The notes under the pieces are model-generated. The model was not told where the DNA came from and did no database searches. It was given only the letters and a program-made list of their open reading frames with translations. A DNA stretch of 45,904 bases, taken from Magnetococcales bacterium. GTDB lineage: Bacteria > Pseudomonadota > Magnetococcia > Magnetococcales > UBA8363. This document shows, one piece after another, positions 1 to 45,904 of this stretch (positions within the stretch are counted from its first letter, which is position 1; each line of letters begins with the position of its first letter). Both the position numbers and the translations under genes were made by a program. The DNA is taken from NCBI GenBank assembly GCA_002753515.1, contig PEAK01000031.1:1-45904 (forward strand). Direction: 5' to 3'.

Positions 1-54
1 GCTGATAACGAACAATCTGTGTTGGATGAATTAGCCGTGAAACGCAATGGTTAA
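1..54 (+). CDS. 3' end of an unknown gene running in from the left edge
   Basis: An open frame enters from the window edge and stops at TAA 52-54; its last residues read ADNEQSVLDELAVKRNG. Only 17 codons are visible and no family can be named. It is followed at once by IS debris, so the gene could be intact or clipped. Chance cannot be excluded for so short a frame. Confidence 0.2.
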   Translation, partial: ADNEQSVLDELAVKRNG

Positions 55-539
55 TTGATTTGTACGTGAAAACAATTACCTGCATGAACTTCGCCGGCCT
101 GAGAAATGTGACAAAGTAGAACTACATTACCCAGGTCAAGAACGATCCCAAGTGAATGGGCGGCTGTCTCCGCGTTCAGGTCGCGAACCACGTTGAGTTT
201 TGATCCCGGTGACAGCACACGATTGACGATCATCGCCTGGATCAGTGCCAGTTCACGGGCAGGTAGAAATCCCAGCACTCGGTCAAGGCCAATTTTTCTC
301 AGCGTGCCCAACACGGCAGCCACATGGCCATGGGGTAAAGAACGCTCAACAGTCAGGGATTGGTCAATGGGGACCATTCGTTTATTTGCCAACACCTGCC
401 GCAAGGATTCCCGTTTGGCCTCTGGCCAATTGGTGATGTTGGTCAGTGTGCGTGTCTTTACTTTACCACCATCGCGATAGCTTTCGCGGAGGAGATAGGT
501 GGTTGGTGATATGCGATTTGGTTTTTTTAAGATATACAT
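51..539 (-). pseudogene. IS1634-like transposase, N-terminal fragment
   Basis: 162 codons whose N-terminal about 135 residues resemble the start of IS1634/IS4-type DDE transposases: a short beta-rich start (MYILKKPNRISPTTYLLRES), a basic linker, then ALIQAMIVNRVLSPGSKLN and VVRDLNAETAAHSLG. Full proteins of this kind have about 450-600 residues. Here the catalytic DDE core is missing and the reading runs into an unrelated tail (VVLLCHISQAGEVHAGN) before stopping, so it is a remnant that cannot transpose by itself. A 9-bp word, ACTACATTA, occurs at 121-129 and again at 597-605 around the transposase-like part. Confidence 0.6.
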
Positions 540-884
540 ACATACAGAATAACATTCAATAAAATGAAAATCAAGAAATTTATATCTATTTACATGACTA
601 CATTATTCGGGGGATATTCTTACAAATAACTGAAAAATAAGTATTTCTTGGAAAATGACCGGGGGAACTTCAGGTTAGTGGTGATATGGCCAAACAAAAA
701 TACGGTGATGTGCGTACATGGGTCATCCCCGATTTCCGGATGAAGGTCTTGAGATCCTTGGTAATAAACTGGGGGCCGTTGCCAGAAATGATGCGCGGAC
801 GGACCTCCGGGTGTTGTTTCTTGGCGGGTTGGGTGATGATTTCTCGCTTTCGGAATGTATTTCGGTGTGGAGGGAGGGGATGTG
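540..884. other. AT-rich junction between IS remnants
   Basis: No intact gene. It holds the upstream end of the IS1634-like remnant (about 540-605) and most of a decayed IS3-type transposase on the minus strand. The rest is AT-rich and unassigned. Confidence 0.5.
697..858 (-). pseudogene. IS3-family transposase (OrfB/integrase core) fragment
   Basis: On the minus strand the reading from about 858 to 697 gives FRKREIITQPAKKQHPEV, then RPRIISGNGPQFITKDLKTF, then IRKSGMTHVRTSPYF. This is the rve integrase-core segment of IS3-family OrfB proteins, where the usual form is SDNGPQF followed by HVRTSPYYPQSNG; the second catalytic Asp lies in the SDNG motif and is replaced by Gly here (SGNG). The fragment ends just before the DDE motif's Glu helix and has no start, so it is dead. 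It sits against the truncated end of the next membrane gene, suggesting that the insertion clipped that gene. Confidence 0.6.
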
Positions 885-1256
885 TTAATCCAAAAATCTT
901 GCAAGTATTCGAGAAAACCATCCAACGTTACGCTCTCCTGAACGATTCAGTCTTTGTCCAAAGAAGAAATTGCGGATCGTGAAGAAACTACCGATCAGAG
1001 CAATGACAATAGCCAGATACTGGGACCAATGAACTCTGCGTCTAATTGCAGCATCAATTAAATGACCCAGCATATTATTCTGAAGAGAGTCGAGCCTTGA
1101 ATGGATCCACCAAGGAAGCACCCAGTAGAACAACGCAAAAAGGATGAAAGTAAAAATTGCTACGCCCCACCATGGAAGAAGGTTACTGACTTCCACCGTA
1201 TCGCGAATCATCTCGCCAGCCATGCTGCGTTTACGTCGATAGTACCTGCGTCCCAT
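885..1256 (-). pseudogene. Two-TM N-terminal part of a membrane-anchored endonuclease-like protein, truncated
   Basis: About 123 codons from ATG 1256. A basic start (MGRRYYRRKRS) is followed by two hydrophobic segments (about residues 28-50 and 80-98) around a polar loop. This layout, including the LPWW motif before the first membrane segment, resembles the N-terminus of common two-TM Mrr-type restriction endonuclease-like proteins. The expected C-terminal PD-(D/E)XK domain is absent: the frame ends beside the IS3 remnant. The start codon overlaps the stop of the upstream restriction-subunit stub (TGATG), so the two were probably co-transcribed. The endonuclease link is an inference from the N-terminal region only. 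Confidence 0.45.
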
Positions 1257-1405
1257 CAAGAAACCTCGCGAACGTCAATCTTGCCTGTCACGGCAGCGAA
1301 AATTTGGGCGAAGCGGTGCTTGCGCATCAGTTCGATGTTATGGCGGAATTTTTCGATTCCGTAATCAATCCGCTCTGGACAGTTGCCCTGGTTGATTGAA
1401 AAGTG
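1256..1405 (-). pseudogene. 3' stub resembling a type I restriction specificity subunit (HsdS)
   Basis: The minus strand from about 1405 reads NQGNCPERIDYGIEKFRHN and ends in FAQIFAAVTGKIDVREVS before a stop at 1256. The ending AAVTGKIDVRE is a frequent C-terminus of HsdS proteins. About 45 residues remain of a protein usually near 400-450, with no target-recognition domain and no hsdM or hsdR nearby. A different protein family with this tail cannot be excluded. Confidence 0.35.
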
Positions 1406-1485
1406 TCTCGAATGTCAATGAGTTGGTTAGTTATCGAGTATATCTCGTAAAATACAGAAATTTTCTATTCGGAAATCACTCTTTC

Positions 1486-2157
1486 TCATGTCGTTTTTCC
1501 AGATAAAGCGCGTAACTTGTCCCGGAAATAGACGAAACTTTTGGAACGGTTTGCAGCTACGTTCATATGAGAGGAAATCATTTCGGCCCACTTTGACTTT
1601 TCAGCCCCAATGGCTTGCCAGCCCTTTGCGGAAAGCGTAGCTGCGCCTCCCGAATAGACTGCATCGGCCAGTGTTTCCCAGGTTCCACAAATGCTGTCCT
1701 GGGCATAACCATGGAGAATATCGTCTTTGGCTCTGGGATAGACCTTCTTGACTGCGGAAAGATCGCCAAGGAACCAAGCCTCACCTTCTTCTATGGCGAT
1801 GCAAAATCGGGTTTCGGGAGCAGGATTGCAGGCGTTTAAAACATGATACAGTTCATCTCGGAATGTTTTCAGACACTTGTCATCCAGGTCGCAGACAACA
1901 ATGACAGCGGCCCGGTAGTCCGGTTGATATTGGGAGAAAGTGTTTCCATACCCCCGCAGAAGCCTGGGAAGTTGATCCAGCAGGATCCTCTTGCCTGGAT
2001 CCGATGTGTTACGAAGATCTTTTGGAATGCGACCTATCCCTTTGTAGGAATAAACAGAGAAAGTATGGTCTGTGCCAATGATTTTCGGAACCAGGATATC
2101 CAAAGCCTTTTTTCCGGATTGGTCTTCCACGAGAATCTCGAAGTGCATGATGGTCAC
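1486..2157 (-). CDS. DUF4276-family (TOPRIM-like) protein of an ATPase-nuclease pair
   Basis: 223 residues from a GTG (2157) that overlaps the ATPase stop as GTGA; an in-frame ATG at 2148 is the alternative. An N-terminal strand with a conserved acidic residue (ILVED, Glu11), a VVCDLDDK motif (Asp90, Asp92) and AIEEGEAWFLGD (about 121-132) match the DUF4276 pattern, in which the Glu and the DxD are thought to form a TOPRIM-like metal site. No signal peptide or membrane segment is seen, so it is cytosolic. Overlap with the upstream AAA ATPase implies a two-component unit. By analogy with OLD and PARIS systems, the ATPase would sense infection and this protein would be the effector nuclease; that role is inference. 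Confidence 0.65.
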   Translation of the reverse strand: MTIMHFEILVEDQSGKKALDILVPKIIGTDHTFSVYSYKGIGRIPKDLRNTSDPGKRILLDQLPRLLRGYGNTFSQYQPDYRAAVIVVCDLDDKCLKTFRDELYHVLNACNPAPETRFCIAIEEGEAWFLGDLSAVKKVYPRAKDDILHGYAQDSICGTWETLADAVYSGGAATLSAKGWQAIGAEKSKWAEMISSHMNVAANRSKSFVYFRDKLRALSGKTT

Positions 2158-3443
2158 CGGGCATCCAGGTAATCGCTAAACCACAAACTACCGAGAGGTA
2201 TCCCTTCATTCACCATATTATTAACGATGGGATCATCACTGGCCCGGCGTATGCCGGTGAATCCGTCCTTCTCTTTTGCAAGAATCCACACTTCATCGGG
2301 ATTAAGGGCATCAACGAAATAGGGTTGGTGGGTGGTAATGAAAATTTGCGATCCGCCTTTGCGGCCCGTAGCATGCTCACGGAATTCCCGGGCCAATGTT
2401 TCCAGCAACTTGTGATAGAGTCCGTTTTCCGGTTCCTCGACGCAGAGAAAGGGCGGCGGGTTGGGATCATCCAGTAATAGAAGAAAGGCGAAAACCTTCA
2501 ATGTGCCATCCGACATCTGTTGGACATAGAAAGGATCCGTGAACCCCTTGTCATTGAATCGCAATAGTAGCCGACCATCGTCCGTTTCCTTGGTATCAAT
2601 CCTGTCGATGCCGGGAATTCGTTCGGCAATCCTGGACAGGATACGCGTGAATTTATCCTTGTGTTCCCGTTCCATGAACTGGACAACGTTGCTGAGGTTA
2701 TCGCCATGCAGGTTCAGATGTTTTTGTGGCCCGGCAAGGGGTAAACCGCGTGCCGCGTCAGGTGTAAAATAACTGAGATACCAACCTTCTATATATTGGC
2801 GAAACCTGGAGATGCGAGGGTGTTGCTTGAGGGAGCCAAGAGTCGCGATACCAAGTTTTCTGTTGTCGGAAAGTTCTACCATTTCCGTTTCGCTACTCTC
2901 TTCAACGTGATCTTGCAACAGACCTTTAACCCAATTCTTTATGTCAATTTCTTCCTGATCTTCGTCGATTTGTCGCCCCTCTCGCTCACCTTTCCAGGCG
3001 ATTCCCAGACCCCTGTTCAAGATCAGAAATGAAAATGGCCTGCCATGTTTTTGTCCGCGTCTGCGCTGGCGTAAACGCTCCTTCGACACATAAGGGCGAC
3101 CATCTGTATCCAGATCAATTTCAAGTTCATAGGTGATAGGTCTGGCGTTGCCATCTTCCTTGTAATAGATGGTGAAGCCGATGGGGGCTTGAACCCCTTG
3201 AGAGCGAATCCGTTTAAAACCTCCACGTCCGCGCATGTCGCACGCCTCTTCGACGCCGACTTTCAGACAATCCGCCAGGAAACCAAAGGCATCGAACAAG
3301 GTACTCTTGCCAACACCATTCTTCCCAATTACCGCAGTCATTTTTGTCAATGGCGAGGCCGTCCGCGTATTCCACAGTTTACCGAGGGTTATGTCACGCA
3401 AGACACGGAAATTTTTTATTCGGAAACCTTCAATTTGAGACAT
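2154..3443 (-). CDS. AAA_21/AAA_15-type ABC-like ATPase of a putative defence pair
   Basis: 429 residues; ATG 3443 is preceded by GGAGAA. It starts MSQIEGFRIKNFRVLRDITL, as in SMC/RecF/OLD-like ATPases. The Walker A GKNGVGKST is at 40-48, followed by a long helical insertion. An ABC signature-like MSDGTLKVFAFLLLL, Walker B PFLCVEEPENGLY and a switch His in ITTHQPYFVDAL follow in the usual order. Family members are cytosolic and often pair with a TOPRIM, DUF4435 or DUF4276 partner in phage-defence modules; here the partner overlaps its stop codon. Position inside a patch of restriction and IS remnants supports a defence role, but no phage trigger can be read from the sequence. Confidence 0.75.
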   Translation of the reverse strand: MSQIEGFRIKNFRVLRDITLGKLWNTRTASPLTKMTAVIGKNGVGKSTLFDAFGFLADCLKVGVEEACDMRGRGGFKRIRSQGVQAPIGFTIYYKEDGNARPITYELEIDLDTDGRPYVSKERLRQRRRGQKHGRPFSFLILNRGLGIAWKGEREGRQIDEDQEEIDIKNWVKGLLQDHVEESSETEMVELSDNRKLGIATLGSLKQHPRISRFRQYIEGWYLSYFTPDAARGLPLAGPQKHLNLHGDNLSNVVQFMEREHKDKFTRILSRIAERIPGIDRIDTKETDDGRLLLRFNDKGFTDPFYVQQMSDGTLKVFAFLLLLDDPNPPPFLCVEEPENGLYHKLLETLAREFREHATGRKGGSQIFITTHQPYFVDALNPDEVWILAKEKDGFTGIRRASDDPIVNNMVNEGIPLGSLWFSDYLDAR

Positions 3444-3588
3444 TCAATATTCTCCGTTCGGGCCACGGTATTTCTCGGATTCAATCAATTGAAGATCGCA
3501 TCATGTCCGGTTCATGCAGGATACCACCCCGTTTTGCAAGGTTTGCTGGCAGGCTTGTGTGAAGGAGCAACCGTGACCAACATAAACA

Positions 3589-3619
3589 CGATCCGGGGAG
3601 ACATCGCCCCCCCGGATCG
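3589..3619 (-). terminator. Hairpin terminator downstream of the cytochrome operon
   Basis: Arms CGATCCGGGG (3589-3598) and CCCCGGATCG (3610-3619) form a perfect 10-bp GC-rich stem with an 11-nt loop, 40 bp past the octahaem stop codon. The T-tract is weak on either strand. Confidence 0.6.
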
Positions 3620-3658
3620 ATTTTGCATCGTATTATGATCACCTATCCAGGCATTACC

Positions 3659-5824
3659 CTACGGTTTGGCAACATTCTCCAACTCAGGGAGGTGGCGTAA
3701 TTCCTTAGCCCGTTCCGGGGTATATCCCAGTTTGTCGAAGTCGATCACCCCTTTCTCCGCATGACAATCGCGACACACACGACCATCGCGTTGGATACCA
3801 TGGTTGATCATCAGGCTCGCCATTTGCCGCATCCAATGTTTTTCCACATTTTTCAGCTCACCCTTTTCGGTCAAAGGATACTCTCCCGACCAAGTCTTGA
3901 CCCCGAAGTAGGTCATGAAAGAATCCATCATGTACAATTTGAACGGGGTTTCGTACATGCGGCGGACGATGGGGTGCTGGATGGCAACCTTGACCGATTG
4001 GAGGGGATCACCCGTTTCATAATAACTGGCGTAGTCAAACGGCAGGATCATCGCACCGAACAAGCCTTGATTGCTCATGTCCTCGTACATGCGGGCGTTG
4101 AACAATTTGAAGGGGGTGATACGACTGATCCCTTTTTTCATGAGCGGCCGTATTTTTTCCTCGACCCATTGTCTGCGTTGTTCAATCTGTTCCGGGGTGA
4201 AGTGGCTCAAAGGATTGGCCGCCTCACGGACATACTCATCCACATTGATTTCGGGATAAGTTTGTTTCAATTGTTCGGCCACACCACGTATCGCGGCCAA
4301 TACCTCAGGATCATCAATCTTAACCAACTGGTTCATCAGCGGATTGTAGCGACTATCCCCGGTAGGGTTATCACCCAGGGCATTGGCCAGGAAGGTGCCG
4401 TTACCGTTGAACCACAGATAGGTCATCCCTTTGCCCGGCTTGCCCGATTGATAGACATCGACGTAGGAATACACCCCTTCTTTTTTGTTCCAAATCGGGT
4501 AAACCCAATCGCGCAGCACCACGTTGTAATCGGCCAATTCCTTGATGTGACAGGTTTCACAGGCCAGTCGCGCCACGTGACCATTCAGAATGGCGCGATT
4601 TTTAACATCGCGAACGTGCGGTGACGCCGTATGACACCCTTCGCAAGAGACCGGTTTCTTGGGCAAATCATTGGCCACCAAATCCACACCATGCAGACCA
4701 CGGGGAATTTTGTGTCCTTCGGGGACGTGGCAATCAAGGCAATTCATCCCGGCGGCGGAGTGAACATCGGTAGCCGGGCTGAACGGTGTTGCCCGTTTGG
4801 CACCATCATGGGTGAAGCGTTCGTTGATATGTCCGAGATTTTTTGCGGATTTGTTACCCTCGAAGGCATCACCACCCAAATTGTGTTGATGACAATTCAA
4901 GCAGCTATCGACCTTTGGTTTCCCAACGGTCATCGCCGAACGCAACGACCGATCCTGATCCCAACGGCGACCGTGTTCATCGGCTTTGACGACACGCTGG
5001 TTCATATCGTACACGTCGGCGTGGCAGATCAAGCAGTCCACACCTTGTTTGGCCGTTTCCGGGACATCACCGATCGGCATCATTTTTTCGGTAGCCGGGT
5101 GATAATTGCCGCCGATATGGCACTGACCGCACCCCTCGGAGCGTATCACAATATCGCCATTAGCCGCCTCCGGTTTGCTTTTGACCAGTTCCGCCCATCC
5201 GGTCCAGGAAAAGGAACCGGGGATACCGCACGCCCGGTCAATTTTACCCATAGGGATGTTCATCAAGGCTTCCTCACCGTTGACCTCGCGTCCATCGAAG
5301 CCGAAGGTGGAGAATCCCCGGGAATTTTTTTGGAAACGGAAATGCACCGTATCGACGATATCTTCGAGGGTATTGACCTTGGTGATTTCTCCCTTGGCTG
5401 TGGTGACATGCATGCTGGCATGACATTTAAGACACGTGGCAGGCCCCTCATAGCGATTGATGCCAGCGCGGCGAAAATAGGTAATGTGGGGATAGGGGCT
5501 GCCATCCCGTACCGATTTCAAGTCCATGACCCGTTCGCGACGCAGTCGTTCGATGAAGGTATTGCCTTCCCCCGGGACCATCTCCTGAGACCTTTTGGCG
5601 CGGTAGGGTAACGTCAGCTCGTCAGCCGTCTTATTTATTTCCTGAGCGTTCAAAGTCTTGGAACTTTCATAGGTCAGCGGTGCGTTGACCACCCCGGTAT
5701 ACTGTTCAAAAAACAGGGGATACAACCATGACTTGCCAACCCATGCCAAGACCCCGATTGCCACCAGCCAGATCAGATAAGTCTTCCTTTTTCTTGTTTG
5801 CGTAATCTTGTCACCGGCGTTCAT
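3659..5824 (-). CDS. Octahaem c-type cytochrome, membrane-anchored (OTR-like)
   Basis: 721 residues; ATG 5824 follows AAGGAG and overlaps the end of the cytochrome b gene by 14 bp. A single N-terminal membrane anchor (about 14-30) precedes eight CXXCH haem sites at Cys131, 232, 264, 308, 362, 394, 422 and 684. The first seven are clustered; the eighth lies 260 residues later, near the C-terminus. The count and the long haem-free stretch recall octahaem cytochromes of the tetrathionate-reductase/hydroxylamine-oxidoreductase superfamily, which reduce or oxidise nitrogen and sulfur compounds in the periplasm. Electrons would come from the co-encoded cytochrome b and heptahaem cytochrome. Substrate is unknown; a pure electron-relay role is equally possible. 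Confidence 0.8.
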   Translation of the reverse strand: MNAGDKITQTRKRKTYLIWLVAIGVLAWVGKSWLYPLFFEQYTGVVNAPLTYESSKTLNAQEINKTADELTLPYRAKRSQEMVPGEGNTFIERLRRERVMDLKSVRDGSPYPHITYFRRAGINRYEGPATCLKCHASMHVTTAKGEITKVNTLEDIVDTVHFRFQKNSRGFSTFGFDGREVNGEEALMNIPMGKIDRACGIPGSFSWTGWAELVKSKPEAANGDIVIRSEGCGQCHIGGNYHPATEKMMPIGDVPETAKQGVDCLICHADVYDMNQRVVKADEHGRRWDQDRSLRSAMTVGKPKVDSCLNCHQHNLGGDAFEGNKSAKNLGHINERFTHDGAKRATPFSPATDVHSAAGMNCLDCHVPEGHKIPRGLHGVDLVANDLPKKPVSCEGCHTASPHVRDVKNRAILNGHVARLACETCHIKELADYNVVLRDWVYPIWNKKEGVYSYVDVYQSGKPGKGMTYLWFNGNGTFLANALGDNPTGDSRYNPLMNQLVKIDDPEVLAAIRGVAEQLKQTYPEINVDEYVREAANPLSHFTPEQIEQRRQWVEEKIRPLMKKGISRITPFKLFNARMYEDMSNQGLFGAMILPFDYASYYETGDPLQSVKVAIQHPIVRRMYETPFKLYMMDSFMTYFGVKTWSGEYPLTEKGELKNVEKHWMRQMASLMINHGIQRDGRVCRDCHAEKGVIDFDKLGYTPERAKELRHLPELENVAKP

Positions 5825-6476
5825 GGTCGTTCTCCTTATGGATACTGATTTCTTCCCAACCCGTTAGCATTTTCTTGATTTGACTGGTCATGGTTTCACC
5901 AACCGTGATCAGATACAGATGCGTGATGAAGAAGATACCCAGGGCCACGGCCAGCAAATAGTGCAGCACCGCCGCTGGCCACAAACCATCCATTCCCAAG
6001 ACTTGACCGGGTGCCCATTCCGGAACCCAAAGCATAAATCCGGTCACGATCACCAGGGGTACCAGCAGGTACATGATGGCCAGGTAGGTTAATTGTTGTA
6101 AGGGATTGAATTTTTGCTCCCAGGTGGGCGCAATGGGATGGGGGAGTCCGAGAAAAATGCCCCGGGCATAATAATCGGATTGTTTCATGATTCGCCCGAC
6201 CAACCCCCGGAACACGGGCCAATAGTGCCGAAAGTTGCCGGATCGGCCATTGTTCACCACATACAGCACAAACCCGAGCGTCAGGCATAAGCCGCTCAGA
6301 TTGTGGATCACCCGGGCAACGGCGAAGGGGATGAGCGGGGAGGACGGATCGGCGAAGTGCAGGCTGATACCGCTCGCAAGCAACAGGATGAAGATCACGG
6401 CGTTGCACCAGTGCCATATGCGTACCCAAAGGGGGTAGAGCATCACCTTCTGATGGGTCATTGAATCAGGTTTCAT
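5811..6476 (-). CDS. Cytochrome b561/Ni-hydrogenase-type dihaem b subunit
   Basis: 221 residues, start ATG 6476 with a strong GGAGGAGG site; overlaps the upstream heptahaem gene by 11 bp. Four hydrophobic segments (about 22-40, 55-77, 130-152, 168-192) carry candidate haem b ligands His22 (RIWHWCN), His58 (VIHNLSG), His172 (VLHYLL) and His186 (ITHLYL). This is the fold of membrane cytochromes b that pass electrons between the quinone pool and a periplasmic partner, as in PhsC, HyaC or Geobacter CbcB. Placed between two multihaem c genes it most likely acts as quinol dehydrogenase of the complex; reverse flow into quinone is also possible. Confidence 0.8.
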   Translation of the reverse strand: MKPDSMTHQKVMLYPLWVRIWHWCNAVIFILLLASGISLHFADPSSPLIPFAVARVIHNLSGLCLTLGFVLYVVNNGRSGNFRHYWPVFRGLVGRIMKQSDYYARGIFLGLPHPIAPTWEQKFNPLQQLTYLAIMYLLVPLVIVTGFMLWVPEWAPGQVLGMDGLWPAAVLHYLLAVALGIFFITHLYLITVGETMTSQIKKMLTGWEEISIHKENDHERR

Positions 6477-7410
6477 GATTTTGCCTCCTCCGTGCCGCCA
6501 GCCAACGTCCGATGCCGTGGAACATGACGCCGACGAATGCCCCCCCCATCCCGAGAATGCCCAGGGCGTCCAACAAGGGATGCCTGGTCATGCCGATGAC
6601 ATAAAAGTCGCTCAATACCACGCCATTGATGAATCCGGTACGGCGTTCGCTTTCGTGCAAACGATATTTGTAGAGCTTGGTCAGCAGGATGGAATCGCGA
6701 CTGTGGCAGGCTTCACAGGTACGTTCCGCACGTGCCGCCGGCTCAATGGCATGGATGACCGACCCGGGTCGGGGGGTATGGCACTCCAGACAACGCACCT
6801 CTTTCAGATGCAGCGGGGCTTTGGGAATGATCCTGTGTTTTTCTTCAGCGGACTCCCGGGTCCCGTGGCATTTCAGGCATACGTCATTATCCCGATCAAC
6901 GATATTTCCCTCTGGTGTTTTGATCTCTTCCAGTCGGCTCTCATGGGGGTTATGGCAGGAGAAGCAGTCAAATCCCGACACGCCCCTTTGCACATGCACG
7001 CTTTTTTTATATTGGGCGGTGATACCCACCAATCGCATCCGTTGCAGCACTTTTTCGCCGGTGTGGCAATCGGCGCAGGAGTGGTACTGATCGGTATTTT
7101 CCGGTCGATGCGGCAAGGCGGCGAAATCCCCTTTGTGACAGGTCACACATCCCTGTTGCCCATGGTTGGACTGGGAAAACTTGTGCGCATCCACGTGAAA
7201 GTCCCGCATTTTGCCCGTGGCCAACTCCTGATAACGGAGTGTTTCCATGCCGTGGCACCGGAGGCACCGGGCATTTTTTTCCGCCACGTTCGTTGCACTC
7301 TCATCCGCTTGCAGCGCAAGGGGATGCAACGCCCCGACCAGCAGTACCAAACTTAGGAGGGCATTGTGTGGCCAGGAGTTCGTTGTCTGTGTCACACTTG
7401 GTTTCGTCAT
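6466..7410 (-). CDS. Heptahaem c-type cytochrome with C-terminal membrane anchor
   Basis: 314 residues; ATG 7410 follows GGATGAAGGATC. A signal peptide (about 15-35, ending LALQA) leads to a periplasmic domain with seven CXXCH sites at Cys49, 88, 112, 149, 178, 207 and 232. A single membrane helix (about 282-304) and a basic tail finish the protein. First gene of a three-gene operon with a cytochrome b and an octahaem cytochrome c. The pairing of a C-terminally anchored heptahaem protein with a dihaem b subunit, next to a sigma-54 activator, parallels Geobacter CbcA/CbcB, a quinol:periplasmic cytochrome oxidoreductase used in low-potential Fe(III) respiration. Orthology to CbcA is not shown here; the likeness is in architecture. 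Confidence 0.8.
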   Translation of the reverse strand: MTKPSVTQTTNSWPHNALLSLVLLVGALHPLALQADESATNVAEKNARCLRCHGMETLRYQELATGKMRDFHVDAHKFSQSNHGQQGCVTCHKGDFAALPHRPENTDQYHSCADCHTGEKVLQRMRLVGITAQYKKSVHVQRGVSGFDCFSCHNPHESRLEEIKTPEGNIVDRDNDVCLKCHGTRESAEEKHRIIPKAPLHLKEVRCLECHTPRPGSVIHAIEPAARAERTCEACHSRDSILLTKLYKYRLHESERRTGFINGVVLSDFYVIGMTRHPLLDALGILGMGGAFVGVMFHGIGRWLAARRRQNHET

Positions 7411-7477
7411 GATCCTTCATCCTTCCCATCGGCAGGGTGATCGGCCACCTGTATTCCGTATCTTTAAAAATATAATA

Positions 7478-7493
7478 CGCACGTCATGTGCCA
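7478..7493 (-). promoter_or_regulatory. Sigma-54 (-24/-12) promoter of the cytochrome operon
   Basis: The minus strand reads TGGCACATGACGTGCG. GG and GC fall exactly 12 bp apart, as required, and match TGGCACG-N4-TTGCA at most consensus positions. Transcription would begin near 7467, giving a leader of about 57 nt before ATG 7410. An NtrC-type activator is encoded divergently next door. Confidence 0.75.
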
Positions 7494-7545
7494 GTCACGT
7501 TCCCATGGCCTGTTATATATTTTCATATATTTATCATATAATTAC

Positions 7546-7574
7546 ATATTGTACAGAAAATAATATATTGTACA
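7546..7574. promoter_or_regulatory. Tandem ATATTGTACA repeats, candidate upstream activator sites
   Basis: Two exact copies of ATATTGTACA at 7546-7555 and 7565-7574, 19 bp centre to centre (close to two helical turns), lie 55-85 bp upstream of the -24 element of the sigma-54 promoter. That is where enhancer-binding proteins usually sit. A weaker inverted half (GATACAAT) follows near 7592. Binding by the adjacent activator is inferred from position only. Confidence 0.45.
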
Positions 7575-7786
7575 TGAAATTTCCCTTGAAATGATACAAT
7601 GCACCCCGATGCATCCGCATGGACCGATGATGCCAAGGGATTTTTCTTCAATATTTCATTGAAAATCATAAAAAAAGACCTGTCCTGTCCCAAGCGGGGG
7701 AAAGGGGCTTGACACAAACTGTTTCATGCGACACAGTGTCCCAAGGATTATCCCCTTTCCCCCCTGCCCAGGCGTTGCGCCCGAAC

Positions 7787-9487
7787 ATGACGAAACCTCC
7801 CCGGAAAATTTTGTGTGTTGATGATGATCCCAGTGTTTTATATTTGTTTTCCGTCCTGCTCACCGAAGCGGGATACCTTGTGGAAAAAGCGGAATCGATG
7901 GCCCAAGCCATTGAACGCATCAGCCAGAACGCCTTTGATCTGGTGGTTTCCGACATCATGCTGGGAGACGCCAATGGCCTGGACCTGGTCAAGCAGATCC
8001 GGCAAACCGATTCCTCGACCTACGTGATCCTGGTTACCGGCAATCCCAGCCTGGAAACCGCCCAGGACGCCTTGCACCAGGGGGTTTTCGATTACATTCC
8101 CAAACCTGTTTCAACCAACACCTTGCTGGAGCGGGTTCGCGTCGCCCTGGAACACAAGGCATTACGCGATGAGCGTAATGCCATGCAATTACACCTGCAA
8201 GCGATCTTTCGCAGCGTTCAGGAAGCGATCATATCGGTGGATGCCGGTTACACCATACGGGAAATCAATGACGCCGCCCAGCGTATCTGTGGTTTGTCCT
8301 CCCAGATGATCGGCCAATCCTTTTTGCAAATTGTCCATTGCGAACCGTTGCGTGACTTGGTGACCCGGGTGTTTCAGGAACGACACCCCGTGGAACGCGT
8401 TGAATTGACCTGTCAAAATGCCCTGGGACGGCAGCAGGTGATCCATGTTTCGGTATCGCCCCTGCTGGATGACGGTGGCCTGTTCACCGGGGCTGTTGTC
8501 GTCATACTCGATTTCACCCGCATGGCCTTGCTGGAACAAAGTCGGCGGGAACGCAGTCGTTTTCACGGCATGATGGGGCAAAGTACCGCCATGCGCAAAC
8601 TATTCAGCCTGATCGAAGACCTCGCCGCCGTGGAAACAACCGTTCTGATCACCGGGGAAAGTGGCACCGGCAAGGAGTTGGTCGCCGAAGCCTTGCATTT
8701 TCAAGGGAGCCGGGGAAAAGGTCCCCTGGTCAAGGTCAACTGCGCGGGCCTGACGGAAACCTTGTTGGAAAGCGAATTGTTCGGCCACGTCAAGGGGGCC
8801 TTCACCGGGGCTTTTCGCGACAAGATCGGTCGTTTTCAATTGGCCGACCGGGGGACGCTGTTCCTGGATGAAATCGGCGACATCAGCCCGGGCATGCAAA
8901 CCCGATTGCTCCGGGTACTCCAGGAAAAGACCATAGAAAAAGTCGGGGATGCCCAACCCATTCACGTTGACGTTCGCATCATCGCCGCCACCAACCGCAA
9001 TTTACGCGACAAGGTACAGATGGGGACATTCCGCGAAGATTTGTATTACCGTCTGAACGTCGTCGAGATTCAACTCCCCCCGTTGCGCGAACGAAAAGAA
9101 GACATCGGCTTGTTGACCGACCAATTTATTCGCAAATTTTGCGTCAAGTTCAATAAGAGTATTGATTCGGTAACCGAAGAAGTCATGAGCGTACTACTCA
9201 ATTATTCCTGGCCCGGCAATATACGGGAACTGGAACATATTATTGAACGGGCGTTCGTGGTTTGCCGCAATCATGTCATTACCTTGGAACATTTGCCGTC
9301 CAACCTGGTGGAAGGCAAAATCCCCCCTCTGCCCGCCAAGGGGGGCGGAGCCGGCGATGAATCGGAGCGTGCGCATATTCTCAAGGCATTGGAGCAAGCT
9401 CGCTATAATAAGGGCAAAGCGGCGCAACTCCTGGGAATGAGCCGCAGTACTCTTTATCGTAAGCTCGAAAGTTTAAAAATAATCTAA
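7787..9487 (+). CDS. NtrC-type sigma-54 activator (REC-PAS-AAA+-HTH)
   Basis: 566 residues from ATG 7787; a TTG at 7709 would add 26 residues and has a purine-rich site before it, so the start is uncertain. A receiver domain (about 7-120) has Asp12, Asp13, phosphoacceptor Asp56 and Lys106. A PAS-like domain spans about 135-250. The AAA+ domain (about 262-490) has Walker A GESGTGKE (290-297), the sigma-54-contact loop GAFTGA (337-342), Walker B GTLFLDEIGD and an arginine-finger region. A Fis-type HTH ends the protein (AAQLLGMSRSTLYRKLESL). It most likely drives the divergent cytochrome operon in response to phosphorylation or a PAS-sensed redox cue. No partner histidine kinase is visible. Confidence 0.85.
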   Translation: MTKPPRKILCVDDDPSVLYLFSVLLTEAGYLVEKAESMAQAIERISQNAFDLVVSDIMLGDANGLDLVKQIRQTDSSTYVILVTGNPSLETAQDALHQGVFDYIPKPVSTNTLLERVRVALEHKALRDERNAMQLHLQAIFRSVQEAIISVDAGYTIREINDAAQRICGLSSQMIGQSFLQIVHCEPLRDLVTRVFQERHPVERVELTCQNALGRQQVIHVSVSPLLDDGGLFTGAVVVILDFTRMALLEQSRRERSRFHGMMGQSTAMRKLFSLIEDLAAVETTVLITGESGTGKELVAEALHFQGSRGKGPLVKVNCAGLTETLLESELFGHVKGAFTGAFRDKIGRFQLADRGTLFLDEIGDISPGMQTRLLRVLQEKTIEKVGDAQPIHVDVRIIAATNRNLRDKVQMGTFREDLYYRLNVVEIQLPPLRERKEDIGLLTDQFIRKFCVKFNKSIDSVTEEVMSVLLNYSWPGNIRELEHIIERAFVVCRNHVITLEHLPSNLVEGKIPPLPAKGGGAGDESERAHILKALEQARYNKGKAAQLLGMSRSTLYRKLESLKII

Positions 9488-9563
9488 TCCCCCCATCAGC
9501 CGCTTCCGATATACGGCATAGCCCCGAATCAACCGCAGCCTCTAATGTGGCGAGGAGATACCG

Positions 9564-10232
9564 ATGAAGGAAATGCTGAGGAAAATGGGCAAGCGTGGCA
9601 AGTGCTTGTTGTTGGCGGGTGTCATGACCCCGGTCCTGACCGCTTGTGGCCACGTCGTGGATCCGAACATGGCACAACTACCGACTTACGACATGCCCGC
9701 CGCTGTCGTCGTCAAGACCCCTCCCGCCCGTCTGCATGGTGGCGCGGCGGCGGTTGCACCTGGAATGCCGGCTCCAGTGGCCCCCCCTGTGATGGCAGGA
9801 GGCGTCATGGGTGCCAATCTGGCGCAGTTGGGCAATGGAGCCGTTACCGCCGTGCGGCCTGATGGGGCGACGGTGATTCAACAAACCCCCATCACGGTGC
9901 AACATCCCTCCATCGCCCTTCCCCAACCCCCCATCTGGGTAGGGAATCCGCCGATGGCCATTCCGTCACCGCCGCTGATCATCAACCAACCCGCTTTTTC
10001 TTATAATCAAGCGGAGATTTTGGTTCATCCGCCCCGGGTGGAGTTTGTTGAGACTGTGGTATTGCCGACGCAGGTCATTGCCGCCCAACCGGTGATCGCT
10101 GCGGTACCTCCGCCGCCTCCGCCGCCTCCGCCGCCCCCCGCGCCGGTACCGGAAAAACCCAAGGTGACGCCACCGCCGATACCCAAGGTTGCACCCGTCA
10201 TCCCCAAGGAGGATGTCCTGCCCCCCAAATGA
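9564..10232 (+). CDS. Proline-rich lipoprotein of unknown function
   Basis: 222 residues; ATG 9564 has GGAGATACCG before it. A basic start and hydrophobic core end in a lipobox LTAC with Cys28, so it should be a lipid-anchored envelope protein. The mature part is low in complexity: Pro, Ala and Val rich, with repeated PPI/PSP motifs, an 11-proline run near residue 185-195 and a Pro/Lys tail. Such stretches form extended, possibly wall-spanning rods. First of four same-strand genes for secreted low-complexity proteins, starting 76 bp after the sigma-54 activator. No known family recognised. Confidence 0.7.
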   Translation: MKEMLRKMGKRGKCLLLAGVMTPVLTACGHVVDPNMAQLPTYDMPAAVVVKTPPARLHGGAAAVAPGMPAPVAPPVMAGGVMGANLAQLGNGAVTAVRPDGATVIQQTPITVQHPSIALPQPPIWVGNPPMAIPSPPLIINQPAFSYNQAEILVHPPRVEFVETVVLPTQVIAAQPVIAAVPPPPPPPPPPPAPVPEKPKVTPPPIPKVAPVIPKEDVLPPK

Positions 10233-10276
10233 TTGTGGCATGGCATCAAGAATGCGGGAACCTGGAGAAACGATCC

Positions 10277-10636
10277 ATGTATAACAAGAAAACGATGATC
10301 CTGTCCGCCCTGGCCACCTTGTTGTTGCAGGTGAACCTCACTGAGGCAGGGCAGTTGATGGTACCCCATCAAGACCAGGATGAGGTTACCGTCCATACCT
10401 ACCCGGAAAAGTTTGCCCACCCCATGGATTATTGGTGGAATTTAAATCCGTCGCAAGCGGGTGCCTGGGACTACTTTTCGCCGGTCACCGATCCCTACCA
10501 ACCCATCGTTGTGGAGCAAGGGGCCCCGGGTACCCGTCCCCTGGAAGTGTTGGGCGTCCGTTTGAGCAAGTTGCCGGCCAAATACGCCAGCCCACAAGCC
10601 ACGGGATCGCCGCTGTATCATGGCAAAGGAAATTAA
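10277..10636 (+). CDS. Small secreted aromatic-rich protein, unknown
   Basis: 119 residues from ATG 10277 (GGAGAAACGATCC upstream; an earlier in-frame start at 10229 has no ribosome site). A signal peptide covers about 1-24 (ILSALATLLLQVNLTEA). The mature region contains HPMDYWWNLNPSQAGAWDYF and several Pro-Tyr/Tyr-Gln motifs, no cysteine and no membrane helix. Second gene of the envelope cluster, 44 bp after the lipoprotein gene. Function unknown. Confidence 0.65.
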   Translation: MYNKKTMILSALATLLLQVNLTEAGQLMVPHQDQDEVTVHTYPEKFAHPMDYWWNLNPSQAGAWDYFSPVTDPYQPIVVEQGAPGTRPLEVLGVRLSKLPAKYASPQATGSPLYHGKGN

Positions 10637-10677
10637 AACGATAACTGCTGTCCGTCCGCTCTCATGAAGGAATAACC

Positions 10678-11472
10678 ATGAAAATGTCCATTGCAAACAT
10701 CGACCTGTCCAAATCTTTCCTGGCCTCAGCCGCATTGGTGGCTGTTAGCTTTGTCGCACCCGGTTCGGCGCATGCCGATGTTGCCACGGCAACCGCATTG
10801 GGGGGCACCGCCTTGTTGACCTCCATGACCCATGCGGCAACCCCCGTTGGTGCGCCGGTAGCGGTCCCGGCATTTCCACAGGCCTCGGTTGCCCCTCCGG
10901 CGATCATTGCCCAGCCCATGGCGATGATCCCCCCCAAGCTCTCGCCGCTCCATGAGCCGACGATTTATTCATCCGTGTCGCCGACGGCGGCCCCCGCGCC
11001 CGAAGTCAAACAGATGCAGCAAATCTCCTATCAGGTTTCGCCGCCTTCGGCACCGTCGATGAACATGCCCAGCTATCAAACGGGTCCGTCGCCGCTGCAA
11101 CAACAGCAACCGATGATGCAACAACAACCGATGATGCAACAACAACCGATGATGCAACAGCAGCAGCCGGCGGCGCAGTATGCACCCACGACCGGTCAGC
11201 CGCTTGCGGGATATCAGGGTCAAGGTTATCCGATGATGCAACAAGGCGGCATGTCTTCGCTGCAATCCGGCATGGCCATGCAACAGCCCAACATGTACAA
11301 CCCGCAACAAGCCGCCATGATGCCGCAGCAAAGCGCTCTGACGGCGCAACAGGCTGCCATGATGTACCAACAGCAACAACAGCAAGGAACGGTCATGTCA
11401 CAGCAAACCGCCTTGGCAGCCGGGGGATACGGTCCGAGCATGCCAGGTTCCACGTTCGCCTACGCACGCTGA
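10678..11472 (+). CDS. Secreted Gln/Met-rich low-complexity protein with QQQPMM repeats
   Basis: 264 residues; ATG 10678 follows AAGGAATAACC. The signal peptide is about 1-33 (ending GSAHA). The mature chain is Ala/Pro-rich first, then from about 135 becomes Gln- and Met-rich, with three perfect or near-perfect QQQPMM units and further QQ, MM and MMQQ clusters up to about 245. There are no cysteines after the leader. Met-rich repeats can bind Cu(I), and Gln-rich chains can self-assemble; either is speculation. Third gene of the envelope cluster. No homologous family recognised. Confidence 0.7.
   Translation: MKMSIANIDLSKSFLASAALVAVSFVAPGSAHADVATATALGGTALLTSMTHAATPVGAPVAVPAFPQASVAPPAIIAQPMAMIPPKLSPLHEPTIYSSVSPTAAPAPEVKQMQQISYQVSPPSAPSMNMPSYQTGPSPLQQQQPMMQQQPMMQQQPMMQQQQPAAQYAPTTGQPLAGYQGQGYPMMQQGGMSSLQSGMAMQQPNMYNPQQAAMMPQQSALTAQQAAMMYQQQQQQGTVMSQQTALAAGGYGPSMPGSTFAYAR
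11101..11154 (+). repeat. Three tandem 18-bp units coding QQQPMM
   Basis: Units 11101-11118, 11119-11136 and 11137-11154 follow the pattern CAACAACAACCGATGATG; the first differs by one base. The near-identity at third codon positions points to recent repeat expansion rather than protein-level selection alone. Confidence 0.9.
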
Positions 11473-11566
11473 GCCATAACGCAGGCATTGACGGTGATCC
11501 CACCAGCCGTTGCAAGGGTGGAATCACCGAGCTGGAAATGAAGTTTCTTTAAGAAGGGGAAAGAAG

Positions 11567-12208
11567 ATGATCTTTTCCAAAATCAGGCCAGCCACTCCCA
11601 TGACACTGAGGCTTGTTTTCGCGCTGGTCACGGCTCTCCTCGCCAACACGGGTTTGGCGGAAAGCCCTGCCAAGATCAAGCCGGATGCCAGGCCGGATGC
11701 GAAGCCGCTCCGGGAGTTCATTTATTATCCCAATTATGCCCAGTCGCCGTACAACTACCAATCGACGGGGGATTTTGCCATGACGCCCATGGTGATTCCA
11801 CCGTCCGTACCGGTGCTTCGGCAACCTTCGGCGATGATCGTCGATGCCCCACCCCTGGGTTCTGGTGCCCCGCCCGGGGGTGTGGGATTGGAATTGCCGC
11901 CGCCGCCATCCATGCCACGGGTAGCCGCAGCCGCTGGCCCCGCCTTTGTCGGGGGTGGCATCCCCGGTCAACCGGGCAAGGGATACAGCCTGCATGTGGG
12001 CAGTTCCATCGATGCGGCGCATGCCGACCTGCTCATGCAACAGGTCACGACCGCCGGAATTCCAGCCTACCGTCGTCCCATGTCCTACAACGGCCTCAAC
12101 TGGGAACAGATCCACGCCGGACCTTTTGAAAGCTATGAGAAGGTGACCCAGGTTGCCAAATTGTTGCAGGACCAATTGCAAATTCAAGGGCGCATTGTAA
12201 CCCACTGA
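11567..12208 (+). CDS. SPOR-domain periplasmic protein
   Basis: 213 residues from ATG 11567 (AAGGGGAAAGAAG upstream; an earlier start at 11510 lacks one). A signal peptide spans about 1-31 (ending NTGLA). A Tyr/Pro/Gly-rich linker (about 32-135) includes YYPNYAQSPYNYQS. The C-terminal about 75 residues (from GKGYSLHVGS to QIQGRIVTH) have the SPOR pattern: a strand, the AHADLLMQQV helix, WEQIHAGPFESYEKV, then helix and strand. SPOR domains bind denuded peptidoglycan glycan strands, usually at the division septum. Last gene of the cluster, followed by a terminator; it could tether the set to the cell wall. Confidence 0.75.
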   Translation: MIFSKIRPATPMTLRLVFALVTALLANTGLAESPAKIKPDARPDAKPLREFIYYPNYAQSPYNYQSTGDFAMTPMVIPPSVPVLRQPSAMIVDAPPLGSGAPPGGVGLELPPPPSMPRVAAAAGPAFVGGGIPGQPGKGYSLHVGSSIDAAHADLLMQQVTTAGIPAYRRPMSYNGLNWEQIHAGPFESYEKVTQVAKLLQDQLQIQGRIVTH

Positions 12209-12216
12209 AGACTGGA

Positions 12217-12246
12217 GAGGCGGCGTCAAAACATCGACACCGCCTC
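12217..12246 (+). terminator. Rho-independent-type terminator of the envelope cluster
   Basis: GAGGCGGCGTC (12217-12227) pairs with GACACCGCCTC (12236-12246) with one mismatch across an 8-nt loop, followed by TTTCGCTTT. It lies 9 bp after the SPOR gene. Confidence 0.75.
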
Positions 12247-12347
12247 TTTCGCTTTCTAAACCGCATCTATTTTGGGATGCGTAGTTTTTGTCATCCCCGC
12301 CCCCGATTAAAGCATTCGAGGGCAGGCTTCAGCGGGGATCCAGAGCC

Positions 12348-12445
12348 CGTCATTCCCGCGAAAGCGGGAACCCCGAATGCCTGAATCGGGGGAGATCTTC
12401 CTATCTCCCATGACTTTCTGGATTCCCGCTTTCGCGAGAATGACG
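12348..12445. repeat. REP/MITE-like palindromic element
   Basis: Inverted ends of about 25 bp, CGTCATTCCCGCGAAAGCGG at 12348-12367 onward and its near-complement ending at 12445, enclose about 46 bp. The ends contain the widespread ATTCCCGCGAAAGCGGGAA palindrome of intergenic repeats. A degenerate third arm (TCATCCCCGC ... GCGGGGATCCA) precedes it at about 12291-12342. It has no coding capacity and forms a large hairpin. Confidence 0.7.
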
Positions 12446-12481
12446 CTGGAAAATTACGTATCCCGAGTTGGTTTCGGTATA

Positions 12482-12718
12482 TCAATTGATCAGCCGCATG
12501 ACCTGTTTGCGCACATAGTCCGGGTCGAAGTCAGCCAAATCGCAAACAAATTTAAAATGGGTCCCCCCTTCCCGGAACCAGTTCCGGGCTGCCTCTTTCT
12601 CTTCCGGGTCCTTATGCGCTAAAGCGTCCTCCACGGCTGTTTCCAGAACGGCGATCCACAGCTTTTGCTCGGGGGTATAAGGCGTATCCTGGGTAAAGGC
12701 ATCCAATCTGTTCTTCAT
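12482..12718 (-). CDS. Small helical protein of unknown function
   Basis: 78 residues from ATG 12718, which follows AAGGATGACACC. It is charged and predicted helical, with the motif AARNWFREGGTHFKFVCDLA followed by DPDYVRKQVMRLI. This WF...VC.LA..DP..VR pattern occurs in small phage-like or regulatory proteins of proteobacteria, but I cannot assign a family or function. No signal peptide. The gene sits alone between a palindromic repeat and the STAS gene, which is on the other strand. Confidence 0.55.
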   Translation of the reverse strand: MKNRLDAFTQDTPYTPEQKLWIAVLETAVEDALAHKDPEEKEAARNWFREGGTHFKFVCDLADFDPDYVRKQVMRLIN

Positions 12719-12908
12719 GGTGTCATCCTTAGCATGCCATAACAATGGAGTGATTTCGGTCACGCAATTATCGCAAGCAATAAAGATACCAACCGTAAGT
12801 CAACGCAAAAATACAGTGCCCCCCAGAACGGCAGTAGCTTTTGGGGATCCTTTGCTGTAACCTGAAAATTGGGTGGGCGGAACAGATTATTCAACGTTGG
12901 GAGGGATC

Positions 12909-13205
12909 ATGCCAATCCAGGTCGTGTCTGAAGACAACAGCGTTACCATCACCCTGGAAGAACGCTTTAATTTTGAAATTCATCGCGAATTCCGCGATGC
13001 GTGTACCAAATTCCCCCCCACCACCGCGTTCATCATCGATATGGGACGCGTGGAATACCTGGACAGCTCCGCACTGGGCATGTTGCTCCTGCTGCGGGAA
13101 CATGCCGGTGGTGACAAATCCAACATCAGACTCGTCAACTGCAAACCAACGGTTGAGCGCATCTTCAAGGTGGCCAATTTCGACCGCCTTTTCAAGCTTG
13201 CCTGA
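12909..13205 (+). CDS. STAS-domain anti-sigma factor antagonist-like protein
   Basis: 98 residues; ATG 12909 follows GGGAGGGATC. The whole protein is one STAS domain: a beta-rich start (MPIQVVSEDNSVTITLEERF), then AFIIDMGRVEYLDSSALGML, whose DSSALG loop carries the phosphorylatable Ser (53 or 54), then LRLVN-type strand and C-terminal helix. Family members bind and release partner proteins according to phosphorylation by a switch kinase. No anti-sigma factor or kinase partner is adjacent; such stand-alone STAS proteins often act with a distant PP2C/HptB-type module. Confidence 0.8.
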   Translation: MPIQVVSEDNSVTITLEERFNFEIHREFRDACTKFPPTTAFIIDMGRVEYLDSSALGMLLLLREHAGGDKSNIRLVNCKPTVERIFKVANFDRLFKLA

Positions 13206-13301
13206 TTTACTTTATCTGACCCTGATTCCGTTTGTTTGGTAGTGTGGGGGCCTTCCCGGGGGTGTCGCCGTTCCTGGCAACGCGATGGTACCGGACGCTC
13301 T

Positions 13302-14504
13302 TCATTCGCAACCTGACGACTCACCCTTGGCCGGACCGAAAAGGAAGAAGGCACTCGTGAAGCCGTGCAAAAACGTCTTGCCATGAATGGGGCCGATTTC
13401 CCCATTGCAGAAGAACCCGCCGATGGGAAGCGTGCCCAGCGTTGTTTGAAAAAGGTGTATGTCGTGGTTGGATAAACCGAACAACCCCTTGCCACGCCCG
13501 AGACAGGAAAACATCAAGCCCCCCACGGATTGATGCCCCTGCTGCGCTTGGCCATGATTTTTCAAGACCCGCAGCAAACCCTTTCTGGCGGCCAGGGGGT
13601 CGCGCAAATGAAACTGGACGGCCTGATAGGAGCGTACCGGGGCGGCAATCGCCAAATGACCGGTGGCGGGTTCCCCTCCGATGATCTGTCGGATTAAAAA
13701 GTCGCCTTGTTCGAGGTGTTGCTGTTTGGTGGTTACGGCAATACCCAACGTCAGGGCGTTTTGGAAAAGTTCCTGATCCGATTCGGGTAACGTGTCGTAA
13801 ATTTCCCGCAAAACATCCACCGGGGAGCGATTATCCAGTTCATAGATCAGGTTGTTTTTGCATGATGTAATGAACATGGGCGGCCCGATGGGGCGGCATC
13901 CCTGGCTGACGATCGAATCGATGTGCAGGCTGCCGGACAGGGCCACACCCGAAAGCCCGGTTTGATAAATGCCATCATCGACCATCATGATATGGTCCCC
14001 CGGTTTATTGCCACCGCTGACAAGGCCACCCATTTTGACACTCTCGGGGAATCCCAAATCCAATGCTTGGAGAAAGGTTTCGATGTCAAAGGTATACGGA
14101 TCCGCCAGCAGGATGAAATGCGGGGCTGGAGTCGTCGTGGACAGATGGAGGCGCAGGGTATCCAGGGCGGTGGCGGGTTCGGAGAAATGTTGGGAGGTGA
14201 TGTGAAAGGGCTGGAGCGTCACCTCGGGCAGCGAGGCCATGGAGATGGAGATGGCCTTTTGTTGTTCCAATTCCCGTCCTTGACCGATAACGCCGCCGCT
14301 CAAACAGCCAATCCAGTGCCGGGGCTTCAGCAGACTGGGGATCAATTGTGCCAACTGTCTGACCTCGTCACGATTGTAACCACAAAAGAAAACGATTGCC
14401 AAATCGGGGGTGGTGCCGGAAAAAATGTGTGCAAACCGCTCGGCAGCTTCAGCCATACCCCGCTCCAGGTGTTCGTCACAGAGCAAAAGAGTTTCCCACT
14501 TCAT
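13302..14504 (-). CDS. FIST-domain sensory protein
   Basis: 400 residues from ATG 14504 with GGAGAG seven bases upstream; a TTG at 14519 is less likely. The N-terminal FIST_N region includes DLAIVFFCGYNRDEV, HWIGCLSGGVIGQGRE and a GGLVSGGN motif near 190. The C-terminal FIST_C region covers NLIYELDNRSPVDVLREIYD, FLIRQIIGG and the ending GLFGLSNHDI...LPIGGFFCNGEIGPIHG...LHGFTS, typical of the family. FIST domains are thought to sense small ligands such as amino acids and are found alone or fused to chemotaxis and signalling modules. It is cytosolic and stand-alone here. Confidence 0.85.
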   Translation of the reverse strand: MKWETLLLCDEHLERGMAEAAERFAHIFSGTTPDLAIVFFCGYNRDEVRQLAQLIPSLLKPRHWIGCLSGGVIGQGRELEQQKAISISMASLPEVTLQPFHITSQHFSEPATALDTLRLHLSTTTPAPHFILLADPYTFDIETFLQALDLGFPESVKMGGLVSGGNKPGDHIMMVDDGIYQTGLSGVALSGSLHIDSIVSQGCRPIGPPMFITSCKNNLIYELDNRSPVDVLREIYDTLPESDQELFQNALTLGIAVTTKQQHLEQGDFLIRQIIGGEPATGHLAIAAPVRSYQAVQFHLRDPLAARKGLLRVLKNHGQAQQGHQSVGGLMFSCLGRGKGLFGLSNHDIHLFQTTLGTLPIGGFFCNGEIGPIHGKTFLHGFTSAFFLFGPAKGESSGCE

Positions 14505-14570
14505 ACTACGACTCTCCAAGGCGGACCATTCAAGCCAGAGCGAGGAAGCTACACGAGGTGATTCAAGAAA

Positions 14571-14604
14571 AAAGAGCGGGCCGAAACCGTTCAGCCCGCT
14601 CTTT
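14571..14604 (-). terminator. Terminator after the OmpA-family lipoprotein gene
   Basis: AAAGAGCGGGC (14571-14581) and GCCCGCTCTTT (14594-14604) form a perfect 11-bp stem; on the minus strand it is followed by CTTTTTTCTTG. It lies 23 bp after the OmpA-like stop. Confidence 0.85.
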
Positions 14605-14626
14605 GTTTCAGTCTACGAAACGCATA

Positions 14627-15394
14627 CTACTTCAAGGGATCCAACTGCACGCGGCGGTTCATGGCACGCCCTTGTGGTGTGGAATTGTCCGCAATGGGCT
14701 TGTCCATACCGTAACCGACGGTGGTCAGACGTTTGGCGCTCACACCCTTGGCGATGAAATATTGGCGCACCGCTTCGGCCCGGAATTCGGACAATGCCTG
14801 ATTGTGTTTACGATTGCTCGTACTGTCCGTATGCCCTTGAATCTCCACATTCATGGTGGGATTCTGGTTCAAAACCATGATGACACTGTCCAGGTTGGCG
14901 AAATCGACCGGCTTGATCGTGGCTTTATCGCTGTCGAAGTGGAGGTTTTCCACGACCCAGCAACCGACCTCATTCACGTGCGCCCCTTTGGGGGTACCGG
15001 GACATTTGTCACGGTTGTCGGGCACGCCGTCGCCGTCGGTGTCGATGGGACAGCCATTTTTATCGACGGCCACCCCTCTGGGGGTATCGGGGCATTTGTC
15101 CAGGTAGTCGGGCACGCCATCGCCGTCAGAGTCCAGTGGACAGCCTTTGGCATCGACCGGGACGCCCTTCGGGGTGTTGGGACAAGCGGGTGGGGGAGGG
15201 GCTTGCTCAACCGTGCGCTCGCAAAAGTAGCACTGAGTTCCCGCTTTGCCAACGTTCGCTTTCCCATCCTGGGGATGCCATTGCTTGTATCCACCGTAGA
15301 CCCAACCTTCGGGTGTTGTTGGCGGCGCGCAAGAGGCGAGGGTAAGCGAAAGGAGGCCAACTGCGGCCAAGGTCGCTAACCGAAATATTTTCAT
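14627..15394 (-). CDS. OmpA-family lipoprotein with TSP3 calcium-binding repeats
   Basis: 255 residues from the second of two ATGs (15394), which has better spacing to AAGGAG. Signal peptide with lipobox LASC, Cys22. A short region with CYFC follows, then two to three thrombospondin type-3 repeats (DSDGDGVPDYLDKCP, DTDGDGVPDNRDKCP), each expected to bind Ca2+ and linked by Cys-Pro spacers. The C-terminal OmpA domain (about 150-255) has GHTDSTSNRKHNQALSEFRA, whose Asp and Arg bind diaminopimelate of peptidoglycan. It should tether outer membrane to wall. It lacks an OmpA barrel. Confidence 0.85.
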   Translation of the reverse strand: MKIFRLATLAAVGLLSLTLASCAPPTTPEGWVYGGYKQWHPQDGKANVGKAGTQCYFCERTVEQAPPPPACPNTPKGVPVDAKGCPLDSDGDGVPDYLDKCPDTPRGVAVDKNGCPIDTDGDGVPDNRDKCPGTPKGAHVNEVGCWVVENLHFDSDKATIKPVDFANLDSVIMVLNQNPTMNVEIQGHTDSTSNRKHNQALSEFRAEAVRQYFIAKGVSAKRLTTVGYGMDKPIADNSTPQGRAMNRRVQLDPLK

Positions 15395-15397
15395 CAT

Positions 15398-15740
15398 AAA
15401 CTCCTTGCTACTGTTAGTAAAAGATATTGACCACCACAACGGATCCATCAGGCCGATCCATTCGACTGGCGGCGATTATCTCACATTCGCTAATTGTTGT
15501 ACAATGCGTTTCTTGGGTTGCGCTAGAATCAGTATCACTCCTCCACAAAACAAGGGACGGGGCGATAAATAAATTTTATTTAATAATGAATAGAAATTTT
15601 TATAGAGCAATCTCTTATTTACTTCCGTGATTTTTGCGGATAAGGTTTTCAAAGATGGGGATGGCCCTGCCCGCGCATCACCTTTTTCCCCTCAGGGGGG
15701 GAATTGGGCAAAAAGCCTCTGCTGCAAAGGAAAATAACAA
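15398..15740. other. Divergent intergenic region between the OmpA-like and two-CW genes
   Basis: About 343 bp, AT-rich in the middle. It contains a sigma-70-like promoter for the OmpA-like gene (see 15475-15504). A CCCCT/AGGGG palindrome lies at about 15688-15700, upstream of the two-CW gene. No coding region seen. Confidence 0.5.
15475..15504 (-). promoter_or_regulatory. Sigma-70-type promoter of the OmpA-like gene
   Basis: On the minus strand TTGTAC (15504-15499) and GATAAT (15480-15475) are separated by 18 bp, about 80 bp upstream of the start codon. Match is moderate at the -35 and good at the -10. Confidence 0.4.
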
Positions 15741-16052
15741 ATGAGCGCGATCAACTGCTGGGAAGTCAAGAAATGCGGGTTTGAAAAGGTGACGCCCGGG
15801 GAAAAAACCTGCCCGGCAGTCGCCTTCGATGCCGCTGACGGTTTTTTGGGCGGCAAAAACGGTGGCCGCGCCTGCACCTTCATCCCCGGCACCTTGTGCG
15901 GCGGGGACGGACCCTGTTCCACCTCGGACAAGACCGAGCGCTGCCAACAATGCAAATTTTTCTACGATCTCAAAGAGAGTTACGGGGCCATCTTCACCCC
16001 TGGCAATTTTCATCGCTTCGTGCAAAACTCGTTCACGCGAGCCGTACTTTAA
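15741..16052 (+). CDS. Two-CW domain protein, Cys-rich
   Basis: 103 residues; ATG 15741 follows AAAGGAAAATAAC. It starts with NCWEVKKCG, continues with CPAVAF, CTFIPGTLCGG and ends with CQQCKFFYDLK: the spaced Cys and Trp pattern of two-CW domain proteins, which often occur alone or joined to chemotaxis or GAF modules. The eight cysteines suggest metal or disulfide binding; the ligand is unknown. No signal peptide. Its neighbours do not indicate a role. Confidence 0.8.
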   Translation: MSAINCWEVKKCGFEKVTPGEKTCPAVAFDAADGFLGGKNGGRACTFIPGTLCGGDGPCSTSDKTERCQQCKFFYDLKESYGAIFTPGNFHRFVQNSFTRAVL

Positions 16053-16157
16053 ATTGTCCGAAACCCGACCAACCCGTTACACTCAGACATTCCTCGCGCC
16101 CTCTCTCTTAGACATTTGGGCCGGGGAAGGAAGGACGCGAACAATCCTTTCGTGCCC

Positions 16158-16877
16158 ATGGACTTGAAGGTGACCAACAATCGACACATCATCATCGGTG
16201 GTGAAGCCAAAAAGTTTCAGGTCGCCTTCGTCAAGAATCGCAAGCGCATCTCCATAGTTGTCAACGACAGGGGAGAGATTCAGGTGCGCTGTCCACCCGG
16301 TACCCCCATGCGCCAGGTCGATGCCCTTTTGACCCGCGAAACCGATTGGCTGGATGGTCATCTCAATCAGCGCCTCAAGAACAAACGCCAGACACTCCAG
16401 GATGGGGCACCCCTGCCCTTTTTAGGGGATTGCCTCACCTTGCGACTGGCCCCCTGGGGAAGGGGGTCGGTGTTCCGTTGCGGCGATGACCTGTGGATCA
16501 CCCGGGTTGATCCCGACGATGTGGATACCAACCTGGACATTCGCCGCCCGCTGGAACGCTGGTATCTCCGACATGCTCAGGCTTATTTCCCCTCGCGTCT
16601 TACCTTCTGGGCGCGCATCATGGGCGTCTCCTTCAACAATCTGAACGTGCGCAATCAACGAACCCGTTGGGGGAGTTGTTCCAGCCGTGGCAATATCAAT
16701 TTAAACTGGCGGCTGATGTGGGCCTCGCCCCGCGTCGTCGATTACGTCCTGGTCCACGAACTGACCCATCGCCGGCACATGAACCATTCCCCTGCCTTTT
16801 GGCAAGCGGTACAATCCTTGATCCCTGATTATCAGGAGTGCCGAAACCTTTTAAAATCCCTTGGCTCCCCCTGGTAA
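16158..16877 (+). CDS. YgjP-like (DUF45/SprT-fold) zinc metallohydrolase
   Basis: 239 residues from ATG 16158; an upstream TTG at 16116 has no clear ribosome site and would add residues outside the domain. The C-terminal half has NQRTRWGSCSSRGNINLNWR, then VDYVLVHELTHRRHMNH: HELTH (200-204) with third ligand His210, the Zn site of DUF45 metalloproteases. The N-terminal half (ISIVVNDRGEIQVRCPPGTP) is the beta domain usual for the family. Cytosolic; often annotated as YgjP-family metal-dependent hydrolase. Physiological substrate not established. Confidence 0.85.
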   Translation: MDLKVTNNRHIIIGGEAKKFQVAFVKNRKRISIVVNDRGEIQVRCPPGTPMRQVDALLTRETDWLDGHLNQRLKNKRQTLQDGAPLPFLGDCLTLRLAPWGRGSVFRCGDDLWITRVDPDDVDTNLDIRRPLERWYLRHAQAYFPSRLTFWARIMGVSFNNLNVRNQRTRWGSCSSRGNINLNWRLMWASPRVVDYVLVHELTHRRHMNHSPAFWQAVQSLIPDYQECRNLLKSLGSPW

Positions 16878-16929
16878 GCGGGACACCGCCCCGGGCAATC
16901 CAACGCAATGAATGAATCAAGCTTGGCAT

Positions 16930-16945
16930 TGGCATGATGGCTGCG
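16930..16945 (+). promoter_or_regulatory. Sigma-54-like promoter upstream of feoB
   Basis: TGGCATGATGGCTGCG keeps GG and GC at exact 12-bp spacing and matches TGGCACG-N4-TTGCA except for three positions. The predicted start, near 16956, is 34-40 bp before the feoB start. An AGGTG/CACCT hairpin lies between them. This is a chance-prone motif; no tandem activator sites were seen. Confidence 0.35.
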
Positions 16946-16989
16946 TTCTGCCGCAACAGGTGCAACACCTTTGGTGATTCAAGCGAGTG

Positions 16990-18987
16990 ATGATCATGCA
17001 ACATTGTCATGCAACGACACACGAGAAGGTATCCCTGGCAGAGAAGGCGGAGACGTGGCCGATCGCGGTCATCGGCCCCTCCAATGCGGGAAAAAGCGTG
17101 TTGTTCAATAGCCTTACGGGTGAATATACCATTGTCGCCAATTATCCGCAAACTACCGTGGAACCGGCCCGGCGCACCATCCAAACCGCGCATGGCCCGA
17201 TCGAACTGGTGGACACCCCGGGTATTGACTCTTTGACGGCCCATTCGCGTGACGAATACGCAACCCTCAAGGTATTGTTGCAAGATGGCTTGCATGGGGT
17301 GTTGTTTTGCGGGCATGCCCTCAACGTCAAACGCTCCCTGGTGCTGTTGGCGCAACTCTTGGAGCTGGAACTCCCCGTTATCGCCTGCTTCAACAAGGCG
17401 GACCAGGCGGCGAGCAGTGGCATGGTGACCGATGTCCACCATTTGACCAACCTCCTGGGCCTGCCGGTGCTGGAAATATCGGCGGAACACGACCTGGGAA
17501 CCAGGCAGGTCCGGGAATCCCTGGAGACGTTCCGCGGCAATCATGGCGTTTGGGCCCTGCCGGAAGTCAGCATTCGTTATCCCGCATTCGTGGAAGAAAC
17601 GGTCGAAAAACTGCGCAAACTGTTCCCCCTGGAACAGCGACCGAGCAAAGGCGTGGCCCTGTTGTTCATGCAGGACGAGGACATCGCCAAGGAGTGGTTC
17701 CGCGAGCGTCTGGCATCGGAAGTCCTGATTGAAGCCGCTCATATCGTTCAAGATTTCCAAAAGAGAATCACCTCGATTCGGTTTCGTCTGGCCCTGTTCC
17801 AGGCCCGGGAGGCCTGGGCCAATCGTTTGGCGGAGAAAACCGTCCACCAGGCGGCGCACGTCCTCCCGACCCTGCTGCAAAAAATGGGACAGGCCACTCG
17901 TCATCCCATTCTGGGTTGGCCCATTTTCATCCTGATACTCTGGCTGACGTTCAAGGGTGTTGGTTTCGGTGCCGTGCAATTGGGGAGTTGGTTGGATGGT
18001 CTGATCTTCACACCGGCCGCCCTGGCCATCGGCAAACTGATCCCCACCCCCTGGGTCAATGAATTCTTTGTAGGCCAATTCGGTTTGCTCACCATGGGGG
18101 TGGCCAACGCCATGGTGACCGTGGTGCCGATCTTGTTGATTTTTTTCTTAATCGTCCATTTTTTGGAAGATGTCGGCTATCTCCCCTCCTTGAGCGTCTT
18201 GACCAATCGCGCTTTGCTGCCGTTGGGATTGTCGGGCAAGGCGGTATTGCCGCTGGTTTTGGGCAGTGGCTGCAACACCACCGCGACCATGTCCAGTCGC
18301 ATCCTCGCCACGCGCAAGGAGCGCTTGCTGGTCTCCTTCCTGGTCGCCTTGGGGGTGCCGTGTTCGGTGCAGATGGGGGTGCTGTTCGCCATTTTGAGTA
18401 CCATGCCCTTCACCGCCTTGTTGACTGTTATGGGAACTGTGATCGGTACGACCATCCTGTGCGGACTGGCGATGAACCGCCTCCTCCCCGGCAGCATTCA
18501 CGGCCAGGAATTCATCCTGGAACTCCCCACCTTTTGCTTGCCGCACTGGCGCAACATCCTGCGCAAGACCTGGTTTCGCATCAAATGGTTCCTGATCGAG
18601 GCGGTACCGCTGTTCATCGCAGCGGCCATGGCCATGTTCACCCTGGAAAAAACCGGTGCCTTGACGGTCATCAAATCCTTGTTACACCCCATGGTGACCG
18701 GATTTTTACTGTTGCCGGATAAAATAACCGAAGTATTCATTCTGGTTTTGGCACGTCGCGAAGTCGGGGCCATCTACTTCAAGCAAATGGTCGAAAACGG
18801 TGAACTGGATTATCAACAAATTGTCACGGGACTCGTGGTCATCACGCTCTTCATCCCTTGCGCTTCCAATACCATGGTGATGATCAAGGAGTTTGGTGCC
18901 CGCTGGGCGGTGGCGACTAATCTGGCCATTATCTGTATCGCCATCCTGGTGGGAAAACTGGTCAGTCTCTCCCTGGCACTCCTTTAG
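16990..18987 (+). CDS. feoB: FeoB ferrous iron transporter
   Basis: 665 residues from ATG 16990 (GTG 16987 and ATG 16996 are alternatives; no strong ribosome site). A cytosolic G domain has G1 GPSNAGKS (29-36), switch Thr near 55, G3 DTPG (75-78) and G4 NKAD (135-138). About eight to ten membrane segments follow from residue 306. The two Gate motifs are LGSGCNTTAT (about 424-433) and PCSVQMGV (457-464). They differ from the classical GFGCNVPA and PCSARLPV but resemble a second FeoB type seen in anaerobes. It imports Fe2+ across the inner membrane, gated by GTP hydrolysis. Followed 25 bp later by a DtxR-FeoA gene. No separate feoA. Confidence 0.92.
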   Translation: MIMQHCHATTHEKVSLAEKAETWPIAVIGPSNAGKSVLFNSLTGEYTIVANYPQTTVEPARRTIQTAHGPIELVDTPGIDSLTAHSRDEYATLKVLLQDGLHGVLFCGHALNVKRSLVLLAQLLELELPVIACFNKADQAASSGMVTDVHHLTNLLGLPVLEISAEHDLGTRQVRESLETFRGNHGVWALPEVSIRYPAFVEETVEKLRKLFPLEQRPSKGVALLFMQDEDIAKEWFRERLASEVLIEAAHIVQDFQKRITSIRFRLALFQAREAWANRLAEKTVHQAAHVLPTLLQKMGQATRHPILGWPIFILILWLTFKGVGFGAVQLGSWLDGLIFTPAALAIGKLIPTPWVNEFFVGQFGLLTMGVANAMVTVVPILLIFFLIVHFLEDVGYLPSLSVLTNRALLPLGLSGKAVLPLVLGSGCNTTATMSSRILATRKERLLVSFLVALGVPCSVQMGVLFAILSTMPFTALLTVMGTVIGTTILCGLAMNRLLPGSIHGQEFILELPTFCLPHWRNILRKTWFRIKWFLIEAVPLFIAAAMAMFTLEKTGALTVIKSLLHPMVTGFLLLPDKITEVFILVLARREVGAIYFKQMVENGELDYQQIVTGLVVITLFIPCASNTMVMIKEFGARWAVATNLAIICIAILVGKLVSLSLALL

Positions 18988-19012
18988 ACAAACTTGGTGA
19001 AAAGGAAGAAAC

Positions 19013-19669
19013 ATGGGTCTGGATACCGCACACCGTCGGGATGAATTGTTGGAAATGTTATGGCGTCTTGGCGAACGGCATGAGGCGACCGTCCCCAACT
19101 TGCGTCGCTACGACCCGGAACATCGCTACGAGGAGTATCTGCGCGAATTCAGCACCAACGGCGTCATTCGTCTTGATGGGGAACGGATCGTCCTGACCCC
19201 GAAAGGGACGGAGATGGCCCGAAAGATCGTTCGCCGTCATCGCCTGGCGGAACGGTTGTTGGTGGATGTCATGGGCAAAACCCCCAAGGAAACCGAAGAT
19301 GCCGCCTGTGAGTTTGAACATATTTTGGCCCCGGAGCTTGTTGGTGCCATTTGCACGCTGCTCGGACACCCCATGACCTGCCCCCATGGACAGGTCATTC
19401 CCGAAGGGGAGTGTTGTCAAAAGAGACAAAAAGTGGTGTCAACGGCCGTGGTACCCCTGACCCAGGTGGAAACGGGCGAGGAGGTTCGCATCGCTTCCAT
19501 CGACAGCCAGGATCCACAACGGGTCAGTCGATTATTGGCTTTGGGTTTGTTGCCCGGAGCCACAATCGTCATGCAGCAACGTCATCCCACCATTGTCATC
19601 CAATTGGAACGGCGGCAGATTGCCTTTGAAGAATCCGTTGGTCAGGATTTGCGGGTGTGGCGTTCTTGA
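19013..19669 (+). CDS. DtxR-family metalloregulator fused to a FeoA domain
   Basis: 218 residues; ATG 19013 follows AAGGAAGAAAC. A winged HTH (about 1-70; VLTPKGTEMARKIVRRHRLAERLLVDV is typical of DtxR/MntR) is followed by the metal-binding/dimer region with EDAACEFEHILAPELV and HPMTCPHGQVIP. A Cys pair (GECCQKR) leads to a C-terminal SH3-like FeoA domain (about 145-216; VSRLLALGLLPGATIVMQQR). DtxR proteins repress iron or manganese uptake genes when metal is bound. Its place directly behind feoB suggests feedback control of this operon, and its FeoA domain may also serve as the missing FeoA. Confidence 0.85.
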   Translation: MGLDTAHRRDELLEMLWRLGERHEATVPNLRRYDPEHRYEEYLREFSTNGVIRLDGERIVLTPKGTEMARKIVRRHRLAERLLVDVMGKTPKETEDAACEFEHILAPELVGAICTLLGHPMTCPHGQVIPEGECCQKRQKVVSTAVVPLTQVETGEEVRIASIDSQDPQRVSRLLALGLLPGATIVMQQRHPTIVIQLERRQIAFEESVGQDLRVWRS

Positions 19670-19727
19670 ATCTTGGGTTTTGCAGGATCCGTCGGCTTGG
19701 AATGACGGGTGTGGCGTTCTTGAATCT
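19652..19727 (+). repeat. 22-bp direct repeat spanning the end of the DtxR-FeoA gene
   Basis: The 22-bp word beginning CGGGTGTGGCGTTCTTGAAT occurs at 19652-19673, across the stop codon, and again at 19706-19727, 54 bp on. The second copy lies in the leader of yejA. It looks like a tandem slip or duplication of the gene end, possibly with part of an intergenic repeat between the copies. Confidence 0.8.
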
Positions 19728-19746
19728 CAGGGGAGGGTGGGGGTCC

Positions 19747-21546
19747 ATGATCAGCAAGCGTTTGCTGGGTATTGTGTTGCTGTGGTTCGTGTGGATGCCG
19801 GGGGTTTGGGCGGGACATGGTATCAGCCTGGATGGTCCCCTGAAATATCCGCGCCATTTCGCCGGATTTGATTATACCGCAGCCGATGCCGTGGTCGGGG
19901 GAACGCTGACGCTGCACAGCATTGGCAGTTTTGACAAGATGAATCCCTTTACCCTCAAGGGGATCGCCCCGGAGCATTTGCGCTCGTTCCTGTTTGAATC
20001 CCTCATGGTTCAATCCATGGACGAACCTTTTTCCCAATATGGTTTGTTGGCGGAGGATATTCAGGTTGCCGAAGATCGCATGTCGGTGTTGGTGACGTTG
20101 CGTCCTGAAGCCCGGTTTTCCGATGGCAAACCCGTGACCGCACGGGATGTGGCGTTTTCCCTGGAGATACTCAAATCAGACAAATCCCACCCCCTTTTCG
20201 CCAGCTATTTTCGCGACATCACCAAGGTGGACGTGGAGTCGGAGCGGGGGGCACGGTTTCATTTCGCACGACAAAACCGGGAATTGCCTTTAATCCTGGG
20301 CGAATTGCCCATCCTGAGCCGGGACTATTTTCAATCTCACCCCTTTGACGGCGGGGACATGGAGATTCCCACGGGATCCGGCCCCTATCTGGTCGAAAGT
20401 GTGGATCGCGGCAAAACCATCACCTACAAAAGGAATCCCGATTATTGGGGCTGGAAGGTACCGGCCAATCGCGGTCTGTATAATTTTGAGCGGGTTACGG
20501 TCAAATATTTCAAGGATCCGGTCGTGGCGCTGGAGGGGTTCAAGGCCGGGGAATTCGACTTCATCTTTGAAAACAATTCCAAGCAATGGGCCAGGGATTA
20601 CCAGGGGGAGAAGTTCACCCGGGGGGATATCGTCAAAGAGACCCTGACCCACAAAAACGGTGCCGGTATGCAAGGGTTCGTTTTCAACCTGCGCCGCCCC
20701 ATTTTCCAGGATATCAAGGTACGTCAAGCCATCACCCTGGCCCTCGATTTCGAATGGAGCAACCAGAACTTGTTCCACGGTCAATATGTCCGTGCCAACA
20801 GCTATTTTTCCAACTCGGAAATGGCGGCGACCGGCAAACCCACCGCCGAGGAACTGGCCCTTTTGGAACCTTTACGGGATAAACTGAACCCCGCCGTCTT
20901 TGGCGAAGTCGTGCAACCACCGACAACGACCGGACCGGATGGTTTGCGCGGAAATTTGCGCAAAGCCTCGGAATTGTTGCTCAAGGCGGGGTGGAAGCTG
21001 GGCAAGGATCGCATCCTGGTCAATGAAGCCGGCAAAAGTTTTGATATCGAGATGTTGTTGCACGATACGGCGTTTGAACGCATCATGGCACCGTTTGCCG
21101 CCAATCTGGAAAAATTGGGCATCCACTTGAACTATCGCACGGTGGATCCCTCCCTGTACAAACGTCGCGTGGAAACGTTTGATTTTGATATGGTGGTCGG
21201 GGCGTTCGGCCAATCGCAATCCCCTGGCAATGAACAGCGCGACCGTTGGCATTCCCAAAGTGCCAACATCCAGGGGAGTGACAATCTGATCGGTTTGCAG
21301 GATCCGGCTATCGATGCCCTGGTGGAACATCTCATCTATGCCACCGATCGCGCCGCCCTGGTCACCGCCTGCCGCGCCCTGGATCGTGTTCTCTTGGCGG
21401 GATATTATGTGGTACCCAACTGGTATATCAATACCCATCGCATCGCCTACTGGAATCGCTTTGCACGCCCCAAAACCGTGCCCCTGTATTTCAACAATCC
21501 GGAAGGATGGTTGTTGGCGTGGTGGCTGAAAAAGGAAAAACAATAG
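19747..21546 (+). CDS. yejA: YejA-like periplasmic solute-binding protein
   Basis: 599 residues from ATG 19747 (GGGGAGGGTGGGGG upstream; earlier in-frame starts overlap the previous gene). Signal peptide about 1-24 (LLWFVWMPGVWA). The mature protein is an SBP_bac_5 family binding protein with the early YejA pattern GPLKYPRHFAGFDYTAADAV, GSFDKMNPFTLKG and RFSDGKPVTARDVAFSLEIL, then GSGPYLVESVDRG and a C-terminal YFNNPEGWLLAWW. YejA captures oligopeptides, including microcin C-type peptides, for the YejBEF importer. The yejB gene follows 8 bp later. Confidence 0.88.
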   Translation: MISKRLLGIVLLWFVWMPGVWAGHGISLDGPLKYPRHFAGFDYTAADAVVGGTLTLHSIGSFDKMNPFTLKGIAPEHLRSFLFESLMVQSMDEPFSQYGLLAEDIQVAEDRMSVLVTLRPEARFSDGKPVTARDVAFSLEILKSDKSHPLFASYFRDITKVDVESERGARFHFARQNRELPLILGELPILSRDYFQSHPFDGGDMEIPTGSGPYLVESVDRGKTITYKRNPDYWGWKVPANRGLYNFERVTVKYFKDPVVALEGFKAGEFDFIFENNSKQWARDYQGEKFTRGDIVKETLTHKNGAGMQGFVFNLRRPIFQDIKVRQAITLALDFEWSNQNLFHGQYVRANSYFSNSEMAATGKPTAEELALLEPLRDKLNPAVFGEVVQPPTTTGPDGLRGNLRKASELLLKAGWKLGKDRILVNEAGKSFDIEMLLHDTAFERIMAPFAANLEKLGIHLNYRTVDPSLYKRRVETFDFDMVVGAFGQSQSPGNEQRDRWHSQSANIQGSDNLIGLQDPAIDALVEHLIYATDRAALVTACRALDRVLLAGYYVVPNWYINTHRIAYWNRFARPKTVPLYFNNPEGWLLAWWLKKEKQ

Positions 21547-21554
21547 GATAACCC

Positions 21555-22622
21555 ATGGTCTCCTATATTTTCCGGCGTTTGCTCCTGATGATCCCCACCT
21601 TGTTCGGCGTCATGGCGGTGACGTTTCTGGTGATCCAATTCGTCCCCGGGGGACCGGTCGAACGCATGGTCACCCTGCTGGAAAAGGGGCATGGCCCGGG
21701 TGGGGGGGGTGAAGTGGCCTCGGGGCGCACCTCGGTCACCGGCAGCTATCGCGGGGCGCAAGGTTTGGACCCGGAGCAGGTGGAGCAATTGCGCCGCCTT
21801 TACGGATTTGACAAGCCCCCCGTGGAACGTTTCCTGATCATGATGTGGAATTATTTACGTTTTGATTTTGGCGATTCCTACTATTACCACCGTTCCGTAG
21901 TGGATCTGGTCGTGGAAAAATTGCCTGTTTCCATCTCCCTGGGGCTGTGGAATTTTCTCTTGACCTATCTGATCAGCATCCCCCTGGGGATCAAAAAGGC
22001 GATCCGCCACCAAAGCCGGTTTGATTCGTGGACCTCCACGGTCATTTTGGCGGGTTATTCCATTCCCGGATTCGTGTTGGGCATCCTGTTGATCGTCTTG
22101 TTTGGCGGCGGCAGCTTTTGGAGCCTTTTCCCCCTGCGCGGATTGCACTCCGATCATTGGCAAGAGCTTTCCATGATGGGCAAAGCCCTTGATTATCTGT
22201 GGCACATGGTATTGCCGGTTACCGCATCGGTGATCGGGTCGTTTGCCGTCATGACCATGCTGACCAAAAACAGTTTTTTGGAGGAAATTTCCAAAAATTA
22301 TGTACAAACGGCCCGTGCCAAGGGGTTGACGGAAAATGCCATTCTCTACCGGCATGTTTTCCGTAATGCCATGATCCCCCTGGTCACCGGCTTTCCCGGC
22401 TCTTTTGTAGCGGCTTTCTTCAGTGGCAGTTTACTGCTGGAAACCATTTTCACCTTGGACGGCTTGGGACTTCTTGGTTATGAATCGGTGATCAACCGCG
22501 ATTATCCCGTGGTCATGGCCACCCTGTATTTTTTCACCCTGTTGGGACTTTTGACCAAGCTATTGACCGATACCACCTACGTATTGGTTGACCCACGCAT
22601 TACCTTTGATAAGGCACAATAA
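21555..22622 (+). CDS. yejB: YejB-like ABC transporter permease
   Basis: 355 residues; ATG 21555 after AGGATAACCC. About six membrane helices: an N-terminal one (about 9-28), a periplasmic Gly-rich loop (residues 45-75), then the BPD_transp_1 region from about 125. The cytoplasmic EAA-type loop ENYVQTARAKGL-like segment (SKNYVQTARAKGLTENAILY) contacts the ATPase. The protein ends in TDTTYVLVDPRITF, the usual family tail. It should pair with YejE and the ATPase YejF, but neither is next to it: cheV follows. Confidence 0.88.
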   Translation: MVSYIFRRLLLMIPTLFGVMAVTFLVIQFVPGGPVERMVTLLEKGHGPGGGGEVASGRTSVTGSYRGAQGLDPEQVEQLRRLYGFDKPPVERFLIMMWNYLRFDFGDSYYYHRSVVDLVVEKLPVSISLGLWNFLLTYLISIPLGIKKAIRHQSRFDSWTSTVILAGYSIPGFVLGILLIVLFGGGSFWSLFPLRGLHSDHWQELSMMGKALDYLWHMVLPVTASVIGSFAVMTMLTKNSFLEEISKNYVQTARAKGLTENAILYRHVFRNAMIPLVTGFPGSFVAAFFSGSLLLETIFTLDGLGLLGYESVINRDYPVVMATLYFFTLLGLLTKLLTDTTYVLVDPRITFDKAQ

Positions 22623-22640
22623 CATTTGAAAGGATAGCTT

Positions 22641-23579
22641 ATGGAAAACGTAATGGATGAAATTTCCCAAAGGGCCAATCTCGCCTACACCAATCAAATG
22701 GAGATGCTGACGTTCTTTTTGACGGACAAGCAACAGTATGGCATTAACGTTTTTAAAATCATTGAGGTTCTAGAAACGCCCAAGGAAGTGACGCAAATTC
22801 CGCAAACCAATGGGGCCATCATCGGGGCCATTGATTTTCGCGGCAAAGTGGTCACGGTCATTGACCTGGGTATCGCACTGGGCATGACCCCCGTCAATTT
22901 CGCCCACGAACTCAGCTATATCATCGTATGTGAATACAGCGGCATGATTCAGGGCCTGCTTGTCGCCCAACCGAATAAATTGATCACCCGGAGTTGGCAG
23001 GAGATCAAAAGCCCGGGCAGCACCTTTCAGGAATCGGCCTATCTGACCGCCCTGACCTATGAAAAGAATGGCGATTCCATTCAAATATTGGATATCGAGA
23101 AAATATTGGGTGAGATCATCGGTGCCGACGATGTCATCGCCGACGAATTGCTGGAAAAGGGGCGGCAGGTGGACATCTCCAGCTTCAAAATTTTGCTGGC
23201 CGATGATTCCCGGGCGGCACGCGATCAGATCGAAAAAACGCTGAGTCAATTGGGTGCCCCCTTTGATGCCTTCGAGTCCGCCACCAAGGCTTATGAACAT
23301 ATCATGAAAATCTACGAGGCCCAGGAGTCGCCCCCGTATGGTTTGATCATATCGGATATTGAAATGCCGGGAATGGATGGATTCACCTTTACCAGGACGC
23401 TGAAAAAACAGACCGATCCGCGCTTGACCAAGATACCCATCGCCTTGCACAGTTCCATGAGCAACGAATCCAACCGCCTGAAGGCCATGGAAATGGGAGC
23501 CGACGATTTCATTCCCAAATACCAGGCCAATTCCATTGCCAATTTGGTCCTGAAATGGTTTGCCAAGGCCTCGGAATGA
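22641..23579 (+). CDS. cheV: CheV chemotaxis coupling protein (CheW-REC)
   Basis: 312 residues; ATG 22641 follows AAAGGATAGC. The N-terminal CheW domain (about 20-165) has FFLTDKQQYGINVFKIIEVL, GAIDFRGKVVTVIDLG and the closing strand SIQILDIEKIL. A receiver domain (about 183-308) has LLADDS (Asp188, 189) and phosphoacceptor Asp239 in ISDIEMPGMDG, and Lys near 292. CheV links receptors to CheA and adapts coupling by phosphorylation. No other chemotaxis gene is in the window. It is 18 bp after yejB and may be transcribed with it. Its 3' end is 11 bp from the convergent AddA-like gene. Confidence 0.92.
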   Translation: MENVMDEISQRANLAYTNQMEMLTFFLTDKQQYGINVFKIIEVLETPKEVTQIPQTNGAIIGAIDFRGKVVTVIDLGIALGMTPVNFAHELSYIIVCEYSGMIQGLLVAQPNKLITRSWQEIKSPGSTFQESAYLTALTYEKNGDSIQILDIEKILGEIIGADDVIADELLEKGRQVDISSFKILLADDSRAARDQIEKTLSQLGAPFDAFESATKAYEHIMKIYEAQESPPYGLIISDIEMPGMDGFTFTRTLKKQTDPRLTKIPIALHSSMSNESNRLKAMEMGADDFIPKYQANSIANLVLKWFAKASE

Positions 23580-23589
23580 GGGCCACCGC

Positions 23590-26500
23590 TCACCCCTCCC
23601 AGGGCCAATCGAGCCAGGCATCCATTAGGGGGAAATAGAGTCCCAGATGGATCGGTCGCTGCTCCAGGGCCTGGACCAATTGGGCGTACAGGTGTAATTG
23701 CTGCTGATAGCGTGCTTTTTCGTTGGCCAAAAAGCCGTCTCTGTCGCCCCCTTCGTGCTGGCTGGTCTTGTAGTCGCAAATCCAGCGAATGTTGTTGTCA
23801 TCGACAAAGGAGCGATCAATGATGACAGTCACCACCCTGTGGTTGACCATGCCGGAGAGCCGCCATTCGGCATGGGCTTCCTGGTGCCGCCCATCCAGCA
23901 GCCAGCGCCCCCTGGGGGAATCCAAAACATGGGTCAATCCCCGGATCACTTGGTTGACGGCATCGTCGAGGGCGCTCTGCGGCAATCCCAACTCTTCCAG
24001 GTGACGCCGAAAGCGCTTCTGCTCCTCAAGGATGCGTTGCACCGTCCAGGATTCAATCCCTTGGAGTGCCATGATCGCCAAGAAACGATGGATCACCGTA
24101 CCCACCAAACGCGCCTGGTTGCCCACCCAGTCAAACAGGATGGATTCCTGCGGCGGCGAATCGTCCGGGAATGCGACCCGTGTCCAGGTGGGAGGCGGTG
24201 GCAGTTGCCATTGCGGCACGAGACGCACGGGGGGGGGGATGGGACTTGCCATCCTTTCTTCTTCCCCGGTCTTGGCGTCATTGACCGCGAACGTATCGGC
24301 CAACGATTGCCACAAAACGGACAAAAACGATCCCGATGCCGGTATTTTCTGTTTTTCCTGAGCCAGACCCAACAGGTGCAGATTCTGTTTGGCACGGGTC
24401 ACGGCGACATACAACAATCGGCACACTTCATGGCGTGATTTTTCCTGCTCCATATCCCAGACAAAGCGATAGATTTCGTCCTCCGCATCGCCGTCCCAAC
24501 GCCCGATCGGGGCCAGGAGTGGTGCCAAGGCCCCCTCAAGCGCGGGTGGTTCCATCCACAACAACAGCCGTTTGTCATCCGTTTTCGGACGCCTGTCCAA
24601 TCCGGGCATGATGACGCAATCAAATTCCAACCCTTTCGCCTTATGGATGGTCATCACCACCAGGTTGGGATCGGCATCGGCATCGACGCTGGCATAAAGT
24701 TTCGCAACGTGTTCGGCCAATGTGTGCGTATCCAACGGGGCACCGTTGTTTTCCAGGGATTCCAGCAGCAAAAGGAAACTTTCCACATCCGTGAAAGATC
24801 CCATATCCGTCAGTGTGGCGGCCCCCCCCAGACGCCGCCACGTCCCTTCAATCCAGTTGCGCAGCGTCCCGGGACCGGGAAATGCTGACCAACGTCCGCG
24901 TTCGTTTGCCGCATCGTTGAAGATGGGCCGTACCCGTTCCAGAATGGTCTGCCCATCACGGGACAACAATCCGAGAAGATCGGGATGGTTCAGGCACGCG
25001 ATCACGGTTGCCCCGGGATTGAAATTGGCCACGATGTTTAAATCAGCAAGGGACAAACCGCACCAGGGGGCACGCAGCACCGCGAGCCAAGCGATGCCAT
25101 CACCGGGATGGATCAAGGCGCGTGTCAATGCCAATAAATCTTGAATGGCCGACAACCGTCCCAGGGGATGCAATTCCACCGCCTGGTAACGCAATCCTTT
25201 TTTTTGCAGATGGGACAGGATGAATTCCAAATGATTGCGGGTTCGGACCAGGATGCAGACACTTTGACCCCGTTGCCGGGCCTCTGCGGCGATGGCGACT
25301 GTCATTTGCGCCTCCTCATCGCGGCTGGCACACGCCCGGGGATACACCAACGTATCCCCCTCGCCTCCCGACAAAGAGGATTGCGATGTTTTAAAGGGGA
25401 CCGCCCCCTTTTCCGGGCAGGCCACCCGGGGAAAAGCGGCTTGCATGGTTTCGTTGACCCAGGTCACCAAACCGGGCAGGGAGCGAAAATTCACCTCCAA
25501 AAACAGGGGATGCGTCATCACCGGGGCAATGCCCTGTTGCTGGACCATCAGGAAAAGCCCCACATCGGCCTCGCGAAACCGATAGATCGATTGCATGGGA
25601 TCACCAACCAGGAACAAGGTTTGCCCCTCCTGGGGGGTCCAACCGGCGACCAATCGTTGCAACAATTCGTACTGCGCACGCGACGTATCTTGAAATTCAT
25701 CAACCAGGATATGGCGGATACGATGATCCAGGCGCAATGCCACATCCGTGGGATTGTCGCTGGAGCCCAGGGCCTGAATCGCCCGTCGTGCCACCTCCCC
25801 GTGATCGACGCTCTCCCGGGAGGCGAATTCCACCATTAACAAGCCGACGGCATTCTTGAGGAGGGTCAGCAAGGCTTGCAAAACGTCCCACTGTTCCCCT
25901 GAGTAAAAGGATGAGGGTAACCGCCTGAGTTTATGGATGCCTTGTTGCAGGTTGGGTATTGCACCCAACTCCCCCACCAGTGCGGCCACCCTTTCCTTCA
26001 TGGCGGTGAAAAGTTCTTTTTCCCCGGGGGTTTTCGCATGGGTTTTGGCTGGGAAACCGAGGCGCACATCCCATTTCTGGCGCCACCCCCCCTCTTGGGT
26101 CAGGAGAATGGCGGCCAATTCCTGCCACATGAGAACATCGGCAACGGCAGTCCCCGGGGGATCCCTTCGCCCCACCCACGGGGAGCGCGTTTTCTGATTC
26201 GTGGAGAGTATGGACCGGGAAAAGTCCATGATGGCGAGCAATTCCGGCCACCAGGAGGGGGGGATCGTCTCTTGAACCAGCCGCAGTTCCTTCTCGATCA
26301 CGATTTGCAGTGTCTGGTTCAACCCTTTGCGCAACCCGGCATCGTCTCCCGCTATGACGTGGCGCAACCATTGATCCCGGCGTTCCAACAGATCCACCAG
26401 CATGGATTCAATCCGCGCCCAATCGTTGTCCAGATGGGCGAAAAGACGTTCCACAGCTTTTTTCCACGGCGGCGGCTCCCGGGTGAAAACATCCAGGGTC

Positions 26501-26961
26501 GCCCGGGCTGCATGGCGATACAATTCTTTGGGATTCTCCGAGATATCCGCCCGGCCCCCCAGTTCGGTCAACAGGGGTAATTGCCGGACGATGGCGTGAC
26601 ACAAGGCATCGATCGTCAGGATGCGCAATCGATTGGGATTGTCACGCAAGCGCCAGTTGCGCTGCCGATCCCGTTGCAACACCTTCCGAGCCAATTGTGC
26701 ATTGTTCTCGGCAAACGCATCCTTGGGGTGTGGATCCTCGGCATGGGCCAGGGCTTGCAACACCCGATCCTTCATCTCCGCCGCCGCTTTTTTGGTGAAG
26801 GTGATGGCCACGACCTCTTCGGGATCATCCACCAAGCTCAGAAGCGCCAAAATCCTTTGCGTCAACAACCCCGTCTTGCCAGAACCCGCCGGGGCTTGCA
26901 CGATAAAGGAACGGAACACATCCAAAGCGGTGGCGCGTGCCGCGGCATCACTCAAGGTCAT
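23590..26961 (-). CDS. AddA-like UvrD/REP helicase-nuclease
   Basis: 1123 residues from ATG 26961 (GAGGATACCAGTG upstream; the longer frame to 27027 overlaps the partner gene). Walker A APAGSGKT (24-30), AITFTKKAAAEM (motif Ia), VDEFQDTSRAQYELL (Walker B, motif II), LVGDPMQSIYRFREADVGLF (motif III), TIHKAKGLEFDCVIMPGLD (motif V) and LLYVAVTRAKQNLHLLG (motif VI) are all present. The C-terminal PD-(D/E)XK nuclease has IDRSFVDD and CDYKTS (Asp1063, Lys1065). AddAB/RecBCD-type complexes resect double-strand breaks for RecA. The upstream AddB-like gene overlaps by 14 bp. Confidence 0.9.
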   Translation of the reverse strand: MTLSDAAARATALDVFRSFIVQAPAGSGKTGLLTQRILALLSLVDDPEEVVAITFTKKAAAEMKDRVLQALAHAEDPHPKDAFAENNAQLARKVLQRDRQRNWRLRDNPNRLRILTIDALCHAIVRQLPLLTELGGRADISENPKELYRHAARATLDVFTREPPPWKKAVERLFAHLDNDWARIESMLVDLLERRDQWLRHVIAGDDAGLRKGLNQTLQIVIEKELRLVQETIPPSWWPELLAIMDFSRSILSTNQKTRSPWVGRRDPPGTAVADVLMWQELAAILLTQEGGWRQKWDVRLGFPAKTHAKTPGEKELFTAMKERVAALVGELGAIPNLQQGIHKLRRLPSSFYSGEQWDVLQALLTLLKNAVGLLMVEFASRESVDHGEVARRAIQALGSSDNPTDVALRLDHRIRHILVDEFQDTSRAQYELLQRLVAGWTPQEGQTLFLVGDPMQSIYRFREADVGLFLMVQQQGIAPVMTHPLFLEVNFRSLPGLVTWVNETMQAAFPRVACPEKGAVPFKTSQSSLSGGEGDTLVYPRACASRDEEAQMTVAIAAEARQRGQSVCILVRTRNHLEFILSHLQKKGLRYQAVELHPLGRLSAIQDLLALTRALIHPGDGIAWLAVLRAPWCGLSLADLNIVANFNPGATVIACLNHPDLLGLLSRDGQTILERVRPIFNDAANERGRWSAFPGPGTLRNWIEGTWRRLGGAATLTDMGSFTDVESFLLLLESLENNGAPLDTHTLAEHVAKLYASVDADADPNLVVMTIHKAKGLEFDCVIMPGLDRRPKTDDKRLLLWMEPPALEGALAPLLAPIGRWDGDAEDEIYRFVWDMEQEKSRHEVCRLLYVAVTRAKQNLHLLGLAQEKQKIPASGSFLSVLWQSLADTFAVNDAKTGEEERMASPIPPPVRLVPQWQLPPPPTWTRVAFPDDSPPQESILFDWVGNQARLVGTVIHRFLAIMALQGIESWTVQRILEEQKRFRRHLEELGLPQSALDDAVNQVIRGLTHVLDSPRGRWLLDGRHQEAHAEWRLSGMVNHRVVTVIIDRSFVDDNNIRWICDYKTSQHEGGDRDGFLANEKARYQQQLHLYAQLVQALEQRPIHLGLYFPLMDAWLDWPWEG

Positions 26962-29668
26962 CACTGGTATCCTCAAGTTGGGTATCGATGCGACACAACG
27001 GGTGCAAATCACAGCGTTTGCACGCACCGGGAAGGGGGGTGACCGATGCCTTCCCCTGAACGAATTCCCGGGCCAAGGTTGCGATCACCGCATGCCAATG
27101 TTTGGTCAACTCGGAAAATGCCGGTGGTTGCAAATCGCCCAGGTCTTTGGGCTTCCAGGAGACCCCTGGCAACAGGCCCGGTGTTTCCGCGAGGCCGGCA
27201 AACTGTTTGATGGTCCCGGACAATTGCCCGTAGGCCAAGGCGGCGATTTTTTGTTGGACAGCCAGGGCATAGATCGGCATTTGCGGATCCCTGGGGCGAT
27301 CACCGAACCAATCCCCGACGCGAACGGCCCCTGTTTTATAGTCGATGATCAGCAGCGCGTCATCCTCCAGTCCATCGATGCGATCCATGCGGTAACTCAG
27401 CTCCAAATCTTCACACTTCCATGATCCCTCTTTCTCCACCTCCTTCACGGTGAAATTTCTTTCCCGACGCTCTTCAATCCGCATCCAATGGGTCACAAGA
27501 TGTATCTGCCGCTTTTTTTCCCAAACCACAAATTCTTCTGGAAAATTTTTCAAGAATCCGACTGAGGCGGGATCCAGGATGAGGTCACACGCCTTGGTTA
27601 CCGCGGCCTCGCGCTTTTCATCGGTCAACTGTTGTTGCCAATCCGCCAAGGAAAATCCCGGGGCCAGGAGTTCTGCCAACACACGATGGGTGAGTTGTCC
27701 GCGCTCGCTTGGTGACAAACCGCTCTGGTTGACGGGCATGGACGTGGCGTGCAAACGGAAGCGGGCAAAGGCCTGAAACGGACATAACGATTGCGCTTTG
27801 ATGACCCCGGTGGGATACGTTTTCCCCGGTCTCGGGGCGAGCGGCGGCGGGGTGTCATCGCTGATGGTTTCAAGCTGGCGATGGTGCCAAACCTCATGGG
27901 AGAAATCGCTGTTTTTCAGAGGGGGTGACACCCTTTCCGGCAGTTGTCCCACGAGGGGACTGACACGTAGCGCCCGGTCGCCATCCCGCCCGGGATAGCT
28001 CACCACGACCTCGGGGGCGGCCGTCAACAAACTTGCGGTGATGCGTGAGGCGAATTCGTACTCGCGTTCGCTGGAAGAGCGGGGCATTCCCAGGCGTTTT
28101 TGCATCCCCCGGGGTAAAAACGGATTGGCTTTGGGTTGTGGCGGCCACTCTTCGTCCGACAATCCCATGACCCACAAAGCGGCAAAGGTTTCCCCCCCCG
28201 CCTCCAGGGAACCCAACAGTTGCACCGGTGCTTCTCGTCCACCCTCCGGTTGGTAGAGGGTTTCACCGGCACCATGTTCCAGGATGGCCAATGCCTGATC
28301 GTAATCCAGAGCGGGTTCCATCGCTTCCAGGGACGATAAGTCAAAGAGCAGGCCATTCCAGGCTTGCACCAGGGGATACTCGCCCGTTGACGATTCTTTC
28401 GCGGCCCCCGGCCAGCCGATCTTTGTTAGAATAGCCGCGAATCGTTTGGCCCATGCCGCTGGGGAAACTATTTCTTTTGTCACCAGTTCCCCTTCTTGCA
28501 AAACGGCTAACAGTGTTGCCAGGTGGGGGGGGGAATCCTTTGATTCACAGAGCGCATGCAATTCCCGCAGGGTCATTTTTTGCCAACCTTGTGCCCGCCA
28601 CAGGATATCCAGTCCGGCGCGCACGTGATGTTCGGCAACGCCCCCCAGGCAATAGGGGCTGAGTAACAAGCGACTGAGTGTGGTTGGCGTACAAAACCCA
28701 TCCCGGTACACGTGCAGGAAAAACAGGGCATCCGCGATCACCGGCATCTCCCGTAACGGAAACCCCATGGACAGGTTGAACAGGGGGGATTCCGGCAAGG
28801 CGTGCCATTCCCGGGCCCCTGGATAAAACACCTGGGTAAAAATACGGATGATGGCATTGCGCCATTGCCCCAGAGCGGGATGAATGATGGCTATGCTGCC
28901 GGTATCGTGAATGATGGGATCCCGATCCTGAGCCAGACGCGAATCCAAGCAATCCTTGGCCCAATGGGCGGCACTGCGTATCTCCTCCTCATGATCGGGC
29001 AGCATCCGCAGAGAGGGGGATGCCTGGAAGGTTTCCGGGACATACAGCATGATTTCCGTCCCCTGTTTTTCCATACTGGCGAAAAGGTGCGCCAGGGCGG
29101 GGGATAAGGTGTCGAAGCCAGCCAGAATAATCCCGGGGGGGAGGGCGACGAGATGCCCATCGCGTTGCAAGTAACCGGGAAGCTCCGCCTGGGTCACAAG
29201 CCGCCGGCGTTCTTTTTCCCGCTGAAAGCTCAGAACCCATGCGGCAAAGGCTTCGGTATCCTCATGACCTTGAAATTCAGCATCCCCGGGGGACACATGC
29301 CAAGCGCACAGCCATTGCCACCCCTCCATGGCCAAGGCGACCGAGCGGTGTGGCCACATCAGTTTTTTCTTGCGCGTTCCATATTCGGCAATGATGCGCA
29401 ACCAGAGTTGGCGTTCCGCCCATGGTGACAAAAGACCTGGCGGCTCGGGCATTCGGTTCAACAATTCAAGCCATAGTTTGCACAACCACGCCTGAAGGGG
29501 GATAATATCGACGGTCGGCCAGGTCATTTGTCCCCGGGCGGCCCTGAAAGCGTTCATTCTTCGGCTCAGATGCCCGGACAACCTTTGGTTGACGGTAACG
29601 ACCACACAGCCCCGATCCAATTGGGTGCTTAACGCTTCGATGCCTTGGATCGAGGATGATGACAACAC
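26948..29668 (-). CDS. AddB-like PD-(D/E)XK nuclease with Fe-S cysteines (probable DNA repair protein)
   Basis: 906 residues from GTG 29668, which has GGAGAATT before it; reading on to an upstream start at 29815 would run 160 bp into the divergent TPR gene. An inactivated helicase-like N-terminal part has VVTVNQRLSGHLSRRM and TVDIIPLQAWLCKLW, as in the 900-residue repair proteins that pair with UvrD-type helicases. The C-terminal nuclease has RGQLTHRVLAELL, DRIDGL and IDYKTG (Asp776, Lys778). Cys629 together with Cys883, 886 and 892 (CX2CX5C) forms the AddB-type iron-sulfur arrangement that locks the nuclease fold. Partner of the AddA-like protein. Confidence 0.8.
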   Translation of the reverse strand: MLSSSSIQGIEALSTQLDRGCVVVTVNQRLSGHLSRRMNAFRAARGQMTWPTVDIIPLQAWLCKLWLELLNRMPEPPGLLSPWAERQLWLRIIAEYGTRKKKLMWPHRSVALAMEGWQWLCAWHVSPGDAEFQGHEDTEAFAAWVLSFQREKERRRLVTQAELPGYLQRDGHLVALPPGIILAGFDTLSPALAHLFASMEKQGTEIMLYVPETFQASPSLRMLPDHEEEIRSAAHWAKDCLDSRLAQDRDPIIHDTGSIAIIHPALGQWRNAIIRIFTQVFYPGAREWHALPESPLFNLSMGFPLREMPVIADALFFLHVYRDGFCTPTTLSRLLLSPYCLGGVAEHHVRAGLDILWRAQGWQKMTLRELHALCESKDSPPHLATLLAVLQEGELVTKEIVSPAAWAKRFAAILTKIGWPGAAKESSTGEYPLVQAWNGLLFDLSSLEAMEPALDYDQALAILEHGAGETLYQPEGGREAPVQLLGSLEAGGETFAALWVMGLSDEEWPPQPKANPFLPRGMQKRLGMPRSSSEREYEFASRITASLLTAAPEVVVSYPGRDGDRALRVSPLVGQLPERVSPPLKNSDFSHEVWHHRQLETISDDTPPPLAPRPGKTYPTGVIKAQSLCPFQAFARFRLHATSMPVNQSGLSPSERGQLTHRVLAELLAPGFSLADWQQQLTDEKREAAVTKACDLILDPASVGFLKNFPEEFVVWEKKRQIHLVTHWMRIEERRERNFTVKEVEKEGSWKCEDLELSYRMDRIDGLEDDALLIIDYKTGAVRVGDWFGDRPRDPQMPIYALAVQQKIAALAYGQLSGTIKQFAGLAETPGLLPGVSWKPKDLGDLQPPAFSELTKHWHAVIATLAREFVQGKASVTPLPGACKRCDLHPLCRIDTQLEDTSDDLE

Positions 29669-31191
29669 AATTCTCCAGTCCTCTTGGAAAAAGACACGCC
29701 AGATTGTGGCCCATCCTGCTCGGTGCCAGTCTCTTCTTATGCGTACAAATGACTCCGGGGTGGTCAGCCACGGATGCTGCGACCTGGGAGGAGTTTGCCA
29801 CAGCCTTATCCTCATGGAAAGAGGGGAGTACTCCTGATCAACCTTTGGAGAAGATGCTGGATGCCCTCAAGATGACGGGCAGCCTTCCGGATCGGGTCAC
29901 CGTCCAGGTTGTTTTTAAAACGTTTCGCCTGGCGCATGCGGAACAACGGGCCGGTTATCTGGAGCGTAGCGAATTATTGTATACCAAGGCGTTTCACTGG
30001 TTGGAAAATCGCTACAGCCCCGATGATATGATTTTGCTTGATCCTTTGATAGAACTATCCTCTTTGTGGCTGGCCAAGGGGGACCATTCGCGAGCCATTC
30101 AGGCCTTGAATCGCGGCCTGCGCATTATCGAAAAGAATGATGGAGAATCCCATCTTTTCGCGACCGTTATCCATGAACGGTTGGCAACACTCTATGCCCA
30201 CATGGGTAAACCCGCGTTGGCGGAGCATCATGAAAAACAGCTCTTATATTTATGGCAACAGGCCAATAAGCCCAACTCCATCGTTACAGCAGTTATCGAG
30301 AAAGACCAGTTAGCATGGCTTTGGCAAGGGGGCAAGGACGATAGCGCCATGACCCATATTGCCAAGATTATGGCAATCCTGACAAAAAACAATGGACCCT
30401 ATCGGGAAGCGGGGATTTCCCTGATGTTGCCCCTGGTGCGGCACAGCGCCACCATGAAAGATGAAGAAAAGATTCGCGCCCTGAAGGATTACTTGCTGGA
30501 AAGGGAAAACACCCTGGGTGACAAACATCCCGGCCTGATATCCGTGCTGCTGGAGCTGGCACATCTCCATCAAAAACGTGGGGAACTATCGCTGGCTTTT
30601 CCCTTGTTGCACCGAAGCTTGCAATTGGTCAACGAATTCTTTGGTCAAAACCATCCGGGAATCGCCCAGATTTATCTGGATTTGGCTGAAAATCATCGCC
30701 TGCTGCAACAAGACGAGGAAGCTCTCTCCTTTTATGGTCGCGCTACAGCCATCCTGCGAGGTCGTTCGGGAGAGTACGGCACCATCCTGTTGCCGATTCT
30801 CGCGGGTCAAACAAGCATTTACAAAAAGAGAAACCAGATTGTGCAGGCGGAACAATCACAAATGGAAACCTTGACCCTGCTGGTGCAAACACCCCATACC
30901 CCGGCAAGTGTACTCGAGGCGGCGCAAACGGAACACAAGGAGTTGGTAGCCCTGTTGCGGCAGAAGGAAAACGCGCCGGAACAACCTGAAACACTAAAGT
31001 TCAAGGCATTGGTTGCCCTGATGCAACGGGATTTGGCACATACCGGTTTGGATCCGGGTCCTGCGGACGGTGATTTGGGGTCGAAAACCGTGAAGGCGAT
31101 GCATGATTTTGCAAAACGGATCGGACTGCCGGCGAGTGCGACAATCACCAAACAATCGATATTGCGACTCTTGGAACAGTTACCCCCTTGA
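29656..31191 (+). CDS. Exported TPR protein with C-terminal peptidoglycan-binding domain
   Basis: 511 residues; ATG 29656 (or 29659) follows GGATCGAGG. Signal peptide about 12-38 (ILLGASLFLCVQMTPGWSA). The chain is mainly helical repeat: kinesin-light-chain-like TPRs are seen at ALNRGLRIIEKNDGESHLFA, HPGLISVLLELAHLHQKRGE and HPGIAQIYLDLAENHRLLQQ. The last about 60 residues (ALMQRDLAHTGLDPGPADGD ... KAMHDFAKRIGL) match a PG_binding_1 domain. It likely scaffolds proteins at the cell wall. Its start region overlaps the divergent AddB-like start by about 13 bp. Confidence 0.75.
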   Translation: MMTTQFSSPLGKRHARLWPILLGASLFLCVQMTPGWSATDAATWEEFATALSSWKEGSTPDQPLEKMLDALKMTGSLPDRVTVQVVFKTFRLAHAEQRAGYLERSELLYTKAFHWLENRYSPDDMILLDPLIELSSLWLAKGDHSRAIQALNRGLRIIEKNDGESHLFATVIHERLATLYAHMGKPALAEHHEKQLLYLWQQANKPNSIVTAVIEKDQLAWLWQGGKDDSAMTHIAKIMAILTKNNGPYREAGISLMLPLVRHSATMKDEEKIRALKDYLLERENTLGDKHPGLISVLLELAHLHQKRGELSLAFPLLHRSLQLVNEFFGQNHPGIAQIYLDLAENHRLLQQDEEALSFYGRATAILRGRSGEYGTILLPILAGQTSIYKKRNQIVQAEQSQMETLTLLVQTPHTPASVLEAAQTEHKELVALLRQKENAPEQPETLKFKALVALMQRDLAHTGLDPGPADGDLGSKTVKAMHDFAKRIGLPASATITKQSILRLLEQLPP

Positions 31192-31212
31192 GTCCTGAGG
31201 AACGAACGAGCG

Positions 31213-31251
31213 CACTGTCCGTGAAAGCTCGCAAGCCCTCTACGGACAGTG
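31213..31251. terminator. Convergent-gene hairpin
   Basis: CACTGTCCGT (31213-31222) and ACGGACAGTG (31242-31251) form a perfect 10-bp stem with a 19-nt loop between the convergent TPR and hsp20 genes. It has no T-tract, so termination is only presumed. Confidence 0.45.
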
Positions 31252-31278
31252 GCATCGACCGATTCCCGTACTCAAACC

Positions 31279-31716
31279 TCAATGAACCTGGACCTGAATG
31301 GCGCGGGGTTTGGCCTCTTCCAATTTGGGCAACGTGACTTCCAACACCCCATTCTTGTAGGACGCCTGAATTTTGGCGATGTCGGTGGTATTCGTCAACT
31401 GGAAGGTGCGGCTGAAGCGACCAAAGGGCCTTTCCACACGTTGATAGTTATCCTTGTGCGCCTCATCGTCAAAACGGCGTTCCCCGGATATGGTCAGGAG
31501 TCCGTTATCGACGTTAACCCGAATATCCTTCTGTTCCATGCCGGGGACGTCCGCTTTCAGAATGATTTGATTTTCATCCTCGCGGATATCAACCCGGAGT
31601 GGCCATTGGGTCATCTGTCCGTTTGTGTCGTCCATGTCGCGATCGAACAAACGATTGATCTCATTTTGGAGGACGCGAAAGTTACGAAAAGGATCATAAT
31701 TAACCAGTGTAGCCAT
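31279..31716 (-). CDS. Small heat-shock protein, Hsp20 family
   Basis: 145 residues from ATG 31716, with CAGGAGATGG upstream. N-terminal arm YDPFRNFRVLQNEINRLFDR; the alpha-crystallin domain (about 42-140) includes LRVDIREDENQIILKADVPG, the DNGLLTISGERR strand and the closing A-x-x-x-NGVLEV motif (ASYKNGVLEVTLPK). A short tail (AIQVQVH) is an IxV-like oligomerisation signal. ATP-independent chaperone that holds unfolded proteins. No HrcA or CIRCE-type repeat was seen upstream. Confidence 0.93.
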   Translation of the reverse strand: MATLVNYDPFRNFRVLQNEINRLFDRDMDDTNGQMTQWPLRVDIREDENQIILKADVPGMEQKDIRVNVDNGLLTISGERRFDDEAHKDNYQRVERPFGRFSRTFQLTNTTDIAKIQASYKNGVLEVTLPKLEEAKPRAIQVQVH

Positions 31717-31886
31717 TGTCCATCTCCTGTTGTCTAACATTACGGGTTATACTTCATAGATCGGGGCGCCCGCCTTACGCCCAAAGAGATAGGGACCTTT
31801 CAAACCAATGCAAGGGGGATGGCAAAAAAAACCGTTCACGGACACATAACTCGAAGGGGTGATGTGCCTACGGGAAACCACCGCAT

Positions 31887-32825
31887 TCACACCTTGTCCG
31901 AAAAAACATCGTCCAACGATTGGGCGTCCAATATCCGCAGACTCCACTCCTCCAGAGATGGCGGCTCGGCCTTGGCTAACTTTTCGTTGGCCCAGTCCGG
32001 TATGGTACCGAAACGACGTTGCAATTGGCGCGTCAGGATCGTAGCCTCACCATCACGGTGACCTTTCCGCATTCCTATCCGTTCCACACTCGTAATGTAC
32101 GGCATTTTCTGATTCTCCTCAAAAGTAGCAATTTCCGCGAGCAACCTGTCATCAAGTTCTTCCGGCAGATAAAGCACCCAGTCGATAAACCGAAATAGGT
32201 CGATCACTTGTTGGCGATTGAAACCACTTTGATACAATCCCCGAATCAAACGCCGCTTTTCTTGATACCGATCCCCCGCCCGATGCTTGGTTTTTTTGGC
32301 CTGGAGATGGGCCAGCGTCACAATGGCAAAGGGATTGGTGGACTTTTCCAAATCAGTTTCAGGGTAGTCCAGCAGTTTGACCGATGTAAACTGATAACTC
32401 TGCTTCGTCCCCCAAAGGTCGTAACGGAATTCCGTTGGTCGCCAACCTTCCTCCTCGTCCGCCAGAATGGCCAAGCCAACCACAGGCACCTGGTACAAAT
32501 CATACGCCCGGTACTGGTAGACATACATTCTTTCGGTAAAGTTCGCCTGACGATTTCCCTGGATTTCAATATGGATCAACACCCAAAGTTCAACGCCATC
32601 ACGCCGCCACACCTTGACCAGCTTGTCCATGCGCCGATCACCGATCTGAGAGTCACGGGTGATGCGGGACAACTCTTTGTCAAGGAATTCAAATCCTCGC
32701 TCCCAGTCGATACCCTCATGGGCCACCGGGAGAAAAAAAGCTAAAAATTCAGGGAAATAGCCTTCCAGGATATCTTTCCATGGTACGTCAAACGCATCGT
32801 TTGCGGGATTTTCGTTGATTTCCAT
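31887..32825 (-). CDS. Rpn/YhgA-like PD-(D/E)XK nuclease family protein
   Basis: 312 residues from ATG 32825; a GTG at 32834 is the alternative. FPEFLAFFLPVAHEGIDW, RITRDSQIGDRRMDKLVKVW and ELWVLIHIEIQGNRQANFTE form the putative nuclease core (Asp in RMDKLV, Glu-x-Gln in HIEIQG). ERMYVYQYRAYDLY and the late IGMRKGHRDGEATILTRQLQ, with a DUF4351-like end, follow. Rpn proteins promote RecA-independent recombination or relate to transposition functions; many copies occur in some genomes. It lies 44 bp after the Bat operon on the same strand but is probably unrelated to it. Confidence 0.75.
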   Translation of the reverse strand: MEINENPANDAFDVPWKDILEGYFPEFLAFFLPVAHEGIDWERGFEFLDKELSRITRDSQIGDRRMDKLVKVWRRDGVELWVLIHIEIQGNRQANFTERMYVYQYRAYDLYQVPVVGLAILADEEEGWRPTEFRYDLWGTKQSYQFTSVKLLDYPETDLEKSTNPFAIVTLAHLQAKKTKHRAGDRYQEKRRLIRGLYQSGFNRQQVIDLFRFIDWVLYLPEELDDRLLAEIATFEENQKMPYITSVERIGMRKGHRDGEATILTRQLQRRFGTIPDWANEKLAKAEPPSLEEWSLRILDAQSLDDVFSDKV

Positions 32826-32868
32826 CATCGCCAACGTGAATGACCTAAAGAGCGCTTAACCCGGAGAA

Positions 32869-33702
32869 TTACTGGTTGGAGGGTTCCCTGGTCTTCCCCT
32901 GCACCATCACCAAGGCCGAAGAACGGATCCAGGCACTCCGACCATTACCGAGCGCAATACGGCACCAATCCTCGCGTCTTTCCAAAACCGTCACTTCGGT
33001 CCCGGAAGGTAACGGTTGGGCAAAGCTGAGAGGGGCATTGATGGAATCGGCGGCACGCGCCAAGGTTTCTTCCGGGATGATGACGGCGTCATCCCGCCCT
33101 TCATGGTTCCACACTCCCTGGGCGATGACAGCCATCCATAAGACACTCGGTATCACCGCCCCGAACCGTGCCAAGGGGGAGCCAAAACGCACGGCAACCA
33201 GGATGCCACTGGCCGCCAGCAGGAAAAACAAAGCACCCAATGCCTGACGTTTGCTCTCGGAAAACAGGAACCACCAGGATAAGAAACGGTCCCAGCCACC
33301 CTCTCCCACAGGACGCGGCACCCAGGAGGGTAAAAGGCTACGGGCATAATGGAGGTTGATCCGGGCGCGTTCGTGCGTTGGGTCCAAAAGCAGCGCCCGA
33401 CGAAAGGCCAGGACAGCCGCTCCCACATGCCCCCCCTGCACAGCGGCTACGCCGATATTGGTTTCCAGCTCGACATTGGCCCCCACCTCGTCCGCCAACG
33501 CCGCAAACAAGCGTTCCGCCTGGCGAAATCCCTCCATCCGTATCGCGGCGTCACGCTCACCTTGAGCCTTGGCAAAGCTTTCAATAGCCTCTTTAACCCG
33601 ATCCGGCAAGGTTCCCCGATCCCCGGCAAGGGCCACGGAACCGATTAACAGCAGGGATACCAGAAGCCCGACTCGGCAAGCCAAGGTAACGATGATTTTC
33701 AT
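32869..33702 (-). CDS. BatE-like TPR/SH3 protein
   Basis: 277 residues; the start overlaps the BatD-like stop by 4 bp. Signal peptide about 1-26 (LLIGSVALA). TPR-like helices (about 60-125: NVELETNIGVAAVQGGHVGA, AFRRALLLDPTHERARINLH) precede two membrane helices (about 155-173 and 182-200). A C-terminal SH3-like domain (LPSGTEVTVLERREDWCRIA ... GRSAWIRSSALV) ends the protein. Order and domains match BatE of Bat operons; the SH3 may bind peptidoglycan. Last gene of the seven-gene operon. Confidence 0.75.
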   Translation of the reverse strand: MKIIVTLACRVGLLVSLLLIGSVALAGDRGTLPDRVKEAIESFAKAQGERDAAIRMEGFRQAERLFAALADEVGANVELETNIGVAAVQGGHVGAAVLAFRRALLLDPTHERARINLHYARSLLPSWVPRPVGEGGWDRFLSWWFLFSESKRQALGALFFLLAASGILVAVRFGSPLARFGAVIPSVLWMAVIAQGVWNHEGRDDAVIIPEETLARAADSINAPLSFAQPLPSGTEVTVLERREDWCRIALGNGRSAWIRSSALVMVQGKTREPSNQ

Positions 33703-35540
33703 GACGCATCTCCCGCCAGACGCTTGCCCAGGGCAATGGCCCGGGATTTCAGCCCCGCATCCACCGCTCCCGGGGTTTTATCGGGGGCGTAAGCCTGGTT
33801 ATCCAGGGATTCCAGCAGGTGGTCCAACTCCTGCCGTGGAACGTTGGTCGCTGTAGCCGCCAAACGCCGGAGATGGTCCGCCAGGGCACGCGGCGTATCG
33901 GCACTCTGGAGGCTCGCCAACACTTCCTGCGCCTTTTTTCTCTGTTGTTTCTTTACAGGGTCTTCCCGGGATTGTCGCTGCCACCACAGGGCATATCCCA
34001 AGAGCATCACCCCACCCAGATAACCGATTCCCCGGAGCATGTTCCACATCCAAACCGAGCCACCCCCCCCCAACAACACCTCGGTATTGCGTTCGATAGC
34101 CAAATCGGCATCCACCCGGCTTTCGCTGGCGCTGTCGGGTCCCTTGGCGGCAACCGGTGGTTTTTCCGGGGTGGGTGCTGGGGTTTTGGCAGCAGGCGCA
34201 GGGGGATTTTTCTCTTCCGTCTCCTGGTTGCGCACCACATCCCCCGCCGAAACCATTTTGGCAGCCCCCACCGACAAGGCGATGGGACGGGATTCCGTGG
34301 TTTCGTAGGTCCCCTTTTGCGGGTCGAACCAGGAATAACGGATGGGTGGGATCTCGCGCACCCCTTCGCGCAACACCCGCACCATCACTTCAAATTTTTT
34401 CGCGCCATCGGTTAAAATTCCCGGAACATCCCCCTCCGGGATACGAAAATCTTTTTCCGACAATCCGCCATCCCCCCCCTTTAGCACCGGCAACGACGCA
34501 CTCGCCAACGCCCCTTCCCCTTTCAGTGTCAACGTGAGACGAATGGGATCGCCAACCTGGACCACCGAACGTTGCGCTTCCACCTCCAGGGAGAAATTTT
34601 GCCCAATGGCACCGGCAAAACTGGCGGGTTGCCCCGTTTCCGGCAACGGTTTGACGTGAAATACCCGTGGGGTATCGGCAACCCGAACACGTCGCGTCTG
34701 GGTAGCGGCGCGTTCGCCAAAGAAGCTCGTTTTCCAACGCGTCCCCTCCTCCAAGACAACGCTTGCGGCCGGAACGGCATATTCCCCCGCTTTGAGTGGG
34801 ATCACAATGCGATCCACCGTCAATACCAGCCAGGAACGTCCCTCCCATTGACCCTTGGTGGTTTCGGCGGGCACCTTTTTGGCACCCCCGGGGGTCTGAA
34901 GGATGAGGGCATTTTTTTTCCCACTCTGTTCGACCTCTTCAAAACTGAAGCTATCCACCATGTCGAACAAAGGTACCCGGGCTTCATGCGCCACCAACCG
35001 TTGCACCATATCTTCCTGGATCCACCATTGCAGACGGACCGGGACACGCTGACCGACGTACACGGGTTCTTCAGGAATTTGCAACAGTATGCGTTGCTCC
35101 CCGCCCCCGGTGGGCACATTGCCCAATTCGATGGTCACACTTTGGGTTTGCGCCTTGAGGCTGCCCTGGGTCACGCGAAACGGTCCCAAAGTCACCTTGC
35201 CGGTCCGATCCGCGATAAAACGATAGTGAAAATTAAAGCGGACACTTTTCCATTGGCTCATGTGGCCGTTGATGATCTGGATACTGCTGCTGACCTCCGG
35301 ACTCACCCCGATGAGTTCCAAGCGTCCCCAGGGTGGGGGATCGAAGGTTATTTTTGGCTCCGGGGATTCCTCAAATCCTTTGACCGCCACTTCCAGGTCC
35401 ACCGCCGCATCCGCATAATACGGCCCTTCGGCGATACTGAGATTGGCCTCTGGATTTTGCGCCCAGACAGGGGCACACCACGAGAAAAGCCACAGCCCCG
35501 TTGCAACAAACCACCACCATGGTTTCAGGGTGATCACCAA
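33699..35540 (-). CDS. BatD-like protein (oxygen tolerance family)
   Basis: 613 residues; overlaps the upstream BatB/C gene by 7 bp. Signal peptide about 1-27 (WLFSWCAPVWA). A long beta-sandwich ectodomain contains LLQIPEEPVYVGQRVPVRLQW and FSLEVEAQRSVVQVGDPIRL, then GDGGLSEKDFRIPEGDVPGI, the repeats typical of BatD. A Pro/Ala-rich linker (about 425-475) leads to one membrane helix (about 495-515) and a cytosolic helical tail. BatD works with the vWA proteins at the inner membrane; exact activity is unknown. Confidence 0.8.
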   Translation of the reverse strand: MVITLKPWWWFVATGLWLFSWCAPVWAQNPEANLSIAEGPYYADAAVDLEVAVKGFEESPEPKITFDPPPWGRLELIGVSPEVSSSIQIINGHMSQWKSVRFNFHYRFIADRTGKVTLGPFRVTQGSLKAQTQSVTIELGNVPTGGGEQRILLQIPEEPVYVGQRVPVRLQWWIQEDMVQRLVAHEARVPLFDMVDSFSFEEVEQSGKKNALILQTPGGAKKVPAETTKGQWEGRSWLVLTVDRIVIPLKAGEYAVPAASVVLEEGTRWKTSFFGERAATQTRRVRVADTPRVFHVKPLPETGQPASFAGAIGQNFSLEVEAQRSVVQVGDPIRLTLTLKGEGALASASLPVLKGGDGGLSEKDFRIPEGDVPGILTDGAKKFEVMVRVLREGVREIPPIRYSWFDPQKGTYETTESRPIALSVGAAKMVSAGDVVRNQETEEKNPPAPAAKTPAPTPEKPPVAAKGPDSASESRVDADLAIERNTEVLLGGGGSVWMWNMLRGIGYLGGVMLLGYALWWQRQSREDPVKKQQRKKAQEVLASLQSADTPRALADHLRRLAATATNVPRQELDHLLESLDNQAYAPDKTPGAVDAGLKSRAIALGKRLAGDAS

Positions 35541-38500
35541 TCTTTCTCCACGGGTTCGTAATTCATGGTTTTACGATCATTGCGCTGGCGCCTGCGGGAG
35601 ACTTCCCGGTCACGCACCCCTTGAAGCATGCGTGCGCCGGAACTTTGCAACTGACTCTCGTGGCGCTGGTCTTTCCCCCCTTTGGCCTCCCCTTTGTCCT
35701 CGCCTTTTTGCGCAGCCTCCGCCTCTTTTTTTTGCTCGCCCTTGCCAGCGTTTTTCCCCTGCTCACCCTGAGAGTCTTGTTTTTGGTGATCGGACTTGTT
35801 TTCCGCCTGTGGCGGTGCCAACAACGCCAACGCTTGCAACAACGCCTGGATCGCCTTTTCCTGCGCCTCTTTCACCCCGGGCAATTGCAATTTGGCCTCT
35901 TTCAAGCCTTTTTCAGCCTCTTGCATATCCCCTTTGGCCTGCGCCACCCGATCAATGACCTCTTGCAAACGTTTGACCGTCTCCTGTGCTTTTTCCTTGG
36001 CATTGGCCTCTGAAGTGGCCCCCTTGTCCGCAGGCATTTTTTGGATAGTGTCCACCTGTTGCGTCAAGGCATCACGAATCGCCCCCGTGGTTTCGGCCAA
36101 CGCCCCCTGTCGTTCCCCCAACGGACCGACACCCTTTTTCAAGGCTTCCACATCCGCCATGGGTTGCCACTTTTGCGCCTCATCCATCACATCTTTCTGT
36201 CGTTCCACCGTCTGGCGCAAGTGTTCCTCCACGGAAAAGAACAATTGCCGCAGAGCTGCCAACTCGTGCAGCACCGCCCGAACCCGACTGCGCGCCAACC
36301 CATGGCCATCCCCAATCGAGGGTGTCGCGTCCCCCTCCCCCGTCAGCCGGGAAAGGGCCTCCTTGGCCAAAGACATTTTTTCCAGCGTTGCCGCCTGCAA
36401 TGCGTTGGCCCGTTCCAATCGAGAAATGGCATCCGTTTGTTGTTGTGCCAAGGTATCCGAATCTTTGGAGGCTTCCTGTTGTTTCGCTGGATCATCCCGG
36501 GTGGTTCGCGCCTGCTGCAATTCCTCCACGATTTTCCGACCCACCCTTTGCATGCGGGTCTGATTCGTTTCCTGCAACGTCACATCCTCCCTGGCCTCAT
36601 CCCGGCTTAACGTTTGACCAGGTTTCAGGCTTCCCAGGATGCGATTCTCATCCTGCCAGGCGAGTTCGATCAATCCCTTGATCGCCAGGAACAATTCCTG
36701 AACATGCGACAAGGCGAGCAGGGCTTGCCGTTGTTCCTCCAAGGCTTTTGTCCTGTCAAAACCATTCAAGGCAGCCAAAGCCCGGTCATAGTGGCTGACC
36801 ACGTCCTGGAGCAAAGGCTCCGCTTCTTTGAGGGTATCCTGGACCTGAGAGGATTGGCCCGCATCGGTTCCAGTCGCACCCACATGAATCTCCTGATGCA
36901 GCGTTTTGCTCCGTTCCAGGATCAGCGATTGCAAATCCTGCAACAATTCCGGGGTCAGCCAGGGGGGAGAGGCTTGCCCTGCCGCTTCCAAAGCCGGACC
37001 CATGGCGGTGAACCGGGAGAGTTCCATGCCGTCCGTCAGCAGGGCACCGAGCTTCGCCGGCAGATCCAGCAACCGTTCACGCCCTTTTTTCAGCTCGGCC
37101 AAAGCCGCCACACCCTTGTGAAACGCACGTCCCCCCTGAGAGCCACGCAAGGCGGCCCGCCCCTGTCCCATCCGTTCCCGCGCCTGATGCAAATCGTCCA
37201 GCAACAATTCCAATTGGTGCAAGCGCATCCCTTCTTGCGGGGTGCGTTCGTTTTCCTTTTTTTTGCGAATGTTTTCCAACTCCGAACCGGCCATGCTCCC
37301 CACCCCCTCCTCCCGGGTCATGATTTCCAGTTGCCGTGCCGAAAAATCTCGGTAGACCTGTTTCGCCCCGGGATCGACCGCATCCCCCTCTTTTTTGCCC
37401 TCGCCCTCGACCAGGTGCGCGATCCCTTCCACAAAGGAACGCTGTTCCTGCACCAGCGCATCCAAAGCGCTCGCCACATCCCCCTTGCCCGATTGCGCCA
37501 TTTGATCCGCCAATGCCAACGCCTTGCCCAACACCACTTCCAGATTATGGCGACTCTCCTCATGGTCCTTGCGCAAGGTGATCGCTTCGCGAAACCATGC
37601 CGCGGCCCGGTTCAAACCCGCCAAGGCTTCCTTGGGATCGCTTTTGAGCTTGCCGTCCGCCCTCCCCGCCTCCACCCAACCCAGATTATAGCTGGCACGA
37701 AAGCGCAATTCCCCATCGGTACCCGCCCGATTGCGGGCAGAGGTCAATGCCGTTTGCGCAGCGTCAAACTCTTTGGCCGCCAATTTTTCCAAACCCAGGT
37801 TGTACTCCTCACGCGGGGTGCGTGTCACCTCCGGGGTCGGAGAGGGTGCGTTGGCGGACTGGGCTTGAGCATCGGTTGCATTCCGGGGCTCTTCATTGGC
37901 CAGGGCATGGGACACACTGGAGAATCCCAACAACAAAACCATCCCGATCCCCAGGATACGACCCCGCCCCGCCTCCGGGAAGCGGCTGAAAAAAGAAGCC
38001 AGAAAAGAAACAAAACCCAACAACACCATCCACTGAAAGGCTTCGTTTTGCACGGTTTGCCGGGTGCCATCCACCGCTCCCCTGGTCAAGGGAGCGATAT
38101 GGCGTTGGTAAATTTCCTTCAGGTCCAGCACCCCGACACCGGCAGGGATATAGGCCCCCTCGGTGATCAGGGCGATTTCCCGCAACATGCGTCCATCCAA
38201 ACGGGTTTTGATGGGCTGGCCATTGGCATCTTTTTTGACCGAACGCACCCCGGTTTTCGGATCGGTCATGACGATCTCGCTACCCGTCTCGCTGCCGATA
38301 CCGATGGCGAGGATGCGAATGCCGCGTTTGGCCGCCTCTTTGGCCGCTTCCAACGGAAAGGAATCCTGGTCTTCACCATCGGTGATCAGTAAAATGGAAC
38401 GGGAAACATCGCCACCGCCGGCGAAACCGGCAATGGCTTTCTGAATGGGTTCTTCCAACCGGGTGCCACCCCGGGAAACACTCCTGGGACTGGCCTGATC

Positions 38501-38977
38501 CAGGGCCAGACGGAAGAAACCGAAGTCGGGGGTCAAAGGAGCCAGGACGCTGGCGCGACCGGCAAAGGCGATCAGACCCAACTGGTTGCCGCGCAGATAG
38601 GGCAACAAATCGCGCAGCTCCGCCTTGGCCCGTTCCAGACGATTCGGGGCCACATCTTCCGCCAGCATCGATTGCGACACATCCAGGCACACCATGATTT
38701 CCACCCCGCTCCTGGGGGTGGTGATCCAATGAATCCCCCATTGCGGTCGCATCAAGGCAAGCGTCAGGAAGATCAAGGAGAGGGCGAAAAAACCCAGGCG
38801 TACCATTTTTTGCCAGCGTCCGATGCCGCGTACCAATTTTTTTTGCAGCCCGATACCCATGAAACGTTGGAGAACCTGATCCGCCCGCCACTCCCGGAAT
38901 GCCAGGAAAACGAGCAGCACCACAAGCAACCAAAGCAGGTGAATCCAACCCGGATGGGCAAAATGCAGATCGCTCAT
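35534..38977 (-). CDS. BatB-BatC fusion: membrane vWA domain joined to TPR and coiled-coil region
   Basis: 1147 residues; start overlaps the BatA stop by 4 bp. Membrane helices at about 13-27 and 62-77 flank an Aer-type N-terminus; the vWA domain (about 90-300) has an intact MIDAS DVSQS (99-103). A third helix lies at about 314-330. Directly after it is a second leader-like stretch (339-360, GIGMVLLLGFSSVSHALA) and then TPRs (about 388-480). Long Glu/Gln/Ala-rich coiled coil (about 480-1065) and a Lys/Glu/Gln tail follow. BatB and BatC are usually separate; the internal leader looks like a relic of BatC's signal peptide. Confidence 0.85.
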   Translation of the reverse strand: MSDLHFAHPGWIHLLWLLVVLLVFLAFREWRADQVLQRFMGIGLQKKLVRGIGRWQKMVRLGFFALSLIFLTLALMRPQWGIHWITTPRSGVEIMVCLDVSQSMLAEDVAPNRLERAKAELRDLLPYLRGNQLGLIAFAGRASVLAPLTPDFGFFRLALDQASPRSVSRGGTRLEEPIQKAIAGFAGGGDVSRSILLITDGEDQDSFPLEAAKEAAKRGIRILAIGIGSETGSEIVMTDPKTGVRSVKKDANGQPIKTRLDGRMLREIALITEGAYIPAGVGVLDLKEIYQRHIAPLTRGAVDGTRQTVQNEAFQWMVLLGFVSFLASFFSRFPEAGRGRILGIGMVLLLGFSSVSHALANEEPRNATDAQAQSANAPSPTPEVTRTPREEYNLGLEKLAAKEFDAAQTALTSARNRAGTDGELRFRASYNLGWVEAGRADGKLKSDPKEALAGLNRAAAWFREAITLRKDHEESRHNLEVVLGKALALADQMAQSGKGDVASALDALVQEQRSFVEGIAHLVEGEGKKEGDAVDPGAKQVYRDFSARQLEIMTREEGVGSMAGSELENIRKKKENERTPQEGMRLHQLELLLDDLHQARERMGQGRAALRGSQGGRAFHKGVAALAELKKGRERLLDLPAKLGALLTDGMELSRFTAMGPALEAAGQASPPWLTPELLQDLQSLILERSKTLHQEIHVGATGTDAGQSSQVQDTLKEAEPLLQDVVSHYDRALAALNGFDRTKALEEQRQALLALSHVQELFLAIKGLIELAWQDENRILGSLKPGQTLSRDEAREDVTLQETNQTRMQRVGRKIVEELQQARTTRDDPAKQQEASKDSDTLAQQQTDAISRLERANALQAATLEKMSLAKEALSRLTGEGDATPSIGDGHGLARSRVRAVLHELAALRQLFFSVEEHLRQTVERQKDVMDEAQKWQPMADVEALKKGVGPLGERQGALAETTGAIRDALTQQVDTIQKMPADKGATSEANAKEKAQETVKRLQEVIDRVAQAKGDMQEAEKGLKEAKLQLPGVKEAQEKAIQALLQALALLAPPQAENKSDHQKQDSQGEQGKNAGKGEQKKEAEAAQKGEDKGEAKGGKDQRHESQLQSSGARMLQGVRDREVSRRRQRNDRKTMNYEPVEKDW

Positions 38978-40035
38978 GGCAACCTCCTGAGCCAGGTCAC
39001 CTGCAACACGGCGGCAACCATCATCAACAGCATGGCCACAACGACGAACGGGGCATATAATTCGCGATATTGCACATACCGCACTTCGCTGATTTCGCTT
39101 TTTTCCAGGCGATCGATCTCCTGGTAGATATGGATCAATTCCTCCACATTACCGGCATGATAGAACCGACCGCCGGTGCGTTTGGCCACATCACCCAATG
39201 TTTTTTCGTCCACTTCCATATATTCGCGCACGAGTTGCAGTCGCCCATCGGGGGTTGGCAGCGGGATCGGGGCGTAGCCCGTGGAGCCCGCCGCAATCGC
39301 GTACACCAGAATGTTGTGACCGGCTGCCAGTTCGGCGGCCTGCATCGGTTCGATATCCCCGGCGTTGTTGGCACCATCGCTCAACAGGATGATCACTTTG
39401 GAACGGACCTTTTTTTTCTGTGTTTCTTCGTCCAACAGGCGCAGGCGTTCCACCGCCAAGGCCAAACCTTCGCCAATGGCCGTATTGGCTTCCGAGGGTT
39501 CCCGGGCCACCTGCACCTGGTCGAGTATGGCCATCAGGTTGGCATGGTCGAGGGTTAATGGGGAAATGCTGTCGGCATAGGTGCCAAAGGCGACGATACC
39601 GATCAAATCATTGGGTCGCCCCTGCCCCACCCCGCCGCCGCCGCGAATGAAATCACCGATGACTTTTTTCAGGGCATCGAGGCGGCTGACGCTATAATCC
39701 CCCTCGACGAAATCACGCGCATCCATGGATCCGGAGCGGTCGATCACCAGCACAATGGCGATGCCCTCGCGATGCACCTGGGAGGTGGCATCGCCAATGC
39801 GAGGCCCCGCCAAGGCAATGGCCAGGGCCACCACGGCCAAGGAGAGCAATCCCCCCGGCAACCACAGCCAGCGAACCCGTCCGCGTATCGGTGTTGCCGC
39901 CACCCCCTGCAAGCTGGAGGTGATCACCGATCCCGTGGAACGCAGGGACGAACGCCATACGAGTGGTACCAGAAACATGGCGAACAAGGCCAATGGATCA
40001 CGAAATTCCAGACCGGAGAGCCACCAATCACCCAT
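38974..40035 (-). CDS. BatA-like membrane vWA protein
   Basis: 353 residues; overlaps the upstream gene by 8 bp. Two N-terminal membrane segments (about 14-27, 58-77), a vWA domain (about 90-300) with MIDAS DRSGS (99-103) and SKVIILLSDGANNAG, and a C-terminal membrane helix (about 328-347, FVVVAMLLMMVAAVLQV). Bat vWA proteins bind partners through a divalent metal and act with MoxR-type AAA+ chaperones in stress and envelope functions. Confidence 0.85.
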   Translation of the reverse strand: MGDWWLSGLEFRDPLALFAMFLVPLVWRSSLRSTGSVITSSLQGVAATPIRGRVRWLWLPGGLLSLAVVALAIALAGPRIGDATSQVHREGIAIVLVIDRSGSMDARDFVEGDYSVSRLDALKKVIGDFIRGGGGVGQGRPNDLIGIVAFGTYADSISPLTLDHANLMAILDQVQVAREPSEANTAIGEGLALAVERLRLLDEETQKKKVRSKVIILLSDGANNAGDIEPMQAAELAAGHNILVYAIAAGSTGYAPIPLPTPDGRLQLVREYMEVDEKTLGDVAKRTGGRFYHAGNVEELIHIYQEIDRLEKSEISEVRYVQYRELYAPFVVVAMLLMMVAAVLQVTWLRRLP

Positions 40036-41011
40036 GGATCGTCTCCTGTTTTTGCCCGGTTTGTCGTAAAAAGTTTTCGGCGGCGGCCAACGCCTGCTCC
40101 ACCGATTGTTGCGTTGGTTGGTGCCGGGCGAACTTGACCTGATCGGAAAATTCCAGGAAACGATACAAAAAGCCCCGATGTTCGGCGGTCAAATCGGGCG
40201 AAACGGCTGCGGCGTCAAAAAATTCCTGGGTTGTCTTTTCCGGTGCCCGGATATGGAATTGATCGCCGAGATAGTGGCGGATGATATCCGAGAGTTGTAC
40301 GAAAAAGTCATCCATCTCCTCCGGGGTCGGCCAGGGTTGGGATTGCAATCGTTTCAGGCGAAAACTGGCGATCTCAAAGGGGGTTCTCTGAATTCGTCTT
40401 TCAATATTTTTTCGTCGATACGCTATGAAACCAGCGATCCCGAAAACAATCAGAATTATCAGAACCAATCCTACGCCAATCTCTTTGTCGGTGGTCAACG
40501 ATGGCAACGGCCCCAAAGAACTCAAAGGGGGTTTCAGATCCGCTTCAGCGCCTTGGGGGATCACCGATTCCACCGTGAAGTCCAAACGTTCGGTCAAGAG
40601 TTCGTAACCATCCTCCCCTTCCGGGGCGGGACGATTCCCGGGGCGATGATCAACAAAACCGACGATCAACGGTGGAATGTGGTGTTGACCCGACATGGGC
40701 GGTTGCAGGGTATATCTTTGTTTGGTGATGGTTTTGCCGGTTTTTTCATCCACTTTTTCCCCGGGTACGAAATCGACGATGGCGAAGCGACCCAACGATT
40801 GACCAAACTCCGGCATCACAAGCTCGACCCCTTTTTCCCCTTCCACCTCCAGGGTCAGGGTGAGGGCATCCCCCAAACGTGGGTGACCCGGCGACAGGCT
40901 GACCCGCGCCTGCACCGGTCCCCGCTGACTCGTTTTCAGCAAAGTTTCACCCTCCGCTCCCCAAGCCACACCCAGGAAGAGCATCAGGATCAGGGGAAAC
41001 AAACGCATCAT
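40028..41011 (-). CDS. BatD/DUF4381-like single-pass membrane protein
   Basis: 327 residues; its ATG overlaps the DUF58 stop (4 bp). Signal peptide about 1-18 (PLILMLFLGVAWG). The ectodomain has VSLSPGHPRLGDALTLTLEV, similar to BatD beta repeats. One membrane helix (about 178-197, GVGLVLIILIVFGIAGFIAY) leads to a cytosolic helical domain with FEIASFRLKRLQSQPWPTPE and DIIRHYLGDQFHIRAPEKTT, typical of the DUF4381-like members of MoxR operons. Role in the operon is not known beyond association. Confidence 0.7.
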   Translation of the reverse strand: MMRLFPLILMLFLGVAWGAEGETLLKTSQRGPVQARVSLSPGHPRLGDALTLTLEVEGEKGVELVMPEFGQSLGRFAIVDFVPGEKVDEKTGKTITKQRYTLQPPMSGQHHIPPLIVGFVDHRPGNRPAPEGEDGYELLTERLDFTVESVIPQGAEADLKPPLSSLGPLPSLTTDKEIGVGLVLIILIVFGIAGFIAYRRKNIERRIQRTPFEIASFRLKRLQSQPWPTPEEMDDFFVQLSDIIRHYLGDQFHIRAPEKTTQEFFDAAAVSPDLTAEHRGFLYRFLEFSDQVKFARHQPTQQSVEQALAAAENFLRQTGQKQETIHG

Positions 41012-41994
41012 CGGCGAATCCTCCGCTCACGCATGCGAAAGAAACGAACCAAGGGGTCCACCACATGATCTTTCGTATCCACCAGGATGGCATCGACTCC
41101 CAACGCCCCCAAACGTTTGACGACATCCGCCAAACGATTGCGTTCCCCTGCGGCAATCGCCGCGCAAAACTCCCGGGAACCCGTATCCACCACCCGCATC
41201 TGTCCGGTTTCCGCATCCTTCAGGGTGATCAAGCCGACGTTGGGCAACACCTCTTCGCGTTCGTCGTGGATGATCACGGCGATGACATCGTGCTTGCGAT
41301 TGGCTGCGGCCACAGCCCGTTCAAAATGATCGTCCAGGAAATCGCTGACCAGAAAACAGACATGGCGCCGCTTGCCCACGGTCATCATGAAATCCATCGC
41401 CCGGGCGATATCGGTTGACCGTTGTGGCGGTAGGGACTCAGGCAATGTTTTCCCGGTCATCTTGGCGCGTATACGGGACAACCAGGGTGTCCAACCCCGG
41501 GTTGCATCCGCTGGTTGCGTCCCCTTGTCGTCCCGTCCATGCGCCAAGACCTCACGAATCACGCGCAACGCATGTGTCTGCCCTTTGCGTGGTGGAATAT
41601 ACTGTTCAATCCCGCCGTGGAACAAAATCAAACCCACCTTGTCATCGTTTTGAATCGCCGAGAAAGCCAGCAGGGCACACAATTCCGCCGTCACCTCGCG
41701 TTTGGACCGGGTTCCGGAACCAAAGTCTTGCGAAGCCGACACATCCGCCATCACCATCAGCGACAATTGCCGTTCCTCTTGAAAGCGTTTGACGAACGGT
41801 TGGCCACTGCGGGCGGTCACATTCCAATCGATGGTACGGACATCATCCCCGGGGACGTAGGGGCGCACCTCGTCAAACTCCACCCCTCCCCCTTTGAACA
41901 CCGACATGTATTCCCCCGCCAGGACATCGGCCACCTGACGACCGGTGCGTATCTGGATTTCTTTCACCCGGCGAATGATTTCACTGGTCAACAT
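41008..41994 (-). CDS. DUF58 (vWA-like) protein
   Basis: 328 residues, 14 bp after the MoxR gene. Shows the full DUF58 signature: GEYMSVFKGGGVEFDEVRPY, VPGDDVRTIDWNVTARSGQP and FVKRFQEERQLSLMVMADVS, where the last part carries a degenerate MIDAS (DVSAS, Asp-x-Ser-x-Ser). Cytosolic. DUF58 proteins are the constant partners of MoxR ATPases. Confidence 0.9.
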   Translation of the reverse strand: MLTSEIIRRVKEIQIRTGRQVADVLAGEYMSVFKGGGVEFDEVRPYVPGDDVRTIDWNVTARSGQPFVKRFQEERQLSLMVMADVSASQDFGSGTRSKREVTAELCALLAFSAIQNDDKVGLILFHGGIEQYIPPRKGQTHALRVIREVLAHGRDDKGTQPADATRGWTPWLSRIRAKMTGKTLPESLPPQRSTDIARAMDFMMTVGKRRHVCFLVSDFLDDHFERAVAAANRKHDVIAVIIHDEREEVLPNVGLITLKDAETGQMRVVDTGSREFCAAIAAGERNRLADVVKRLGALGVDAILVDTKDHVVDPLVRFFRMRERRIRR

Positions 41995-42008
41995 GGGGAT
42001 GCTCCCAT

Positions 42009-42992
42009 CTAGGGCACCAGGACGCTATCCAATATTTTTTGGATCAGATGATCGCTCTCCTTGCCCTGGGCTTCCGCCTCGTAGCTGGGATGGATGCGAT
42101 GACGCAAGACGTCGGGGACGAGGCTTTTGACATCGTGGGGGGTGGCATAGGAACGTCCCTGGAGAAACGCCAGCGCCTTGGCCGCCCGCATGAGGGCGAT
42201 GCCGGCCCTGGGGCTGGCGCCATATTCGATCATGCCATCCAATCCGCTGACACCCGCCCCTTTGGGATCGCGGGTGGCGCGGACGACATCGACAATGTAA
42301 TCACGCACCTTTTCATCGACGAACACATCGCCGACACGTTGCCGTGCTTCGAGGATATCCACGGGACGCGCCACGGCCCGCACTTCCGGCAACGGTTGGT
42401 TACCCGCCATGCGTTCCAACACTTTGCGCTCTTCGTCACGGCTGGGATAGCCCACCCTGACCTTCATCATGAAGCGATCCAGTTGCGCTTCGGGCAATGG
42501 GTAGGTTCCCTCCTGTTCGATGGGATTTTGCGTTGCCAATACCAAAAATGGTTCGTCGAGGGGATAGGTTTTGCCACCCAGGGTCACCTGCCGCTCCTGC
42601 ATCACCTCCAGGAGCGCCGATTGCACTTTGGCGGGGGCGCGGTTGATTTCATCAGCCAAAATCAAATTGGAAAACACCGGCCCTTTTTTGACACTGTAGC
42701 TGACCTCCCGGGGGTTGAACACCTCTGTGCCCACCACATCGGCGGGTAGCATGTCGGGGGTGAATTGAATGCGGGAAAAGCCGGTGTCAATCGCCTGGGC
42801 CAGACAACGTACCGTCAAGGTCTTGGCCAGGCCCGGCATCCCTTCCAACAACACATGCCCTCCCGTCAACAGACCGATCACGAGTCGCGTCACCAGGGCT
42901 TCCTGTCCCACCAACACTTTACCGATCTCGGTCAGCAGATCGGCTCCCAGATGGTTGTGCCGATCCTTCCTGTTCTCCTGGTTGCCATCCAT
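42009..42992 (-). CDS. MoxR-family AAA+ ATPase
   Basis: 327 residues from ATG 42992 (GGGGATTGAGGACAG upstream; 22 more residues to 43058 look unlike the family). Walker A GMPGLAKT, Walker B NLILADEINRAPAKVQSALL, sensor 1 LATQNPIEQEGTYPLPEAQL (Asn) and arginine finger DRFMMKV. The lid has GASPRAGIALMRAAKALA with sensor 2 Arg. First gene of the Bat operon; acts as a chaperone-like ATPase on metal-binding vWA partners. Confidence 0.93.
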   Translation of the reverse strand: MDGNQENRKDRHNHLGADLLTEIGKVLVGQEALVTRLVIGLLTGGHVLLEGMPGLAKTLTVRCLAQAIDTGFSRIQFTPDMLPADVVGTEVFNPREVSYSVKKGPVFSNLILADEINRAPAKVQSALLEVMQERQVTLGGKTYPLDEPFLVLATQNPIEQEGTYPLPEAQLDRFMMKVRVGYPSRDEERKVLERMAGNQPLPEVRAVARPVDILEARQRVGDVFVDEKVRDYIVDVVRATRDPKGAGVSGLDGMIEYGASPRAGIALMRAAKALAFLQGRSYATPHDVKSLVPDVLRHRIHPSYEAEAQGKESDHLIQKILDSVLVP

Positions 42993-43261
42993 CGTTCTGT
43001 CCTCAATCCCCTGGTTAAAATAACGACCCCGGTCAATCTTTGAGATCCTGCCGCACACTCAAAGTCTGTTTGCTTCGTCAGACCCGTTTCGGTAGCATGT
43101 AGTCATATCGGAATTATTTTCAAGGGGACACATGAGAGGAATACCGATTCGGGTGTGTTGACATTCACACCCTCCGGGGAGGTACTAGGCGAAGAATTAT
43201 GATGCCCCATAGGGTCCAGAATTTCGTTCAGAACAAATCGATGAACCTCTGTCAATTCACC

Positions 43262-43409
43262 TCAACCTGAAGGTGGCTGCCCACCAATGGCCCTTTTACC
43301 GTACACTCTCAAGGGAAGCAATCCGGGGTACGATCCGAAGCGTCGGGTCCCGTTAGCTGACAGGGTTTGGACCGCCAATTCACGTGGGCGACCTCACTCA
43401 CGCCACCTC
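43262..43409 (-). repeat. 148-bp repeat, copy 1 (candidate IS110-type non-coding end)
   Basis: Same length as, and all but five bases equal to, 45394-45541, in the same orientation. It contains three short hairpins (GGTGG/CCACC, CCGA/TCGG, GGTCC/GGACC). This copy stands alone, without a transposase start beside it. Strand is given as that of the IS110 remnant next to copy 2. Confidence 0.85.
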
Positions 43410-43555
43410 GTTCGGCGATGACAAGGGAAGAATCCTTCCGTTTTTTTTGGATTGATCTTACGCATCGCCAGCAGTGCTTGTTTCTGTTGTGGGCTTATCC
43501 GATAATCACATTTGATATGTTCCGCCAAAAAGTCTTTGATCAATGTCAAAATCAT
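43394..43555 (-). pseudogene. Short transposase N-terminus-like fragment
   Basis: From ATG 43555 the minus strand reads MILTLIKDFLAEHIKCDYRI, then SPQQKQALLAMRKINPKKTE, and stops at 43394 inside the 148-bp repeat. The helix pattern resembles the N-terminal part of IS91-type zinc-binding transposases, but the following Cys motif is missing. It seems cut off by the repeat. A non-functional chance frame is possible. Confidence 0.25.
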
Positions 43556-43589
43556 CGACTAAGCGCAATGTTCCATGGAGAAGTTAGAG

Positions 43590-45044
43590 ATGGTTTTAAT
43601 CAATAATAAAACTCACCTAAGATATGCATTTTTTGCCCTTTTCACAATGGCTACAATTTTCCAAACAGAACTAAAAGAACTACTACCTGATACACCAAGC
43701 AACTTAAAAAGAATTTTTGTTGCTGCTATCGGCGTCGGTTTCTGGGTTGGCATTGGCGCAGTGTTCTCCCATCTAGTCGATCTAATATTGTGGCGAGGCG
43801 TGATTTTCAAACGGACCGGCGTTCAGGTTCCCAAGCTGATTTCTGATCTGACCGGCGTGGCTATCTGGCTGACCACGATTCTGGTAATGATTGCCTTTGT
43901 GTTCAATGGATCTTTTACGGGCATTGTTGCTACTTCCAGCGTTGCGATGGCGGTTCTTGGTTTTGCCGTCAAAAGTTTAATCGCTGATCTGTTTTCCGGT
44001 TTTGCCATCAGTCTCGAACATCCTTTCGACATCGGCGACTGGATCGAACTGGAATCCGAAGCCGAAGTGGGCCAAGTCAAAGAAATCACTTGGCGCGCCA
44101 CCCGATTCATTACCCAATCCAATGTGACTATCGTAATACCCAACAGTAAACTAGCTGAATCCACTTTCAAGATTTACAGTCGTCCTTCACCGGAATTCCG
44201 TCAGAAAATTTTCGTGACTTTGGACTATAATGTTACCGGCTATCAGGCCGAACGCATTTTGATGAGTGCTGTTCAGCAGGTAGAAGAGGTGGCCAAGGTA
44301 AAAACTCCGAAAGTTCGAATCGACAGCTTCAATGAACGAGGCGTTGTCTGGGAACTTAAGTATTGGCTGCCGGATTACGGACGATTGGAGCCGTTACGCT
44401 ATGCTGTCATGCGCAAAATCCTGCGCAACCTGCATTTTGCCGGCCTTTCTGTTCCTGCCATCAGAATTGAACAGCAACAACACCATAAGGTCGATCATAA
44501 CCCTTTCGAAGAAGATGATGCGCTGCACCACTTCATCCGCCGGATTCCCCTGTTTGCTTCGCTCTCTTTGGAGGATTGTAACGAACTTGCCGGACAGATG
44601 CATCTCGAAATTTATCCAACCTCAAGGGTCATCACGCGCCAAGGTGAGGAGGGTTCATCCCTGTTTGTCATCAAGGAAGGATTGTTGAACGTCCAGGTAA
44701 TGGATCAAAGCGGTACACAAACCATAGTAGGCCATCTGGTGCCAGGGGATTTTTTCGGAGAGAATTCCGCCTTAACCGGCACTCCGCGTGCGGCTACGGT
44801 AGTCGCTGCGGTGGACAGTTTGGTTTTCAAACTAGAACGAGTGACCCTTCAATCGCTAGTATCCAGACGACCCGAGGTAGCACGTATCCTGAGCGACTTC
44901 CTGGCCAAACGTCAAATGCAGACCCAGCAGCAACTCGACATCGTAGGTCACACCGCGAAACAGGTCGAAGAATTGCAACTTTCCCTTTCCAGTCAGATCA
45001 TGAAACGGATCCTAAATTTGTTTAACCTTTCCGGTGAGAAGTAG
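43590..45044 (+). CDS. MscS-type mechanosensitive channel with C-terminal cyclic-nucleotide-binding domain
   Basis: 484 residues from ATG 43590 (GGAGAAGTTAGAG upstream; ATG 43575 is the alternative). Membrane helices at about 12-24, 41-65 and 82-106 precede the pore helix and MscS core VAMAVLGFAVKSLIADLFSG, FAISLEHPFDIGDWIEL and NVTIVIPNSKL. A C-terminal cNMP domain (about 330-450) has the phosphate-binding cassette GDFFGENSALTGTPRAATVV with FGE and the Arg of PRAAT, so nucleotide binding is plausible. Such channels may couple turgor release to cAMP or cGMP. Gene is flanked by the two 148-bp repeats, and codon use looks more AT-rich than the Bat genes. Confidence 0.9.
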   Translation: MVLINNKTHLRYAFFALFTMATIFQTELKELLPDTPSNLKRIFVAAIGVGFWVGIGAVFSHLVDLILWRGVIFKRTGVQVPKLISDLTGVAIWLTTILVMIAFVFNGSFTGIVATSSVAMAVLGFAVKSLIADLFSGFAISLEHPFDIGDWIELESEAEVGQVKEITWRATRFITQSNVTIVIPNSKLAESTFKIYSRPSPEFRQKIFVTLDYNVTGYQAERILMSAVQQVEEVAKVKTPKVRIDSFNERGVVWELKYWLPDYGRLEPLRYAVMRKILRNLHFAGLSVPAIRIEQQQHHKVDHNPFEEDDALHHFIRRIPLFASLSLEDCNELAGQMHLEIYPTSRVITRQGEEGSSLFVIKEGLLNVQVMDQSGTQTIVGHLVPGDFFGENSALTGTPRAATVVAAVDSLVFKLERVTLQSLVSRRPEVARILSDFLAKRQMQTQQQLDIVGHTAKQVEELQLSLSSQIMKRILNLFNLSGEK

Positions 45045-45126
45045 TGCCGCAGAGTAAATGCAGGTCGTGTTAGAAAGCCCAAAACCGACTCGACCCGAAC
45101 ATGAAGCAAACCGCCGTCCTGCCGTG

Positions 45127-45337
45127 CATATTTGCCTTTGAACGCGCATTCGGATCGACGAGCCGCATTGGCCATTTCACACAACAGGCGGCGAACGTAT
45201 CGATTACCCTTGCGCATTCGACCCGGTTTCCTCTTTCCAGCGGATTCATTGTTTCCCGGACATACCCCATGACGCCCCTGACTTCCGAATGAATGGTTCC
45301 GTCCCCCCGCTCAATTGTGAATGGGGGTCAGTTCCAT
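45127..45337 (-). pseudogene. IS110-family transposase remnant, internally deleted
   Basis: The minus strand gives HGVCPGNNESAGKRKPGR, then MRKGNRYVRRLLCEMANAAR and RSECAFKGKY (about 45271-45127). This is the C-terminal (transposase_20) segment of IS110/IS116/IS902 recombinases, usual form GVCPGNNESAGKR. A start-like ATG at 45337 (MELTPIHN, then stop at 45311) with AAAGGTG before it may be the old N-terminus, so about 300 codons including the RuvC-like DEDD part are gone. Confidence 0.7.
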
Positions 45338-45393
45338 AGTGTCACCTTTTCCGATAGACTCCAGGGAATGAGGTGGCGGGAGAACGTTTCGAT

Positions 45394-45541
45394 TCAACCT
45401 GAAGGTGGCTGCCCACCAACGGCTTTTTTACCGTGCACTCTCAAGGGAAGCAATCCGGGGTACGATCCGAAGCGTCGGGTCCCGTTAGCTGACAGGGTTT
45501 GGACCGCCAATTCACGTGCGCGACCTCACTCACGCCACCTC
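45394..45541 (-). repeat. 148-bp repeat, copy 2 (candidate IS110-type non-coding end)
   Basis: Lies 57 bp upstream of the start-like ATG of the IS110 remnant, read on the minus strand. Stems: GGTGG 45404-45408 with CCACC 45413-45417; CCGA 45467-45470 with TCGG 45475-45478; GGTCC 45478-45482 with GGACC 45501-45505. IS110-group elements carry their bridge (seek) RNA in the non-coding end before the recombinase gene, which is where this sits. The RNA role is inferred from place and folding only. Confidence 0.6.
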
Positions 45542-45719
45542 ATACGGAAGTATCTTTAACATCATCGGGGGTGGCGCACCTGTCGCAATGACCGTTAGAA
45601 GGAGTTGCACGCAGCCATAAGGAATAACGTTCATGAGAAAAGGAATGACCACCATTTCACTACCCATGGAATTTGCTTGGTGGCCTACCATAGTTTCATT
45701 AATTCTTGTAGCCTGATCG

Positions 45720-45904
45720 TCACCCGGTTTCAAGAAGTTGGTAGCTCAGCAGCTCCATTATACTCCAGGCGTGGTCCGTCAACTCAGCCGCCATGGCTGG
45801 AGTTCTATAACGATAGCGCTGGTTCCCGATGGGAATTCGCAGGGTACGTGGTTTCCAACACAAATTGTAATGGGTCACCATCAGCCAACTCATCGCCTCG
45901 TGTT
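45720..45904 (-). CDS. C-terminal part of a DDE-type transposase, cut by the window edge
   Basis: The minus strand enters at 45904 and stops at 45720. It reads MSWLMVTHYNLCWKPRTL, then RYRYRTPAMAAELTDHAW and SIMELLSYQLLETG. The HYN segment and TPAMAAGLTDHxW ending are common at the end of DDE transposases of several IS families. The catalytic core lies outside the window, so intactness cannot be judged. Confidence 0.55.
   Translation of the reverse strand, partial: HEAMSWLMVTHYNLCWKPRTLRIPIGNQRYRYRTPAMAAELTDHAWSIMELLSYQLLETG

Follow-up and report, generated by a model that had tools for sequence, protein, structure and literature searches.

Braun's lipoprotein Lpp (PF04728), whose mature form of about 58 residues is a coiled-coil rod, is lipidated at the Cys of a lipobox followed at position +2 by a residue other than Asp, and in E. 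coli an L,D-transpeptidase attaches its C-terminal Lys to peptidoglycan. Other described proteins reach the cell wall or cross the periplasm in different ways: Pal/OmpA-type lipoproteins combine a lipid anchor on one side with peptidoglycan binding on the other, SPOR-domain proteins (PF05036; FtsN, DamX, DedD and RlpA) bind glycan strands, and TonB has an extended Pro-rich segment that can cross the periplasm. Here we describe a four-gene array (lipo, arom, gene 3 and gene 4) in a 45,904-nucleotide stretch of DNA from a Magnetococcales bacterium (contig PEAK01000031.1; hereafter the window), and we compare it with these systems.

Like Lpp, the lipo product is an outer-membrane-type lipoprotein (lipobox Cys, +2 residue other than Asp) with a repeated, putatively rod-like part and often a C-terminal Lys, and YkuD enzymes are encoded in the same genomes. 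It differs from Lpp in having no match to PF04728, in its length (222 aa), in its three partner genes, in a C-terminal Lys that is not universal and in a heptad, QPPxVVx, that is predicted to form beta strands instead of a coiled coil. With SPOR-domain proteins the array shares a SPOR domain on gene 4 (families f1 and f9, genus g17) and on the f10 lipoprotein, but the conserved core of gene 4 is its YYP region and not SPOR, and no other division-protein domain was found. If our preferred reading is right, the array would resemble Pal/OmpA-type lipoproteins in pairing a lipid anchor with peptidoglycan binding (by SPOR); it has no OmpA domain, however, and an OmpA-domain lipoprotein is encoded separately at 14627-15448, outside the array. 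The extended Pro-rich segment of the lipoprotein recalls TonB, but it is anchored by lipid rather than by a membrane helix and has no TonB domain. Unlike Met-rich metal-binding periplasmic proteins, the array proteins show no conserved Met or His ligands across families. If it acts as a tether, the array would work like Lpp or Pal while belonging to neither.

Layout and distribution of the array

The four genes follow one another on the forward strand between positions 9564 and 12208 and encode exported products of low complexity, in agreement with a preliminary description of the window. The first, lipo (9564..10232, +, 222 aa), encodes an outer-membrane-type lipoprotein with a lipobox, LTAC followed by G, and a poly-Pro tract (P11), and the second, arom (10277..10636, +), a small aromatic-rich exported protein of 119 aa whose signal peptide ends in AEA. 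Gene 3 (10678..11472, +) encodes a 264-aa exported protein, cleaved between AHA and D, with a Gln/Met-rich tail; the QQQPMM repeat reported for it is present as three copies of an 18-bp tandem repeat (11101..11159, +), which is lineage-specific. Gene 4 (11567..12208, +), for which we prefer the ATG at 11567 to the listed and less likely TTG at 11510, encodes 213 aa, in which a signal peptide is followed by a core with YYP and, at the C terminus, by a SPOR domain. The genes are separated by 44, 41 and 94 bp, and lipo starts 76 bp after the end of a gene for an NtrC-type response regulator (7787..9487, +; receiver, PAS, sigma-54 activator and Fis-type HTH), from which a multihaem cytochrome operon diverges. 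A terminator had been proposed to close the cluster; a terminator-like hairpin does stand 3' of gene 4 (12262..12281, +), but such sites are no more numerous in the region than in shuffled sequence. Promoter searches returned eight sigma-54 matches in the window at two or fewer mismatches, which is the chance level, with none in the gap between regulator and array (9488-9563), and no sigma-70 promoter on the forward strand upstream of the array; Rfam gave no match in 7000-13000. Past the array, at 12291-12470, lie inverted repeats (CATTCCCGCGAAAGCGGGAA / TTCCCGCTTTCGCGAGAATGAC) that look like a dispersed intergenic repeat, and farther on (16987-19669) a FeoB-like ferrous iron transporter gene is followed by an iron-dependent regulator-like gene, both recognised by eye.

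In composition the array proteins stand apart from ten other proteins of the window. Proline makes up 13-24% of their residues against 3-6% in the ten, and charged residues account for 3% of mature gene 3 protein, 9% of mature lipoprotein and 14-16% of mature arom and gene 4 proteins, against 16-33% in the same comparison set. Between congeners, dN/dS for the array genes is about 0.06-0.27 in all comparisons with a computable dS (dS was saturated for arom and gene 3 in the comparison with L024), indicating purifying selection. As relatives carry these four genes in an identical order and selection on them is purifying, we take the array to be more than a chance assembly.

Judged by gene content and order, the array is a unit in fixed order, complete or partial, in all 14 Magnetococcales families sampled, and the co-occurrence anticipated in the preliminary description is thus borne out. 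Its order is conserved in f1, f2, f3, f5, f7, f8, f9, f12, f13 and f14: all four genes are found in the window's genus (f1), f9 and f7 and, in a diverged form, in f12, f2, f13, f3, f8 and f5, whereas f14 lacks gene 4 and retains lipo, arom and gene 3. Variant or partial arrays are seen in other lineages: f4 keeps a lipoprotein gene and gene 3; f10 has arom, gene 3 and a lipoprotein in which the aromatic motif is fused to SPOR; genus g17 of f7 combines a lipoprotein gene and a gene 3-like gene with a SPOR-bearing gene 4; and the forms of f6 and f11 sit at contig ends. The array is mostly single-copy. One f12 relative, a single contig of 4,719,581 bases that we take to be the genome of Magnetococcus marinus MC-1, carries the diverged form, and the array is also present in G025, presumably the genome of Magnetofaba australis IT-1.

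Among the genomes searched, the array is restricted to Magnetococcales. The arom profile matched 34 of 48 Magnetococcales genomes and none of the 350 other Pseudomonadota genomes sampled, and plasmids and phages gave no match for arom; a lipoprotein scan of GTDB contigs, which reaches relatives with one of two short patterns, returned 16 loci, every one of them in Magnetococcales. Since it is both confined to this group in these searches and widespread in it, we take the array to have been present in the ancestor of the class. Two outcomes had been named beforehand as counting against a distinct system, homologues scattered without co-occurrence and clear assignment to a pilus, adhesin or division complex already known; neither was found.

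The four protein families

A lipobox is present in every lipoprotein homologue identified, and the +2 residue is never Asp. In an alignment of 15 sequences (A1), C28 and the C-terminal K222 are invariant, and an N-terminal segment, DPxxxxxPTYxMPAAVVV, is conserved in f1, f7 and f9. Eight heptapeptide units of the form QPPxVVx follow at residues ~104-160 (in the window QTPITVQ, HPSIALP, QPPIWVG, NPPMAIP, SPPLIIN, QPAFSYN, QAEILVH and PPRVEF; PPVAVPQ is a further example of the repeat), and then a Pro-rich tail ending in EDVLPPK. Proline periodicity at a lag of seven residues exceeded all 500 shuffles in f9, f13, f3, f8, f14 and f6 and equalled the highest shuffle in f7, while a clear heptad repeat was not detected in the lipoproteins of f12, f5, f2 and g17. 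As the poly-Pro tail dominates its proline count, the heptad of the window's lipoprotein rests on the alignment and on an AlphaFold model, in which residues 103-154 form eight strands spaced seven residues apart (local pLDDT ~64-85). The model is weak overall (pLDDT 59, pTM 0.23) and gives no confident global fold, and a Foldseek search with it against the PDB produced nothing with E below 0.001 (best E 1.1). The C-terminal Lys is found in all 15 rows of A1 and also in f4, f5, f6, f13, f14 and f12-g16, to be set against a background of 10% among 249 neighbouring ORFs and read with the caution that the Lys-bearing lineages are not independent; it is missing in f2, f3, f8, f12-g12 and some g17 members. 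The lipoprotein of the presumed MC-1 genome is rich in Tyr, Gln and Ala.

The arom protein is marked by the motif HPxDYWWxxxPSxxGxWDYxxPV, whose HPxDYWWxxxPSxxGxWDY core occurs in nearly all homologues; its AlphaFold model is poor (pLDDT 48, pTM 0.17). Gene 3 protein has a short hydrophobic segment, ATATALGGTALLTSMTHA, past the signal cleavage site, and a conserved IYSSVSP; across families the hydrophobic segment and YSSVxP are what is kept. Charged residues are scarce in this family (3-9%). Met accounts for 8-13% of residues in a number of lipoproteins and gene 3 products, but the Met/Gln repeats are absent from the gene 3 homologues of genus g7, where Met falls to 2%, and the alignments show no Met, His or Cys conserved across families besides the lipobox Cys and the start Met. 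No second full array was found in the window's genome, which does contain orphan gene 3 paralogues (G000:C4:16860-17324 and 18077-18547, L104; G000:C104:20832-21110, L105) with the hydrophobic segment, IYTSVNP and a low-complexity tail, two of which form a tandem pair with a malic enzyme-like gene downstream.

The conserved core of gene 4 protein reads YYPNxAxSxYxYQSTGxFAxxPMVIPPxVP, with the YYP and PMVIPP stretch present in f1, f7-g7 and f9. In the window its SPOR domain (residues 137-205; E 7.6e-4) scores 20.2 bits, just below the Pfam cut-off of 21, and relatives score above it (27.4 bits in the f10 fusion, 25.7 in g17 and 23.4 in f12-g16). SPOR is carried in five lineages, by gene 4 itself (f1, f9 and g17), by a separate downstream gene (f12-g16) or by the aromatic lipoprotein of f10 (L080:10306-11055), in which a lipobox precedes the aromatic motif fused to SPOR and which thereby links the aromatic protein to SPOR. 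The domain is absent from the gene 4 homologues of g7, f12-g12, f13, f3 and f5, and gene 4 of the presumed MC-1 genome likewise lacks it. Profile searches of each protein, a check proposed in advance, agree with the initial impression that only SPOR is recognisable: Pfam and NCBIfam yielded no other family match for the array proteins, and no curated pilus or adhesin family. A PDB sequence search returned nothing for arom or gene 4, and in the open-licence literature we found no description of these proteins and no paper on Magnetococcales and the SPOR domain.

A candidate link between outer membrane and peptidoglycan

From these sequence features, we lean tentatively towards reading the array as a scaffold or tether between outer membrane and peptidoglycan. 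The lipoprotein would be exported and lipidated, and its +2 residue suggests the outer membrane as its destination. The heptapeptide QPP units would make up a stiff, extended rod, from which the Pro-rich tail would extend to the peptidoglycan. Through their short conserved motifs, the aromatic, YSSV and YYP proteins may dock on the lipoprotein, their flexible, low-charge tails of Gln, Pro, Met and Tyr could form a space-filling soft matrix, and SPOR, where present, would bind a glycan strand. The f10 fusion, in which the aromatic motif and SPOR stand together behind a lipobox, supports this mechanism. An L,D-transpeptidase may attach the frequent C-terminal Lys of the lipoprotein to peptidoglycan, a covalent link that is possible by analogy with E. 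coli Lpp. Lpp itself (PF04728) was matched in none of the 48 Magnetococcales genomes, although the E. coli positive control was, and YkuD domains (PF03734) occur in all 48; the whole assembly may thus tether outer membrane to peptidoglycan in bacteria that lack Lpp. We consider doubtful the bolder proposal that four mutually docking new families, built around a heptapeptide-repeat lipoprotein rod, make up a class-defining envelope structure that replaces Lpp as the joint between membrane and wall.

Several points weaken the tether model. SPOR is missing in most families, neither the C-terminal Lys nor the heptad repeat is universal, the AlphaFold models of lipoprotein and arom show no confident fold and the Foldseek search no match, YkuD enzymes have other roles, and tethers of the OmpA/Pal type also exist, as the OmpA-domain lipoprotein encoded at 14627-15448 recalls. 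Of the scaffold with lipid and peptidoglycan anchors that the preliminary description had suggested, the envelope location fits, but anchoring by SPOR is not general.

Neighbourhoods and competing readings

The surroundings of the array vary between families. The array had been said to follow the activator of a multihaem cytochrome operon; this holds in the window and its genus, where the NtrC-type regulator lies directly upstream and the divergent cytochrome operon beyond it, but elsewhere the neighbours are others, in some cases unrelated genes. The multihaem cytochrome is encoded in 35 of 48 genomes, and the window's genus is the only one in which it adjoins the array; outside f1 it lies elsewhere in the genome, and thus there is no obligate link between the two. 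A general association is not supported, given this separation and the presumed MC-1 genome, which has the array without this cytochrome. At L108:7052-10553 in f14, the gene for a homologue of the 721-aa multihaem cytochrome of the window is followed by a gene 3 paralogue, which connects the gene 3 family with that cytochrome a second time. The array of f2 and f12-g12 is preceded by genes for an OmpR-type regulator and a histidine kinase and followed by a cbb3 oxidase with ccoG/ccoH. These kinases, encoded directly upstream (L068:6124-8277, L072:6022-8145 and L079:1853-3922), have a long Pro/Gln/Met-rich segment, apparently periplasmic, before the second transmembrane region. Divergent from the regulator at the same loci is a gene for an exported Pro/Tyr/Gly-rich protein (L068:4144-4755, L072:4537-4986 and L079:88-795, all on the reverse strand), the f12-g12 copy of which has no Pfam match. 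In f13, oxidase accessory genes lie ~6 kb from the array; in g17 the array adjoins genes for a hybrid kinase and for cytochrome oxidase subunits I and II; and a diguanylate cyclase is near it in f13 and f8, with a similar-looking protein in f3. LptF/LptG-like genes upstream in g7 and an IHF-like gene downstream in f9 were recognised by eye, with no profile.

The main rival to the tether, though unlikely in our estimate, is an extracellular or surface-exposed fibrillar layer, in which the lipoprotein would be flipped outward and the Gln/Tyr/Pro/Met-rich proteins would assemble as an adhesive coat. It takes this place because the outer membrane of IT-1, like that of uncultured magnetic cocci, is reported to bear a fibrillar layer of undescribed composition (PMC5088516). 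The low charge of the gene 3 family and a Tyr/Gln/Pro/Ala/Gly-rich composition would suit such a coat, as would the Tyr/Gln/Ala-rich lipoprotein of the presumed MC-1 genome; the SPOR domains of five lineages, however, point to the periplasm, and in the neighbourhoods read no T2SS, T9SS or surface-sorting gene stands beside the array. A role in the sheath of the flagellar bundle (Sap) is a separate matter and is unlikely: G025 has the array, yet IT-1 has neither a flagellar sheath nor a Sap gene (PMC5088516).

Array proteins that are sensed by adjacent membrane sensors, or that modulate them, would make the array an accessory of envelope signalling, a role that we hold to be improbable. The OmpR-type regulator and Pro/Gln/Met-rich kinase directly upstream in f2 and f12, the cyclase near the array in f13 and f8 (and the similar-looking protein of f3), the NtrC-type regulator of f1 and the hybrid kinase of g17 fit this role, but the sensor region of the f12 kinase (in the presumed MC-1 genome) is unmatched in f1 and does not lie beside the array in most families, and, signalling genes being abundant in Magnetococcales genomes, such neighbours are often to be expected.

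The Met-rich metal-binding matrix offered as an alternative in the preliminary description fares worse, and we consider a Met/His-rich copper-binding matrix serving nearby oxidases or cytochromes very improbable. The oxidases beside the array in f2, f12-g12 and g17, the accessory genes in f13, the cytochromes of f1 and the Met content of several lipo and gene 3 proteins speak for it; against it, the Met/Gln repeats are absent in g7, no Met, His or Cys outside the lipobox is conserved across families, f3, f5, f7-g7, f8, f9 and f14 show no oxidase adjacency, and that of f2 and f12 may go back to one ancestral event. Finally, that the array consists of non-coding or decaying ORFs which only resemble a cluster, as low complexity and SPOR as sole recognised domain might suggest, is refuted by a gene order kept across families together with the dN/dS values, the lipobox and signal peptides being retained as well, and has next to no probability left.

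The attachment of outer membrane to wall in bacteria that lack Lpp is little settled outside a few lineages, and, if the tether reading holds, the array would be a compact candidate locus for it. If the array instead builds a surface layer, its genes would be candidates for the fibrillar layer on magnetic cocci. The array is conserved through a magnetotactic class that includes cultured strains (MC-1 and IT-1), and its role is thus directly testable.
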